Assembly: GCA_020847045.1 (NCBI GenBank)
Contig: JADLCT010000047.1
Location: forward strand, 1-64,000
Reading direction: 5' to 3'
DNA length: 64,000 nt
Source of the DNA: Bryobacterales bacterium
Lineage (GTDB): Bacteria; Acidobacteriota; Terriglobia; Bryobacterales; Bryobacteraceae
The translations under genes were made by a program, and so were the position numbers. The notes beneath the pieces are model-generated. The model saw only the letters and a program-made list of their open reading frames with translations. It was not told the origin of the DNA and did not search any database. Below, in pieces: positions 1 to 64,000 of this stretch. How positions within the stretch are numbered: the stretch's first letter is position 1; each line of letters starts with the position of its first letter.

Positions 1-39
1 TCATGTGCAGGGATTGAGCCAGTTGTAAGCCGGTACTAC

Positions 40-1035
40 TCATATGCTAATCGTCGTCAGTTTTTGTGAGGGCGCTTTCAGCTCCGATGGCAACGAGAAC
101 CGCACGTCCTCATCCTTGATTTCGACCGCTTCCACGGACGTAAAGCCGAAGCGCTGTTGCAAGGCCCGGATGAGGCCCTGCACCAGGTTCTCCGGCGCCG
201 ATGCGCCCGCGGTGACGCCCACGCGCGCGGCCGTTTGAAACCACTCCGGCCGCAGATACCGTTCGTCGTCGATCAAATACGCGGGCACGCCCATGTTGAC
301 GCACACCTCGACCATGCGCCGCGAATTCGAGCTGTTTTGCGAACCCACCACCAGCAGCAGATCAATGCCCGGCGCCACGGCTTTCACCGCCTGCTGGCGG
401 TTCTCGGTGGCGTAGCAGATGTCCTGCGCCGGCGGCCCGTGCATCTTGGGAAACCGCTGCTTCAAAATGCCGACAATGCCGTTGGTCTCGTCCAGGCTGA
501 GCGTGGTCTGCGTGAGATAGACGATGCGTTCGGGGTTGGGCGGCTCCACCACGGCGGCCTCGGCCTCGTCGCTCACCACGATGGTGGACGCCGGGGCCTC
601 GCCCATCGTGCCGATCACCTCGTCGTGGTCGCGATGGCCGATCAACAAAATCGTGTAGCCTTCGCGCGCGAACTTCAGCGCTTCCAGATGAACCTTGGTC
701 ACCAGCGGGCAGGTGGCGTCGATTACATCGAGCTTCCGCGCCTGCGCTTCGCGGCGCACCTCGGGCGACACGCCATGCGCGCTGAAAATCACACGCGCCC
801 CGGAAGGCACCTCCGGCAGTTCATCCACGAAGATCGCGCCCAGCGAACGCAGCTCTTCCACCACGTGCCGGTTGTGCACGATCTCTTTCCGCACATAGAT
901 GGGAGCGCCAAACAGGTTCAGGGCGATCTTCACCACGTCGATCGCACGCACAACACCAGCACAAAACCCACGCGGGGTGAGCAGCAAGATGTGCTTCGTT
1001 TGGCCGTCCGCGGGCCCAGCGGCAGCAACATTCAT
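40..1035 (-). CDS. ispH: 4-hydroxy-3-methylbut-2-enyl diphosphate reductase (IspH/LytB)
   Basis: This is the last enzyme of the MEP isoprenoid pathway: it reduces HMBPP to IPP and DMAPP with a [4Fe-4S] cluster in the cytoplasm. The 331-residue protein has the family's cluster cysteines in PRGFCAGV (Cys25), DATCPLV and ICYATENR, and the substrate-binding SQNSSNS loop. Length is normal for the family, with about 14 extra N-terminal residues. The ATG is the only usable start before the conserved PRGFCAG block. An extended -10 box lies only 8 bases upstream, so the mRNA may be nearly leaderless. High confidence. Confidence 0.97.
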   Translation of the reverse strand: MNVAAAGPADGQTKHILLLTPRGFCAGVVRAIDVVKIALNLFGAPIYVRKEIVHNRHVVEELRSLGAIFVDELPEVPSGARVIFSAHGVSPEVRREAQARKLDVIDATCPLVTKVHLEALKFAREGYTILLIGHRDHDEVIGTMGEAPASTIVVSDEAEAAVVEPPNPERIVYLTQTTLSLDETNGIVGILKQRFPKMHGPPAQDICYATENRQQAVKAVAPGIDLLLVVGSQNSSNSRRMVEVCVNMGVPAYLIDDERYLRPEWFQTAARVGVTAGASAPENLVQGLIRALQQRFGFTSVEAVEIKDEDVRFSLPSELKAPSQKLTTISI

Positions 1036-1043
1036 GTAGGTCC

Positions 1044-1052
1044 ATTATAGCA
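1044..1052 (-). promoter_or_regulatory. Extended -10 promoter element of ispH
   Basis: Read on the minus strand the sequence is TGCTATAAT, a perfect extended -10 (TGnTATAAT). No good -35 is visible, as is usual for extended -10 promoters. A start point 6-7 bases downstream falls at about 1037, within a few bases of the ispH ATG (1035), and there is no clear ribosome binding site in between. Confidence 0.55.
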
Positions 1053-1107
1053 GCCATCACCGGTGAAACCCTCACGCGCCGGGGCTATCAACGCCGGGGC
1101 CGGGACG

Positions 1108-1749
1108 CTATTCCACCGGGAATTCCAGGTAAGGCGCCAGCACGCTCCGCACCCGGTCCGGCGTCCAGACGCCCTCGGGCGCGCGCTGCCCTTCCGCAAA
1201 GCGTATGTTGAACCGCGATCCGGAGGTCCGCCGCCGGAGCTGCTCCGGACTCATCGCCGTCACATCGCCCCCGGCCGCGCGCTCCTTCATCCGGGCCTCT
1301 TCGCGCTCGCGGCGGTCTCTCAGCGTGCGCAGCCGCATGTCAATCGAGCGCCGCCGCTGCGTGGAAGCCGTCCTGCGCTCACGCTCGAGTTGCCGCTCCT
1401 CGTAGGACTTCTCCACCGCCTGGTTCGAGGTGAACATGCGGTCCTTGAAACCGCCAAAGCCGCCGCCGTTCAGATGCAGCTCAATGTGGTCCTTCTTCAG
1501 ATGCACGGCGGTCACCTTGGCGCGCGCGCCTTTGCGGAGGCCCACGCCGTAGCGGCGGATGTCCTCGGCGATCTGAAAATCGTTGGTGGCCGAATCCTCG
1601 CCGGGACGGATGTCCACGCCGTTGCTGTCGCCCGGCATGTCGATGCGCGGGGCAACAATGCGGCCCTCGAAGGCCTGGCGGAGCGCGTCCTCGTTCTGCG
1701 CCCACGCCGCGCACGCAAGCCACAGCAGCACAGCCATCCGGCGAGTCAT
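1108..1749 (-). CDS. Exported hypothetical protein, basic and Arg/Glu-rich
   Basis: 213 residues. A short Sec-type signal peptide (residues 1-17, cut after AAWA) is followed by a mixed region and then, from about residue 110 to 175, a highly charged stretch with many Arg and Glu (YEERQLERERR, RDRREREEARMKER) that probably forms a long helix or coiled coil. I recognise no family. It is likely periplasmic. It starts 61 bp from the divergent metallo-beta-lactamase gene, so the two may share a control region. Coding is supported by the signal peptide and by the frame having the third-position GC bias of its neighbours. Confidence 0.7.
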   Translation of the reverse strand: MTRRMAVLLWLACAAWAQNEDALRQAFEGRIVAPRIDMPGDSNGVDIRPGEDSATNDFQIAEDIRRYGVGLRKGARAKVTAVHLKKDHIELHLNGGGFGGFKDRMFTSNQAVEKSYEERQLERERRTASTQRRRSIDMRLRTLRDRREREEARMKERAAGGDVTAMSPEQLRRRTSGSRFNIRFAEGQRAPEGVWTPDRVRSVLAPYLEFPVE

Positions 1750-1810
1750 GCCGCGTAGGATAGCATCGCCGCACGGACGTTGGCGGCGGTTCTGCTACGC
1801 TAATCCGTTT

Positions 1811-2668
1811 ATGCTGACTCGTCTTCTGCCGTTGCTCCTCGCCACCGCGCCCGTGTGGGCCCAGTATGCCCCGGCCAACCCGGAATGGAACCGCCCCGTT
1901 GCGCCCTTCCGCATCGCCGGGAACCTCTACTACGTGGGCGCCGAGGGCATTTCCTCATTCCTGCTCACTTCGCCGCAAGGCCACGTTCTCATCGACACCG
2001 GCTTTGAAGAAACCGCAGCGCAGGTGGAAGCCAACACGGCGAAGCTGGGGTTCCGCTTCACGGACATCAAGCTGATTCTCGCCACGCATGGCCACAACGA
2101 CCACACGGGCGGCATTGCCGTGGTGAAACGGAAAACCGGCGCGCGTTTTCTGGCCAACCCCGCCGAGCGCACCACCTTCCTGGAAGGCGGCGTCAACGAC
2201 TTCGCCTGGCCCGGCCGCTTCGCCTACCGCCCCGTGACGCCCGACGGAGCCTTGCGCGACGGCGAACCCGTGCGTGTGGGCCCGCTGGCGGTTACGCCGC
2301 ACTTCACTCCGGGCCACACCAAGGGGGGCACATCCTACGCCTTCACCGTCGAGGACTCCGGCCGGCCGCTGCGCGTGCTGGTGGCCTGCAGCGTCTCCAC
2401 GCCCGGCTACAAACTCGTGGACAACGCTCGCTACCCGGACATCGTGCGTGACGTGGAATCGACCATCGCCAAGATGCGTGCGCTTCCCGTGGACATCTTT
2501 CTTTCGGGGCACGGGTGGGATTTCGGACTCACCGAAAAGGCCAAGGCCCGCGCCACGGACGCAAGCGCCGCACTCTTTTTGAACGCGGCGGACTACCGCG
2601 CCTGGCTGGACAAGTCGCTGGCCGCGTTCCGCGCCGAACTGGACAAGCAGCGCGCCGCGCGCCGGTAG
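1811..2668 (+). CDS. Metallo-beta-lactamase, subclass B3 type
   Basis: 285 residues with a Sec signal peptide (residues 1-17, cut after PVWA), so periplasmic. It has the zinc ligands of subclass B3 enzymes: His93-Gly-His95-Asn-Asp97-His98, then His in TPGHTKGGTS and His in LSGHGWDF. The stretches NLYYVGAEGISSFLL and GHVLIDTGF are typical of B3 enzymes. The common SHAHxDH core is THGHNDH here. The family hydrolyses beta-lactams, but many chromosomal soil homologues are weak or act on other substrates. The ATG at 1811 was chosen because it begins the signal peptide; longer upstream frames would run through the divergent gene. Confidence 0.85.
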   Translation: MLTRLLPLLLATAPVWAQYAPANPEWNRPVAPFRIAGNLYYVGAEGISSFLLTSPQGHVLIDTGFEETAAQVEANTAKLGFRFTDIKLILATHGHNDHTGGIAVVKRKTGARFLANPAERTTFLEGGVNDFAWPGRFAYRPVTPDGALRDGEPVRVGPLAVTPHFTPGHTKGGTSYAFTVEDSGRPLRVLVACSVSTPGYKLVDNARYPDIVRDVESTIAKMRALPVDIFLSGHGWDFGLTEKAKARATDASAALFLNAADYRAWLDKSLAAFRAELDKQRAARR

Positions 2669-2679
2669 AGGACCGCACC

Positions 2680-2713
2680 AAAAGAAAAAGGCCAGCCCGT
2701 AGGCTGGCCCTTT
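2680..2713. terminator. Bidirectional intrinsic terminator
   Basis: An A-rich run (AAAAGAAAAA) is followed by an 8-bp perfect stem GGCCAGCC (2690-2697), loop CGTA, GGCTGGCC (2702-2709), then CTTT. It sits between the convergent metallo-beta-lactamase and TonB-dependent carrier genes. Read on the minus strand the stem is followed by a long T-run, so it should stop the long carrier transcript best. Confidence 0.85.
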
Positions 2714-2732
2714 CCGTAAACGCGCGTCAGGC

Positions 2733-5700
2733 TTAGAAGTCCAGACGCAGGCCCATCGTGATGATGCGGGGGCCGGACTGCGGGCCCGTGGCCGCGCCGA
2801 AGCCGGCGTTGCCGATCGTACCGTTCACTCCGAAGTTGGTCCGGTTGAACAGATTGAACATGTCGGCGCGATAGACGAAGTCAATCGCCCGCGTGTCGTT
2901 GATCGCCCAGCGGAAGCGCTTAGAGAGCGAGATGTTCTCTTCGCGCACCATCGGCTGGCGGAAGGCCGAGTGATACAAGGCCGCCGTGCCCATCGTGTAG
3001 GTGGGCGCCGAAGCAAACGGAGCGTTCGCGCCGGAGTTGAAGAAGCGGACGGTGGAGTTGCCCGGATCGAGCGTGCTGTAATCGACGCCCGTGCGCACCG
3101 AGCCGTTCACCTGGTTGGCCTTGGTGAGACGCGAGAACAACACGCCGTTGCCCAGCGGGTTGCCCGGCGTGGCCACCTGGAACAGGACGCCGGAGCGGTA
3201 CTGCAGGGCCGCCGACACGTTCCAGCCGCCCATCAGGAAGTTCAAGGCTTTGTTGTCCGAGTTCAGGAACTTCTTGCCTTTGCCCACCGGCAGCTCATAG
3301 GAGCTGAGGATGTTCAGGATGTGCGGCTGGTCGAACGGCAGGTAGGACTTCATGTCGTTCACGTTGTAGGCATCCTGCGCGCCGACGTTGAAGTGCTGCG
3401 AGAAGATCTGGCGGTAGTGGTTCGCCGCCAGCGACTTCGAGAAGGTGTAGCTGGACAGCAGTTGCCAGTCGCCGAAGCGGCGTTCCAGTTTGGCCTGGAA
3501 GGCGTCGTACCAGGTCTGGCCCTGGCCCGAGTTGCGGCTGATGACGCCGAAGAACTGCGGGAAGGGACGCAGCGACTGCGCCAGGGTCTGGTTGTCCGGG
3601 AAGGCGTCGTAGGGCTTTTTGAAGCCAGCGGCGGTCACCAGCGGATCGGAGATGCGGCGGCCCAACATGGTGCCCAGGGCCAGACGGCTGGCCGGCAACT
3701 GGTTGATGTCCACGCTCGAGTTCAGGCGCGTGCCGCGGTTGCCCACGTAAGCGAAGTCCAGCAGGAAATTCTTCACTTCATGCTGCAGGTTCAAACTCCA
3801 TTCGTGCACGCGCGGCGCCTTGCCGTAGGTGCTCGACATGTAATCCATATCGCCGGAGAGGATGCCCTGGGTGGGGCTCAACGACGGAGGATCGACGAAC
3901 CCGGCCGGGCGGGGAACACCGTTGTCCCAGTTCAGGGCCGCGTTCAAGCCATCGCTCACATAGCTCATCAGTCCGCTGCCATAGCCGGTGCGGCAGCCGC
4001 AGCCTCCGTTGCCGAGCGTCTGGTAGTAGACGCCCCAGCCGCCGCGCAGCACGGTCTTGTCGGCCAGGCGGTAGGCGAAGCCGACACGGGGGCCGATGTT
4101 GCTGAAGTCGGTCGGGTAGAACCGCTTCACGTTCTGGCGGCCGGCGCCGTAGCCGGCAAACACGAGCGTGCCCGGAAGCCCGCCCGCGCCCGGATTGGGC
4201 TTGTTGATGTCCACCATCGAGTAGTCGCCGTTCATTTCATGCCAGCCCACGGGAACCTCGTAGCGCATGCCCAGGTTCAGGGTCAGGCGCGGGGTCACCT
4301 TCCAGTTGTCCTGGATGTAGCCGGCCGTGTAGCCGTAGCGGATCTGCGCGATCAGCGTGGGCGGAGTGACGTTCATGTTGGCCGAATCGGTGGCGCCCAG
4401 CAGCATGCTGGCAAAGGCGTGGCCGGTGGTGGTGAGCGCGGTGGGCGAGGCCGTCTGCGCGCGGTTGAAGAAGAACTGGCCGTTGGTGCCGGCCAGGTCG
4501 AGCGGGTTGGAGAAGGTGCGCAGGTTGCGCCAGTCCCAGCCCATCTTCAACTCATGCTTGCCGTGCAGGTAGGTGATGCCCTGCGTCAGGTGATAGGTCC
4601 AGTTGAACTGCGTGCCGGTGGAGACCTTGCCGTCCTGGACGCCCCAGGCCGACAGGCCGTCGGCGCCGCTGAAGTTCACGCGGGGGAAGGCGTCGGACAG
4701 GCCGCTGACGCCGGGAATGCCGATCTTGGAGCCCCATCCCTTCTGCGCCGGGTTGTCCCAGCCCTGCTGCTGGCGGGTGAAGCTGAACGTCGAGTGAATC
4801 AGCAGCGTCGGCTTCAGCACCAGGTCATGGTTGACGCGGTAGTTTTCCGGACGCTGCGAGTTCGAGCCCAGACCGTTGCCGATCGGGCCGTCGAAGTTGG
4901 TGGTGTTCTGAATGTCCTGGTTCTGGCGGCTCATGTAGTAGGACACGCGGTTCGAGTTGGAAAACGCGTGGTCGAACTTCAGGCTCCAGTGGTAATCCTT
5001 CACGGCCGAGGTGTTCACGTAGGCGTAGTTGTTCGCCACGCCCGCGCCGGTCGGATTGGGCAGCAGCGGTAGTACGCCGTTGGCCACCTTGCTGAACCGG
5101 CTCTTGGGAATCAGGTTGCCGGAAAACGGCTGGCGCGTCGTGCCCGCCGTGGTCGACGGATCATAGATGGTCTGCGAACCGGCGAAGTTGCCGTCCTTCC
5201 AGGCCGCCGTCGGCACCGTCAACACCGGGAAGCCGAGCGAAGCCGGACGCAGATCCTTCGCATAGGTGAAGTACCAGAACGTCTTGTTCCGGCCGTCGTA
5301 CACCTTGGGAATCCAGACCGGGCCGCCAATGACGGCGCCCGCCTCATTGAAACGCTCTTTCGGGCGGAAGCCAGGCTTGTTGGCCGGGTTGCGGTTCACG
5401 TTGTAACCGGCCGCGTTGAAAATGTCCCGGCGCAGGTTCCAGAAAGCGCCGCCATGCAGATCGTTGGTGCCCGACTTGGTGATGAACACCTCCACGCCGC
5501 CGCCGAAACGGCCATACTCGGAGGAGTAGGTTCCGGTCAGCAGCTTGAACTCGCCAAACTGCTCCGAGGCGGGGAAGTTGAACGACACGCCGCCGGACTC
5601 CGGAATCGTCGCGCTGCCGCCGTCCAGGAGAATCTCCTTGGCGCGGCCGCCCGAACCGGAAATCGAGGTCTCCGCCGTGCCCGAGCTGACGCCCGGCATG

Positions 5701-6176
5701 TAACGGATGAAGGCTTCCGGGTTGCGGATGCCGCCTGTGAACAGGGGCAGCGTGTTCATGAACTTGTTGGAAAAGTTCTGACCGCGCGTGGCATCCTGTG
5801 CTTCGAGCAACGGCGCTTCGGCGGTGACTTCCACCGACTGCTGCACGTCGCCCACTTCCAGCGACATATCCAGGCCCACGCGCTGCGCAACACGGACTTC
5901 CAAACCCGTGCGTACTAGCTTCTTAAAGCCCGTCTGCTGGACGTCCACCTCGTAGTTGCCTACGGGCAGACTGCCGAAAACATACAGCCCGGCCGCGGAG
6001 GTGACCGTCTGAGTGGTGACGCCGGTTTCCAGGTTCTTCGCCGATACCTTTGCATTCGGTATGGCGGCGCCTCCCGGATCTGTGATCGTTCCCGCCATTG
6101 AACCTGTGCTCACCTGCCCGAAGCAGAGTGAACCAATGAGCAGGAACACCACGACAAACATTGTCTTTGTGTTCAT
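2733..6176 (-). CDS. TonB-dependent outer membrane carrier with carboxypeptidase-regulatory-like domain
   Basis: 1147 residues. Signal peptide at residues 1-20 (cut after LCFG), then a carboxypeptidase-regulatory-like beta domain (about 25-110: GSMAGTITDPGGAAIPNA, GLYVFGSLPVGNYEV), a plug domain (about 120-250) and a very large beta-barrel with many aromatic strands ending in the outer-membrane signature MGLRLDF with terminal Phe. This architecture is the Oar-like family expanded in Acidobacteria, thought to import large or oligomeric substrates, often glycans. The substrate cannot be read from the sequence. It forms its own transcription unit with a strong promoter, a palindromic operator candidate and a terminator. 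An AGAAGGGG ribosome binding site precedes the ATG. Confidence 0.93.
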   Translation of the reverse strand: MNTKTMFVVVFLLIGSLCFGQVSTGSMAGTITDPGGAAIPNAKVSAKNLETGVTTQTVTSAAGLYVFGSLPVGNYEVDVQQTGFKKLVRTGLEVRVAQRVGLDMSLEVGDVQQSVEVTAEAPLLEAQDATRGQNFSNKFMNTLPLFTGGIRNPEAFIRYMPGVSSGTAETSISGSGGRAKEILLDGGSATIPESGGVSFNFPASEQFGEFKLLTGTYSSEYGRFGGGVEVFITKSGTNDLHGGAFWNLRRDIFNAAGYNVNRNPANKPGFRPKERFNEAGAVIGGPVWIPKVYDGRNKTFWYFTYAKDLRPASLGFPVLTVPTAAWKDGNFAGSQTIYDPSTTAGTTRQPFSGNLIPKSRFSKVANGVLPLLPNPTGAGVANNYAYVNTSAVKDYHWSLKFDHAFSNSNRVSYYMSRQNQDIQNTTNFDGPIGNGLGSNSQRPENYRVNHDLVLKPTLLIHSTFSFTRQQQGWDNPAQKGWGSKIGIPGVSGLSDAFPRVNFSGADGLSAWGVQDGKVSTGTQFNWTYHLTQGITYLHGKHELKMGWDWRNLRTFSNPLDLAGTNGQFFFNRAQTASPTALTTTGHAFASMLLGATDSANMNVTPPTLIAQIRYGYTAGYIQDNWKVTPRLTLNLGMRYEVPVGWHEMNGDYSMVDINKPNPGAGGLPGTLVFAGYGAGRQNVKRFYPTDFSNIGPRVGFAYRLADKTVLRGGWGVYYQTLGNGGCGCRTGYGSGLMSYVSDGLNAALNWDNGVPRPAGFVDPPSLSPTQGILSGDMDYMSSTYGKAPRVHEWSLNLQHEVKNFLLDFAYVGNRGTRLNSSVDINQLPASRLALGTMLGRRISDPLVTAAGFKKPYDAFPDNQTLAQSLRPFPQFFGVISRNSGQGQTWYDAFQAKLERRFGDWQLLSSYTFSKSLAANHYRQIFSQHFNVGAQDAYNVNDMKSYLPFDQPHILNILSSYELPVGKGKKFLNSDNKALNFLMGGWNVSAALQYRSGVLFQVATPGNPLGNGVLFSRLTKANQVNGSVRTGVDYSTLDPGNSTVRFFNSGANAPFASAPTYTMGTAALYHSAFRQPMVREENISLSKRFRWAINDTRAIDFVYRADMFNLFNRTNFGVNGTIGNAGFGAATGPQSGPRIITMGLRLDF

Positions 6177-6244
6177 AAACCCCTTCTAAATCGAAACTTG
6201 AACCCAGACCTGTCCCCACGATAGAGAGAACAGGACGTTACTGA

Positions 6245-6273
6245 ATTGTATTTTCGGGAGAAGATCCCGTCAA
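6245..6273 (-). promoter_or_regulatory. Sigma70 promoter of the TonB-dependent carrier
   Basis: On the minus strand TTGACG (6268-6273) and TACAAT (6245-6250) are separated by exactly 17 bases. It is among the strongest vegetative promoter matches noticed in the window. Expected start near 6238 gives a leader of about 60 bases before the ATG at 6176. Confidence 0.8.
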
Positions 6274-6287
6274 GATAACGTTATCTT
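6272..6287. promoter_or_regulatory. 16-bp perfect palindrome, operator candidate
   Basis: AAGATAACGTTATCTT is a perfect palindrome with a central CG, the symmetry typical of LacI/GalR-family operators. Its last two bases overlap the -35 box of the carrier promoter. No LacI-type regulator gene lies in the window. The surrounding 6240-6345 is unusually AT-rich. Confidence 0.6.
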
Positions 6288-6394
6288 AACAAAATTTAAT
6301 CATTTTTGACGTGGAATCGTAATCCCAACAAAACAATTACCTTCCCCACGCCGCCTCCGGCCGGGCCTTTTGGTGCAGAAAAGTTCCACACCAA

Positions 6395-7534
6395 TTACAG
6401 TCTGAGGAAGATGCCACGCCGGTACATGAGCCAGGCCACCGCATAAAGCACCAGCACATGGGCCAGCCCGTACAGCGCACTCGCATTGATGGGCGAAGCC
6501 ATGCGCAGGAAAAAGCCGTCATAAACGGCCTTCTTGGCGCCGGTGATCGAAAGCACATCAGAGAGCACACTCGAGAGCGCATACACGGCAATCGCGTTCA
6601 ACCCGAAGATGACGAACGGCTGGGCCACACGCGTCCACTGCTTCAAATCCGCCAGCCACCAGGCCAGGGCCATGGCCAGAAAGGCGTGTCCGGAGGTGAA
6701 CAGGGCGAAGGATGTGGTCCACAGGTTCTTGTTGATGGGCAGCCAGCGGTCGCACACCAGGCCCAGCGCCACCAGCCCGAAGCCCCACACGGCCAGGGAG
6801 CGCAGCTTGGTGCGCGCGTCGTCGCCGGAGCGCAGGATACCGCCGCATACAAGCCCGAACAGCGTGTTGGCAATCGCGGGCAGCGTGGAGACAAGCCCCT
6901 CGGGATCCCATCGCAACTGGTTCCGGTACAGGTGGCCCGGCATCAGCAGCGAATCAATGTATTGGATGAAGTTTCCCTGCTGGTCCAGAATTCCCGCGCC
7001 ATAGCCGGGCACCGGATAGAGTTTCATCAGCGCCCAATAGCCGCCCAGCAGGCCAACGCTCCACACTACGAGCCCGCGCCCGCCGCCGTAGAACGCGATC
7101 AGCGACGCAAACAGGTAGCACAGGGCTATGCGCTGCAACACCCCGGGAATGCGCAGTGTGGCGAAATCGAAGTTCGGGAAGGCGTTCAGGAACAGGCCGA
7201 TGGCAAATAGGGCCCCTGCGCGGAGGGCGACGTGGCGCAGGAAGGCCTCCGGCGTCTCCCCGCGCGCCTTCCGCGAGGCAAAGCTGAAGGCCATGGCCAC
7301 GCCCATGATCCAGAGGAAAAACGGAAAAATCAGGTCCGTGGGCGTCCACCCGTTCCAGTTGGCGTGCAGCAAGGGCCAATAGGCGTTCGTATGGTCGCCC
7401 AGGTTGTTCACCAGGATCATCCCGGCGATGGTGGCGCCGCGAAAAGCGTCCAAAGACAGCAGGCGCCCGGCGCGGGGCGTTTTCGAATTCTCCAGGGGAA
7501 GATCCGCCGCCCTGCCCGGCGCCTGTGCCGCCAT
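6395..7534 (-). CDS. HGSNAT/NagX-like membrane acyltransferase (DUF5009)
   Basis: 379 residues with about 10 hydrophobic segments. The N-terminus has the family block RLLSLDAFRGATIAGMILVN and, after it, LLHANWNGWTPTDLIFPFFLWIMG. The histidine in HANWNG matches the catalytic His of human heparan-alpha-glucosaminide N-acetyltransferase, which moves acetyl groups from cytoplasmic acetyl-CoA to sugars on the other face of the membrane. Bacterial members occur in amino-sugar use clusters. It follows the Gfo/Idh oxidoreductase by 11 bases, so the two are probably one operon acting on sugars. The exact substrate is unknown. Confidence 0.85.
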   Translation of the reverse strand: MAAQAPGRAADLPLENSKTPRAGRLLSLDAFRGATIAGMILVNNLGDHTNAYWPLLHANWNGWTPTDLIFPFFLWIMGVAMAFSFASRKARGETPEAFLRHVALRAGALFAIGLFLNAFPNFDFATLRIPGVLQRIALCYLFASLIAFYGGGRGLVVWSVGLLGGYWALMKLYPVPGYGAGILDQQGNFIQYIDSLLMPGHLYRNQLRWDPEGLVSTLPAIANTLFGLVCGGILRSGDDARTKLRSLAVWGFGLVALGLVCDRWLPINKNLWTTSFALFTSGHAFLAMALAWWLADLKQWTRVAQPFVIFGLNAIAVYALSSVLSDVLSITGAKKAVYDGFFLRMASPINASALYGLAHVLVLYAVAWLMYRRGIFLRL

Positions 7535-7545
7535 AATGGTCCGCC

Positions 7546-8856
7546 TTAGCCCCGTACTTTATTCGTCCTGTGGTTCCATTCCAGCCGCCGCTTCTGCCGG
7601 TAGCTGGCGTTGGCCACGTGAGCCGCGCCCGCCGCGTAGTGTCCCTCGGTGGCGTTTTCCACCGAGGGTGAACCGGTGCGGATGGATTGAATGAAATGCT
7701 CGGCGTGCGAAAGGCCGCGGTCGATGGTGATCGTCTCCGGTTCAGGCCGCGGCGGCAGCGGCTCCTTCGGACGGCCGTTCGGCAGGTAGCCTTTGCTGAT
7801 GTAGTACTGCTCGCGCATCGCCTTCGGCCACTGGTAGGTGCCGTAGCCTTGCACGTCGTTGTCGACGGGCTCCTTGGTCACCACCAGCTTGCCGCGCTCC
7901 TCCCACATCGCCGCCTCCGTGCCATGAATCGTCCAGGGCCGCGAAGGCACGCTGGTCTCCAGGTTCACGTAGACATCGGCCACGAAGCTGTCGTAGTCAA
8001 ACAGCGTGTTCATGTAGTCGGGCACCGTGCGGCCATCATTCCATTTGAAGATGCCGCCGTGCGAGCTTACCGAACGCGGCGCCTCGACGCTCATCACCTC
8101 GTGCAGCCATGTCAGCAGGTGCACATAAAGGTCCGTCGCCACGCCGCCCGAGTATTCCCACCAGCAGCGCCACTGGAAGAAGGTGCGCGCGTCAAACGGC
8201 TTGCCCTTGTAGTGGCCCAGAAACTTCGGCCAGTCGATGGTCTCCGGCGAGGCGTCGGGCGGAATGGCGTACTTCCAGGCGCCCTGCGCGTTGTTCCGGT
8301 GGTTGCTCATGCGCACCATGTGCACGCGGCCCAGTTGGCCGCTCTTGACGATCTCTTTGGCCTTGGCCGTGAGCGCCGAGCTCTTGGCCTGGCTTCCCAC
8401 CTGCAGCACCGTCCCTGCGGCTTTCTCGGCGGCGATCAACTGCGGACCCTCGGCCAGGCTCCACGTCATGGGCTTCTCGATGTAAACATGCTTGCCCGCC
8501 GACAGGGCGTCCAGCGTGAGCTTCTTGTGCAGGTGGTCCGGTACGGCGATCACCACGGCGTCGATGTCCTTGCGGTCCAGAATGGCCCGGTAGTCCTTGC
8601 CGGTCATGATCTGGCTGTTGATCTGTTCCTTGGCGCGCGTCAGACAGCCGTCGTATAGATCCACAACCGCCAGGCAGTTCACCCCGGCAATCGACTTGTG
8701 ATCCTCGATCAGTTGCGTGCCGCGGATGCCGCTGCCGATGAAACCCAGGTTCACCTGGTCGTTCACGCTGGCGGCGCGCAGCCGGGGCGCTTTGTCGGCA
8801 AGTTGGTAGACCACGGCGGCGCCAGCGGTCTGCAGCAGGGATCGGCGAGTAGGCAT
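7546..8856 (-). CDS. Gfo/Idh/MocA family oxidoreductase, exported by Tat
   Basis: 436 residues. A twin-arginine leader (PTRRSLLQTAGAA) is followed by a Rossmann fold (LGFIGSGIRG, around residues 35-45) and the family's catalytic EKP motif in YIEKPMTW. These enzymes oxidise or isomerise sugars and derivatives with a tightly bound NAD(P), which fits folding in the cytoplasm before Tat export. It starts an operon with the HGSNAT-like acyltransferase. The substrate cannot be inferred. Confidence 0.9.
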   Translation of the reverse strand: MPTRRSLLQTAGAAVVYQLADKAPRLRAASVNDQVNLGFIGSGIRGTQLIEDHKSIAGVNCLAVVDLYDGCLTRAKEQINSQIMTGKDYRAILDRKDIDAVVIAVPDHLHKKLTLDALSAGKHVYIEKPMTWSLAEGPQLIAAEKAAGTVLQVGSQAKSSALTAKAKEIVKSGQLGRVHMVRMSNHRNNAQGAWKYAIPPDASPETIDWPKFLGHYKGKPFDARTFFQWRCWWEYSGGVATDLYVHLLTWLHEVMSVEAPRSVSSHGGIFKWNDGRTVPDYMNTLFDYDSFVADVYVNLETSVPSRPWTIHGTEAAMWEERGKLVVTKEPVDNDVQGYGTYQWPKAMREQYYISKGYLPNGRPKEPLPPRPEPETITIDRGLSHAEHFIQSIRTGSPSVENATEGHYAAGAAHVANASYRQKRRLEWNHRTNKVRG

Positions 8857-8939
8857 ATGGAAGCTCCTTGCAAAATTATAGGCGAACCAACCTAAACATC
8901 TCCGGCGGCGTTGCCGATGACCTAGGTGGATTGTTGGAG

Positions 8940-10262
8940 ATGCAGAGTGAACAGGTTGCCCAGTTGGCCACGGCCCTGCAAGAGGGACCGGCCACGCCCG
9001 CCTTGCCGGCCAACCTCCGCGACACAGGTCTGCCGGAGGCCATGGTTGAGCAGCTCATCCTGAAAACACTGTATTTCCGCAGTGAAACACTGGGGCGCGA
9101 TCTGGCGCGCTCGCTCGGCCTCCGCTTCAGCGTCATCGACGAGATGATCGAATTCCTCAAGCGCCAGCACCTGGTTCAGGTGCGCCGCTCGATGGGCATG
9201 GGCGCCATCTCGGCGGTGTACGCCCTCAGCGAGGCGGGCCGCCTGCACGCGCGCGAATATCTCGAGCAGAACCAGTATGCCGGCAAAGCGCCGGTGCCGC
9301 TGGCCCAGTATGCCGCGCTGGTCCGCGCGCAATGCTGGAAGGATAGCTGGCTCACCATGGAGCGCCTGAAAGAGGCCTACCAGCACATGGTCACCACGCC
9401 GCGCATGTTGACCCAGCTCGGCCCGGCCGTCAACGCCGGCAAATCGTTTCTGATCTATGGCCAGCCCGGCAACGGAAAAACCTTTCTCGCCGAGGCGCTG
9501 TGCCACATCGATCTGGAACCGGTCTACATGCCCTACGCCATCGAATGCCAGGGCCAGATCATCCAGCTTTTCGACCCCGTCTATCACAAGCCCATCGTCG
9601 ACGAGGGCGACGAGATCCGGGCCATGGCCTTCGAGCCCGACTATGACACGCGCTGGTTCCGCACGCAGCGGCCGTTCATCGTGTCCGGCGGCGAGCTGTC
9701 GCTCGAGGTGCTCGACCTCAGCTACAACGCCATCTCCAAGTTCTACGACGCGCCGCTCCAGTTAAAGGCCAACAATGGCATCTATCTGATTGACGATTTC
9801 GGCCGCCAGAAGTGCACCCCGGCCGAGATCCTGAACCGGTGGATCGTGCCCATGGAGCGGCATATCGACTATTTGACCTTTCAGAACGGCGCCAAGATGA
9901 ACGTTCCGTTCCACTCCTTCCTCATCTTCTCCACCAACCTGAACCCCGGCCAGTTGGGCGACGAGGCTTTCCTGCGCCGCATCAGCTATAAGATGCTCAT
10001 GCGCAACCCCGAGGAAGAGGAGTTTGTGGAGATCTTCCGCCGTTACGCCGACGAGCAGCAACTGGACTACACCGAGGAGATCATTCAGAACTTCCTCGAA
10101 CAGAACTACCGGTCCACGGGCCGCGAACGCCGCCGCTGCCATCCGCGCGACGTCATCAACCACGCCATCGACCTCATCCGCTTCGAACGCCGACCCTGGG
10201 AGCTGAACCCCGAAGTGCTCCACCTGGCCTTTGAAAGCGTCTTCGTGCACGACGACGAATAG
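8940..10262 (+). CDS. AAA ATPase with N-terminal winged-helix region, function unknown
   Basis: About 440 residues. The first ~140 residues look like a winged helix: paired short helices (LPEAMVEQLILKTLYFR), then a DNA-type recognition region and a beta wing ending SAVYALSEAGRLHAREYL. The ATPase core follows: Walker A in YGQPGNGKTFLAEAL, Walker B in GIYLIDDFGRQ, sensor 1 in FLIFSTNLNP, and arginines in AFLRRISYK. A C-terminal helical lid contains RCHPRDVINHAI. It sits alone between a divergent oxidoreductase and an isomerase. The longer frame opens with TTG at 8868, only 11 bases from the divergent start; ATG 8940 with AGGTGG (8924-8929) upstream is preferred, though the start is uncertain. 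Confidence 0.8.
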   Translation: MQSEQVAQLATALQEGPATPALPANLRDTGLPEAMVEQLILKTLYFRSETLGRDLARSLGLRFSVIDEMIEFLKRQHLVQVRRSMGMGAISAVYALSEAGRLHAREYLEQNQYAGKAPVPLAQYAALVRAQCWKDSWLTMERLKEAYQHMVTTPRMLTQLGPAVNAGKSFLIYGQPGNGKTFLAEALCHIDLEPVYMPYAIECQGQIIQLFDPVYHKPIVDEGDEIRAMAFEPDYDTRWFRTQRPFIVSGGELSLEVLDLSYNAISKFYDAPLQLKANNGIYLIDDFGRQKCTPAEILNRWIVPMERHIDYLTFQNGAKMNVPFHSFLIFSTNLNPGQLGDEAFLRRISYKMLMRNPEEEEFVEIFRRYADEQQLDYTEEIIQNFLEQNYRSTGRERRRCHPRDVINHAIDLIRFERRPWELNPEVLHLAFESVFVHDDE

Positions 10263-10323
10263 CCGCCGTCGTACAGAGAGGCCGGGCCGCGCGCCCGGCT
10301 CACCAGCTACACTATGGAACGTC

Positions 10324-11277
10324 ATGCTTACGCGCCGTTCCGCCCTTGCCGGCCTGGCCGCCTCGGCCGCCGGATCTCTCGCCGCCGCCCCCGCCGCCGT
10401 TCCCGCCACCAATAGCCCCGCCCTGCCGTTGTGCGCCTTCTCGAAGCACTTCCAGTGGACCAGCGTCGCCGAGACCGCCACGCTATGCAAAGAACTCGGC
10501 TACGACGGTGTCGACCTCACCGTCCGCGAAGGCGGCCATGTACTGCCCGCCCGCGTCGCCAGCGACCTGCCGCGCGCCGTTGAGACAATCCACAAAGCGG
10601 GGCTCTCGACGCCGATGGTCACCGCCGGCATTGTCGACGCCGCCTCGCCTCACGCCGAGGCCATTCTGAAGACGCTGGCCTCGCTCGGCATCAAACGCTA
10701 CCGTTGGGGCGGCTTCCGGTGGGACGAAAAGCAGAAGCCCGAGGCGCAGATCGCCGCCTTCTACGACCGCACCAAGCAACTGGACGCCCTGAACCGCGCC
10801 CATGGCATGTGCGCCATGTACCACACCCACTCCGGACCCGGCCAGTTCGGCAACGCCTTCTGGGACATATTCACCGTCACGCGCGAGTTCTCTCCCGAAT
10901 CCATCAGCATCAACTTCGACATCGGCCACGCCACCGTCGAAGGCGGCTTGGGCGCCTGGATGTCCACCTCGCGCATGTTGCTGCCTTATACGCGCGGCAT
11001 CGCCGTCAAGGATTTCTACTGGGAAAAGAACGCGCGCGGCGTGTGGGCCCCGCGCTGGTGCGCCCTCGGCAAGGGTATGGTGAACCTGCCGCGCTTCTTC
11101 GGCTATGTGAAGGAGGCCGGCTTCACCGGACCCGTGCAACTGCACCTGGAGTACCCCGAAATGGGCGACGCGCACACGGGGAAGGGAATGACCATCGAGC
11201 GCTCCGAGTTCCTCCGCCTGATGCGCGCCGACATCGCCACCGTGCGCGGCGCAATGCGGCAGGCCGGGCTGGTTTAG
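10324..11277 (+). CDS. Sugar phosphate isomerase/epimerase family protein, Tat leader
   Basis: 317 residues. The twin-arginine leader LTRRSALAGLAASAAG is followed by a xylose-isomerase-like TIM barrel. Metal and substrate residues of the family are seen in YDGVDLTVREGGH, MYHTHSG, NFDIGHA and HLEYPEMGD. The role is probably sugar isomerisation or epimerisation outside the cytoplasm, which would fit the Tat-exported Gfo/Idh enzyme two genes away. The ATG at 10324 was chosen because it begins the leader. Its stop overlaps the convergent DUF72 gene by 4 bases. Confidence 0.85.
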   Translation: MLTRRSALAGLAASAAGSLAAAPAAVPATNSPALPLCAFSKHFQWTSVAETATLCKELGYDGVDLTVREGGHVLPARVASDLPRAVETIHKAGLSTPMVTAGIVDAASPHAEAILKTLASLGIKRYRWGGFRWDEKQKPEAQIAAFYDRTKQLDALNRAHGMCAMYHTHSGPGQFGNAFWDIFTVTREFSPESISINFDIGHATVEGGLGAWMSTSRMLLPYTRGIAVKDFYWEKNARGVWAPRWCALGKGMVNLPRFFGYVKEAGFTGPVQLHLEYPEMGDAHTGKGMTIERSEFLRLMRADIATVRGAMRQAGLV

Positions 11278-12185
11278 GCGGCCAGGTCGAACAGCGCGGG
11301 CGCTCCGGCAGCCGGCGCCGTATCATGATGGGCCGCCGCGGCATGACGCGCCGGCGCCGCCACAGGACCGCCACCCAACAACGACTGCATCTGCATGCTG
11401 TTCACCACGCTCTTGCCCTCGCCGTCGTTGGCGAACACCACATACACCTCTCCGGCGAACCGGCGCAGATGTTCAATGCGCGGCAGCCAGGCGTCCATCT
11501 CGGCCAGCGAGAAGAAGTGGCCGTTGCCCGTGCGCTGCCCGTTCCGCGTGGCCGTGCGGTCGTCAAATTCGGCAAACGCCGGGCCCGCCGAGGCGCCGTA
11601 CAGCTTCACATAGCCAACCTGCGTGGTCAGCCGCGACGAAGGCGGTGTGGCGCGCAGGGTCCTCGGCTGCTCCAGGTTGCAGAAACCGATCCGGTAATCC
11701 ACAAGCGTGCCAATGGCCTCGTCCACTGTCCAGGAGGCGTGCCGCAGCTCGGCCACCAGCGGGAAGGCGGAAAAGGCTCGCCGCAACTGAATCAGGAAGT
11801 CACGGTTCTCACTGGTGAAGCGGAACGACGAGGGCATCTGCATCAGCAGCGCGCCCAATTGCCCGCGGTCCAGCAACGGTTGCAGCCCCTGGGTGAATCG
11901 AGCCACGCTGGCCGCATCAAGCTGCCGCTCGTGCGTGAACTGCCGGTGCAGACGGGCCGTGAATTTGAACTGGCCGTTGTGACCCGCCTGGGCCCCCCAC
12001 AGGCGAGCCAGCTCAGGCCTTATAAATTGATAGAAGGTGCTGTCGATTTCTAATGTGTCCAGGCGTCCGGCCAGGAAGTCCAGGGCGTGAAAGCCGCGCG
12101 CTCGGGGGCGCGGATAAACTGCCCGTTCCCAACTGGCGTGCGTCCATCCGGAAACTCCACACCGTACCGAAAGTGTTGTGTTCAA
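11274..12185 (-). CDS. DUF72 (YecE-like) domain protein
   Basis: 303 residues; TIM-barrel DUF72 family with the conserved blocks VRCGVSGW, LDTLEIDSTFYQF, FKFTARLHRQFTHER, LLMQMPSSFR and AELRHASW. The last ~35 residues are Ala/His-rich and not part of the domain. The molecular function of DUF72 is unknown. The start is TTG (12183-12185) with AGAGGAG seven bases upstream. A strong promoter and a GTTC-N7-GTTC repeat, the LexA operator type of Alphaproteobacteria, lie 26-75 bases upstream, which points to induction by DNA damage. Confidence 0.88.
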   Translation of the reverse strand: MNTTLSVRCGVSGWTHASWERAVYPRPRARGFHALDFLAGRLDTLEIDSTFYQFIRPELARLWGAQAGHNGQFKFTARLHRQFTHERQLDAASVARFTQGLQPLLDRGQLGALLMQMPSSFRFTSENRDFLIQLRRAFSAFPLVAELRHASWTVDEAIGTLVDYRIGFCNLEQPRTLRATPPSSRLTTQVGYVKLYGASAGPAFAEFDDRTATRNGQRTGNGHFFSLAEMDAWLPRIEHLRRFAGEVYVVFANDGEGKSVVNSMQMQSLLGGGPVAAPARHAAAAHHDTAPAAGAPALFDLAA

Positions 12186-12210
12186 GGCGGCTCTCCTCTG
12201 CTCGACAATC

Positions 12211-12225
12211 GTTCGCTATTTGTTC
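12211..12225 (-). promoter_or_regulatory. Putative LexA (SOS) box GTTC-N7-GTTC
   Basis: The plus strand reads GTTCGCTATTTGTTC: two GTTC half sites spaced by exactly 7 bases, the direct-repeat SOS box known from Alphaproteobacteria and some other phyla. It lies 6 bases downstream of the -10 of the DUF72 promoter, covering the expected start site, which is where a repressor would act. No lexA or imuAB gene is in the window. Confidence 0.6.
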
Positions 12226-12231
12226 GCCACC

Positions 12232-12260
12232 AGAATACGGCGAGGCGAAGAAAAGGTCAA
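12232..12260 (-). promoter_or_regulatory. Sigma70 promoter of the DUF72 gene
   Basis: On the minus strand TTGACC (12255-12260), a spacer of 17 bases, then TATTCT (12232-12237). Expected start near 12225 gives a leader of about 40 bases. The 12270-12300 stretch upstream is AT-rich and may act as an UP element. Confidence 0.65.
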
Positions 12261-12421
12261 GAGAAAAATTCGCCCTGAAATTCAAAATTATTTTCCGGCC
12301 GGGTAACCACCCCTTGGGGCTCTGCGCCTACATTACATCCCCGTTACGACAGCGGGCGCCGCACCCCTCATCACCCAACTTAGGCGCCCGCTACTCCAAC
12401 CACCTCACCCGCCGGTCCGTT

Positions 12422-13378
12422 TCACTCGTTGAACATTCCTTCAAACAGAACGCTGCTCAGATAGCGCTCGCCGGAATCGGGCAGGATGACGACGATGGTT
12501 TTGCCGGCCATTTCGGGTTCGGCGGCCACGCGCACGGCGGCCGCCACGGCGGCGCCGCAGGAGATGCCGCACAGAATCCCCTCCTGGAACGACATGCGGC
12601 GGGCCATCTCGATGGATTCATCGTTGGTCACCTGCTCCACGCGGTCCACGACGCTGAGATCGAGCGTGTCGGGAATGAAGCCGGCGCCGAGACCTTGAAT
12701 CTTGTGCGGACCAGGCTTGATTGGCTCGCCCTTCAGCGTCTGCGTAATCACCGGACTGGCCGAAGGCTCGACGCCGATCGACACGATATTCTTCCCGCGC
12801 GCCTGCTTGAAGTAGCGCGAGATGCCCGTGATGGTGCCGCCCGTGCCGATGCCGCTCACCAGAACGTCCATGCCGCCGTTGGTGTCGTCCCAGATCTCAG
12901 GACCGGTCGTCTCAAAATGAATCTTCGGGTTGGCCGGGTTCTTGAACTGCTGTGGAATCAGCCAGTGTTTCGGATCGGCCGAGGCGATCTCCTCGGCTTT
13001 CTGAATGGCCCCCTTCATCCCGGCCGCGCCTTCGGTCAACACGAGGCGTGCGCCAAAGGCCTTCAGCACCTTCCGGCGCTCGATCGACATCGTCTCGGGC
13101 ATCGTCAGCGTGATCGGATAGCCGCGCGCCGCGGCCACGAAGGCCAGCGCGATGCCAGTGTTGCCGCTGGTGGGCTCCACCAGCTCCATGCCGGGCTTCA
13201 GGGTGCCGCTTTTTTCCGCTTCCCAGATCATCGACGCGCCAATGCGGCACTTCACCGAGTAAGCAGGGTTGCGGCCTTCGACCTTGGCCAGCACGGTCGC
13301 CTTCAAACCCTGAGTCACCCGGTTCAGGCGCACCAGCGGGGTCCGGCCGATGCTCAAGGAATTATCGTTGAAAACCAT
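12422..13378 (-). CDS. cysK: Cysteine synthase A (O-acetylserine sulfhydrylase)
   Basis: 318 residues. PLP enzyme that makes cysteine from O-acetylserine and sulfide. The Schiff-base lysine is in AYSVKCRIG, the substrate loop is [13 protein letters not shown] and the phosphate loop [11 protein letters not shown]. Length and motifs are standard. It lies 54 bases behind an Rrf2 regulator on the same strand, with an AAGGAG site before the ATG; this is the arrangement seen for CymR-type control of cysteine metabolism. Confidence 0.96.
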
Positions 13379-13400
13379 AATTGCTCCTTATGACTATTCT

Positions 13401-13422
13401 CCGCGCCCGCTGTCCGGCGCGG
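13401..13422 (-). other. Hairpin between the Rrf2 regulator and cysK
   Basis: A 7-bp perfect stem, CCGCGCC (13401-13407) with GGCGCGG (13416-13422), 8-base loop. No T-run follows, so it is not a standard terminator; it may tune read-through or mRNA stability between the two genes. Confidence 0.35.
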
Positions 13423-13432
13423 TTGTTTCGTG

Positions 13433-13867
13433 CTAAATCTCCCAGTTCGGGACGTAGCGGCTCTGTCTCTCCTGCCAGCGCCGCGCCACCTCGGCCAGCG
13501 TACTGGTGTCCAGAATCTCGCTCACAGCCGTCTCCACACGCCCCCACATCTCGGCGAACGGCGAATCCTGCCGCCGTTTGTTCTGCCCCTTCCCCATCCG
13601 CCCACTCTCAACAAAGCGCAAAATCTCACCCACGCTGATCTCCTGCGGCCGCCGCGCCAGCAGATAACCCCCATCCGCGCCCCGGCGCGATTCCACGAAG
13701 TTGCCTTGTTTCAATGCGGCCAGAATCAATTCGAGAAACTTCTGTGGAATCTTCTGCCGGCGCGCAATACCCGCTATCTTCACAGGCTCGCCTGGACGTT
13801 GCAAAGCCAGATCGAACAGAGCCAGCAGCGCGTATTCGCCTTTTACGGAAATGTTTAAAGGTCCCAA
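13433..13867 (-). CDS. Rrf2 family transcriptional regulator, CymR-like (no Fe-S cysteines)
   Basis: 144 residues with the Rrf2 winged helix: KGEYALLALFDLAL, then IARRQKIPQKFLELILAALKQG and the wing ESRRGADGGYLLAR. The three cysteines that bind Fe-S in IscR and NsrR are absent; there is no Cys in the protein. That is the pattern of CymR, which senses cysteine status through a complex with CysK, and cysK is the next gene. The start is TTG with AGGTGA seven bases upstream. The regulatory target is inferred from context. Confidence 0.88.
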   Translation of the reverse strand: MGPLNISVKGEYALLALFDLALQRPGEPVKIAGIARRQKIPQKFLELILAALKQGNFVESRRGADGGYLLARRPQEISVGEILRFVESGRMGKGQNKRRQDSPFAEMWGRVETAVSEILDTSTLAEVARRWQERQSRYVPNWEI

Positions 13868-13894
13868 GCGTCAATCACCTATTCCCTACTGGAG

Positions 13895-13922
13895 ATTAAC
13901 GAATGGTGTGGGAACACGTCAA
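13895..13922 (-). promoter_or_regulatory. Promoter with inverted repeat, Rrf2-cysK operon
   Basis: On the minus strand TTGACG (13917-13922), 16 bases, GTTAAT (13895-13900). The spacer holds an inverted repeat GTGT-GGGA-ACAC (13906-13917), a possible site for autoregulation by the Rrf2 protein. Confidence 0.45.
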
Positions 13923-13977
13923 GCGCGTGGCAGTTGCGGCTATCTGGACCTGCTTGTGGAGGTATCGTTGGCCGGCT

Positions 13978-14955
13978 TCATTCGCCGAAATGCGCACGGT
14001 ACCAGCGGCCGGCGGTTTCGACAATATTCGACAGTTCGCTCGACACCGCCGACCAGCCCAGCTCTTGGCGCGCCTTGCGCGGATCGGCCACCAGTTCGGC
14101 CGGATCACCAGCCCTGCGCGGGGCCTCCACGACCGGCACGCCCCGGCCGGTGACCTGCTCCACCATCGCGATCACCTCGCGTACGCTCGCCCCGCGACCC
14201 GTGCCGAGGTTGTACTCGCAGGTGGCCTCCGTCGCCCGTATGCGTTCGAGCGCCCGCAGGTGCGCCTGGGCGAGGTCATCCACATGGATGTAGTCGCGCA
14301 CGGCCGTGCCGTCCGGCGTGGGATAGTCGGAGCCGAACACGGAGATCGATGGCCGGTGTCCGTAAGCGGCGGCCAGGACGAGGGGAATCAGGTGCGACTC
14401 AGGATCGTGCGCCTCGCCGATGCGGGCCTGTGCGTCGGCGCCGGCCGCGTTGAAGTAACGCAGCTTGGCGGCGGCAAAGCCGTGGCAGACGCCATACCAG
14501 TCGAGCATGTGTTCCACCATCAGCTTAGTTTCCCCGTAGGCGTTTACGGGCCGTTTGGGATGCGTCTCGGGAATCGGCGTCTGCTCGGGTGTTCCGTAGA
14601 CGGCGGCCGTCGAGGAAAAGACGATGTGCCGGACGCCTGCGCGCCGCATGCCCTCCAGCAGATTCAGCGTGCAGCCGACATTGTTGCGGAAATACTTGCC
14701 GGGGTCGCGCATCGACTCGCCCACTTCAATGTAGGCCGCGAAGTGGATGACCGCGTCGATGGCGTGTTTCTGAAAGACGGCGTCGATGGCGGCCGGTTCG
14801 CCCAACTGGCAGAACTCGAACGCGCCCCACCGCACCGCCCAGTCGTGCCCTTTTTCCAGGTTGTCGGCCACCACCGGTTCGTGCCCGGCCTCGGCCAGGG
14901 CCTTCACCGTGTGGCTGCCAATGTAGCCCGCGCCCCCCGCCACCAGAACGCGCAT
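13978..14955 (-). CDS. galE: UDP-glucose 4-epimerase
   Basis: 325 residues, extended short-chain dehydrogenase. NAD-binding VAGGAGYIGSHTVKAL at the N-terminus, catalytic Ser/Thr in FSSTAAVYG, the YxxxK pair in NAYGETK, and the family blocks LRYFNAAGAD and TPDGTAVRDYIHVDDLA. It interconverts UDP-glucose and UDP-galactose for envelope polysaccharides. It begins 6 bases after the purA stop and is probably co-transcribed with it. Confidence 0.95.
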   Translation of the reverse strand: MRVLVAGGAGYIGSHTVKALAEAGHEPVVADNLEKGHDWAVRWGAFEFCQLGEPAAIDAVFQKHAIDAVIHFAAYIEVGESMRDPGKYFRNNVGCTLNLLEGMRRAGVRHIVFSSTAAVYGTPEQTPIPETHPKRPVNAYGETKLMVEHMLDWYGVCHGFAAAKLRYFNAAGADAQARIGEAHDPESHLIPLVLAAAYGHRPSISVFGSDYPTPDGTAVRDYIHVDDLAQAHLRALERIRATEATCEYNLGTGRGASVREVIAMVEQVTGRGVPVVEAPRRAGDPAELVADPRKARQELGWSAVSSELSNIVETAGRWYRAHFGE

Positions 14956-14961
14956 GGCGGC

Positions 14962-17581
<2,620 letters not shown>

Positions 17582-17582
<1 letters not shown>

Positions 17583-20500
17583 TACAACTCCTTGGGATCC
17601 GGCCCGGCGTGGAACAGCAGGTAGAGCGAGGGCAGAACCACCAGCGTCAGCACCGTGGCCGAGACGAGGCCGCCGATGATCACCACGGCCAGCGGCCGCT
17701 GCACCTCCGAGCCAATGCCGTGCGACAGCGCCATGGGCAGCAGTCCCAGCATGGCCAGCAGCGAGGTCATCAGCACCGTCCGCAGCCGCGTCTGCGCGCC
17801 TTCGAATACAGCCTGGTAGGAACGCTCGCCCTCCTCCTGCCGCTGGTTGAAGTGGCTCACCATGACGACGCCGTTCAGCACGGCCTGGCCGAACAGGGCG
17901 ATAAAACCGATGGCCGCCGACACGCTCAGGTGGATGCCCGTCAGGTAGAGCGCCAGAATGCCGCCGATCAGCGCGAAGGGCACGTTGAGCAGAATCAGCG
18001 CCGCGCTCTTTACCGATTTGAACGCCTCGAACAGCAGCACGAAGATCAGCAGCACGCTCACCGGAATGATGGCCAGCAGGCGGCTCATGGCTCTCTGCTG
18101 GTTTTCGAACTCGCCGCCCCAGGTGATGCCGTATCCCGGCGGCAGCTTCATCTTCTTGGCGACCTCGCTCTGCATTTCGCGAACCAGGCTGCCCATGTCG
18201 CGGCCCTTGATGAACACGCCGACGGCGGCCGTGCTGCGCCCGCCTTCGCGGCTGATGTTCATGACGCCTTCTTCCACGCCGATGGTGGCCACCTGGTCCA
18301 GCGGCACCTGCGAATGGTCGGGCGCGTCCAGCAGCAGCCCGCGCAGCGAGTCGATGTTGCTTCGCTCCTCGTCGCGCAGCCGCATCACCACGTTGAAACG
18401 TTTCTCGCCTTCCCAGATTTCGGTGGCTGGACGTCCGCCCAGCGCCGTTTCAATGACGTCCTGAATGTCGGCCACGTTCAGCCCGTAGCGCGCCGCACGC
18501 TCGCGGTCGATGCGCACCTGCAACTGCGGCACGTGTCCGGCGCGGTCCACGAAGGCGCGTCCCACGCCACGCAGCGGCTCGACGATCTGGCGCAGATCCT
18601 CGATCCGCTTCTTCAGCAACGAGGAGTCGTCGCCGAACATCTTGATGACAATCTGGCCGTCGATTTGCGAGATCGATTCAAGCACGTTGTCGCGGATGGG
18701 CTGCGAGAAGGACGGCTTCACGCCCGGCATGTCGTCCAGCAATTTTTCCATCTGCGCGATCAGTCCGTCCTTGGTGGCGTGGGCGCGCCACTGCTCGGGC
18801 GGCTTCAGGTCCACCAGCATTTCCACCATGTTGATGGGCTTGGGATCGGTGCCGTCGTCGGGGCGGCCGGCCTGCGATACCACCCGCGACACCTCGGGAA
18901 TCGTGTGCAAACGCTCGCGCGCCTGATGCAGCGTGCGGTTCACTTCGCTGGTGGAGACGCCCGCCGGCAGCGTGAAGTTGATCCAGATGTTGCCTTCGTT
19001 CAGCTCGGGCAGAAACTCAGACCCAAGCCGGGGCACCAGCATCAGGCTGGCCGCCAGCGCCACGGCCGACACGGCCAGCACCACGCCCGGCCTCCCGAGC
19101 GCCACGCGCAGCACGCGGCTGTACAGCTTGTGCGACAGCCTCACGATCAGGTTCTCTTTCTCCGGCGGCGCGTTCTTCATCAGGTACACGCACAGCACGG
19201 GAACCAGCGTCAGCGAGAACAGCAGCGAGCCGATCAGCGCCGAGGTGATCGTGTAGGCCATGGGCGCGAAGATGCGCCCTTCGTGACGTTGCAGGGTGAA
19301 GATGGGCAGGTGGGCGAGGATGATGATCACCATCGAGAAGAAGGTGGGGCGTCCCACTTCGCTGGCCGCCTCGGCCACCAGTTCCTTGAATGAAGAGAAC
19401 TGGCCGCGTTCCTGCGACGCGCGCCGGAAGATGTTCTCCACCACGATCACCGCGCCGTCGACGATGATGCCGAAGTCCATCGCCCCGAGCGACAGCAGGT
19501 TGGCGGGAATGCCCTTGATCGTCAGTCCGATGAAGGTGGCCAACAGCGACAGGGGAATCAGGATGGCGACAATCGCCGCCGGCCGCACGCGCCCGAGAAA
19601 CAGGAACAGCACCAGCGCCACCAGCAGTGCTCCTTCGGCCAGGTTCTTGAACACCGTCTTCAGCGTGTTGCCGATGAGCCAGGCGCGGTCATAATAAGGA
19701 ACTAGCTTCACGTCCTTGGGCAGGATGCTGCGGTTCAACTCGTCGATCTTCGCCTTCACGCCTTCCAGCACGATGGAGGGGTTCTCGCCCTTGCGCATCA
19801 GGATGGTCGCGTTGACGATGTTGTCGTTGCCGTCCATGCCCACGATGCCCTGCTGCTGCTGGTAGCCGGTTTCCACCGTGGCCACGTCGCCCACCAGCAC
19901 GGGCACGCCGCCGCGCTCGCTCACCACCACGTTCTGGATGTCGCGTTCGGAGCGCAGCAGGCCCACGCCGCGAATGATGAACTGCTGCTCGCCCTGCTCG
20001 ATGTAGCCGCCGCCGGCGTTCATGTTGCCGCGCTGCAAGGCGTCGTAGATCTGGCGCATCACCAGGCCGTGGGATTTCAGGCGCGTCAGGTCCGGCACCA
20101 CCTGGTACTGCTTGATGAATCCGCCGCGCACCACCACGTCGGCCACGCCCGGCACCAGTTTCAGGTTGCGCTCCACCACCCAGTCCTGGATCGTGCGCAG
20201 CTCCATCGCCGAGCGCCGGTCCGACTTCAGATAGACGCGGTAGATCTCGCCGATGGGGCTCGACAGCGGCGCCAGCTCCGGGTGAATGCCCTCGGGCAGG
20301 TCCACCTCGCGCAGCCGTTCCAGCACCTGCTGGCGCGCAAAATAGTTGTCGGCGCCGTCGTCGAAGGTGACGTAGGTGGACGAGAGCCCGTACTGCGTGT
20401 GCGAGAAGACGCGCAGCGAGTGGGGCAGTCCGGCCAGGGCGATCTCGAGCGGAATGGTGATCTGTTTTTCCACCTCCTCGGCGGCGTGGCCGGGGTAGAG

Positions 20501-20650
20501 CGTCACCACGGTCACCTGCACGTCGGTAACGTCGGGGAAGGCTTCAATGGGCAGCGTGCGGAAGGCGAACACGCCCGCGCCGATGAACAGGGCCAGCAGC
20601 AGGAAGACAAACAGCGGCTGATGGATGGCGAAGTAGATCAGTTTTCGCAT
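17582..20650 (-). CDS. RND efflux pump, heavy-metal (CusA/CzcA) type
   Basis: 1022 residues, twelve membrane segments in two halves, each followed by a large periplasmic loop. The heavy-metal-efflux signature GAMDFGIIVDGAVIVVEN lies at about residues 389-406 in the fourth membrane segment and carries the proton-relay acidic residues. It uses the proton gradient to push metal cations (Cu/Ag or Zn/Co/Cd) out through adaptor and TolC channel. The metal cannot be settled from the motifs seen. Second gene of a three-gene operon. Confidence 0.94.
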
Positions 20651-20671
20651 GGAGGTGTGAAGGTCCGGAAC

Positions 20672-21865
20672 CTAGAGGGCGGCTTTCAAATAGAGGGCGC
20701 CCTTGGTGACCACGCGGTCGCCGGGCTGGAGGCCTTTGCGGATGGCGAAGCCTCCGTCGTGGTGCTTGCCCAGTTCCACCAGCGTGGCGCGGAAGCGTCC
20801 CGGCGACGCTTCGGCGAACACGAAGTCCTGGTCGTTCACGCGCACCACGGCCGCGCCGGGCACCCAGGGCTCCTGCGTCATCGAGTCGGCGTAGCGCACG
20901 GTGCCGTACATCTCCGGCCGCAGGCGTCCGCCGGGATTGTCCAGTTCGGCGCTCACCTGAATGGTCCGCGTTTCGCCATCCACCGTGTCGGCGATGCGCG
21001 TCACGCGGGCGCGGAAGGTTTCGTTGGGGAAGGCGATCAGCTCCAGATTCGCCATGCCGCCCACCTTGCAGTAGCGGATCTTGCTTTCCGGCACGTCCGA
21101 GGTGGCCCACACGCGGCTCAGGTCGGCGATGGTCACCAGCGGCTCGTTGATCTCGTTGCGGAACTCGCCCTCCACGACGCCGACGGCCAGCACCTTGCCG
21201 GAGATGGGCGCCGTGATGGTCAGGTGCTGCTGAAACTGTCCGGCCTTCAGGCCCAGCAGCTCCAGGCGGCGCCGGGCCTGCTCGCGCATTGCCTTGGCCT
21301 GTTCAATGGCCGACAGCGACAGCGCCTGCGTGGTGCGCGCCGCCAGCACCTCCTTCTGCGCCACGGCCTGGTGTTCGAACAGATCGTTCAGGCGCGTCAG
21401 ATCGGCCTCGGCCTTGGCGCCGGCCAGCTCGGCCTGGCGCACCGCCGCTTCGGCCTGCGTGAATCCATACTCGGCGTCTGTGATGGCCGGACTCTCGGCG
21501 GTCACCACGGGTTGGCCGCGCGTCACCGAATCGCCCAGCTTCACGAGCACGCGCACAATGCGTCCGGGCGCGGGCAGCACGGCGTGGCCGACGCGGTTCG
21601 GGTTGGCGGCGATCTTGGCCGGCGCGGTCACTTCGTCGCTCGGCACCGGCACGGACCGCACCGGCTCCACCGTCATCATCTTCAGTTCGGGCGCGCCGGG
21701 CCCAAGGTGAACGATGTTGTCTCCGGCGGCAGGCGCGCCGGACGGCGACGCGGACGGGACCGTTTCGGCCTCGGCCTGCTCGGGCTTGGAACAGCCATGC
21801 AAAAGCAGCAGCGCCGATCCGCAAAGTAAGAACTGGCCGGCGTACCGGCGGGGCAGGGTCATCAT
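20672..21865 (-). CDS. RND efflux periplasmic adaptor, lipoprotein
   Basis: 397 residues. Lipoprotein signal peptide with a lipobox-like LLLHGC (Cys about residue 30), then a low-complexity linker and the adaptor core: biotinyl-lipoyl-like halves around a helical hairpin (AEYGFTQAEAAVRQAELAGAKAEADL) and a beta-barrel domain with VTITAPISGKVLAVGV-like sequence. It links the inner-membrane pump to TolC. First gene of the efflux operon, 21 bases before the pump gene. Confidence 0.92.
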   Translation of the reverse strand: MMTLPRRYAGQFLLCGSALLLLHGCSKPEQAEAETVPSASPSGAPAAGDNIVHLGPGAPELKMMTVEPVRSVPVPSDEVTAPAKIAANPNRVGHAVLPAPGRIVRVLVKLGDSVTRGQPVVTAESPAITDAEYGFTQAEAAVRQAELAGAKAEADLTRLNDLFEHQAVAQKEVLAARTTQALSLSAIEQAKAMREQARRRLELLGLKAGQFQQHLTITAPISGKVLAVGVVEGEFRNEINEPLVTIADLSRVWATSDVPESKIRYCKVGGMANLELIAFPNETFRARVTRIADTVDGETRTIQVSAELDNPGGRLRPEMYGTVRYADSMTQEPWVPGAAVVRVNDQDFVFAEASPGRFRATLVELGKHHDGGFAIRKGLQPGDRVVTKGALYLKAAL

Positions 21866-22047
21866 CTACGCCTTCCACGATGGCCCGCCGGCGGGCTGCG
21901 CGGCCATAGCCTGAAAGGGGGGGCGCAAGGGCTGCCCGCAGGGGAGTGCTCGCGCGGTGGCTTCCGGCAGTACGCGGCGATAGCCCGCAGGGGTGATATC
22001 GTGCCGGCCGTTCCGCACGCATCATCAGATTAGGAAGGCTCAATCGC

Positions 22048-23121
22048 GTGCAGACCGTCCACATATCCGAAGCCCTCTCGCCGTACACTCAAGGGTGGAG
22101 CCGCGGCGCGCCGCCCGCCCGCAGGCCCGCTACTCCCATGTCCAGGCAAACGGTGTTACGCGTGATGGTGTTGGGGTTTGGCCTGGCCGTTCTGCTGGTG
22201 ATCGCCGCGGCCTATGTTGGCTATGAGGGTTCGCTCTCCATTCAAACGAACGCGCGCGACCTGGTGCGCGAGCACCTGCTGAACACCGACCGCGCCGCCA
22301 CCCTGGAAAAGCAGATCGAGCAGCAGTCGCAGCATCTGCTCGGCGGTCTGATCTGGATTCTGGGCGCCTGCTTCGTGCTCGCCGTGGTCGGCTCGGCGCT
22401 CACCATCTGGACCACCGACAAGGCGTTCCGGCAGTTGGAGTGGCAGGCCGGCGAGCTGAGCCGCGTCTCCTGGAACCTGGTGGAGAGCCATGAAAAGGTG
22501 GCCCGCCGGTTCTCCCACGAAATCCATGACGAACTGGGCCAGGCCATGGCGGGCGTGAAAGGCATCATGAAGCGCATCACGCCGGAGGAGCTGCCGGGCC
22601 AGCGCGAAGAGGTGCTCGGACTGCTGGACGAGGTGATGTCGGGCATCCGCGAGCTGTCGCAACTGCTGCGCCCCGTGATCCTCGATGACTTCGGCCTGGA
22701 CGCCGGCCTGCGCTGGCTCTCCGAGCGTTTCATGCAGCGGACGCGCATTCAGGTGGACTACTCTTCGAACTACTCGGGACGCTTGTCCGACGAGTTGGAG
22801 ACCCAGTTGTTCCGCATTGCGCAGGAGGCCCTGACCAACATCGCCCGGCACTCCGGCGCCACCGCGGCCACCGTTTCGCTCTCCGTGCAGGGCGGCCATG
22901 TGCGCATGGAGATTGCCGACAATGGCAAAGGAATGCCCGAACCCTTCCGCACGCCACATCCGGGCATCGGCATGGTGGGCATGCGCGCCCGCGCGCGGCA
23001 GGTGCGGGGCGAGGTGAAGGTGGAGAACCGCTCGCAGGGCGGAGTGCGCGTGGTGGTCGACACGCCGTTCCGCGGACAGGAGGAAGATGGCGGGGAAGAA
23101 AATTCGAATTCTGCTTGCTGA
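22048..23121 (+). CDS. NarL-type sensor histidine kinase
   Basis: 357 residues. Two membrane segments (about residues 36-58 and 95-120) enclose a periplasmic loop of only ~35 residues. The HisKA_3 dimerisation box has phospho-acceptor His in FSHEIHDELGQAMAG, and the ATPase domain has EALTNIARHS, DNGKGM and GIGMVGMRARA. GTG at 22048 was chosen for its AGGAAGG site (22032-22038); the ATG at 22138 has none. The gene overlaps the response regulator by 35 bases. It is divergent from the metal efflux operon, so it may control it, but the short sensor loop gives no clue to the signal. Confidence 0.9.
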   Translation: MQTVHISEALSPYTQGWSRGAPPARRPATPMSRQTVLRVMVLGFGLAVLLVIAAAYVGYEGSLSIQTNARDLVREHLLNTDRAATLEKQIEQQSQHLLGGLIWILGACFVLAVVGSALTIWTTDKAFRQLEWQAGELSRVSWNLVESHEKVARRFSHEIHDELGQAMAGVKGIMKRITPEELPGQREEVLGLLDEVMSGIRELSQLLRPVILDDFGLDAGLRWLSERFMQRTRIQVDYSSNYSGRLSDELETQLFRIAQEALTNIARHSGATAATVSLSVQGGHVRMEIADNGKGMPEPFRTPHPGIGMVGMRARARQVRGEVKVENRSQGGVRVVVDTPFRGQEEDGGEENSNSAC

Positions 23122-23728
23122 CGACCACACCATCGTGCGCCGCGGCTTCGGACTCATTCTTGAGAAAGAGGCCGACCTGGAGGTGGTGGGTGAAGCGCAG
23201 AATGGCCGGGAGGCTGTGGAACTGGCCCAGCAGTTGAGGCCCGACGTGGTGGTGATTGACGTCTCCATGCCCGAGTTGAACGGGATTGAAGGCACGCGCC
23301 GCATCACCGACACCTGCGACCGCACGCGCGTGCTGGCCGTCAGCATGCACCGCGACGCCGTCTATGTGCGCGAGATACTGCGCGCGGGCGCTCGCGGTTA
23401 TGTATTAAAGGATGCGGCCGAAAATGCGTTTGTCGACGCCATCCGCGCCGTTGCCCGCAACGAAGCCTATCTCAGCCCCGCGATTGCCGACGCGGTGCTG
23501 ACCGATTACCGCAAGCACGTCACCAACCCGATTGATCTGCTCTCCAGCCGCGAACGCGAGGTGCTGCAGATGATCGCCGAAGGGAAGACGAATAAGGAGA
23601 TCGCCAACATCCTGAACCTGAGCGTCTACACGGTGGAGGCGCATCGCGGTAAAATCATGGAGAAACTGAACCTGCACAACACCGGCGACATTGTGCGCTT
23701 CGCCTTGCGCAACGGGTTGATCAGCTAA
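23087..23728 (+). CDS. NarL/FixJ-family response regulator
   Basis: 213 residues. Receiver domain with acidic pocket LLADDHTIVRRG, phospho-acceptor Asp in VVVIDVSMPELNG, and the conserved Lys in GYVLKDAAE; then a LuxR-type helix-turn-helix (SSREREVLQMIAEGKTNKEIA, VEAHRGKIMEKL). It is the partner of the kinase whose 3' end it overlaps. Targets are not evident. Confidence 0.95.
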   Translation: MAGKKIRILLADDHTIVRRGFGLILEKEADLEVVGEAQNGREAVELAQQLRPDVVVIDVSMPELNGIEGTRRITDTCDRTRVLAVSMHRDAVYVREILRAGARGYVLKDAAENAFVDAIRAVARNEAYLSPAIADAVLTDYRKHVTNPIDLLSSREREVLQMIAEGKTNKEIANILNLSVYTVEAHRGKIMEKLNLHNTGDIVRFALRNGLIS

Positions 23729-23750
23729 GGCTTGCCCGCCGGACGGCCGT

Positions 23751-23780
23751 TTGACACGCCGCCCGTGTGTTGGCTACGAT
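23751..23780 (+). promoter_or_regulatory. Promoter of rplM-rpsI
   Basis: TTGACA (23751-23756, perfect -35), 18-base spacer, TACGAT (23775-23780). It starts 23 bases after the response regulator stop, and the expected start near 23787 gives a leader of about 30 bases. Confidence 0.7.
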
Positions 23781-23817
23781 AAGTGTTTGTAGTTTCCTCA
23801 CGGAGAACGTCTGTTTT

Positions 23818-24252
23818 ATGAGAACCCCTGTTCCGTCGGCAAAGGAATTTGTGCGCTCCTGGCATGTGATTGATGCTGACGGCGCCGTCCTTGGCCGCGT
23901 GGCCACGCAGGCCGCCAAAATTCTGATGGGCAAGCACAAGCCCACCTACACACCCTTCCTCGATACGGGCGATCACGTCGTCATCGTGAATGCGGAAAAG
24001 ATCGTGATGACCGGCAACAAGGAAGGCCAGAAGGTATACCGCACGCACTCGGGTTATCCGGGCGGGCTCAAGGAAACCGGCGCGGTGAAAATGCGCGCCA
24101 ACCGTCCGGCGCGAATTCTCGAGCTGGCCATCTCGGGCATGCTGCCGAAAACGAAACTCGGCAAGCAGATGTACCGGAAACTCAAGGTTTATGCGGGCGC
24201 CAAGCACCCGCACCAGGCTCAGAAGCCCGAAGCGCTCGCGGCGCAGGCCTGA
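23818..24252 (+). CDS. rplM: 50S ribosomal protein L13
   Basis: 144 residues, standard length. Conserved blocks [56 protein letters not shown] and [22 protein letters not shown] are clear. The ATG at 23818 follows GGAGA and begins the family's normal N-terminus; upstream in-frame sequence lies over the promoter. Co-transcribed with rpsI. Confidence 0.97.
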
Positions 24253-24273
24253 GCGAGAGAGGATCAGTAACTC

Positions 24274-24669
24274 GTGGCATTGATGGTTCAAAATTTGGGT
24301 ACCGGCCGCCGCAAGAGCGCGGTCGCCCGTGTGTTTCTACGGCCCGGCAACGGCAAGATCACGGTGAACGGCCGCGAAGCCGAGGCCTACTTCACGACGC
24401 AGTCGGCGCGCACCATGATCAAGCAGCCGCTGCTGGCCACCGAGACGATGGACAAGTTCGACGTGCTGGCCACCACGATGGGCGGAGGCTCCACAGGCCA
24501 GGCCGCGGCGGTGCGTCTGGGCATTGCCCGCGCGCTGTGCGAATTCAACATCGAGTTGCGCGGCAAGCTGAAGTCGCTCGGCCTGCTGACGCGCGACCCT
24601 CGCGCGCATGAACGCAAGAAGTACGGCCAGAAGGGCGCTCGTAAACGGTTCCAATTCTCCAAGCGCTAG
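24274..24669 (+). CDS. rpsI: 30S ribosomal protein S9
   Basis: 131 residues. [17 protein letters not shown] at the N-terminus and the C-terminal tail [29 protein letters not shown], whose last Arg reaches the P-site tRNA, define the family. GTG start with AGAGAGGA ten bases upstream; the ATG three codons later is too far from it. It follows rplM by 21 bases. Confidence 0.97.
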
Positions 24670-24683
24670 TTTGGAGGGTGTGA

Positions 24684-24714
24684 GGCGGGGCCTTCCGGGT
24701 CCCGCCTTTCTTCT
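24684..24714 (+). terminator. Intrinsic terminator after rpsI
   Basis: Stem GGCGGGG (24684-24690) with TCCCGCC (24700-24706, one G-T pair), followed by TTTCTTCT. It separates rplM-rpsI from rpsB. Confidence 0.75.
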
Positions 24715-24792
24715 GCGCGGGCAATGCAAATCTCGCTTTGGACGGCATGCCTGTCGCGCTTATCCACTTAGAGCCACACACAGGAGTTCAGT

Positions 24793-25662
24793 TTGCCTTC
24801 CATTTCCATGAAGGAATTGCTCGAAGCGGGCGTTCATTTCGGGCACCAGACCAAGCGCTGGAATCCGAAGATGAAAGAGTACATCTTCGGCGAACGCAAC
24901 GGCATCTACATCATCGACCTGCAGAAAACGCAAAAGCTCTTCAAGGACGCGATGCGCTATGTGGCCGAAATGGCCGCGCAGGGAAAATCCATCATGTTCG
25001 TGGGCACCAAGCGACAGGCCCAGGAGGCCATCGCCGAGGAAGCCACGCGATGCAACATGTACTATGTGAACAACCGCTGGCTGGGCGGACTGCTGACGAA
25101 CTTCGTCACCGTGCAGCGCTCCATCAAGCGGTTGAAGGACCTCGATTCGCTGTTTGCCAGTGACGACGCCGGCGCCAGCCGCTCCAAGAAGGAATTGGGA
25201 CGCCTGGAGCGGGAACGCAAGCACCTGCAGAGCAACCTGGCCGGCATTAAGGAGATGAGCGGGCTGCCCGACATGCTCTTCGTGGTCGATTCCAGCAAGG
25301 AAGCCATCGCCGTGAAGGAAGCCAAGAAGCTGGGCATCCCGGTGGTCGCCGTGGTGGACACCAATTGCGACCCCGACATGGTGGACTGGGTGATTCCGGG
25401 CAACGACGACGCCTTGCGCGCCATCCGCCTGTTCACCAACAAGATCGCCGAGGCCGTCATCGAAGGCCGCGCCCTGGCCACTGAGCACGACTTTGCCTCG
25501 GCCGTGGTGACCGACGAGACGCCGGTGGACGTCAGCGCCAGCGAGTATAACCAGTATCTGGATCCGCAGTACGCCCAGCAGTTGATGAGCGAGAGCCTGC
25601 GCGAGGACGATTTGGCGGACCTCGTACCCAAGCGCATCGCCAACATCGACGCGGATAACTAA
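24793..25662 (+). CDS. rpsB: 30S ribosomal protein S2
   Basis: 289 residues. [24 protein letters not shown], the coiled-coil hairpin, [26 protein letters not shown] and [20 protein letters not shown] are diagnostic. The start is TTG with AGGAG six bases upstream. The C-terminal ~55 residues extend beyond the bacterial core with an acidic tail. First gene of the usual rpsB-tsf-pyrH-frr group. Confidence 0.97.
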
Positions 25663-25684
25663 CAATCCACCGGCTCGTGAACGG

Positions 25685-25738
25685 GCCGGGCAGGGAAGCA
25701 GCCCGGCGCGGGTGGGCGCAACAGCCGTGTCCCGCGCC
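25685..25738 (+). other. Two overlapping hairpins between rpsB and tsf
   Basis: GCCGGGC (25685-25691) pairs with GCCCGGC (25701-25707); GGCGCGGG (25705-25712) pairs perfectly with CCCGCGCC (25731-25738). They share three bases, so the full stems exclude each other. No T-run follows either. They may tune the S2:EF-Ts ratio by processing or attenuation. Confidence 0.4.
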
Positions 25739-25772
25739 GGCATCAGTTCGACAGTGCACGAAGGAAAAGAGA

Positions 25773-26402
25773 ATGCCGGAGATTACCGCCCAGATGGTGA
25801 AAGCGCTTCGGGATAAAACCCAAGCCGGAATGATGGACTGCCGGAAGGCCTTGACCGAGGCCAATGGCGACCTGGCCGAAGCCGAGACGATTCTGCGCAA
25901 GAAAGGCATGGCGTCGGCCGCGAAGAAGAGCGGACGCGCCGCGCGCATGGGCCAGGTGGGCACCTACATTCATCCGGGCGGCATGTTGGGCGTGCTGGTC
26001 GAGGTGAACTGCGAAACCGACTTTGTCGCCCGCACGGACCAGTTCCAGGACCTGGTGAAGGACATCTCCATGCAGATCGCCGCCGCCGATCCGCGCTTTC
26101 TGAAGCGCGAAGAGGTACCGGCTGAGGTGCTCGAAAAGGAAAAAGAGATTGCCCGCGACCGCGCGCGCGCCGAGGGCAAGCCCGAGAAGATCCTCGACAA
26201 GATCGTCGAAGGCCGGCTGGCGAAGTTCTACGAAGAGGTCTGCCTGCTGGATCAGCCGTTCATCAAGGACAACACGATGACGATCGACCAGTTGATCAAG
26301 TCCAAGATCGCCGGCTTGCAGGAGAACATCACCATCACGCGTTTTTCGCGCTTCAAAGTGGGCGACACGGCTCCGGCCGAAACCAGCGAAGCGGCCGAGT
26401 AA
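25773..26402 (+). CDS. tsf: Elongation factor Ts
   Basis: 209 residues, the short form of EF-Ts. N-terminal UBA-like domain (ITAQMVKALRDKTQAGMMDCRKAL) and the nucleotide-exchange core (GVLVEVNCETDFVARTDQF, VCLLDQPFIKD). It releases GDP from EF-Tu. ATG at 25773 preceded by AAGGAAAAGAG; upstream in-frame codons belong to the structured intergenic leader. Confidence 0.96.
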   Translation: MPEITAQMVKALRDKTQAGMMDCRKALTEANGDLAEAETILRKKGMASAAKKSGRAARMGQVGTYIHPGGMLGVLVEVNCETDFVARTDQFQDLVKDISMQIAAADPRFLKREEVPAEVLEKEKEIARDRARAEGKPEKILDKIVEGRLAKFYEEVCLLDQPFIKDNTMTIDQLIKSKIAGLQENITITRFSRFKVGDTAPAETSEAAE

Positions 26403-26420
26403 GCGCCGGAGCCCTCGCCG

Positions 26421-27131
26421 ATGGCCAAACGCGAACGCATATTGCTTAAGCTGAGCGGCGAGGTGTTGGCCGCCGGAGCAGGATTCGGAATCGACCCCGG
26501 CAAGGTGCGGGCGATGGCCGAGGAGGTGGCCTCGGTGGCGCGCGAAGGCGTGCAGATCGGCCTTGTGGTGGGGGGCGGAAACTTCTTCCGTGGGGTGGCC
26601 GCCGCGGCCCGGAACATGGACCGCGTAGCCGCCGATCACATGGGCATGCTGGCGACGGTGATCAACGCCATCGCCTTGCAGGACGCGCTGGAAAAGGCGG
26701 GCGTGGCCACACGCGTGATGACGGCCATTCACATGGCCAGCGTCGCCGAGCCCTACATCCGCCGCCGGGCGATTCGCCATCTCGAAAAAGGCCGCATCGT
26801 CATCTTCGCCGCCGGCACGTCGAACCCTTACTTTTCCACGGACACGGCGGCCGCCTTGCGCGCGCTGGAGATCAAGGCCGAGGTTCTGGCCAAGGCCACG
26901 CGGGTCGATGGCGTCTACGACAAGGATCCGTTGCAGAACCCGGATGCCGTCATGTACAACGAGATCGGCTACACCGAGGTGCTCTCCCGGCAGTTGAAGG
27001 TGATGGACGCCTCCTCGGTGGCCATGTGCCGCGACAACAAGCTCCCGATTGTCGTGTTTAATCTGAACACGCCGGGCAATATAATGCGAATGGCGATGGG
27101 CGAGTCCGTGGGAACCGAAATCCGCGGCTGA
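26421..27131 (+). CDS. pyrH: UMP kinase
   Basis: 236 residues, amino acid kinase fold. [13 protein letters not shown] at the N-terminus, [10 protein letters not shown], the catalytic-lid region [37 protein letters not shown] and the VDGVYDKDP block are typical. Phosphorylates UMP to UDP. Lies 18 bases after tsf. Confidence 0.97.
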
Positions 27132-27164
27132 GGGAAGCCCGCCGCTCAGCGGAGTGGACAAAAT

Positions 27165-27734
27165 ATGACCGCTACAACCGTGAAGGAAGTGGAATCTGGC
27201 GCGAAATCGCGCATGGAGAAGGCGGTGGCCGATCTGCAGCACGCCATGGCCAGCGTCCGCACCGGCCGCGCGTCGGTGAGCCTGCTGGACAACATACGCG
27301 TGGACTACTATGGCACGCCGACGCCGTTGAACCAGGTGGCCACGCTGCATGTGCCCGAGCCGGCGATGATCACCGCGCAACCGTGGGACGCATCCGTCAT
27401 CGGAGCCATCGAGAAGGCGATCCGCGCCTCGGACCTGGGATTGAATCCGGCCAATGACGGCAAGCTGATCCGCATTCCCATCCCCGCGCTCACCCAGGAG
27501 CGGCGCAAGGATCTGGTGAAGCACCTGCATGGCGTGGCCGAGGAGCATCGCGTGTCGCTGCGCAACATTCGCCGTGACGCCAACGAGTCGCTCAAGAAGC
27601 TGATGAAGGACAAAGCCATCAGCGAAGACGACGAGCGGCGCGGCCTGGACGAGGTGCAGAAGATGACCGACGGCTTCATGAAGAAGGTGGACGAACTGGC
27701 CAAGGCCAAGGAGAAAGAGATCCTCGAAATGTAG
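27165..27734 (+). CDS. frr: Ribosome recycling factor
   Basis: 189 residues. Three-helix bundle with [29 protein letters not shown], the [17 protein letters not shown] turn and the C-terminal [21 protein letters not shown] helix. It splits post-termination ribosomes with EF-G. Last gene of the rpsB group, followed by a terminator hairpin. Confidence 0.97.
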
Positions 27735-27782
27735 TCCGCTGCGCGGCTGCGCGCCGCGCCGGGAAGCGTGGGAACAAATCAG

Positions 27783-27817
27783 GCCCTCCTGCTGTCCAAG
27801 ACGGCGGAGGGCTTTTT
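27783..27817 (+). terminator. Terminator hairpin whose 3' arm is the tonB ribosome binding site
   Basis: GCCCTCC (27783-27789) pairs perfectly with GGAGGGC (27806-27812), with extra GC/GC pairing inside, followed by TTTTT (27813-27817). It ends the frr operon. The 3' arm GGAGGG lies eight bases before the tonB ATG at 27820 and is the only ribosome binding site available to it, so the hairpin also hides that site. Confidence 0.8.
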
Positions 27818-27819
27818 CC

Positions 27820-28590
27820 ATGTTTGAATCCGCCGTGGCGCCCGAGGCGCCCAAGGGCCGGCGTGCCGCGGTTCTTTCGATGTCCACAGCTTTGCAGGGC
27901 GTGATGCTGGCCGCCGCCATCCTCGCGCCCATGGCGCACGTCTCGGCTCTGCCGCCCGTGAAACTTGCGCCACGCCCACCCGCGCCGAGGCTCGCTCACG
28001 TGAAGCTCGCGCCGGTGGACGAAAGCGTGAAGCGCGCCGCCATGGCCGCAGGCGCGCAGACGCATGTGGTGCGGCCGCGCCCCATCGAGGCCCCCACGCG
28101 TGTGCCCGGCAAGCCCGCCGCGCGCATCTTCGACGAAGTAGCCACCATGCCGGGATTCACCGGCGCGGACGCCGTGCGCGGCTCTCAAACCGGCGTGCCG
28201 GATGCGGCCTTCCTGGGACAACCGGTGGCCGCGCCGCCACCTCCCGCGCCGAAGCCGGTTGCCGCGGCGCCAGCCGCACCTGCCGCGCCCCAGCGCCCCA
28301 TCGTGGGAGGCCATGTGCGCCCGCCGAGGCTGATTCGCGAGGTGCGTCCCGTGTATCCGCCGCTGGCGCGCCAGGCGCGCATACAAGGCGTGGTGAAGTT
28401 GAACGCCGTGTTGAGCCGGGAGGGCGCGGTGCAGTCGCTGCGTCTTGTGAGCGGCCATCCGCTGCTAGCCCCCGCCGCGCTGGATGCTGTGCGCCAGTGG
28501 CTCTATGAGCCGACGCTGTTGAATGGCCAGGCGGTGGAGGTGATTCTCGCCGTGGACGTGAACTTCCGGTTGTCGAACCAGATAGAATGA
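27820..28590 (+). CDS. TonB-type energy transducer
   Basis: 256 residues. One N-terminal membrane anchor (about residues 18-40), a Pro/Ala-rich periplasmic linker (APRPPAPRLAH, APPPPAPKPVAAAPAAPAAPQRP) and a C-terminal TonB domain with the YP box VRPVYPPLARQARIQGVVKLNAVL. It passes proton-gradient energy to outer-membrane carriers such as the 1147-residue one in this window. exbB and exbD are not nearby. The start is fixed by GGAGGG eight bases upstream, within a terminator-like stem. Confidence 0.9.
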   Translation: MFESAVAPEAPKGRRAAVLSMSTALQGVMLAAAILAPMAHVSALPPVKLAPRPPAPRLAHVKLAPVDESVKRAAMAAGAQTHVVRPRPIEAPTRVPGKPAARIFDEVATMPGFTGADAVRGSQTGVPDAAFLGQPVAAPPPPAPKPVAAAPAAPAAPQRPIVGGHVRPPRLIREVRPVYPPLARQARIQGVVKLNAVLSREGAVQSLRLVSGHPLLAPAALDAVRQWLYEPTLLNGQAVEVILAVDVNFRLSNQIE

Positions 28591-28594
28591 GCCG

Positions 28595-29458
28595 GTGCGC
28601 CACGTACTCCTGCTCCCTCTCTTTCTCGGTTCTCTGCTGGCTCAAACGCACGGGCTCGTCGATGCCCATGTGCATCACAACGGCGAGGAGAGGTTCCTGC
28701 AGGATCTGGTGGCGCGGCTGGACAAGTACGACGGCATGGCCTTCCTGCTGGTGAAGCCCGAGCACCTGGAACAGACGGCGCGCTTCATGGCCGCGCATCC
28801 GGGCCGTCTGATCGGCTTCGGCGACGTGGCTCTGGACGATCCCGATGTGCTGGCGCAGATCGACCGCTTCCACAAGGCCGGATTTCGCGGTCTCGGTGAG
28901 ATCAGCCGCACGCGCCGGGATTACAACGATCCGGCCTACACGCCCATCTACGACCGCGCCGCGCGCCACGGCATGATGCTGCTGTTCCACACCGGCATCG
29001 TGAACCGCACGCGGCCCGAGGTGGCCGAGGATGTCAGCGTGGACCGCCTGCGTGTGACGCTGCTCGACAACATCGCCCGCCGTTATCCGAAAACGGTCAT
29101 CATCGGCGCGCACCTGGGCAATCCCGATTACAGTTGGGCTGGTGAGATTGCCCGCTGGAATCCAAACCTGTATTTCGATCTCTCCGGCTCCACGCTGATC
29201 AAGAAACAGGAGGAGCCCACGTTCTTCAAGTCCATCTTCTGGTGGTCGAGCGTGGCTTCGCCGCACACGCCGGCCTCAAAAGTGAGCGCGTTTGAAAAGG
29301 TGGTGTTCGGTTCGGATGTCTTTGGCGGCGAACTGTCCGAGTTCGATGCCTCCCTCGAGCGCTACCGGAAGATGCTCAACGCCTGCGGTGTTTCCGCCGA
29401 AGCGCAGGCAAACATCTTTGGCGGCACGCTGCGGCGGATTCTCGGCGGCGCGCGGTAG
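28595..29458 (+). CDS. Exported metal-dependent amidohydrolase (amidohydrolase 2 / TatD-like fold)
   Basis: 287 residues. Signal peptide (residues 1-16, cut near SLLAQ), then a TIM barrel with the metal-binding DAHVHHNGE near the mature N-terminus, LLFHTGIVN, VIIGAHLGNPDY and VVFGSDVFGGEL, the last providing the catalytic Asp. The substrate is unknown; the fold covers decarboxylases, lactonases and hydrolases. GTG start, four bases after the tonB stop, so probably co-transcribed. Confidence 0.82.
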   Translation: MRHVLLLPLFLGSLLAQTHGLVDAHVHHNGEERFLQDLVARLDKYDGMAFLLVKPEHLEQTARFMAAHPGRLIGFGDVALDDPDVLAQIDRFHKAGFRGLGEISRTRRDYNDPAYTPIYDRAARHGMMLLFHTGIVNRTRPEVAEDVSVDRLRVTLLDNIARRYPKTVIIGAHLGNPDYSWAGEIARWNPNLYFDLSGSTLIKKQEEPTFFKSIFWWSSVASPHTPASKVSAFEKVVFGSDVFGGELSEFDASLERYRKMLNACGVSAEAQANIFGGTLRRILGGAR

Positions 29459-29496
29459 CCCCGCCGGAAAGGCCGGCGCGGTACCATGACTGCTGC

Positions 29497-30774
29497 ATGA
29501 AAGCCGCGCTTGCCCTGTCCGCTCTGATGTTATTCACCGCTCCTGCCTTCGCCGCGGCGCTGCGCGCCGGCGTGGCGCGAGTGGAGATCACACCCACCAC
29601 GTTGATGACCATGTACGGCTACGCGAACCGCCGCTGCGGGCCGGCCAATGGCGTGCATGATCCGCTGATGGCCAAGGCGCTCGTTCTCGACGTGGACGGC
29701 TCGCGCCTGGCGATCGTGACGCTGGACCTCGGCAGCATTGTTTCACCGGCGCTGAAGAAGCGCGTCGCCGATGAGCTGCGGATTCCGGTGCTGCTGCTTT
29801 CGGCTTCGCACACCCATTCCGCGCCCGCGTTTCTGCCCTACGGCAGTTCACCCGCCAGCGATGCGGCGGCCGAGGCATACCGCGCCGATATGGAGGGGAA
29901 AGTGTTCACGGCCATCGAGCAGGCGTCGAAATCCATGTTCGAGGCGAAGCTGGGCGTGGCGCGCGGTTCGCTGCAGCTTGGCTACAACCGGTTGCTGCTG
30001 CGCGACGATGGCCGCGCCCGCGCGCTGTTTGACAACCCCGAGCGCGTCCCCTACGGGCCCGTCGATCCCGAGTATGTCCTGCTGCGGATTGATGACGCGG
30101 CGGGCGGCGCCCGGGCGTTGCTGGTGCACTACGCCACGCACGCCGTCGTGTTGGGACCCAGCAGTTGCAAATACTCCGGCGACTACCCCGGCGTAATGCA
30201 GCGCGCGGCCGAGCAGGAGCTGCGCGGCGCGCAGGTGATGTTCGTCCAGGGTGGCGCCGGTGACATCAATCCCCTGTTCCTGGGCCGTTCGGGCAACGAG
30301 GAGGCCGACTTCGAAGTGTCGCGGAAGATGGGCGAACTGCTTGCCGCCGAAGTGCTGCGCGCCAATCGCCGCGTGGAGCCTGTCGCCGCCGAATCCATAC
30401 ACACCAAGCAGGAGGTGATCCCTCTGGCCGGCCGCTGGGACCCCGCCGCGACGGTCGGCGCCGGCATCACCACTGTCTATATCGCGCCGCACATCGCCTT
30501 GGCCGCCGTACCCGGCGAGGCCATGCACAAGCTGCAAACCCTGTGGAAGAGCCAGGCCGACGTGCCTCACGCGTTGTTCTATGGCTACACATACAGCAGC
30601 GGCGGTGTGTGGGCGGGCTACATTCCCGATCTTCGCACGGCGGCTTATGGTGGCTACGGCGCCGACACCTCCACGAACGTCGAAATCGGCGCGGGCGAAA
30701 AAATCATGTTGCGCCACCTGCGGAACCTCTACGAGTTGCGCGGCATGTGGCGCAGCACCCCGGGGCGCAATTAA
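29497..30774 (+). CDS. Neutral/alkaline ceramidase N-terminal domain protein, exported
   Basis: 425 residues with a Sec signal peptide (cut after PAFAA). The mature start LRAGVARVEITPTTLMTMYGY, SASHTHSAPAF with zinc-binding His, HYATHAVVLG and MFVQGGAGDINP match the catalytic domain of neutral ceramidases. It lacks the C-terminal immunoglobulin-like domain and so is shorter than true ceramidases (about 650-700 residues). Acidobacteria and Planctomycetes carry many such proteins of unknown substrate. Confidence 0.85.
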   Translation: MKAALALSALMLFTAPAFAAALRAGVARVEITPTTLMTMYGYANRRCGPANGVHDPLMAKALVLDVDGSRLAIVTLDLGSIVSPALKKRVADELRIPVLLLSASHTHSAPAFLPYGSSPASDAAAEAYRADMEGKVFTAIEQASKSMFEAKLGVARGSLQLGYNRLLLRDDGRARALFDNPERVPYGPVDPEYVLLRIDDAAGGARALLVHYATHAVVLGPSSCKYSGDYPGVMQRAAEQELRGAQVMFVQGGAGDINPLFLGRSGNEEADFEVSRKMGELLAAEVLRANRRVEPVAAESIHTKQEVIPLAGRWDPAATVGAGITTVYIAPHIALAAVPGEAMHKLQTLWKSQADVPHALFYGYTYSSGGVWAGYIPDLRTAAYGGYGADTSTNVEIGAGEKIMLRHLRNLYELRGMWRSTPGRN

Positions 30775-30782
30775 GACCGCGG

Positions 30783-31970
30783 CTACCCGATGCGGAGCCG
30801 GGTCACGGTCTCAATGTGGCTGGTGTGCGGGAACATGTCGACCAGGGTCATGTTCTCGATCTCATAGCCCACCGAGCGCAGCGTGGCCAGGTCGCGCGCC
30901 AGCGTTGATGGATCGCACGAAACAATGGTCAATTGTTTTGGCTTCAATCGGGCCAGGGCGCGTGCGCCATTCTTGCCCAGGCCCGCGCGGGGCGGATCGG
31001 CCAAAACAAAATCGGGCGCTTCTGTTTGTTCTTCCATCCACAGCTCGGCCGAGGCTTTGTAGACGGCGGCGTTCACGCCGGCGCGCTCCAGGTTATGGCC
31101 CAGGTCGGCGACCGCGCTCATGCTGGCCTCCACGGCCGTGACGTCGAAGCCGCGCCGCGCCAGGGCCAGTGAGAAGAGTCCCACGCCCGAATAGAGATCC
31201 CACGCCGTGGCTCCCTCGGCTCCACCGAGCGCGGCCTCCACCAGTTGGCCGGTGAGAAAACGGTTGGTTTGGAAAAAGCTGCGGTGGCTGACGCGAAACT
31301 CGCCGTAGGTAAGCGATGGCTCGGTGGCGCCGGGCAGGTCCAGCCCGATCCAATCGAAGAACGACCGGGCCAGGCGCTTGTCCCCGGCGTCGAGCACATT
31401 CACTTGCACCTGCTCCTCGTTGGTGAACAGTTCGAGCGTCTTCAGGAACCAGGGCCAGCGCCGCTCCTTCAAATGGCCACGCAAATGCTCCAGCGCCTCG
31501 TTGAGCTTGGGCGAGGAAATTGGGCAGCGCGCCACATCGACGATCGCATGCGAGTTCACCTCGTGAAATCCCATGCGGTCATCCTCGAAATGAACCTGGA
31601 TGCGGTTGCGATAGCCCCAGCCGGGTCCGGTGATGGCGGGAATCGCGGAGGGCGCTTCGAACTTGCCCACGCGCTCCATCACCTCGCGCAGCACCTCCAC
31701 CTTCTGCGACACCTCGAAGGCGTAGCTGGCGTGTTGGTAGCTGCATCCGCCGCAGTGCTGGAAGTAGGGGCAGTCCGGCGCGATGCGCTCCGGCGAAGGC
31801 TCCAGCACGTTGGTGATGCGTGCTCGCTTCACATGATGGCGTGCGTCCACCGGCTCAACCTGGACGAGTTCTCCCGGCAGCGCGAACGGCACCAGCACAA
31901 CGCCTTCGGGGCCCCGGGCCAGGCCATCTCCACCGAAAACCCATTTCTCAATGCGGAGTTCGTTTACGAT
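30783..31970 (-). CDS. 23S rRNA/tRNA m5U methyltransferase, RlmD/TrmA family, probable ATC start
   Basis: About 395 residues. N-terminal TRAM domain (IEKWVFGGDGLARGPEGVVLVPF), [4Fe-4S] cysteines in CPYFQHCGGCSYQH plus one in ARCPISS, SAM-binding WDLYSGVGLFSLAL and the catalytic Cys in VSCDPSTLARDL. It would make 5-methyluridine in RNA. The first ATG/GTG/TTG start (GTG 31898) would cut off half the TRAM domain, yet its codons continue upstream to a TGA at 31977. No ATG, GTG or TTG lies in between; ATC at 31968-31970 has AAAGGTGA six bases upstream and is the best start. Confidence 0.85.
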   Translation of the reverse strand: MVNELRIEKWVFGGDGLARGPEGVVLVPFALPGELVQVEPVDARHHVKRARITNVLEPSPERIAPDCPYFQHCGGCSYQHASYAFEVSQKVEVLREVMERVGKFEAPSAIPAITGPGWGYRNRIQVHFEDDRMGFHEVNSHAIVDVARCPISSPKLNEALEHLRGHLKERRWPWFLKTLELFTNEEQVQVNVLDAGDKRLARSFFDWIGLDLPGATEPSLTYGEFRVSHRSFFQTNRFLTGQLVEAALGGAEGATAWDLYSGVGLFSLALARRGFDVTAVEASMSAVADLGHNLERAGVNAAVYKASAELWMEEQTEAPDFVLADPPRAGLGKNGARALARLKPKQLTIVSCDPSTLARDLATLRSVGYEIENMTLVDMFPHTSHIETVTRLRIG

Positions 31971-31991
31971 AGGAGTTCACCTTTCTTCAGC

Positions 31992-33005
31992 ATGAAATCA
32001 CGACTCTTCTCCGGCGTACAACCAACCGGAAATCTGCACATCGGCAACTACCTGGGCGCCCTTAAGAACTTTGTTCGCCTGCAGAGCAGCTATGAAAGCA
32101 TCTTCTGCATCGTTGACCTACATGCCATAACAATCTATCAGGATCCGGCCCAGCTCAGCGCGAAGAACCGCGAGATCGCCGGACTGTTCCTGGCTGCCGG
32201 GATCGACCCGAAGCTCTCCTCTATCATCGTTCAATCGCAGGTGGCCGCGCACGCCGAACTGGCCTGGATGCTCACCTGCGTCACGCCGATCGGCTGGCTC
32301 TACCGGATGACGCAGTTCAAGGCCAAGAGCGAGGCCATCCGCGAGAACAGCGATTCGCAGGACAGCATTGGCGACGGCCTGTTGCAGTATCCGGTCCTGA
32401 TGGCGGCCGACATTCTGCTGTATCAGGCCAAGGTGGTGCCGGTGGGCGACGATCAGGCGCAGCATTTGGAGCTGACGCGCGATATCGCTCAGCGTTTCAA
32501 CGCACTGTACGGCGACACCTTCGTGATGCCGGAAACAAAGCTTCCCAGCGTGGGCGCGCGCATTATGGGGCTGGATGAGCCCGATAAGAAAATGTCCAAG
32601 TCGGCCAGTGGCGCGGGCCATGCCGTGGCGCTGCTGGACGAACCGGCGGTGATCCGGAAGAAGCTCATGCGCGCCACCACGGACTCCAACCCGGCCGTCG
32701 ATTTCGACACCATGGGTTCCGGCGTGGCCAACCTGCTGGCGATCTATCAGGCCTTTGACGAGTGTGATGACGCGGCCATGCGCGCCAAGTTCAGCGGCAT
32801 GCGCTACGGCGATTTGAAAAAAACAGTGGCCGAAAAAACCATCGAGCACATTGAACCTTTCCAGGCGCGCTACCGCGAGGTGATGGCCGACCCGGCCTAT
32901 CTCGACGGCATCCTGGCCGAAGGAGCCGCGCGCGTGGAACCCGCCGCCCGCGACACGGTGCGCCTGGTGAAGGAGCGCATGGGGCTGTACACGGAAGCGC
33001 GTTAG
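31992..33005 (+). CDS. trpS: Tryptophanyl-tRNA synthetase
   Basis: 337 residues, normal for bacterial TrpRS. Class I signatures: TGNLHIGNYLGAL (HIGH-like) and DKKMSKSAS (KMSKS). The adjoining SGVQPTG start and MAADILLYQAKVVPVGDDQAQHLELTRDIA are diagnostic. The ATG at 31992 gives the usual N-terminus; AGGAG at 31971-31975 is rather far away. Divergent from the methyltransferase with only 21 bases between starts, so the two leaders overlap. Confidence 0.97.
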   Translation: MKSRLFSGVQPTGNLHIGNYLGALKNFVRLQSSYESIFCIVDLHAITIYQDPAQLSAKNREIAGLFLAAGIDPKLSSIIVQSQVAAHAELAWMLTCVTPIGWLYRMTQFKAKSEAIRENSDSQDSIGDGLLQYPVLMAADILLYQAKVVPVGDDQAQHLELTRDIAQRFNALYGDTFVMPETKLPSVGARIMGLDEPDKKMSKSASGAGHAVALLDEPAVIRKKLMRATTDSNPAVDFDTMGSGVANLLAIYQAFDECDDAAMRAKFSGMRYGDLKKTVAEKTIEHIEPFQARYREVMADPAYLDGILAEGAARVEPAARDTVRLVKERMGLYTEAR

Positions 33006-33015
33006 GCCCCCGGTC

Positions 33016-34293
33016 ATGGGCGTGCGCGAAGGCTACTGGCAACTGATCCGCGGCAACCGGAATTTCCGGCTGCTGTGGATGGCCCAGATCGTCAGCGAGA
33101 TTGGCGACTGGCTCTACGCCGTCGTGCTCTACGACATGCTGTTGCAAAGCACGGGCAAGGCCAGCGCCGTGGCCACGGCCGTCGTGCTGCAGGTGCTGCC
33201 GCAGGTGCTGGTGTCGCCACTGGCCGGCGTGGTGAACGACCGTCTCAGCCGGCGCACGGTGATGATCCTGACCGACATCGTGCGATGCATCATCATCGCC
33301 GCGATGCTCTATGTCATCCGGAGCGGTGAGTTCTATCTTATTTATCCTCTGCTGCTGCTGGAAACGGTGATGTGGGCCTTCTTCGAGCCCGGCCGCAGCG
33401 CCATTCTTCCTTCGCTCGTGAATGGCGAGCAGGAGTTGAGCACGGCGAATACGCTGGCCTCGGCCACATGGTCGTTCAACCTGGCGGTGGGCTCGGCGCT
33501 GGGCGGCCTGCTTTCGGTTGTGCTGGGGCGCGACGCGGTGCTGGCGCTGAATTCGCTTTCCTTTCTTGTCTCGGCCTGGCTGCTGTGGAGCATCCGCTGC
33601 ACGGAATCGCACTTGGAAACGGCGCCTCCGCTGCGTGCGCGCGATCTGGTGGACTTCCATCCGGTGGTCGAAGGCTTTCAATACGTGCTGCGAGACGCCA
33701 AGCTGCTGGCGCTCATGTTCGCCAAGGCCGGCATGGGACTGCTGGGCGCGCACCACGTTCTGCTGCCTCTGTTCGGCGAGCGTGTCTTTCCCATCTCCGG
33801 TACGGCCGTGCTGTCCATGAGCCTTCTGATGGCGGCGCGAGGCGTGGGGGCGCTGGCCGGTCCGTTCGCCGTCATGAACTGGACATCCAAGGCGCCGGGC
33901 AGGCGGCGCATCGCCATACTGGGAGGCTTCCTGGCTTCCGCGCTCGGCTATGTGGCGCTAGCCGCCTCGCCCAATTTGTGGGCGGCGATGGCCAGCATCA
34001 TTCTGGCGCACGCCGGGCTGAGCGTCATCTGGGTGGTGCAGACCTTGTTGGTGCAGTTGCAGACCGAGGACCGTTTCCGTGGACGCGTCTTCTCCGCGGA
34101 CTTCGCCGCGCTGGTCATCATGCTTGCCCTCAGCACTCACGTCGGAGGACTGGCTTCGGACGCGGGCGCGGGGCCTCGCGCCATCGCTCTGGCCGTGGGC
34201 ATTCTGGGGCTGATTCCCGCCGCGATGTGGGCCTTCTTCGCCATGCCGTTATGGCGTAACGATGTGAATGGCGTCAAATCCCTCGGCGGTTGA
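33016..34293 (+). CDS. MFS transporter, drug-exporter-like
   Basis: 425 residues with about 12 hydrophobic segments. RNFRLLWMAQIVSEIGDWLYAV in helix 1 and the loop 2-3 signature GVVNDRLSRRTVMI mark the MFS_3 (enterobactin-exporter/macrolide-efflux-like) branch. Substrate unknown. It follows trpS by 10 bases and its last 45 bases overlap the convergent kinase gene. Confidence 0.88.
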   Translation: MGVREGYWQLIRGNRNFRLLWMAQIVSEIGDWLYAVVLYDMLLQSTGKASAVATAVVLQVLPQVLVSPLAGVVNDRLSRRTVMILTDIVRCIIIAAMLYVIRSGEFYLIYPLLLLETVMWAFFEPGRSAILPSLVNGEQELSTANTLASATWSFNLAVGSALGGLLSVVLGRDAVLALNSLSFLVSAWLLWSIRCTESHLETAPPLRARDLVDFHPVVEGFQYVLRDAKLLALMFAKAGMGLLGAHHVLLPLFGERVFPISGTAVLSMSLLMAARGVGALAGPFAVMNWTSKAPGRRRIAILGGFLASALGYVALAASPNLWAAMASIILAHAGLSVIWVVQTLLVQLQTEDRFRGRVFSADFAALVIMLALSTHVGGLASDAGAGPRAIALAVGILGLIPAAMWAFFAMPLWRNDVNGVKSLGG

Positions 34294-34719
34294 AGGCGGC
34301 GCCAGTTCCGACGCCATCTTCCGGATGGCGGCTTCGGGAACGCACCGTTCGCGCGATGTGTTCCGCCGCAAGCATTCATCCAGCGGAGTGTCGAAGTAGA
34401 CGGCCTCCACGCGGGCGCCGTGGGCGCGGGCGATGCGGATGTAGGCGGCGCGGCCTTGGATCGCGACGCTGGTGGCGTCAATCGCGGTTACCGGGCGCAG
34501 CAGCCGGAGACGCGTGCGCACCAGCGCCCGCACGTGCAGGAACACATGCCGGTTGATGGTCTGATCGGTGATGTCGTCGGCCAGCAGCGCGCGCAGTTGG
34601 TCCGAGCTGATGGCGGGAATGCCGTTCGTGTGCAGCCATGTGGACTTGCCCGAGGCGGGCAATCCGACCAGCACCAGTAGCACGGGCCCAACCGGGCTAG
34701 ACCACATACCGGTTGGCAT
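34249..34719 (-). CDS. Small P-loop kinase, polynucleotide-kinase-like (AAA_33)
   Basis: 156 residues. Walker A in LVLVGLPASGKSTWLH, then ISSDQLRALLADD, a second acidic motif in VTAIDATSVAIQGRAAYIRIA and an arginine-rich lid near ECLRRNTSRER. These features match the single-domain polynucleotide-kinase-like kinases that phosphorylate nucleic acid ends or small molecules. Its 5' end overlaps the acyl-CoA dehydrogenase by 23 bases and its 3' end the convergent MFS gene by 45. ATG 34707 is an equally possible start. Confidence 0.8.
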   Translation of the reverse strand: MPTGMWSSPVGPVLLVLVGLPASGKSTWLHTNGIPAISSDQLRALLADDITDQTINRHVFLHVRALVRTRLRLLRPVTAIDATSVAIQGRAAYIRIARAHGARVEAVYFDTPLDECLRRNTSRERCVPEAAIRKMASELAPPSTAEGFDAIHIVTP

Positions 34720-36463
34720 CCAGCAGGCGTCCGGCGATGGCGCGGCGCAGTTCGATCGCGTTCACGGGCTCGAACTTTGTAAAGCGGCGCAGTATGGCCA
34801 GGTTCGTGCGCAGAGCGTCGCCCGCGCTTGCCGCGGCCAGCACGGCGCGCGCGGCGGATTCGATGGTCTCCAGCGCCTCGCGGCAGAACACCGCCGTGTA
34901 CATCGCGGCCAGTTCGCTCTTCCCCGAGCCGCGCAGCTTCTCCGTGCGCAGCACGCATCCTTCCATGGCGAAGGCGTTCATCGCCATGTCCGTGATCGAA
35001 GCCAGCACCTCCTGCTGCTTGTCGAGTTGATTGCCGAAGCTCTGGTAGGCCACGCCCAGGCAGAACAGCGTAGCTTTCTTGGCAGACGCCACCAGTTCCG
35101 GCTCACTCAGGCCGCCGCCACCGGCGCCGCTCAGCAGTTCGGCTTGCAGCTTCTTCACGGCATCCACCAACCCCAAACGCCCCTTCTGCGCCCGCTTGAT
35201 CAACATGCCCGTGGCCAGCATGCGGTTAATTTCGTTGGTGCCTTCGAAGATGCGGTTTATGCGCGCATCGCGGTAGGCGCGTTCCACGAGATAGTCCTGA
35301 TGGTAGCCGTAGCCGCCGTGAATCTGCACGCCTTCGTCGGCCACATAGTCCAGTGCTTCGCTGGCGAACACCTTCACATAGCTGCATTCGGCGGCGAACT
35401 CCTCGGCGGCCTTCATGTGCAATTCGGCCGCGCCGGGCAGGTTCCAGTGAAATCCACTCAGCTTTGATTCGATCATGCCGGCCACGCGATAGGCCATCGT
35501 TTCCGCCGCGAAGGTGCGAATCGCCATCTCGGCCAGCTTATGGCGAATCATGCCAAACTCGCCGATGGGCTGGCCGAATGCCGTACGCTGCTGCGCGTAC
35601 TTCAGCGAAACCGAGAGTATGTTTTTGCAGCCGCCCACGTTACCGGGTCCCAGCTTCAAGCGGCCGAGGTTGAGAATGTTGAAGGCGATCAGATGTCCGC
35701 GCCCGGCCTCGCCCAGCACATTTTCCACCGGCACCCGCACATTTTCCAGATAGACCGGCGTGGTGGACGAGCCCTTGATGCCCATCTTTTTTTCTTCCGC
35801 ACCGGGCGTGACACCGGGCCAGGCGCGCTCTACAAGAAACGCAGTGAAGTGTTCGCCGCCCACCTTGGCGAACACGGTGTAGAGATCCGCTCCGCCTCCG
35901 TTGGTAATCCACATTTTCTGGCCGTTCAAGATGTAGTGACGGCCATCTTCGCTCAGGTCGGCGCGCGTCTTCAGGTTCATCGCGTCCGAGCCGGCGTGCG
36001 GTTCGCTCAGGCAGTAGGCGGCGATCATTTCCGCCGTGGCGAGCTTTGGCAGGTAGCGCCGCTTCTGCTCCTCGGTGCCGAACAACACGAGCGGCAGCGT
36101 GCCAATGCCTGTGTGCGCGCCATGCCAGCCGGCGTAAGAGGCGTCGCGGGCAAGCTGCTCGGTTACGATCAGCGCGCTGACGAGGTCCAGTTCCATGCCG
36201 CCATAGGCTTCGGGAATCATGACGGCCGTCAGTCCCAGTTCGGCCGACTTGCGCAAGATGGACTGCGCCAGGCCCGGTTCCTGATGCTGGATGGCCTCCA
36301 GGTGCGGCGCCACTTCCTTTGTAAAGAAAGCCTCGGTGGCGCGCGCTATCTCACGGTGCTCGCCGGTGAAGTCCTCGGGGGTGAAGACCGACGCGGCGTC
36401 CGTGGGCGCCAGCAGGAATCCGCCGCCCACCTGGGCGGGCGCGGAAGCGGGTGTTGTGGCCAT
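34697..36463 (-). CDS. Acyl-CoA dehydrogenase (FadE-type, 588 residues)
   Basis: Flavin enzyme for the first step of fatty acid beta-oxidation. Family blocks: LTAVMIPEAYGGMELDL, YCLSEPHAGSDAMNL, KMWITNGGGADLYTVFAKV, and the catalytic Glu in YRDARINRIFEGTNEINR. The C-terminal ~180 residues are an extra helical domain found in long-form enzymes like Bacillus FadE (about 594 residues). It is the third gene of a fadN-fadA-fadE-like operon, 21 bases after the thiolase. Confidence 0.93.
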   Translation of the reverse strand: MATTPASAPAQVGGGFLLAPTDAASVFTPEDFTGEHREIARATEAFFTKEVAPHLEAIQHQEPGLAQSILRKSAELGLTAVMIPEAYGGMELDLVSALIVTEQLARDASYAGWHGAHTGIGTLPLVLFGTEEQKRRYLPKLATAEMIAAYCLSEPHAGSDAMNLKTRADLSEDGRHYILNGQKMWITNGGGADLYTVFAKVGGEHFTAFLVERAWPGVTPGAEEKKMGIKGSSTTPVYLENVRVPVENVLGEAGRGHLIAFNILNLGRLKLGPGNVGGCKNILSVSLKYAQQRTAFGQPIGEFGMIRHKLAEMAIRTFAAETMAYRVAGMIESKLSGFHWNLPGAAELHMKAAEEFAAECSYVKVFASEALDYVADEGVQIHGGYGYHQDYLVERAYRDARINRIFEGTNEINRMLATGMLIKRAQKGRLGLVDAVKKLQAELLSGAGGGGLSEPELVASAKKATLFCLGVAYQSFGNQLDKQQEVLASITDMAMNAFAMEGCVLRTEKLRGSGKSELAAMYTAVFCREALETIESAARAVLAAASAGDALRTNLAILRRFTKFEPVNAIELRRAIAGRLLDANRYVV

Positions 36464-36484
36464 CAGTGAGATTGTGGCACAGCC

Positions 36485-37660
36485 TCACAACCGTTCGAAG
36501 ATGCCTGCCGCCCCCTGTCCACCGCCGATGCACATGGTCACCATTCCGAAGCGGTGCTGGTTGCGTTCCATCTCGCGCAAGATGCTTGCCGACAGCTTCG
36601 CGCCCGTGCAGCCCAGCGGATGGCCGAGCGCGATGGCGCCACCGTTTGGGTTCACCTTGCCGGGATCGAGCTTGGCGGTGCGGATCACGGCAAGGGCCTG
36701 CGCGGCGAAGGCCTCGTTCAACTCGATTGTGCCGATCTCGTCCAAGGTCAACCCGGCCAGCGCGAGCGCCTTCGGTATTGCCACCACGGGGCCGATGCCC
36801 ATGATCTCCGGCGGCACGCCACCCACGGCGAAGCTTACGAAACGCGCCCGCCCGGACAGGCCCAACTCGCGCGCCTTCGCATCGCTCATCACCAGCGCCA
36901 GCGCGGCGCCGTCGCTCATCTGCGAACTGTTACCGGCGGTCACCGCACCCTGCGCGTGAAACACGGGACGCAGCTTGGCCAGAGCCTCCGGCGTCGTGTC
37001 GGCGCGCGGGCCCTCGTCCCGTGTGAAGAGAGCGGTCTCCGCACGCGGCTTGCCGTTGATCACTGCCGTGGCGCTCACCTCGATGGGCACGATCTCCTCA
37101 TCGAAACGGCCTTCGGACTGCGCCCGCAGGGCGTTCTGATGGCTGCGGTATGAGAATGCGTCGGCATCCTCTCGCGTGACGCCGTACTTGCGCTGTACGT
37201 TCTCCGCCGTGAGTCCCATGTTGATGTAGATCTCGGGGCGGTGGTCCACCATCCAGGGATTGGGTGCAAGGTTGCGTCCGGTCATCGGCAGCAGACTCAT
37301 GGTTTCGGCGCCGCCGGCCAGGATGATCTGCGCCATGCCGGCGCGGATGCGTTCGGCGGCCATGGCGATGGCCTGCAGTCCGCTGGAACAGAAACGGTTG
37401 ATTGTGATTCCGGGGACCAGGTCGGGCAGACCGGCTCGCAGCGCCGCCACGCGCGCCATGTTCATGCCCTGCTCGCCCTCGGGCATGGCGCATCCGAGAA
37501 TGACGTCGTCGATTTCGCTGGCCGGCACGGCCGGGTATCGCGAGAGCAACGCGCCAATGACGGCCGCGGCCATGTCGTCCGGCCGCGTGTGGCGCAGCGT
37601 GCCGCGCGGGGCCTTGCCCACGGGCGTGCGGAGGCAGTCGATGATGAGTGCTTCTGGCAT
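36485..37660 (-). CDS. fadA: Acetyl-CoA C-acyltransferase (thiolase)
   Basis: 391 residues. Catalytic Cys in NRFCSSGLQAIA (about residue 90), GAVTAGNSSQMSDGAAL, NEAFAAQALA, GGAIALGHPLGCTGAK with the active-site His, and the C-terminal CIGGGQGAAGIFE with the second Cys. It cleaves 3-ketoacyl-CoA in beta-oxidation. It follows the hydratase/dehydrogenase gene by 12 bases. Confidence 0.95.
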   Translation of the reverse strand: MPEALIIDCLRTPVGKAPRGTLRHTRPDDMAAAVIGALLSRYPAVPASEIDDVILGCAMPEGEQGMNMARVAALRAGLPDLVPGITINRFCSSGLQAIAMAAERIRAGMAQIILAGGAETMSLLPMTGRNLAPNPWMVDHRPEIYINMGLTAENVQRKYGVTREDADAFSYRSHQNALRAQSEGRFDEEIVPIEVSATAVINGKPRAETALFTRDEGPRADTTPEALAKLRPVFHAQGAVTAGNSSQMSDGAALALVMSDAKARELGLSGRARFVSFAVGGVPPEIMGIGPVVAIPKALALAGLTLDEIGTIELNEAFAAQALAVIRTAKLDPGKVNPNGGAIALGHPLGCTGAKLSASILREMERNQHRFGMVTMCIGGGQGAAGIFERL

Positions 37661-37672
37661 GGAAGTGTCCTT

Positions 37673-40003
<2,331 letters not shown>

Positions 40004-40021
40004 GAGAGGTCTCAGACAGGC

Positions 40022-40055
40022 AGTGTAGCGCGGTCGCGCCGTTCCCCCAAAGAAC
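40022..40055 (-). promoter_or_regulatory. Weak promoter and inverted repeat upstream of the beta-oxidation operon
   Basis: On the minus strand a TACACT -10 (40022-40027) stands 17 bases from a poor -35 at 40045-40050. An inverted repeat GTTC-N7-GAAC (40041-40055) covers that -35, a possible site for a fatty-acid-responsive repressor. Speculative. Confidence 0.35.
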
Positions 40056-40088
40056 CGGACGCCGTGTTCCGCCGGATATGATGGTTAC

Positions 40089-41102
40089 TTGATCCCAAGC
40101 GACGCCCAGCCGGGGGAGCGCAGCAGACAGACTCCCACCTGGTTGATACCAGCCATCGGATACGCCGTTTCCATCGCCTGCCTGTACTGGGTGTACCGGG
40201 GCTTCGATTGGAAAGGCCAGTTGCACCGTGTGGCCGCGACGGACCTGCACTGGGTGGCGCTGGCCATGCTGAGTGACATCGCCGTGTACGTCTGCCAGGG
40301 TGTGCGCTGGCGCTACCTGTTGCGGCCGCTGGCCGCGGTCTCCACATGGAAGGCCACGCAGGCCGTTTACATCGGACTGTTCGCCAACGAGATTCTGCCG
40401 TTGCGCTCGGGCGAGGTGATCCGCGTATACCTGATGCGCAAGTGGAGCGGATTGCCGCTGCCCGTGGTCGCCTCCAGCGTGATCATCGAGCGGCTGATGG
40501 ACGGCATCTGGCTGGTGATCTGTTTCTACATCTCTTCTCTGATCGTCGAGTTGCCGGGATGGCTGGAGCGCGCCAGCCAGGTCCTGATGCTGGTGCTGGG
40601 CGGCGTGTCGGCGCTCGTGCTGTGGGCCGTGCTGCACAAATCGCGGGCGCAGGAAGCCGTGCGCAGCTCGCGCTGGGGCAGCATGCTGAGGCACGTCGTC
40701 GACGGGGTGCACGACATGGGGCGCTCGCGCTGGTTCGCCGCCTCGTTCCTGGCGAGCGGACTGCACCTGGCTCTGCAAGTCGTGCCGCTGTGGGCGTTCA
40801 TGAAGGGGTTCCATCTGGACCGCTCGCCGTGGGAGGCCGCCGCCGTGCTCGCCGTGCTGCGCATCGGCACCATACTGCCGCAGGCGCCAGGCAACGTTGG
40901 CTCCTTTCAAGCCCTGGTGCTGGTCGCCCTGGGCGCGCTGGGCATCGACCGCGACACCGCCACGGGCTTTGCCACGCTGCTCTTCTTTGTCATTACCGTG
41001 CCGCTCTGGATGGCCGGCTTTGTGGCGTTGATGCTGACCCGGATGCGCCTCACCGACCTGCACCGCGAGGCCCGCGATGAAGACGCCGGACAGGTGAGCT
41101 AA
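40089..41102 (+). CDS. Flippase-like integral membrane protein (LPG synthase TM region / UPF0104)
   Basis: 337 residues with about 8 hydrophobic segments. WRYLLRPLAAVSTWKATQAVYIGLFANEILPLRSGEVIRVYLM is the family's most conserved region, and GTILPQAPGNVGSFQALVL its second. Members are thought to move lipids or act with glycosyltransferases. TTG start assumed; no strong ribosome binding site is visible. Followed by the PIG-L gene after 11 bases. Confidence 0.82.
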   Translation: MIPSDAQPGERSRQTPTWLIPAIGYAVSIACLYWVYRGFDWKGQLHRVAATDLHWVALAMLSDIAVYVCQGVRWRYLLRPLAAVSTWKATQAVYIGLFANEILPLRSGEVIRVYLMRKWSGLPLPVVASSVIIERLMDGIWLVICFYISSLIVELPGWLERASQVLMLVLGGVSALVLWAVLHKSRAQEAVRSSRWGSMLRHVVDGVHDMGRSRWFAASFLASGLHLALQVVPLWAFMKGFHLDRSPWEAAAVLAVLRIGTILPQAPGNVGSFQALVLVALGALGIDRDTATGFATLLFFVITVPLWMAGFVALMLTRMRLTDLHREARDEDAGQVS

Positions 41103-41113
41103 ACTTTCCGGAT

Positions 41114-41983
41114 ATGAAGCTACGACTGGCTCTATCTCTCCTGCTGGCTTCGGCCTGCTGGGGGCAGCAACAATTGCGCGTGATCATGTTCGGCGCGCAC
41201 CCGGACGATTGTGATATCAAGTCAGGCGGCACGGCGGTGAAATTCGCCCGCGCCGGGCACAAAGTGAAGTTCGTTTCGGTCACCAACGGCAACGCCGGCC
41301 ACCAGTCCATGGGCGGCGGCATTCTGGCCAAGCGCCGCTACGCCGAGACGCAGGAAAGCATGAGGCGCACCGGTATCGCCGAGTATCAGGTACTCGACAA
41401 CGATGACGGCGATTTGCTGCCTACGCTGGAAGTGCGCAAGCAGATCATCCGCGCCATCCGCGAATGGAAGGCCGATATCGTCATCGCGCCGCGTCCCAAC
41501 GACTATCATCCCGATCACCGCTACACGGGCGTTTTGATTCAGGACGCGGCCTACATGGTGGTGGTGCCGAACGTCGTGCCCGACGCCGAGCCGTTGCACA
41601 ACAACCCCGTGTTTCTCTATTACAACGACAACTTCCAGAAGCCGGCGCCGTTCCGACACGACGTGGTGGTCGCCATCGACGACGTGTGGCAGACGAAGTT
41701 GGAGGCATTCGACGCGCACGAGTCACAGTTCTATGAGTGGCTGCCCTGGGTGGACCACCTGCTGCAGGATGTGCCGAAGGACAAGGTGGCGCGGCGCAAG
41801 TGGCTCGAAGCCTGGATGAACAAGTCGTGGTCGCAGCCTGTGTCGGCCGAGCAGCGCGCCGTGCTCGAAAAACGCTATGGCAAGGACGCGGCGGCCAAAG
41901 TGGTGCGCGCCGAATCCTTCGAGCTGTGCGAATACGGCCGCCGGCCGAAGCTGGATGAACTGTGGAAGATGTTTCCGAAGTAA
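41114..41983 (+). CDS. Secreted PIG-L family deacetylase
   Basis: 289 residues with a Sec signal peptide (residues 1-18, cut after SACWG). The zinc site is formed by AHPDDCD and HPDHR (in PRPNDYHPDHRYTG), and RYAETQESMRRTG is a conserved helix of the family. It removes acetyl groups from N-acetylglucosaminyl compounds. Export separates its role from the cytoplasmic BshB1-type paralogue at 45.4 kb. Its last 22 bases overlap selA. Confidence 0.88.
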   Translation: MKLRLALSLLLASACWGQQQLRVIMFGAHPDDCDIKSGGTAVKFARAGHKVKFVSVTNGNAGHQSMGGGILAKRRYAETQESMRRTGIAEYQVLDNDDGDLLPTLEVRKQIIRAIREWKADIVIAPRPNDYHPDHRYTGVLIQDAAYMVVVPNVVPDAEPLHNNPVFLYYNDNFQKPAPFRHDVVVAIDDVWQTKLEAFDAHESQFYEWLPWVDHLLQDVPKDKVARRKWLEAWMNKSWSQPVSAEQRAVLEKRYGKDAAAKVVRAESFELCEYGRRPKLDELWKMFPK

Positions 41984-43287
41984 ACCGCGCTTTGCGCGCG
42001 CTGCCCGCGGTGCATGAGGTGCTGGCGCGGCTTGCCGGCATCAATGCGCCGCACGCGCTGGTGGTGAATGAAGTCCGCGCAGCTCTGGAGCGCGCCCGGC
42101 GCAGGCTGGCGCGGCAGGGCGGGGAGGCGCCGGATATCGCCGCCGAGGTGAGGGCCAATCTGGATGCTCTGCGCCGTCCCTCGCTGCGGCGCGTGATCAA
42201 TGCCACAGGTGTTGTTCTCCACACGAACCTTGGCCGCGCGCCGCTGGCGCCGGCCGGGGACGCGAGCTACTATTCCAACCTCGAATACGATCTGGCGGGC
42301 GGTTGCCGCGGCAAGCGGGACGTGCACGCGGGGGCGCTGCTGGAACGGCTGCTCGGCTGCCCGGCCATTGTGGTGAACAACAACGCCGCCGCCGTGTATC
42401 TCGCGCTGGCGGCGCTGGCCGCGGGCGGCGAGGCCATCGTTTCGCGCGGTGAGCTGATCGAGATCGGCGATGGTTTTCGCATCCCCGATATCATGGCCGC
42501 CTCGGGCGCGCGGCTGGTGGAGGTGGGCGCTACCAACCGCACGCATATTGACGATTATGTTTCGGCCATCGGCGAGCGCACGCGGCTGCTGATGACCGTT
42601 CATCCGAGTAATTTCCGCATGAGCGGCTTCACGGGCAGGCCCTCGCGCGAGGAACTGGCGGCCGTGGGCCGCCGGCACGGCATCCCCGTGTACGAGGACC
42701 TCGGCAGCGGCTGCCTTGCCCCTCTTTCCAGCGCGGGCATTCACGAACCACGCGTGCAGGAGGCGCTCGCGGCCGGCGTTGACCTCGTGAGTTTCTCGGG
42801 CGACAAACTGCTGGGCGGGCCGCAGGCGGGCATCCTGGCCGGGCGCGAGGATCTCGTTGGAAAGTTGCGCCGCCACCCCATGTACCGCGCCTTGCGCGTG
42901 GATAAGCTTGTCACCTCGGCGCTGGAGAACACATTGCGAGCGGCGCTGTTCGAGGAGTGGGACAGACTGCCCGCCCTGCGCATGATCCGCCTCTCGCCGG
43001 ATGCGCTGCGCGTGCGCGCGGAACGCCTGGCGGCGGTGATGGGGGCCACCGTAACGGCCGGGGAGAGCATCATCGGCGGGGGCTCCACGCCGGAACAGAC
43101 GCTTCCCACGTGGCTTGTCGCGCTGCCCGGCGATGGCAGGAAATGGGAAGAGCGGCTGCGCCTGGGCGAGCCGCCCGTGATTGCCCGGATGGAACAGGAC
43201 CGCCTGGTGCTCGACCTCCGCACCGTGGATGAGGCGGAAGAGGAGAGCCTAGCCCGCGCGCTCCAGATAGCTGCCGTCGGCGGTTGA
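41962..43287 (+). CDS. selA: L-seryl-tRNA(Sec) selenium transferase
   Basis: 441 residues. PLP enzyme that turns Ser-tRNA(Sec) into Sec-tRNA(Sec). The N-terminal helical domain (LPAVHEVLAR) is followed by VINATGVVLHTNLGRAPL, YSNLEYDLAGGCRGKRD, the PLP-lysine in SFSGDKLLGGPQAG and the C-terminal HPMYRALRVDKL block. It implies selenocysteine use, though selB, selD and tRNA(Sec) are not in the window. GTG start inside the end of the PIG-L gene suggests translational coupling; its 3' end overlaps convergent efp by 39 bases. Confidence 0.95.
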   Translation: MEDVSEVNRALRALPAVHEVLARLAGINAPHALVVNEVRAALERARRRLARQGGEAPDIAAEVRANLDALRRPSLRRVINATGVVLHTNLGRAPLAPAGDASYYSNLEYDLAGGCRGKRDVHAGALLERLLGCPAIVVNNNAAAVYLALAALAAGGEAIVSRGELIEIGDGFRIPDIMAASGARLVEVGATNRTHIDDYVSAIGERTRLLMTVHPSNFRMSGFTGRPSREELAAVGRRHGIPVYEDLGSGCLAPLSSAGIHEPRVQEALAAGVDLVSFSGDKLLGGPQAGILAGREDLVGKLRRHPMYRALRVDKLVTSALENTLRAALFEEWDRLPALRMIRLSPDALRVRAERLAAVMGATVTAGESIIGGGSTPEQTLPTWLVALPGDGRKWEERLRLGEPPVIARMEQDRLVLDLRTVDEAEEESLARALQIAAVGG

Positions 43288-43809
43288 TACGCGGATCACT
43301 TCGCCCTGACTGATGAACGGCGGCACCTGCACGACGAGCCCCGTCTCCATCGTCGCCGGCTTGGTGACATTGGAAACCGTGGCGCCCTTCAGGCTCGGCT
43401 CGGTCTGCACGATCTTCATGTCGATCGAAGGAGGCAATTCCACCGAAATCGGCGTGCCCTCGTAGAACACCACCGTCACTTTCAACTGTGGAATCAGGTA
43501 GTCCACCGCGTCGCCCAGAAGATCCTTGCCCAGGTGCATCTGTTCGAACGACTCCGAGTTCATGAAGTAGTACGACTCGCCATCGTCATACAGATACTCC
43601 ATCTCATGCTCGTCCAAAGACACCTTTTCCACTTTGTCTTCCGAGGAAAAACGGTGGTCGTAGATGGATCCGTTGGACAGCCGGCGCAACTTGGCTTGGA
43701 CAAAGCCGCGCAGATTGCCCGGGGTTCGATGTTCCTTCTTGAAGACCGAGTACAGGTCTCCGTTCCATTTGATAACCATGCCCGGGCGTAGCTGGGTGGC
43801 TGCGATCAT
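43249..43809 (-). CDS. efp: Elongation factor P
   Basis: 186 residues, three beta domains: KOW-like N-domain, OB domains with YLYDDGESYYFMNSESFEQ and the C-terminal TKPATMETGLVVQVPPFISQGEVIRV. It relieves ribosome stalling at proline runs. The loop that carries the modified residue reads EHRTPGNLRGF, so Asn32 stands where E. coli has Lys34 and Pseudomonas has Arg. Neither the beta-lysylation nor the rhamnosylation route would fit. ATG start with AAGGAG twelve bases upstream. Confidence 0.95.
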   Translation of the reverse strand: MIAATQLRPGMVIKWNGDLYSVFKKEHRTPGNLRGFVQAKLRRLSNGSIYDHRFSSEDKVEKVSLDEHEMEYLYDDGESYYFMNSESFEQMHLGKDLLGDAVDYLIPQLKVTVVFYEGTPISVELPPSIDMKIVQTEPSLKGATVSNVTKPATMETGLVVQVPPFISQGEVIRVSTADGSYLERAG

Positions 43810-43927
43810 GCGGGGTGAATGCTCCTTGCTAATACAGCTTCAGGGGAAACCTTCAGTTTAGCAGGCAATTCCGCCGGCGCGCGCCGCGCCGCGCCACCAC
43901 GCCGCCGGCTACGATACACTGTCCGCC

Positions 43928-45397
43928 ATGAACGCATCGACAGTGAGCCGGCGCAGGGCAATGCAGGCGGCCGCCGGGGCGGCTTTGGCGCCCGTTCTGG
44001 CGCGCGCCCAGCGGGCCGGCGCCCCCAAACCGAACATCCTCTACATCATGTCGGACGATCATGCGTCCCATGCCATTTCGGCTTACGGATCCCGCGTGAA
44101 CCTGACGCCGAACATCGACCGCATCGCCAACGAAGGCATGCGCATGGACAACTGCTTTGCCACGAACTCCATCTGCACGCCCTCGCGCGGGGCCGTGCTC
44201 ACGGGCCAGTACAGCCACAAGAACGGCGTCTATACGCTGAACGACACGCTCGATCCCAAGAAGACCACCGTGGCCCACCTGCTGCGCGACGCGGGCTACC
44301 AAACCGGCATCGTCGGCAAGTGGCACCTGCAATCGGATCCGCAAGGCTTCGACTACTGGAATATCCTGCCCGGCCAGGGCGCCTATCACGACCCGGTGTT
44401 CCTGACGCGTGAAGGCCGGAAGCAGCATTCCGGCTATTGCACCGACATCATCGGCGACTTTTCGCTGGACTTTCTTAAGAACCGCGACAAAGCCAAACCC
44501 TTCTTCCTGATGTCTCATCACAAGGCGCCGCACCGCCCCTGGCAGCCCTCGCCGAAGTATCAGACGTGGCTCCAGAACCAAGACATTCCAGAGCCTGACA
44601 ACCTCTACGAGGACCTCTCCCAGCGCGGCGGCGCATCGCAGCGGGCCACGCTGCGCGTGGGCGAGGATTTCAACGAGACCGACTTGAAGGTCCCCAAACC
44701 AGAGGGGCTCTCGCAGCACGACATGCGCAAATGGGCCTATCAGGTTTACATGAAGGACTATCTGCGTTGCATCCGCTCCGTGGACGACAACGTCGGACGC
44801 CTGCTCGACTATCTGGACGCAGAAGGGATTAAGGACAACACCATAGTCGTGTACACCTCAGACCAGGGTTTCTTTCTGGGCGATCACGGCTGGTTCGATA
44901 AGCGCTTCATGTATGAAGAGACGATGCGCATGCCGTTTCTTGTGCGTTATCCCAAACACATCCAGCCACGCAGCACCAGCTCCGGCATCGTGTTGAACGT
45001 GGACTTCGCGCCCACCTTTCTCGAGTACGCCGGACAGAAGACGCCGGACTGGATGCAGGGCCGGAGCTTCGCGCCGGTGCTGGCCGGCCACACGCCAGCG
45101 GACTGGCGGCAATCCATGTATTACCGCTACTGGATGCACCTCGGCGGCGGTCACACCGTCACCGCGCATTACGGCGTCCGCACGCACACCCACAAGCTGA
45201 TCTACTACTACGGCCAAGGGCTCGGCAAGAAGGGCTCGGTGGATCAGCCTACGCCGCCTGAATGGGAGATGTTCGATCTGGTGAAGGACCCGCGCGAGAT
45301 GCGCAACGTCTATGCGGATCCGGCCTATGCCGCCACGCGCGAGTCGCTCCGCAAGGAGCTGTACCGGCTGAAGGATGATTACCAGGACACCGAGTGA
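43928..45397 (+). CDS. Sulfatase (formylglycine-dependent arylsulfatase family), exported
   Basis: 489 residues. An N-terminal SRRRAMQAAAGAALAP stretch resembles a Tat leader. The catalytic core has the metal-binding ILYIMSDDHA near the mature start and the formylglycine site in NSICTPSRGAVLTGQ, with Cys as the residue to be oxidised. VVYTSDQGFFLGDHGWFDKR is the second metal motif. It removes sulfate esters from glycans or small molecules. No dedicated maturase lies in the window. Confidence 0.92.
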   Translation: MNASTVSRRRAMQAAAGAALAPVLARAQRAGAPKPNILYIMSDDHASHAISAYGSRVNLTPNIDRIANEGMRMDNCFATNSICTPSRGAVLTGQYSHKNGVYTLNDTLDPKKTTVAHLLRDAGYQTGIVGKWHLQSDPQGFDYWNILPGQGAYHDPVFLTREGRKQHSGYCTDIIGDFSLDFLKNRDKAKPFFLMSHHKAPHRPWQPSPKYQTWLQNQDIPEPDNLYEDLSQRGGASQRATLRVGEDFNETDLKVPKPEGLSQHDMRKWAYQVYMKDYLRCIRSVDDNVGRLLDYLDAEGIKDNTIVVYTSDQGFFLGDHGWFDKRFMYEETMRMPFLVRYPKHIQPRSTSSGIVLNVDFAPTFLEYAGQKTPDWMQGRSFAPVLAGHTPADWRQSMYYRYWMHLGGGHTVTAHYGVRTHTHKLIYYYGQGLGKKGSVDQPTPPEWEMFDLVKDPREMRNVYADPAYAATRESLRKELYRLKDDYQDTE

Positions 45398-45411
45398 CGG
45401 AGCTCCGCGGG

Positions 45412-46161
45412 CTAGATGCTGCGCGGGCCCAGTTGCATGACGTCCTCGACGGCGACGGGCTCTTTCACCACGAACGGCTCGCCATACTTCACGCCGATCA
45501 GATTGCCGTAGAAGCGCGCCACTGTGGCCAGGCGTTCGCGGATCTCACCCTCGCCGGGAAACAAATCCGAGCCTTCCTGTTGTGCGCCATATTGCGAACG
45601 GTAGGCGAGCAACGCCTCCATGCGCCGGTCAAACTGAGACGTGATATCCACCACCAGCGACGGCGGCACGTTGGCGTACTGCGAGGCGTAGAGAATCTTC
45701 CGCGGGCGGTGCGGCTCGGTGTACTGGTCCAGCTTGCGCAGCCCGGCCAGAAATGCCGCCTCGTAGCCCAACTCGCTTGCCTTGGCGTGGTCCGGGTGGC
45801 GCGCTTCCCAGTAGGGAAGAATCAGCAGCCGCGGCTGCAACCGGCGCAGCTCCGTGGCCAGCGTCATGCGCGCGGCGAGGGTGTTTTCCAGGCGCGCGTC
45901 GGGCAGCCGGAGATTGCCGCGCCACTTCAGCAGCATCAAGCCGCCCGCGGCTTCCGACTCCTCGATGCGCAACTCGGGCGTGCCGCGCGTGCCCATGTCG
46001 CCCGCCGTCAGATCCAGCACGCCCGTGCGGTAGCCCTGTTCGGCCAGGCGGATCAACGTGCCGCCGCATGTCTGCTCCACGTCGTCGGGATGCGCGGCAA
46101 TCGCCAGCGCATCGATGCGGGGTGGTTCATCGGTGTCGAAGTAGGGATTCCGTATGGTCAT
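45412..46161 (-). CDS. bshB1: BshB1-like GlcNAc-malate deacetylase of bacillithiol synthesis
   Basis: 249 residues, no signal peptide. Zinc site AIAAHPDDVEQTCGG and EARHPDHAKASELGYEAAFLAGL; the blocks VLDLTAGDMGTRGTPELRIEE and ILYASQYANVPPSLVVDI match BshB1, which deacetylates GlcNAc-malate before cysteine is added to make bacillithiol. bshA and bshC are not in the window. The ATG at 46161 overlaps the rhomboid stop (ATGA); a longer in-frame reading upstream only traces the rhomboid gene out of frame. Confidence 0.82.
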   Translation of the reverse strand: MTIRNPYFDTDEPPRIDALAIAAHPDDVEQTCGGTLIRLAEQGYRTGVLDLTAGDMGTRGTPELRIEESEAAGGLMLLKWRGNLRLPDARLENTLAARMTLATELRRLQPRLLILPYWEARHPDHAKASELGYEAAFLAGLRKLDQYTEPHRPRKILYASQYANVPPSLVVDITSQFDRRMEALLAYRSQYGAQQEGSDLFPGEGEIRERLATVARFYGNLIGVKYGEPFVVKEPVAVEDVMQLGPRSI

Positions 46162-46835
46162 GTCGAGTAGTAGCCCGGGTAGCCCGGCGGCAGGCGCCGG
46201 TTCCTTTGTTCCAATATTCCCACCAGCAGAGCGCCCGTCACAAAGCCGCCCGCGTGCGCCCACCACGCCACGCCGCCTTCCTGCACGCCGGCGCGCGCCG
46301 AATCCCCCACGCCGCTGAAAATCTGGATGGCGAACCAGTAGAGCAGAATCACGTACGCGGGCAGTTCGATGGTGGTGAAAAAGATGAACAGCGGCAGCAG
46401 CGTGACGATGCGGGCATGAGGAAACCGGCGCAGATAGCCGCCCATGACGCCCGCGATGGCGCCGCTGGCGCCCACGGTGGGCACGGACGAGTCGAGGTTG
46501 AATGCCAGGTGCGTGAGGCCGGCCGCCATGCCGCACGCCAGGTAAAAAACAAGATAGCGCCAGGGCCCGAGAATGTCCTCCACGTTGTCGCCGTAGATCC
46601 ACAGGAACCACATGTTCCCGATCAGGTGCAGCCAGCCGCCATGCAGGAACATCGAGGTCAGCAGCGTGCTCCAGGCGAAGCGGTCCGGCGTCATGCCGAA
46701 GGAGTGCACGAAGGACTCGCGGCCTTCGGGGCCGAGCGAGAGTTCAAACAGGAAGACCAGCGCGTTGAGGGCGATCAGCCAGCCCGTGACGACAGGCCTG
46801 TTCCGGCTGGGCAGCGAGTCGCGTAAGGGAATCAA
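46158..46835 (-). CDS. Rhomboid family intramembrane serine protease
   Basis: 225 residues, six or more membrane segments. Catalytic Ser in VGASGAIAGVMGGYL and His in WWAHAGGFVTGALL; the family loop MFLHGGWLHLIGNMWFLWIYGDNVED is also present. It cleaves membrane proteins within the lipid bilayer. It is translationally coupled to bshB1 by an ATGA overlap, and lies 3 bases after the PfkB kinase gene. Confidence 0.92.
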   Translation of the reverse strand: MIPLRDSLPSRNRPVVTGWLIALNALVFLFELSLGPEGRESFVHSFGMTPDRFAWSTLLTSMFLHGGWLHLIGNMWFLWIYGDNVEDILGPWRYLVFYLACGMAAGLTHLAFNLDSSVPTVGASGAIAGVMGGYLRRFPHARIVTLLPLFIFFTTIELPAYVILLYWFAIQIFSGVGDSARAGVQEGGVAWWAHAGGFVTGALLVGILEQRNRRLPPGYPGYYST

Positions 46836-46838
46836 GGC

Positions 46839-47789
46839 TTAGCCTTTCGCCGCGCGCCCGGCCACTTCCTTCTGCACGCGCCGCTCGGCCCTGGCCATCA
46901 GCGCGCGCACCTGATCGTGCGTGGCGATGCCGCCGCGGGCGCCAATCGCCGTGCAGTTCATCGCCGCCATGGCGTTGGAGAAATCCAGCGCGTCCATCAG
47001 TGGCAAGCCGCGCACAAGGGCGTAGCAGAATGCGCCGTGAAACACGTCGCCCGCGCCCGTCGTATCGACACAGTGCACGACATAGGCGGGCGAGTAGTGA
47101 AACTTGCCGTCCAAGCGGGCCAGACATCCCTGAGCGCCCAGCGTCATGCCCGCCAGCTTCATGCCATACTCCTGCTGGATCATCGCCAGGGCCTTGAAGG
47201 GATCGTTCTCGCCCGTGTAGCGGGAAGGGAACTCGGAGCTTGTGATCAGGTAGTCGACATACGGCAGCACGCGGTCGAAGCCATGATAGATGGTGTCCAC
47301 ATCCACCGTCACGGGGATGCCATGCGCGCGGGCGATGCGGGCGGCGCGCTCGACGGCCGGCGTGTCGTGGCCGTCAATGTGCAGCAGGCGGGCGTTGACG
47401 ATCATCTCTTCGGTGATTTCGGAGGGATCGAGCCGCAGTTCATCGGGCCGCCGCCAGAACACAGTCCGCTCGCCCGTCGAACGGTCGATGACGATATACG
47501 CCGTCTGGTTCGGCGTGTTGGCGCGCACCTGGACGTGGTCCAGATTGATGCCTGAGGAAAGCAGGCTTTCCATTTGAATGCGGCCGCGTTCGTCGTCGCC
47601 CACCGTGCCCACGTACTTCGTCCGCAACCCCAGCGTCGCGCAGGCCACCATGGCGCTGGCCACCTGCCCGCCGGGACTCAGCATTTCTTCGTCGAAAGGC
47701 TCCTTGCCGGCGTAGGCGGGAAACCGCGAGACGAGCAACAGTGTGTCCGTGGCGTTCAACCCCACGCCCACTACGTCAAAATCAGGCAT
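46839..47789 (-). CDS. PfkB family sugar kinase
   Basis: About 316 residues. Ribokinase fold with the N-terminal PGGQVASAMVACATLGLRT block and the catalytic signature DTTGAGDVFHGAFCYAL, whose Asp is the base. The sugar substrate is unknown. ATG 47789 (PDFDVVGVGLNATD) gives the typical N-terminus; a start two codons upstream is possible. First gene of a kinase-rhomboid-bshB1 run. Confidence 0.9.
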   Translation of the reverse strand: MPDFDVVGVGLNATDTLLLVSRFPAYAGKEPFDEEMLSPGGQVASAMVACATLGLRTKYVGTVGDDERGRIQMESLLSSGINLDHVQVRANTPNQTAYIVIDRSTGERTVFWRRPDELRLDPSEITEEMIVNARLLHIDGHDTPAVERAARIARAHGIPVTVDVDTIYHGFDRVLPYVDYLITSSEFPSRYTGENDPFKALAMIQQEYGMKLAGMTLGAQGCLARLDGKFHYSPAYVVHCVDTTGAGDVFHGAFCYALVRGLPLMDALDFSNAMAAMNCTAIGARGGIATHDQVRALMARAERRVQKEVAGRAAKG

Positions 47790-47848
47790 GAACATTCGAG
47801 CGTAGCATGCGCGCCTGGCGGCATTGCTCCTCCGGGGCGGCGGCCGGC

Positions 47849-49084
47849 TTAACCCGCCGCTTCCTCCAGACGTTGCCCGGCGGCCAGAAGGATCTCCTCT
47901 TCAAACGGCCGCCCGACCAGTTGCACGCCTGTGCTGGTGACCAGCGCCGGCAGGCCGAGCACGTTGGCGAAGGTGAGCGGACGCACGCAGTCGAGCGAGA
48001 AGCGCGCGCGGCCGCCATGCGGAAACGCTTCGATGGTGGCCGGGGCGCAGAGTAACACCGGGAACTGATTCATGGCGTCGAGTACGTGCGCGCGCAGGCG
48101 GTCGCGCGCCGCCAGATGCACCAGCAGCTCATGCGCCGTGGGTTCGGGTTGCGCGCGCGCCTCCTGGAACCATTCCAACGCCAGCGGATGCAGCTTCGCC
48201 TCGTTGCCCCGCACCAGCAGTTTCACGGTGAGCCAGTTCACGCGCCAGAAGAAGAAGCGCCACAACTCATGCGCCCGTGCGAACGCCCCTTGCAACACGG
48301 GTGGCAGTTTGGGTTCGGCGTGCAACACGCGCGCAGCCGTATGCAGCCGCGCCCGAACGGATTCCTCCAGCGCCCAACAGTCGGCCAGCGCCACCGGCGG
48401 CAGAACGTCAGGCGCGGGACGCACCGGCGCGGGCGAGCTGAACGGATCGGAGGGATCGTAGCCGGCCACGGCTTCAAACAACACGGCAAGGTCGGCGGTG
48501 GAGCGCGCCATCGGACCCACCACGCCCAGCAAGCCGCTGGGATGCAGGCACTCGGGCACATGACCCGTAGCCGGCACGCGCCCCGGCGCCGGCTTCAGTC
48601 CGGCGATGCGGCAGCAGTGCGCGGGCCAGCGGATGGAGCCGCCCCCGTCGCTGCCCATTCCGCCCGCGCTCATGAACCCGGCGATGGCCGCCGCTTCACC
48701 GCCCGACGAGCCTCCCGGCGTGAGCGACGTGTCCAGCGGGTTGTTCGTGCGGCCGTGCTCGAAATTGTCGGTCTCGTAGTTCATGAGGAACGGCGGCGTG
48801 TTCGTGCGGCCGAGGATGATCGCTCCGGCCTGCCGCAGCCGGCGGGCCACGGTGGAATCGTGTGCAAGACTGGCCTTGATGGTAACGGGAATGCCCGACA
48901 ACGCGCCGGGCCGCGGCGCGCGCGCGGCCGTGCGGGCCTGCTCCAGGTTTAATTCGGTGAATGCGTTCAACCGTGAGTTCTCGCGCTGGATGGCGCCTAT
49001 GTGCGCGTCCATCAGCTCAGTGGGCGAGAGGCTGCCCCGGCGCAGGGCGTCACGCATCCGGACCAGCGAAAGGCGATGGGGCAC
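47849..49084 (-). CDS. Amidase (amidase signature family)
   Basis: 411 residues. The Ser-cisSer-Lys triad is seen in GIPVTIKASLA (Lys), TPGGSSGGEAAA (cis-Ser) and GSDGGGSIRWPA (nucleophile). It hydrolyses an amide of unknown nature. The N-terminus (LVRMRDALRRGSLSPTELMDAHI) is that of GatA-like enzymes but no gatB/gatC neighbours occur and the protein is shorter than GatA, so a general amidase is more likely. Its start is 15 bases from divergent moeA. Confidence 0.88.
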   Translation of the reverse strand: MPHRLSLVRMRDALRRGSLSPTELMDAHIGAIQRENSRLNAFTELNLEQARTAARAPRPGALSGIPVTIKASLAHDSTVARRLRQAGAIILGRTNTPPFLMNYETDNFEHGRTNNPLDTSLTPGGSSGGEAAAIAGFMSAGGMGSDGGGSIRWPAHCCRIAGLKPAPGRVPATGHVPECLHPSGLLGVVGPMARSTADLAVLFEAVAGYDPSDPFSSPAPVRPAPDVLPPVALADCWALEESVRARLHTAARVLHAEPKLPPVLQGAFARAHELWRFFFWRVNWLTVKLLVRGNEAKLHPLALEWFQEARAQPEPTAHELLVHLAARDRLRAHVLDAMNQFPVLLCAPATIEAFPHGGRARFSLDCVRPLTFANVLGLPALVTSTGVQLVGRPFEEEILLAAGQRLEEAAG

Positions 49085-49099
49085 TCGCTCAAGTTTAGA

Positions 49100-50302
49100 A
49101 TGACGAGAGTGCCCACTTATCGTTTTCAGGAAGCGCGCGCGGTGGTGCTGGAACGCATCCTCGCTCTGCGCGACATGCCCAGGACCGAGATGACCGGCCT
49201 TATCGACGCCGCCGGCCGCGTCCTGATGGAAGAGGTACGCGCCGACCGTGACCAGCCTCCCCTGCCGCGCTCCATGCGCGATGGCTTCGCCGTGCGCTCA
49301 TCCGACCTGCCGGGATCGTTGCGCGTCGTGGGCGAGGTGCGCGCCGGCGGGGTCTTCGCGGGCGAGGTGGGCGCGGGCGAGGCCGTCGAGATCATGACGG
49401 GCGCTCCCGTGCCCCGCGGCGCCGATCAGATCGTGATGGTTGAGCACACGGCGCGCGAAGGCGGGCGCGTCGTTACGGAGAAGCCGGGTAAGCCCGGCGG
49501 CTTCATCAATCCCGCCGGCTCCGAGTGCCGTGCGAATGAGGTGCTCGTGCCCGCGGGAACGCTGATGGACTTTGTGCATGTGGCCGCGCTCGCCTCGGCC
49601 GGGGCCACGCAGGCGCGCGTGTACCGGCGTCCCAGGGTGGCCATTCTCTCCACCGGCGACGAGGTGGTTCCCGTCGAGCAGAGCCCAACCGAGGTGCAGG
49701 TGCGCAACTCGAACGCATGGGCGCTGGCGGCGCAGGTGCGGCGCGCCGGGGGCGAACCGGTGATTCTTCCCTCGGTCTCCGACAACGAGGAGGCCACGCG
49801 CCGCGCGATTGAATCGGGGCTCACACACGACCTGCTCCTGCTGTCCGGCGGCGTCTCGGCGGGCAAATACGACTTCGTTGAACCGGCGCTGGCGGCGCTC
49901 GGCGCGGAGTTCTATTTCGACCGCGTGCTGATTCAACCCGGCCAGCCGCTCGTGTTTGGACGCGCCCGCGGCCGCTTCTTCTTCGGACTGCCTGGCAACC
50001 CCTCCTCCACCATGGCGACCTTTGAACTGTTCGGGCGCGCCGCCGTGCAACTGCTTGCCGGGGCCAGCGGCGCTCCCTTGCCGTTGCTTTCGGCGCGGCT
50101 GGCTCACGACTTCCGGCACAAGCCCGGCCTGACGCGCTTCCTGCCCGCGCGTCTGGCCGGCGACGGGGCGACGGCCGCACTCGTGCCGTGGGCCGGATCG
50201 AGCGACATCGCCGCCATGGCCCGGGCCAACTCGTGGCTTGTGGCCAGCGACGAACGCGAACACTACGCGGCGGGAGACTGGATTCAGGTGATTCCACGAT
50301 GA
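49100..50302 (+). CDS. moeA: Molybdopterin molybdenumtransferase
   Basis: 400 residues. Inserts molybdate into adenylylated molybdopterin. [14 protein letters not shown] near the N-terminus, [38 protein letters not shown] and FGLPGNPSS define the family. The ATG at 49100 was chosen; a GTG three codons on is an alternative and a TAGAAT -10-like box overlaps the start. Its stop overlaps moaC (ATGA). Confidence 0.95.
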
Positions 50303-50766
50303 CGCAACGGCTTTCTCACTACGACGGCGCCGGACGCGCGCGCATGGTGGATGTTTCGGCCAAGCAGCCCACAACGCGCATGGCCCGCGCCCACGCCTTT
50401 GTCAAGCTGAAGCCGCGCGTGCTGCGAGCGCTGCCGGAGAATCCCAAGGGCGACCCACTCGAAGTGGCCCGCATCGCCGGCATCCTCGCCGCGAAGAAGA
50501 CGGCCGAGTTGATCCCGCTGTGCCACCCCCTGCCGCTTACGCACGTCGATGTGACGCTGACCGTGGAGCGCTCAGGCGTGCGCATTGAATCCACGGCTTC
50601 CATCGCGGCGCAAACGGGCGTGGAGATGGAGGCGCTCACCGCCGCCGCCGTGGCCGCGCTTACCGTCTACGACATGACCAAGGCGCTCGACAAGGGAATT
50701 GAGATTCAGGACGTCTACCTTCTGGAAAAGACCGGCGGCAAGAGCGGCGATTGGAGACGCGCGTGA
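50299..50766 (+). CDS. moaC: Cyclic pyranopterin monophosphate synthase
   Basis: 155 residues. Second step of molybdopterin synthesis, partner of MoaA. Active-site blocks [15 protein letters not shown] and [27 protein letters not shown] are complete. Overlaps moeA at ATGA and mogA at GTGA, so the three are translationally coupled. Confidence 0.96.
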
Positions 50767-51239
50767 GGGCGCTGGTGATCACGATCAGCGACTCCTGTTT
50801 CGGCGGGACGCGCGAGGACGCCAGCGGTCCGGCCGTGCGGGCGCGTCTGGAGGCCGAGGGCTACGCCGTCGCGCCCATTGCCGTTGTGCCCGACGAGGCG
50901 GTCCTGATTGCGGAGCGTCTGCGCGAGAGCGCCGCCGGCGGCGGCTGCGACGTCATCTTCACAACGGGCGGCACGGGTGTCGCCGAACGCGATGTCACGC
51001 CCGAGGCCACGCGCGAGGTGATCGAAAAAGAGATTCCCGGCTTCGGCGAACTGATGCGAGCCGAGGGCCGGAAGAAGACGCGTCTGGCGCCGCTGTCGCG
51101 CGCGACGGCGGGCACGCGCGGCCGCGTGTTGATCGTGAACCTGCCTGGCTCGCCCAAGGGCGCGGTGGAATCGCTCGATGCTATTTTGGATCTGGTAGTC
51201 CACGTCCACAAACTGCTGATGGGGGAAACCGGACACTGA
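50763..51239 (+). CDS. mog: Molybdopterin adenylyltransferase (MogA/MoaB family)
   Basis: 158 residues. Adenylylates molybdopterin before MoeA adds molybdenum. [19 protein letters not shown] and [14 protein letters not shown] are the family's binding loops. GTG at 50763 has GGAG (50753-50756) in position and overlaps the moaC stop as GTGA; the TTG four codons earlier is less likely. Last of the cofactor genes; the VWFA gene follows after 2 bases. Confidence 0.93.
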
Positions 51240-51241
51240 TC

Positions 51242-52315
51242 ATGAGCGTCGAACCGAGTATGAGAACCGCGTTCTGTCTGCTGGCCGTGTGCGGTCTGGC
51301 GGCGGCGCAGGAGCAGCAGGGCCCCACCTTCACCGGAGGCGTCAACGTGGTGGTGGCGCCGGTGACGGTCACCAGCGGCGGCCAGTTCGTGAACGGCCTG
51401 GAGGCGCGCAACTTCAAGTTGCTCGACAACGGCAAGGAGCAGGACATCAAGCTCGACGTCAGCTTCGTGCCCATCTCGCTGGTGCTCGCCGTGCAATGCA
51501 GCTCGAACGCCCACGTCTTTCTGCCCGCCATCCGGAAAATCGGTCCGCTCATCGAAGGACTTGTCACCGGCAAGGATGGCGAGGCGGCGCTGCTCGCCTT
51601 TGACCATCGTATGCGCACGCTGCAGGACTTCACCAGCGACGGACGCCTCATCTCGAAAGCGCTCGAATCGCTGAACCCCGGCTCCAGCAGCCACGCCATG
51701 ATCGACGCCGTCTTTTCCGGCACGCGCATGTTGCGCAACCGTCCCAAGGGGAACCGCAAGGTGCTGCTCATGGTCACCGAAACCATCGACCGCGGCAGCG
51801 AGGGCCGCATGCGGGAAGCGCTGTTGGAGGCGCAGATCCACAACATCCAGATCTATACGGTGAACATCAACCGTCTGGTGACCACGCTGACCGACAAAGG
51901 CCAGCCGCCACGCTTCGATCCCTACGCGCCCGGCCAGCGCGCCCGCATCCCCGGCCAGCCGATGACGCCCAGCACGAACCAGGCCGCCTTCGGCATCAGC
52001 GGCAACTCCGCGAACTTCACGCCCCTGCTGGTCGAGCTGTTCCGGCAAACCAAGTCGATCTTCTTCGACAACCCGGCCGAGGTGTTTACCAAGTACACGG
52101 GCGGCCGCGAGTACAGCTTCATCAACCAGAACACGCTGGAGCGCGTCATCGGTGAGATCGGCGAGGAACTGCACCGCCAGTACCTGCTGAGCTACAGCCC
52201 GAGCAATCAGAACGAGGGCGGCTGGCACGAGATTCAGGTGGTTACGGTTCCCTCGCGTCATGAGGTCCGTACGCGGCCCGGCTATTGGATGGCCGCGCGG
52301 CCCGATGGCCGGTAG
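51242..52315 (+). CDS. VWFA-related domain protein of the acidobacterial type, exported
   Basis: 357 residues. Signal peptide (FCLLAVCGLAAAQ), then a short beta region typical of the family (VTSGGQFVNGLEARNFKLLDNGKEQDIKLD) and a von Willebrand A domain (ISLVLAVQCSSNAHVF; KVLLMVTETIDRGSE). The canonical metal motif DxSxS is replaced by VQCSSN, so metal binding is doubtful. The C-terminal block EELHRQYLLSYSPSN is also characteristic. Function unknown. ATG 51260 is an alternative start. Confidence 0.85.
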   Translation: MSVEPSMRTAFCLLAVCGLAAAQEQQGPTFTGGVNVVVAPVTVTSGGQFVNGLEARNFKLLDNGKEQDIKLDVSFVPISLVLAVQCSSNAHVFLPAIRKIGPLIEGLVTGKDGEAALLAFDHRMRTLQDFTSDGRLISKALESLNPGSSSHAMIDAVFSGTRMLRNRPKGNRKVLLMVTETIDRGSEGRMREALLEAQIHNIQIYTVNINRLVTTLTDKGQPPRFDPYAPGQRARIPGQPMTPSTNQAAFGISGNSANFTPLLVELFRQTKSIFFDNPAEVFTKYTGGREYSFINQNTLERVIGEIGEELHRQYLLSYSPSNQNEGGWHEIQVVTVPSRHEVRTRPGYWMAARPDGR

Positions 52316-52332
52316 CCGCTGCAAATCAGAAC

Positions 52333-52362
52333 GGCGCGGTAGGCCGTAAGCCCCGCCGCGCC
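52333..52362. terminator. Strong GC hairpin between convergent genes
   Basis: GGCGCGG (52333-52339) pairs with CCGCGCC (52356-52362), with an inner GGC/GCC pairing. It has no T-run on either strand but sits where transcripts of the VWFA and DUF1326 genes converge. Confidence 0.45.
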
Positions 52363-52403
52363 GCAAGATGTCCGGCCGCAACAGATGTGCGGAAGCAGTC
52401 CGC

Positions 52404-53072
52404 TTATTCGCTGGCCTGGAAGTCCGCCACGAACGCGCTGCGCTTGTCCGGGCTCGACCACTTCGTTCCCAGCCCTTCGCCCTGGTAGCTGTGCGCCACG
52501 GCGATCGCCGGCATGAAGTGTCCCACCTTGGTTAACGGCGGATACCACACCTCTTCGTGCGAGCAACTGAGGTCACTCCGTTTCACCGCGCGCGTCCGGA
52601 TGCTGGCCAGCGCGCCCGCCGTCAGTGTGGCTGTGGCGTTATGCGGATTGCCGTCTTCCACGGTGAGTTCAACCGGCTGGTATTCCACGCGCGCGACGTC
52701 GTTCAACAGGTCGCCCCCCATGCGCTGCGCGAAGGCGCGTAACGCCAGGCGCTGCTCGGGCGTGGCCTTTTCGTCGATGATCAGCACGCTCTTCACCGGG
52801 TAGGTGGTGTTGCTGATGTCGCCCAGCGTGGAGTTCGCCTTGATCACGCCCACCACGGAGAGCCCATCGAGACTGACGCCCTGCCAGGATCCCTTGTCGA
52901 TCTTCCAACCCATTACGGCAAGCTCGCCCACCAATCCGGCTTCCGAGTTGGCGAAACAGGCTCCCGTGTAAACGTCGGCGGTGCGAGCCTCGATGTAGGC
53001 TCCGCGAACGCCGGCCAGCGCGGACCCGGCCAATGCCAAGGCCGCCAGTCCCAGTACAACAATGCCCTTCAT
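52404..53072 (-). CDS. DUF1326 domain protein, exported
   Basis: 222 residues with a signal peptide (residues 1-20, cut after SALA). The DUF1326 pattern YIEARTADVYTGACFANSE, then MGWKIDKGSWQGVSLDGLSVVGVI, is clear; molecular function is unknown. ATG with AGGAGGT nine bases upstream. It lies downstream of the small Cys-rich gene on the same strand (78 bases apart). Confidence 0.85.
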   Translation of the reverse strand: MKGIVVLGLAALALAGSALAGVRGAYIEARTADVYTGACFANSEAGLVGELAVMGWKIDKGSWQGVSLDGLSVVGVIKANSTLGDISNTTYPVKSVLIIDEKATPEQRLALRAFAQRMGGDLLNDVARVEYQPVELTVEDGNPHNATATLTAGALASIRTRAVKRSDLSCSHEEVWYPPLTKVGHFMPAIAVAHSYQGEGLGTKWSSPDKRSAFVADFQASE

Positions 53073-53150
53073 ACGGTCTCAACCTCCTGCTAAGAGTCTA
53101 TGAGAATTCGATGCGGGCGTGCAAGACGGAGCAACGCGCGGGGCGGGGAA

Positions 53151-53366
53151 CTAAAGCGGCTGGTAGCAGCCGCGCGTTTCGTTGCACTCGTAGTCGTCCA
53201 CCAGCCCGCCATCGGGGCCCGTGCATTTTTGGGTTTTGTGGCACCAGAAATTGCGGTCGCCCGAGTGCGGCACGGAGGGATCCCATTCGGCCTGGATGTA
53301 CAGGCCCTTCCAGCGCAACAGTCCGCAGCGGTCGTCCTCGATCGAACTGGCTCCGGTGGTTTCCAT
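53151..53366 (-). CDS. Small cysteine-rich protein with two CX5C pairs
   Basis: 71 residues, no signal peptide. Cys14, then Cys42-x5-Cys48 and Cys61-x5-Cys67 in an acidic, aromatic C-terminal half (NFWCHKTQKC, YECNETRGC). Two evenly spaced pairs suggest a bound metal ion or disulfides. AAGGAG four bases before the ATG gives it a strong ribosome binding site, which supports it as a real gene. I recognise no family. It sits just past the terminator of the molybdenum hydroxylase operon. Confidence 0.65.
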   Translation of the reverse strand: METTGASSIEDDRCGLLRWKGLYIQAEWDPSVPHSGDRNFWCHKTQKCTGPDGGLVDDYECNETRGCYQPL

Positions 53367-53402
53367 GGCGCTCCTTCTCTGCTCACCCTCAGAATACGAA
53401 AT

Positions 53403-53426
53403 CCCGGAGGCGGTAAGGCCTCCGGG
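53403..53426 (-). terminator. Terminator of the molybdenum hydroxylase operon
   Basis: A 9-bp perfect stem CCCGGAGGC/GCCTCCGGG with a 6-base loop (minus strand), followed by ATTTCGTATT. It lies 27 bases after the FAD subunit stop. Confidence 0.7.
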
Positions 53427-53453
53427 ACTTCATGACAAACCAGTGGGAACAGC

Positions 53454-54431
53454 CTAGGCCTTGCCGGCGGCGGCCAGCAGGGCGCGCTTGACGGCCACGG
53501 CCGCCAGGTGCACCTTGTAGCCGTTGTCGGAAAGCGGCGTGGCGCCCGCCACGGCGGCTTTGCCCGCCTCCTCGGCGGTGGCCTCCGTGATCGTCTTGCC
53601 CGCCAGGCTTCCTGCGGCGGCCGTGGCCACCACCGGAGTTGGACCGACGTGGCCAAGCACGATGGCCGCCGAGCTGACGCTGGAGCCCTTCATCGTGAGC
53701 GACACGCTGGCCGTAGCCAGCGGCCAGTCCAAACCTTCCCGGTTGCGCACCTCGTAGGTGGCGTTCCTGGCCCCCTTGGCGGCCGGAATGTGAATCGCGG
53801 TGACGATCTCATTGGGATGCAGATCGATCTCGCGGTCGGCATCCGATGACGGCGCTTTGAAGAAGTCCGCCACGTTCACTTCGCGCACGCCCGAAGGAGA
53901 GGCGATTTTCAGCTTCGCGCCCAGAGCGATCAGCGCGGGAGCGAAGCTGGAGGCGCTGACGAACTTCGCCGCGCCCTTGGGGAAGATGGCGTGAAACTCG
54001 TTCTGCCCGTCATCCACAAGGCTCTTGCCGTTTTTCTGCGCGAGCAGGCCGAAGCCGTTGCGGTAGTACCAGCAGCGAGGCCGCTGGCACAGGTCGCCCA
54101 CCACCGTGCCCATGTGGCGCAGTTGCGGCGAGCCGATGCCCCGCGCCGCCGCCAGCAGCGACGGATACTCGGCGCGCACCAGGGCGCTCGACAGCAGCTC
54201 ATCCACCGTGGCCGCGGCCCCGATGCGCAGACCGCCGCCGGACTTCGCGATGCCGCCCAGTTCCTTGATGCCCTTGATGTTCACCACGCGCTTGGGTTCG
54301 GCGAGATGCTCCTTCATGAGCGTGATCAGATCGGTGCCGCCGGCCAGAACGGCCGCGTCGGACCAGGAGCCGCCCAACAGGCCAAGAGCCTCTTTCAGCG
54401 TGGCCGGAGAGGCGTATTCAAAGGAATGCAT
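53454..54431 (-). CDS. Xanthine dehydrogenase family FAD subunit (PaoB/CoxM-like)
   Basis: 325 residues. FAD-binding loop VLAGGTDLITLMKEHL near the N-terminus and the GSPQLRHMGTVVGDLCQRPRCWYYRN segment of PaoB-like subunits. In PaoB this region carries four cysteines for a [4Fe-4S] cluster; here only the first two (in LCQRPRC) are visible and the later part (GFGLLAQKNGKSLVDDGQ) has none. It passes electrons from the iron-sulfur subunit to an acceptor. Its ATG overlaps the large subunit stop by 1 base. Confidence 0.9.
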   Translation of the reverse strand: MHSFEYASPATLKEALGLLGGSWSDAAVLAGGTDLITLMKEHLAEPKRVVNIKGIKELGGIAKSGGGLRIGAAATVDELLSSALVRAEYPSLLAAARGIGSPQLRHMGTVVGDLCQRPRCWYYRNGFGLLAQKNGKSLVDDGQNEFHAIFPKGAAKFVSASSFAPALIALGAKLKIASPSGVREVNVADFFKAPSSDADREIDLHPNEIVTAIHIPAAKGARNATYEVRNREGLDWPLATASVSLTMKGSSVSSAAIVLGHVGPTPVVATAAAGSLAGKTITEATAEEAGKAAVAGATPLSDNGYKVHLAAVAVKRALLAAAGKA

Positions 54432-56587
54432 TAGGCCAACCTCCTTGTCGTGTTGTGCAGGGCGTTCAGAACGTTTTTCGCCGTCAGCGGCAGCACGGGA
54501 GGCCGCACGCCGATGGCGTTGGCCACCGCGTTGGCGATGGCGGCGATGGTGGGCACCGTGGCCGGTTCGCCCAGCCCGATGACGCCGCGTTTGTCGTTGT
54601 CCGGCGTGATCTCGAACTGCACGTCGATTTCGCCGATGTCGCCCGCGCCGGCCAGCTTATAGAACTCCATGTCGGCGTTCACGAAGCGGCCCGTCATCTC
54701 GTCCATCACGCGCTCTTCATACAGGGCCGCGCAGATGCCCATGATGATGCCGCCGTACACCTGGCTGTCGGCCGTCTTGGGATTGATCACCAGGCCGATG
54801 TCCTGCACCGCCACGATCTTGTTCAGCTTCACCACGCCGGTTTCGACGTCCACGGAAACGTCGGCCATCTGGCAGCCGCCCACGCCGCCCGTGGTGAGGC
54901 CCATGGGGTTGCGCGGGTCGTTGGCCCCGGTTTCCACAATGGCGCTGACGCCCAGCTTTCCGCAGGCCGCCTTCCACGCCATCGACTTCGCCGGATTGCC
55001 CTTCACCTGGATCTTCGAATCCACCGCCTCCAACTGCTCGGCCGGTACGCCGAGCGACGGCGCCACGGCGGCGAACAACTTATCGAGGGCGTTCACTGTG
55101 GCCTTGCGCGTGGAGGCGCTGACTCCGCCCACGGTCGTCGAGCCGCCCGAGGCGCCCGAGGCCGGGTACATGTTGTCGCCCAGCTTCAACGTGATCGCGT
55201 TCATCGGAAGCCCGTAGGTTTCCGCGGCCACTTGCACGATGATGGTGCGCGTGCCGGTGCCCAGGTCCTGCGAACCGATTTCGACCACGGCCGAGCCATC
55301 CGGGTTGATGGTGGCGCGGCACTGCGAAGCGTGTCCGGCCCCGCCCCAGGTGCCGACGGCTAACCCGAGCCCTCTCTTCACCGTGCCCGGCGAGGAGCCG
55401 CGCGGCTTCCAGTTCTTCTTCCAGCCGATCATCTCGGCCGCCTTCATGATCTGGCCGCGGTAGGTGCCGGCGCGAGCCGTCTTGTCGACGTTCTTCAGGA
55501 AGAACTCAACCGGATCCATCTTCATCTTGGCGGCCAGGTCTTCCATGGCCGCGCAGGTGATGTAGCAAACCTGCGGATGGTTCGGCGCGCGCCAGGCGCG
55601 CGACGTGCCGCAGTTGGTGGAAACGGCCGTGTGATTGATGCGCCGGTTGGCCACGTTGCGGAACACATACGGCAGCAGGTCGGCGTTCAAACCGCCGCCG
55701 GCGAAGCCGCCCGTCATCCATGTGGTCGAATCCCAGCCCGTCAGCTCGCCGCTCGCGTTGGCCGACAGCTTCACCTTGCCGAACACGGAAGGACGCACGC
55801 CGGCGATGGTCAGCTCCTCGCGGCGGTCCAGGTAGAGCTTCACGGGCTTGCCGCCAGCTTTCTTGGACAGCCGGGCCGCCTCGGCGCCCCAGACGTCGGA
55901 TTGAAACTTGGAGCCGAAGCCGCCGCCAATGTGGTCCTGGTGGACGTGAATGTTGGTGGCGGGCAGCTCCAACTGCTTGGCCAGATCGCCGCCCACGGCG
56001 GAAACCGTCTGCGTCGAGGGCCAGTATTTGATCTGATTGGCCGCGCCATCCCAAGCCACCACCTGGCCATGCGGCTCCAGGCAGCAGTGCGTGATCACCG
56101 GGATGCCGTACTCGGCCTCGTGGCTCACGGTTCCGGCGGCCGCGAAGGCGGCGTCGGGGTCTCCCGTCACCTGCTCGCCGGCGGGCTTGCCGCGCACGCC
56201 CGCTTTGGCCAGATTCTCCTCGCGCACCAGGTGGGGCAGCACCTCGTACTCCACCTTGATCAGGCTGGCGGCGTCCCGCGCGCGCTCCTCGGTGTCGGCG
56301 GCGACAAAGGCGATCTCCTGCCCCGCCCAGTTCACCTCGGTGCCCGGTTTGGCCACCACGCTGACGGCGGCAAAGCCCGGCGCCCGCTCGGCGGCCGAGG
56401 TGTCCACCGACTTGACGCGCGCATGAGCATGCGGGCTGAATACGCCCACGGCGTGAATCGTGCCCGCCGGCCGCACGTCGGAGTTGTACTTCGCCTTGCC
56501 GGACGACTTTTCGACGCCATCCAGGCGCGTGATCCGCTTGCCGATCACGCGGCGGTTTTCCATCGGGGGATAGCTGTAGTTAGGCAT
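54431..56587 (-). CDS. Xanthine dehydrogenase family molybdopterin-binding subunit (PaoC-like)
   Basis: About 718 residues. Aldehyde oxidase/xanthine dehydrogenase fold: TRLDGVEKSSGKAKYNSDV at the N-terminus, cofactor loop HIGGGFGSKFQSDVWG, SRAWRAPNHPQV, SQDLGTGTRTI and the catalytic Glu in VIGLGEPATVPTIAA. It lacks the AYxCSFR loop of aerobic CO dehydrogenase, so it is not a CODH. Substrate unknown, possibly an aldehyde or heteroaromatic. ATG 56587 with GGAGG five bases upstream was preferred to a start four codons earlier. It overlaps the 2Fe-2S gene by 8 bases. Confidence 0.93.
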   Translation of the reverse strand: MPNYSYPPMENRRVIGKRITRLDGVEKSSGKAKYNSDVRPAGTIHAVGVFSPHAHARVKSVDTSAAERAPGFAAVSVVAKPGTEVNWAGQEIAFVAADTEERARDAASLIKVEYEVLPHLVREENLAKAGVRGKPAGEQVTGDPDAAFAAAGTVSHEAEYGIPVITHCCLEPHGQVVAWDGAANQIKYWPSTQTVSAVGGDLAKQLELPATNIHVHQDHIGGGFGSKFQSDVWGAEAARLSKKAGGKPVKLYLDRREELTIAGVRPSVFGKVKLSANASGELTGWDSTTWMTGGFAGGGLNADLLPYVFRNVANRRINHTAVSTNCGTSRAWRAPNHPQVCYITCAAMEDLAAKMKMDPVEFFLKNVDKTARAGTYRGQIMKAAEMIGWKKNWKPRGSSPGTVKRGLGLAVGTWGGAGHASQCRATINPDGSAVVEIGSQDLGTGTRTIIVQVAAETYGLPMNAITLKLGDNMYPASGASGGSTTVGGVSASTRKATVNALDKLFAAVAPSLGVPAEQLEAVDSKIQVKGNPAKSMAWKAACGKLGVSAIVETGANDPRNPMGLTTGGVGGCQMADVSVDVETGVVKLNKIVAVQDIGLVINPKTADSQVYGGIIMGICAALYEERVMDEMTGRFVNADMEFYKLAGAGDIGEIDVQFEITPDNDKRGVIGLGEPATVPTIAAIANAVANAIGVRPPVLPLTAKNVLNALHNTTRRLA

Positions 56588-57248
56588 TGCTTCCTCCATT
56601 CTTCCGGGCGCCGTTGGCGCGCAGCTCCTTGGCCGCGTCCAGAACGGCCTTGCGAATGCCGACGTAGGTGCCGCAGCGGCACAGGTTGCCGCCCAGCCCG
56701 GCCTTCACCTGTTCGTAGGTGGGATTGGGCGTCTGGTCCAGCAGCCCCTTGGAGGCCATCACCATGCCCGGCGTGCAGTAGCCGCACTGCTGGGCGTCGT
56801 GGTTGGCGAAAGCGGGCACAATGGGGTGCGCCTTGCCGCCTGCGGTGAGGCTCTCGATGGTCTCGATCTTCTTGCCGGTCATGTCCACGGCCAGCGCCGT
56901 GCACGCATACACCGTCTTGCCGTTCACCAGCATGGTGCAGGCGCCGCAGGTGCCGCGGTCGCACACGCGTTTGGCGCCGGTGATCTCCAGCCGCTCCCGG
57001 CAGGCGTCCAGCAGCGTCGTGCGCGGCTCCACCTTCACCGGAGTGGCCTTGCCGTTTATGGTGAGCGTGATCTCGATCTCCCCCGGACCCATGATGCCGG
57101 CGGGCGGAGCCGCTTGCGCCGGTTGCTCCAACAGTCCGCCCCCCACGGCTCCGGCTGTTGCGCTGGCGGTTCCCAGGAAACCGCGCCGCGAGAAGCCGGA
57201 GGTGCGGACGGCCTGGAGTTCTTGTTCAGGCTTTTTTTTGGAACTCAC
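56580..57248 (-). CDS. 2Fe-2S subunit of the molybdenum hydroxylase, Tat leader (PaoA-like)
   Basis: About 222 residues. Twin-arginine leader SRRGFLGTASATAGA precedes the plant-ferredoxin-type cluster CDRGTCGACTMLVNGKTVYAC and the second cluster QQCGYCTPGM with CRCGTY. The leader would carry the folded three-subunit complex to the periplasm, as for E. coli PaoABC. GTG 57248 with AAGGAG eight bases upstream is preferred over the GTG at 57257, which overlaps that site. First gene of the operon. Confidence 0.93.
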   Translation of the reverse strand: MSSKKKPEQELQAVRTSGFSRRGFLGTASATAGAVGGGLLEQPAQAAPPAGIMGPGEIEITLTINGKATPVKVEPRTTLLDACRERLEITGAKRVCDRGTCGACTMLVNGKTVYACTALAVDMTGKKIETIESLTAGGKAHPIVPAFANHDAQQCGYCTPGMVMASKGLLDQTPNPTYEQVKAGLGGNLCRCGTYVGIRKAVLDAAKELRANGARKNGGSNA

Positions 57249-57334
57249 TCCACACACTCCTTACACAAAAATCGAGTCTTGGCGCCAGTGCGCGCAACTG
57301 CCGCTCACGAAGTGAGAGCGCATATATCGACGCA

Positions 57335-57363
57335 ACTATAACACGCCCGTCCCTCCATGCCCA
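57335..57363 (-). promoter_or_regulatory. Promoter of the molybdenum hydroxylase operon
   Basis: On the minus strand TGGGCA (57358-57363), 17 bases, TATAGT (57335-57340). The leader of about 80 bases contains a hairpin CGCTCtCAC-ttc-GTGAGCG at 57303-57320. Confidence 0.55.
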
Positions 57364-57999
57364 AGGCCCTGGCTGGCCGTGCGCGGCGCGGTGCGGCGGG
57401 CCTGCTATCGTGAATTCCGTGGAGCTGTTCCGCGCCCTTTCCGCGCCCCCGCGCCGTCTGGCGCTGCTGCCCGCCGCCTATCATCCGCCCACCCGCGCGC
57501 ATGAGGCCCTGCTGGCCGCCGCGCTGGATCAGTGCGACGCCGTGCTGGCCGTCCTGGCCCGCGCGCTGCCGCACAAGGAATACACGGGCGCCACGCTGGC
57601 ACAACGCCTGGAAACCCTGCTTCCGCTCACCGGCGGGCGCACCGGCGCGGCGGTGAGTGACGGAGGACTGTTCCTCGAAATGGCGCGCGAAGCGCGGGTC
57701 CTGTTTCCGGACGCCGAGATTCACCTGGTGTGCGGCCGTGACGCGGCCGAACGCGCCGCCGCCTGGCCATACGATGGTCTGCCGTCCATGGCCGAACAGT
57801 TGCGGGAGTACCGTCTGCTGGTGGCCGCCCGCCGGGGTGGCTACGAAGCGCCCGGCGAACTGGCGCACGGCATTGGCAGAATCGAGTGGACCGGCGGCTG
57901 GGACGCGGTCAGCTCCACCGAGGTGCGGCGCCGCATGGCCGCCGGCGAGCCGTGGGAGCACATGGTGCCTGCCGTCTGCCTGGACGCCGTGCGGCGCGT

Positions 58000-59616
<1,617 letters not shown>

Positions 59617-59694
59617 CAGGTATCCCCTAGAACGGCATGTGCCGGTTGGCCCGGCGTGCGCGGTTTCGCGCCTGCCCCATGCCGATGCGTTCCA

Positions 59695-59727
59695 CCAATC
59701 TCATCACAACCTCGTCACAACCTCATC
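59695..59727 (-). repeat. Three tandem 11-bp repeats upstream of rpoD
   Basis: Plus strand units CCAATCTCATC, ACAACCTCGTC and ACAACCTCATC follow each other directly, with a partial fourth (GCAACG). They lie in the 180-base dnaG-rpoD gap, 79 bases before the rpoD ATG. The 11-bp period is one DNA turn. Otherwise this gap holds nothing I can name. Confidence 0.5.
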
Positions 59728-59796
59728 GCAACGCCCCGAAACCTCTTTCCTATTAAAGCAAAGGATCGGCCACGGGTTGGGCCGGGGTCCGGACGC

Positions 59797-61518
59797 TCAC
59801 TGGCCGCGGTTCAACTCCTCCATCAACGCCAGAGCCTCGTCAATCCGTCCCGCGCGCTCGGCCTCCCGGATGCGCTGCTTCAACTGCGCGCGGCGCGACT
59901 CCAGGGCCGATGCCTCCATGCGCGTCAAACAGGCTTGCGCCTGGCTCACACTCAGATCCTCGTTCTCTAACTCATCGGCAAAAGCGAGCCGCGCCAGCAG
60001 GGTGCGGTCCGATTCCGTGAGACGGGACTCCAGGGCGGCGAAGTCGAACGGCTCGCCCACGGCCAGCAAGGCGCGGAACACGGACGCCGAGGCCAGCGGC
60101 TGAGTCTCTACAAGCCCGGCCAGACGCTCGGACAACTGATCGCGCGCCTCGGCCGATTGCAGCAGGCAGCGCAGGAGCAGGCGCTCGTTGGCCGGCACAA
60201 CGCTTTCCGGCGCGGGCGCCTGCGCCGGGGCGCCCCTGGTCACGGCCATTTTGCGGAACTGGTCGAGCACCAGCGAGCGGTCAACGTTCAGATAAGCGGC
60301 CACGTCGCCGGCAATGGCGGCGCGCTCGAGCTTGCCGGGAATCCTCTGAATGGCGGGCATCAGAAATTGCAGGCCCGCCATGCGGCCCTCGGCCGAACTC
60401 ATGTCGAACTGGGAGCGGGCCCGGTCGGCCAGCCAGTGAAAATAGCGCGGGGCGTGGCGGACCGCGTCCAGGTAAGCCTCGGCGCCCCGCTCGTTGACGA
60501 ACTCATCGGGGTCCAGCCCGCCCGGCAGCGCCAGCACCTTGATCCGCATGCTCTCGTCCAGCAGCAGTTGAATGGCCCGCTCGGCGGCGGCCATGCCCGC
60601 GCGATCAGGATCGAAGTTCACCACCACGTTGTCCGAGTGCCGGCGCAGCATCTGCACCTGCCCTGTGGTGAACGCCGTGCCGCAGGGCGCAATCGCGTTG
60701 GCGAATCCGGCCCCGTGCAGGCCGATCACGTCCATGTAGCCTTCCACCAGGATCGAGTAGGTCTTGTCCCGGATCGGCTTCCGCGCGCGGTGCAGGTTAT
60801 ACAGCACGGCGCTCTTGCGGTAGATGGCCGTCTCGGGCGAGTTCATGTACTTCGGCTCGTCGCCCTCGGCCAGCGCGCGCCCGGCAAAGGCGATCAGCTT
60901 GCCCGTCTCGCTGTGCAGCGGAAACATGAGACGGTTGCGGAAACGGTCATAAAACCCCGGACCATGCTGGCTGGCCAGAACGAGCCCGCTCTCCTCCATC
61001 TGCTCCGGCGTGAAGCCGGCGCGCTCCAGCGCCCTGGCCACCACGTTGTCGCGCGGCGCATAGCCCAGCCCGAACTCCTCCTGCAGCTCCGCCGCGACGC
61101 CCCGCCGTCCGGCGTAGCCGCGCGCCTGCTCGCCTGCCTGCGACTGAAACGCGGCGCGGTAGAGCCGCAGCGCGATCTCCTGCGCCTCGTAAGCCCCGGC
61201 GCGTTTCTTTGTATCCTGCCCGGCCGGCTCGCCGCGTTTGGGCAGAGGAATACCGTAGCGCTCGGCCAGTTGGACGCAGGCCTCCCAGAAGCTGAGACCG
61301 TCGATCTCCATCACAAAGTCGATGGCCGAGCCGCGCTTGCCGCAGCCGAAGCAGTGGAACCATTGGTGCGCCGGGCGGACGTGGAACGAGGGCGTCTTCT
61401 CCTGATGGAACGGGCAGAGCCCCTTGAAGGTGTTGGGTCCGGCCTTCTGCAGGCGCACATATTCGCCGACAACGCGGACGATGTCGAGGCTGGACTTGAG
61501 CTGGCTGGCGAAATCCAT
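59797..61518 (-). CDS. dnaG: DNA primase
   Basis: 573 residues. CHC2 zinc finger LCPFHQEKTPSF...WFHCFGCGKRG at residues ~35-65, the RNA polymerase domain with FRNRLMFPLHSETGKLIAFAGRAL, and the TOPRIM motif ILVEGYMDVIGLHGAGFANAIAPCGTAFT with FDPDRAGMAA. The C-terminal helicase-binding domain is short and diverged. It makes replication primers. Located between a dipeptide epimerase (22 bases upstream) and rpoD. Confidence 0.97.
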   Translation of the reverse strand: MDFASQLKSSLDIVRVVGEYVRLQKAGPNTFKGLCPFHQEKTPSFHVRPAHQWFHCFGCGKRGSAIDFVMEIDGLSFWEACVQLAERYGIPLPKRGEPAGQDTKKRAGAYEAQEIALRLYRAAFQSQAGEQARGYAGRRGVAAELQEEFGLGYAPRDNVVARALERAGFTPEQMEESGLVLASQHGPGFYDRFRNRLMFPLHSETGKLIAFAGRALAEGDEPKYMNSPETAIYRKSAVLYNLHRARKPIRDKTYSILVEGYMDVIGLHGAGFANAIAPCGTAFTTGQVQMLRRHSDNVVVNFDPDRAGMAAAERAIQLLLDESMRIKVLALPGGLDPDEFVNERGAEAYLDAVRHAPRYFHWLADRARSQFDMSSAEGRMAGLQFLMPAIQRIPGKLERAAIAGDVAAYLNVDRSLVLDQFRKMAVTRGAPAQAPAPESVVPANERLLLRCLLQSAEARDQLSERLAGLVETQPLASASVFRALLAVGEPFDFAALESRLTESDRTLLARLAFADELENEDLSVSQAQACLTRMEASALESRRAQLKQRIREAERAGRIDEALALMEELNRGQ

Positions 61519-61540
61519 GGGCGGAGCTAAGCGGGCCTCC

Positions 61541-62626
61541 TCACGCGGCCGTCACGCCCAGGCCGGGCCCGGAGGGCAGACGCAGGCGGCCCCGTTCCAC
61601 CCGCACGCCGCGGAACGGATCGTGGCTCAGCAGCAGGTTGCCATCCAGGTCGGCGAAATCGAGCAGCGGCGACAGGTGCGCCGCCGCCGTGATGGCCAGC
61701 GAGCTGGACACCATGCAGCCCACCATCACCTTCAGCCCGAGCGAGCGCGCCGTCTGAATCATGCGGTAGGCCTCCAGAATGCCGCCGCACTTGTCGAGCT
61801 TGATGTTGACGCCGTCGAAGTGCGGCGCGAGTTTGGGAATGTCGGCGGCGTGCAGGCAGGCCTCATCGGCGATCACGGGAATGTGGACGCGCCGGCGGAT
61901 CCAGTTCATCTCATCGAGCCGCGCGGCGGGCAGCGGCTGCTCGATGGAGACCACGCCCTGGCGCTCCAGCCAGTTGATCTTTTCCACCGCCTGCTCCTTG
62001 GTCTTCCAGCCCTCGTTGGCGTCCACGCGCAGGGGTTTGCTGGTCTCGGCGCGCACGGCCGCGATGGTGGCCTCATCGGAGTCCAGGCCCACCTTGATTT
62101 TCAGCTCGGGGTAGGCGGCCGCCTCGCGCACCTTCTGGCGGGTCATCTCCGGCGTGTCGATGCCGATAGAAAAAGTGGTCACCGGCCCCTCGGACGGGTC
62201 GAGACCGAACAGACGGTAGACCGGAACGCCGAGCCGCTTTCCATTCCAGTCCAGCACGGCGGCGGCCACGGCGGCCTTGGCCGCCCACTCGCCGGGGATC
62301 AGGCGGTTCACCTCCCGAAGCGTCTTGTCGAACTGTTCGGGCGGGAAACGGCGGAAAAATCCGGAGTCAAGCTTGGCGTTAAGAGCCGCGCAGCCGCTTC
62401 CGGCCGACTCATGATAGCGGACGATGGGCGCGCCCTCGCCGTGGCCCTCGATGCCCGCGTGCGTGAACCGGAACAGAATGGTGTCGCGGTGGGTGCTGGA
62501 CGACATGGTGGTGGTCCAGGTGTGGCGCAGCGTCAGGCGCATGGGTTTGGCCAGCACCGCGGCGGAGGCGGCCAAGGCCGGCAGTGCGGCCGGGGCGGGA
62601 GCGGCGAGAAACGCGCGGCGAAGCAT
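61541..62626 (-). CDS. Dipeptide epimerase (enolase superfamily), possibly exported
   Basis: 361 residues. MLE-type enolase fold with catalytic lysines in LKIKVGLD and NIKLDKCGG, metal ligands in VDANEGW, SIEQPL and ADEACLHAADI. It probably epimerises L-Ala-D/L-Glu or a similar dipeptide in murein recycling. The N-terminus LRRAFLAAPAPAALPALAAS looks like a signal peptide with a twin arginine. The ATG at 62626 was chosen as the start of that leader. Confidence 0.87.
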   Translation of the reverse strand: MLRRAFLAAPAPAALPALAASAAVLAKPMRLTLRHTWTTTMSSSTHRDTILFRFTHAGIEGHGEGAPIVRYHESAGSGCAALNAKLDSGFFRRFPPEQFDKTLREVNRLIPGEWAAKAAVAAAVLDWNGKRLGVPVYRLFGLDPSEGPVTTFSIGIDTPEMTRQKVREAAAYPELKIKVGLDSDEATIAAVRAETSKPLRVDANEGWKTKEQAVEKINWLERQGVVSIEQPLPAARLDEMNWIRRRVHIPVIADEACLHAADIPKLAPHFDGVNIKLDKCGGILEAYRMIQTARSLGLKVMVGCMVSSSLAITAAAHLSPLLDFADLDGNLLLSHDPFRGVRVERGRLRLPSGPGLGVTAA

Positions 62627-62744
62627 ATCCAAGGCGTAGCATACCCGATGAGGGCGCCGCGTGAGCCCGCACGGCGAAGCCGTTAGAATAGGGATACGCC
62701 GTCCCGGTTTCGCCGCGGACGCGCTAACAGCGGGCACAGCCTCC

Positions 62745-62769
62745 GGAACTTCTCTCCGAATTACGCGTA
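62745..62769 (+). promoter_or_regulatory. ECF-type promoter upstream of the ECF sigma gene
   Basis: GGAAC (62745-62749), 16 bases, CGTA (62766-62769). This is the -35/-10 pattern and spacing of many ECF sigma factors (GGAAC/TGAAAC with CGT), so the gene may activate itself. The expected start near 62777 gives a short leader. Confidence 0.6.
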
Positions 62770-62795
62770 CTGGGTGAGAGGAACCGGATCAAAAA

Positions 62796-63398
62796 ATGCC
62801 GCGGAAGGAAAAGAAGACAACCATGGATGCACCCGACGTAACGCGGCTTCTGCGGAACTGGAGCGGAGGCGACACACACGCGCTGGACCAGTTGACGCCC
62901 GTGGTGTACGACGAACTGCGCCGGTTGGCGGCCAGCTACATGCGCCGCGAACGGCAGGACCACACGCTGCAAAGCACCGCCCTGGTGAACGAGGCCTACC
63001 TGAAGCTGGTGGACCAGAAAAACGTCGTCTGGCAGAACCGGGCGCACTTCTTCGGCATCGCCGCGCAGATGATCCGGCGCATTCTGGTGGATCACGCCCG
63101 GGCGCACAAGGCCGAAAAACGCGGCGGCGGCGCGGGCGTGCTGTCGCTGGACGAGGCCATCGGCGTGCCGGAGAAACGCGACGTGGAGATCCTGGCGCTG
63201 AACGACGCGCTGACGCGTCTCACCGAAATGGATCCGCAGCAGGGCCGCATCGTCGAGTTGCGCTTTTTCACCGGCTTGTCAATCGAAGAGACGGCCGAGG
63301 TGGTGGGCGTCTCGCCCGCGACGGTGAAACGCGAATGGGCCGCGGCGCGGGCCTGGCTGTTCCGTGAGATCTCGCGGAAACCCGAGGGAGAACAGTAG
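62796..63398 (+). CDS. ECF sigma factor, acidobacterial kinase-linked type
   Basis: 200 residues. Sigma region 2 ([35 protein letters not shown]) and region 4 ([37 protein letters not shown]) are clear; the block between has [22 protein letters not shown]. This branch is very common in Acidobacteria and Planctomycetes and is normally followed by a Ser/Thr kinase, as here. No anti-sigma gene is seen. ATG 62823 (before DAPDVTRLL) is an alternative start. Confidence 0.93.
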
Positions 63399-63426
63399 CG
63401 GCGGCGGCAGCCGCCGGCCAAGACCA

Positions 63427-64000
63427 TGACGCCGGACCGCTGGCAGCGTGTGAAATCGATTCTCGCCGCGGCGCTGGATGTGCCGGGGGCCGAGCGCGAG
63501 GTGTATCTGCGCGAAGCCTGCGGGACGGAGTTGAGCCTGCGGCACGAGGTGGATTCGCTGCTGGCCTCCTACACCGAGGCCGGGACGTTTCTGAACTCGC
63601 AGCAGATGCAGGCGCTGCCGGATCCGCGCGTGGGCGAAGAGATCGGTCCCTACCGGCTGGAGCGGCTGCTCGGGCAGGGCGGCATGGGCGCCGTCTACCT
63701 GGCCTCGCGCGAGGTGGATGGCTTCATGATGCGCGTGGCGCTGAAGCTGATCCGGGTCAGCGTGCTGAACGAGTATGTCCACCGGCGCTTCCGCATGGAG
63801 CGCCAGATTCTGGCCCGCCTGTCCCACCCCAACATCACACGGCTGATCGACGGCGGCATTGCCCCGGACGGCGTTCCGTTCCTGGTGACCGAGTTCGTCG
63901 ATGGGATTCCACTGGACGAGTATGTCCGGACAAAGCGGCCGGGGCTCGATGAAAAGCTCCGCATCTTCGAGTCGATCTGCTCGGCCGTGGCGTTTGCCCA
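63427..64000 (+). CDS. Ser/Thr protein kinase, N-terminal part (cut by window end)
   Basis: 191 residues visible. An N-terminal helical extension found in ECF-linked kinases (MTPDRWQRVKSILAAALDVP) precedes the Hanks kinase domain: glycine loop LLGQGGMGAVYLA, ATP-binding Lys in VALKLIRV, the helix C Glu in FRMERQILARLSHPNI and the hinge FLVTEFVDGIPL. The catalytic and activation loops lie beyond the window. It starts 28 bases after the sigma gene and probably regulates it. Confidence 0.93.

Follow-up and report, generated by a model that had tools for sequence, protein, structure and literature searches.

The window analysed here, a stretch of 64 kb, is contig C47 of the 4.8 Mb draft genome G000 and carries on its minus strand a DUF72 gene, whose product matches the PF01904 profile over residues 25-268 (E = 4.1e-39). 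The closest named relatives of this DUF72 protein are found in metagenome genomes labelled Bryobacterales or Acidobacteria, and it shares 88% identity with that of the isolate SJ664. The TTG start codon is backed by an ATG at the equivalent position in the nearest relative (L032). The features of the locus are given below; the promoter hexamers and the Shine-Dalgarno-like motif were read from the sequence.

11274..12185, minus strand: DUF72 (PF01904) gene, 303 aa, TTG start at 12185, member of the SOS-boxed Bryobacterales clade
12193..12199, minus strand: Shine-Dalgarno-like AGAGGAG
12211..12228, minus strand: predicted proximal LexA box GGCGAACAAATAGCGAAC, 18 bp, covering the expected transcription start
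12232..12237, minus strand: -10 hexamer TATTCT with a 17-nt spacer, identical in G001 and G002
12244..12261, plus strand: second, weaker box GGCGAAGAAAAGGTCAAG in inverted orientation, 12.4 bits, overlapping the -35 hexamer and the spacer
12255..12260, minus strand: -35 hexamer TTGACC, identical in G001 and G002
12422..13378, minus strand: cysK-like gene directly upstream of DUF72, a conserved neighbour outside the predicted switch

Upstream of DUF72 and on the same strand lie the cysK-like gene and an Rrf2-like gene, both named by reading their sequences and not by a family search. The gap between cysK and DUF72 is 236 bp in the window, and the order Rrf2-cysK-DUF72 is kept in 11 of the 21 loci compared. 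The gene downstream of DUF72 varies, and no conserved operon partner was found. Plasmid-borne DUF72 genes are distant relatives only.

A predicted operator over the DUF72 promoter

In the direction of the gene, TTGACC (12260-12255) is followed by the N17 spacer, TATTCT (12237-12232), 3 nt, the box GGCGAACAAATAGCGAAC, AGAGGAG and TTG. The proximal box is a direct repeat of GCGAAC with an 11-bp period; on the plus strand GTTC stands at 12211-12214 and 12222-12225, so that GTTC-N7-GTTC spans 12211-12225. A sequence-only reading had described this repeat just downstream of a TTGACC-N17-TATTCT promoter and over the expected transcription start, with AGAGGAG before TTG, and every one of these elements lies where it was placed. 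As to the extent of the repeat, GTTC-N7-GTTC is contained in the box, but the real element is longer (18 bp), and in the majority of DUF72 promoters it occurs twice.

The predicted operator overlaps the promoter, with the proximal box 3 nt past the -10 hexamer and the second box, identical in two congeners, over the -35 hexamer. Two boxes of at least 12 bits are present in 56 of 79 DUF72 promoters, the pairs being mostly spaced 57-58 bp apart when direct and 27-33 bp apart when inverted, and a TTGnnn/TAnnnT promoter ends 2-9 nt ahead of the proximal box in 51 of the 79 loci. This paired-box architecture, with its presumed occupancy by LexA, would be the expected look of a tightly repressed SOS promoter.

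Chance occurrence and an independent motif

Bare GTTC-N7-GTTC has three matches in the window against 1.62 expected, and 24 of 100 shuffles reach three. This frequency is no above-chance excess, so the bare repeat was rejected as evidence and could not carry the claim alone. A genome-wide search for GCGAAC-N5-GCGAAC with one mismatch returned many matches and was set aside as uninformative.

The upstream regions of lexA (30 loci) and recA from the genome and its relatives, with DUF72 sequence excluded and near-duplicates dropped to leave 44 sequences, were submitted to an EM motif search. The motif obtained de novo was GGCGAAnAAAaagcGAAA, found as such or as its reverse complement in each of the ten best runs listed. 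The resulting lexA/recA matrix scores the DUF72 box of the window at 24.1 bits, the top site in the 64 kb (runner-up 13.2 bits), and in 4.8 Mb of sequence simulated with matching dinucleotide frequencies the top site reached 21.5 bits, below that of the DUF72 box. The pattern GGCGAANAANNNNCGAA, picked after such sites had been seen, has exactly two perfect matches in the 4.8 Mb genome, one before DUF72 and the other before lexA.

Conservation across DUF72 genes

In the comparison that the sequence-only reading had called for, the box is conserved ahead of DUF72 orthologues: 72 of the 79 named loci have a box of at least 15 bits and 58 one of at least 20 bits. In a set of 30 orthologues the box scores at least 15 bits in 21 and at least 20 bits in 18, and of 20 distant DUF72 paralogues drawn from those genomes one reaches 15 bits; this set shares some contigs with the 79 loci and is not fully independent of them. 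Shuffled sequences score at least 15 bits in 0.1% of cases. In 0.9 Mb of flanks around the 79 loci there is just one other site of at least 18 bits, and when, in the comparison of the 30 orthologues, 226 ORF-upstream windows from the flanks, DUF72 promoters included, were ranked, the top 12 scores were all at DUF72.

In a 100-protein tree the DUF72 proteins with boxed genes form one clade (100/98) and the paralogues another (100/99), while orthologues of other Acidobacteriota fall outside the boxed clade, which in the set examined is confined to the order Bryobacterales (Acidobacteriota). Upstream of the DUF72 homologues of other Acidobacteriota classes the Bryobacterales box is absent and no convincing shared motif was found. 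Since there is one boxed clade, with the other Acidobacteriota outside it and without the box, SOS control of DUF72 by the Bryobacterales-type box looks like a lineage-specific gain in Bryobacterales; LexA boxes of another kind may serve in the other classes. Bryobacterales bacterium F-183 also has a DUF72 gene with the box (L303). Two public records titled 'Bordetella parapertussis' and 'Acidimicrobiia' (L269 and L250) also carry a boxed Bryobacterales-type DUF72 locus; their titles are probably mislabelled.

In G010 (L223, G010:C1:1468000-1480000, 631-6730) the gene immediately preceding imuA-imuB-dnaE2 is a DUF72 gene that does not belong to the boxed clade. It has no box of its own, and an SOS box GGCGAATAAATGGCGAAT of 22.4 bits sits between it and imuA. 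Judged by this gene order and predicted box, it is a second, independent association of DUF72 with the SOS response, represented by a single case.

The same box at lexA, recA and polymerase genes

The lexA gene of G000 (TIGR00498 profile match, E = 8.3e-55), in whose translation the Ala-Gly cleavage site and the Ser/Lys positions were found by eye to be retained, is preceded by the box GGCGAACAATAAACGAA at C84:11252-11268 (20.5 bits), which matches GGCGAACAAATAGCGAA of DUF72. Boxes at lexA itself occur in many genera, and relatives carry the box also at recA, at imuA-imuB-dnaE2 cassettes and at some other Y-family polymerase genes. Several relatives are boxed at recA, with scores of up to 29.1 bits. 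The sequence-only reading had named lexA, recA and imuA/imuB/dnaE2 as places to search for the same motif. It is present at the genome's own lexA, with GTTTC and not GTTC on one side, but at the main recA of G000 no good box was found (top site 9.8 bits by the lexA/recA matrix). A box at recA is common in LexA regulons but not indispensable; its absence here concerns the make-up of the regulon in G000 and not the membership of DUF72 in it. Cassettes of relatives are boxed at 17.6-25.0 bits in four of six loci (L168, L169, L170 and L172), to which G010 is added, but L167 and L171 have no box by the same matrix.

Two tandem recA-family genes of G000 (C20:77511-78473 and 78621-79580, L206; 543 and 369 bits), present also in G001, have a good LexA box upstream of neither. 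A second, more divergent lexA-like gene (G000:C42:20399-21046, L174; 131.7 bits) is without a box.

The LexA box that Mazon and co-workers described in Acidobacterium capsulatum is reportedly GTTC-N7-GTTC, and their paper is said to have also described a recA that is inducible by damage and has no LexA box. A published LexA box of this species (Mazon et al. 2006) is cited in PMC3323433. The 11-bp direct-repeat architecture is that of alphaproteobacterial LexA sites (PMC8565304). The earlier attribution to the alphaproteobacterial site calls for caution. It holds for this architecture, for the GAAC/GTTC half-sites and for the exact GTTC-N7-GTTC within the DUF72 box, but the DNA, judged by the nearest DUF72 relatives, comes from an acidobacterium and not from an alphaproteobacterium, and the Bryobacterales consensus GGCGAAnAAAaagcGAAA is longer and asymmetric, the distal half of the lexA/recA boxes being mostly GAAA and not GAAC. 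Within the clade the same box stands at promoters of the core SOS regulon (lexA, recA, imuA-imuB-dnaE2 and dinB); unlike these genes, DUF72 does not figure as a canonical SOS gene in the literature examined on the SOS response.

Fold and conserved residues of the DUF72 protein

The AlphaFold model of the protein has a mean pLDDT of 87. A structure search with it returned the DUF72 structures 1ZTV, 1VPY and 1VPQ at the top (Z 29-30), followed at Z of about 12-15 by a mixed group of MbnB, sugar epimerases, UVDE and endonuclease IV. The entries 4GLE, 5ZHZ and 1QTW, at Z 11.8-12.9, are tied with sugar epimerases, and the match to the UVDE/endonuclease IV fold is no better than that to sugar epimerases or MbnB. 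The structure searches indicated no function past the DUF72/TIM-barrel class. Tm1631 (1VPQ) and EF0366 (1VPY/1ZTV) share family and fold with the protein of the window (Z about 30) but are distant in sequence (20-24% identity), and damage-inducible control of either was not found in the literature searched.

The residues E46, E146, R148, H149, S151, W152 and N170 are invariant and include the equivalent of Tm1631 Arg145, which was proposed to bind phosphate. The aromatic pair F51-Y52 lies, in an alignment by eye, at the place of the DNA-stacking Tyr47/Tyr48 of Tm1631. For Tm1631, modelling predicts binding and cutting of damaged DNA (PMC3828134; PMC4939058).

Interpretation and alternative explanations

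LexA control of DUF72 is supported by the independent lexA/recA motif, the box at the genome's own lexA, the conservation and the paired geometry, and we consider the element at 12211-12228 to be very probably a LexA operator of the Bryobacterales SOS system that controls DUF72. The LexA assignment made by the sequence-only reading is largely supported, but the literal GTTC-N7-GTTC on which it drew is by itself no commoner than chance. LexA bound at 12211-12228, where a sigma-70-type promoter would start transcription, would keep DUF72 off, and would probably occupy the second box over the -35 region as well. Upon DNA damage RecA would be activated, LexA would cleave itself and DUF72 would be made. 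The TIM barrel would then most likely recognise or process damaged DNA in the SOS response; on balance we favour such a DNA-lesion role, in which nuclease chemistry would be one possibility. Counting against the overall reading are the main recA and the divergent lexA-like gene of G000, both without a good box, the restriction of the box to one lineage, the G010 gene with no box of its own, and the unspecific fold match to UVDE/endonuclease IV.

The DUF72 family is widespread and has been assigned no function; a role in DNA repair was suggested earlier by two modelling studies and a survey of gene neighbourhoods, without regulatory evidence. DUF72 genes are enriched near polB2, and bacterial polB2 neighbourhoods are enriched in lexA too (PMC11791011). 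DUF72 thus stands in a DNA-damage context in polB2 mutasomes as in the present clade, yet there the link is by gene neighbourhood, whereas here predicted LexA boxes lie at DUF72's own promoter and imuA-imuB-dnaE2 is once its neighbour. Among the open-access papers mentioning DUF72, the literature behind subscription being outside this search, no report of LexA control of the gene was found. That a predicted LexA operator, mostly paired, is conserved throughout an order speaks independently for a damage function and guides the choice of assays; a well-defined predicted LexA box for Bryobacterales is also gained. We tentatively suggest that DUF72 proteins could be a hitherto unnoticed class of enzymes, UVDE-like TIM barrels, that are induced by damage and act on DNA lesions. 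Error-prone/SOS repair would have taken them in on at least two occasions, once with paired LexA operators throughout the Bryobacterales and once as a neighbour of imuA-imuB-dnaE2.

DUF72 could also be SOS-controlled and act other than as a nuclease, as a translesion synthesis accessory, as a protein that senses lesions or serves the nucleotide pool, or as a TIM-barrel enzyme whose substrate is a small nucleotide. We hold this to be possible but somewhat doubtful: metal ions are not seen in the putative active site of DUF72 crystal structures (PMC3828134), MbnB and sugar epimerases are fold neighbours at equal or better Z, a DUF72 gene adjoins imuA-imuB-dnaE2 in G010, and DUF72 genes are enriched next to polB2 mutasomes (PMC11791011), but the invariant E146, R148, H149, S151 and W152, together with F51-Y52, at the places of Tm1631 Arg145 and Tyr47/Tyr48, fit a nucleic-acid ligand.

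It is improbable that the box belongs to another regulator sharing the targets of LexA, such as a damage regulator not yet known. The own recA without a box would agree with it, as would the fact that the link between LexA and the box is drawn from sequence comparison; however, lexA is boxed in many genera, as expected from LexA autoregulation, recA and imuA cassettes are boxed too, and the 11-bp direct repeat is a known LexA architecture. We regard as very unlikely that DUF72 is co-expressed with the upstream cysK under Rrf2-type sulfur/redox control and the repeat is incidental: the recurrent Rrf2-cysK-DUF72 order and the 236-bp gap speak for it, but DUF72 carries a promoter and a box of its own, loci in which an adjacent cysK was not found (e.g., L214 and L216) retain the box, and lexA, recA and imuA bear the same box. 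A chance match, to which the chance-level frequency of the bare repeat in the window would point, has a negligible probability against the independent motif, its genome-wide rarity and the paralogue control, and is already refuted by the conservation data.

Further box-like sites

One-mismatch matches to GGCGAANAANNNNCGAA were rejected as extra regulon members, as most are intragenic; those between genes stand before unrelated ones (cytochrome/DUF1549, sigma-54 activator, radical SAM), so that no member is claimed. A Y-family polymerase gene of G000 (C97:60016-60468, L204:1249-2511) has a weaker box GGAGAATATAAGGCGAAT of 12.6 bits, with a core identical in G001, and is a probable further SOS gene by this predicted site. 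The genus g25 (G026, G028-G031 and G033), which is without DUF72, has a drifted AGCGAnnAAAnnnCGAA-like box at two genes, recA and one for a Y-family polymerase. Within the window, a weaker box-like sequence GGGGAAGAAAATTCGAAT of 11.4 bits, similar in G001, lies at 23092-23109, where a response-regulator-like gene starts within the end of a histidine-kinase-like one, and is probably coding.
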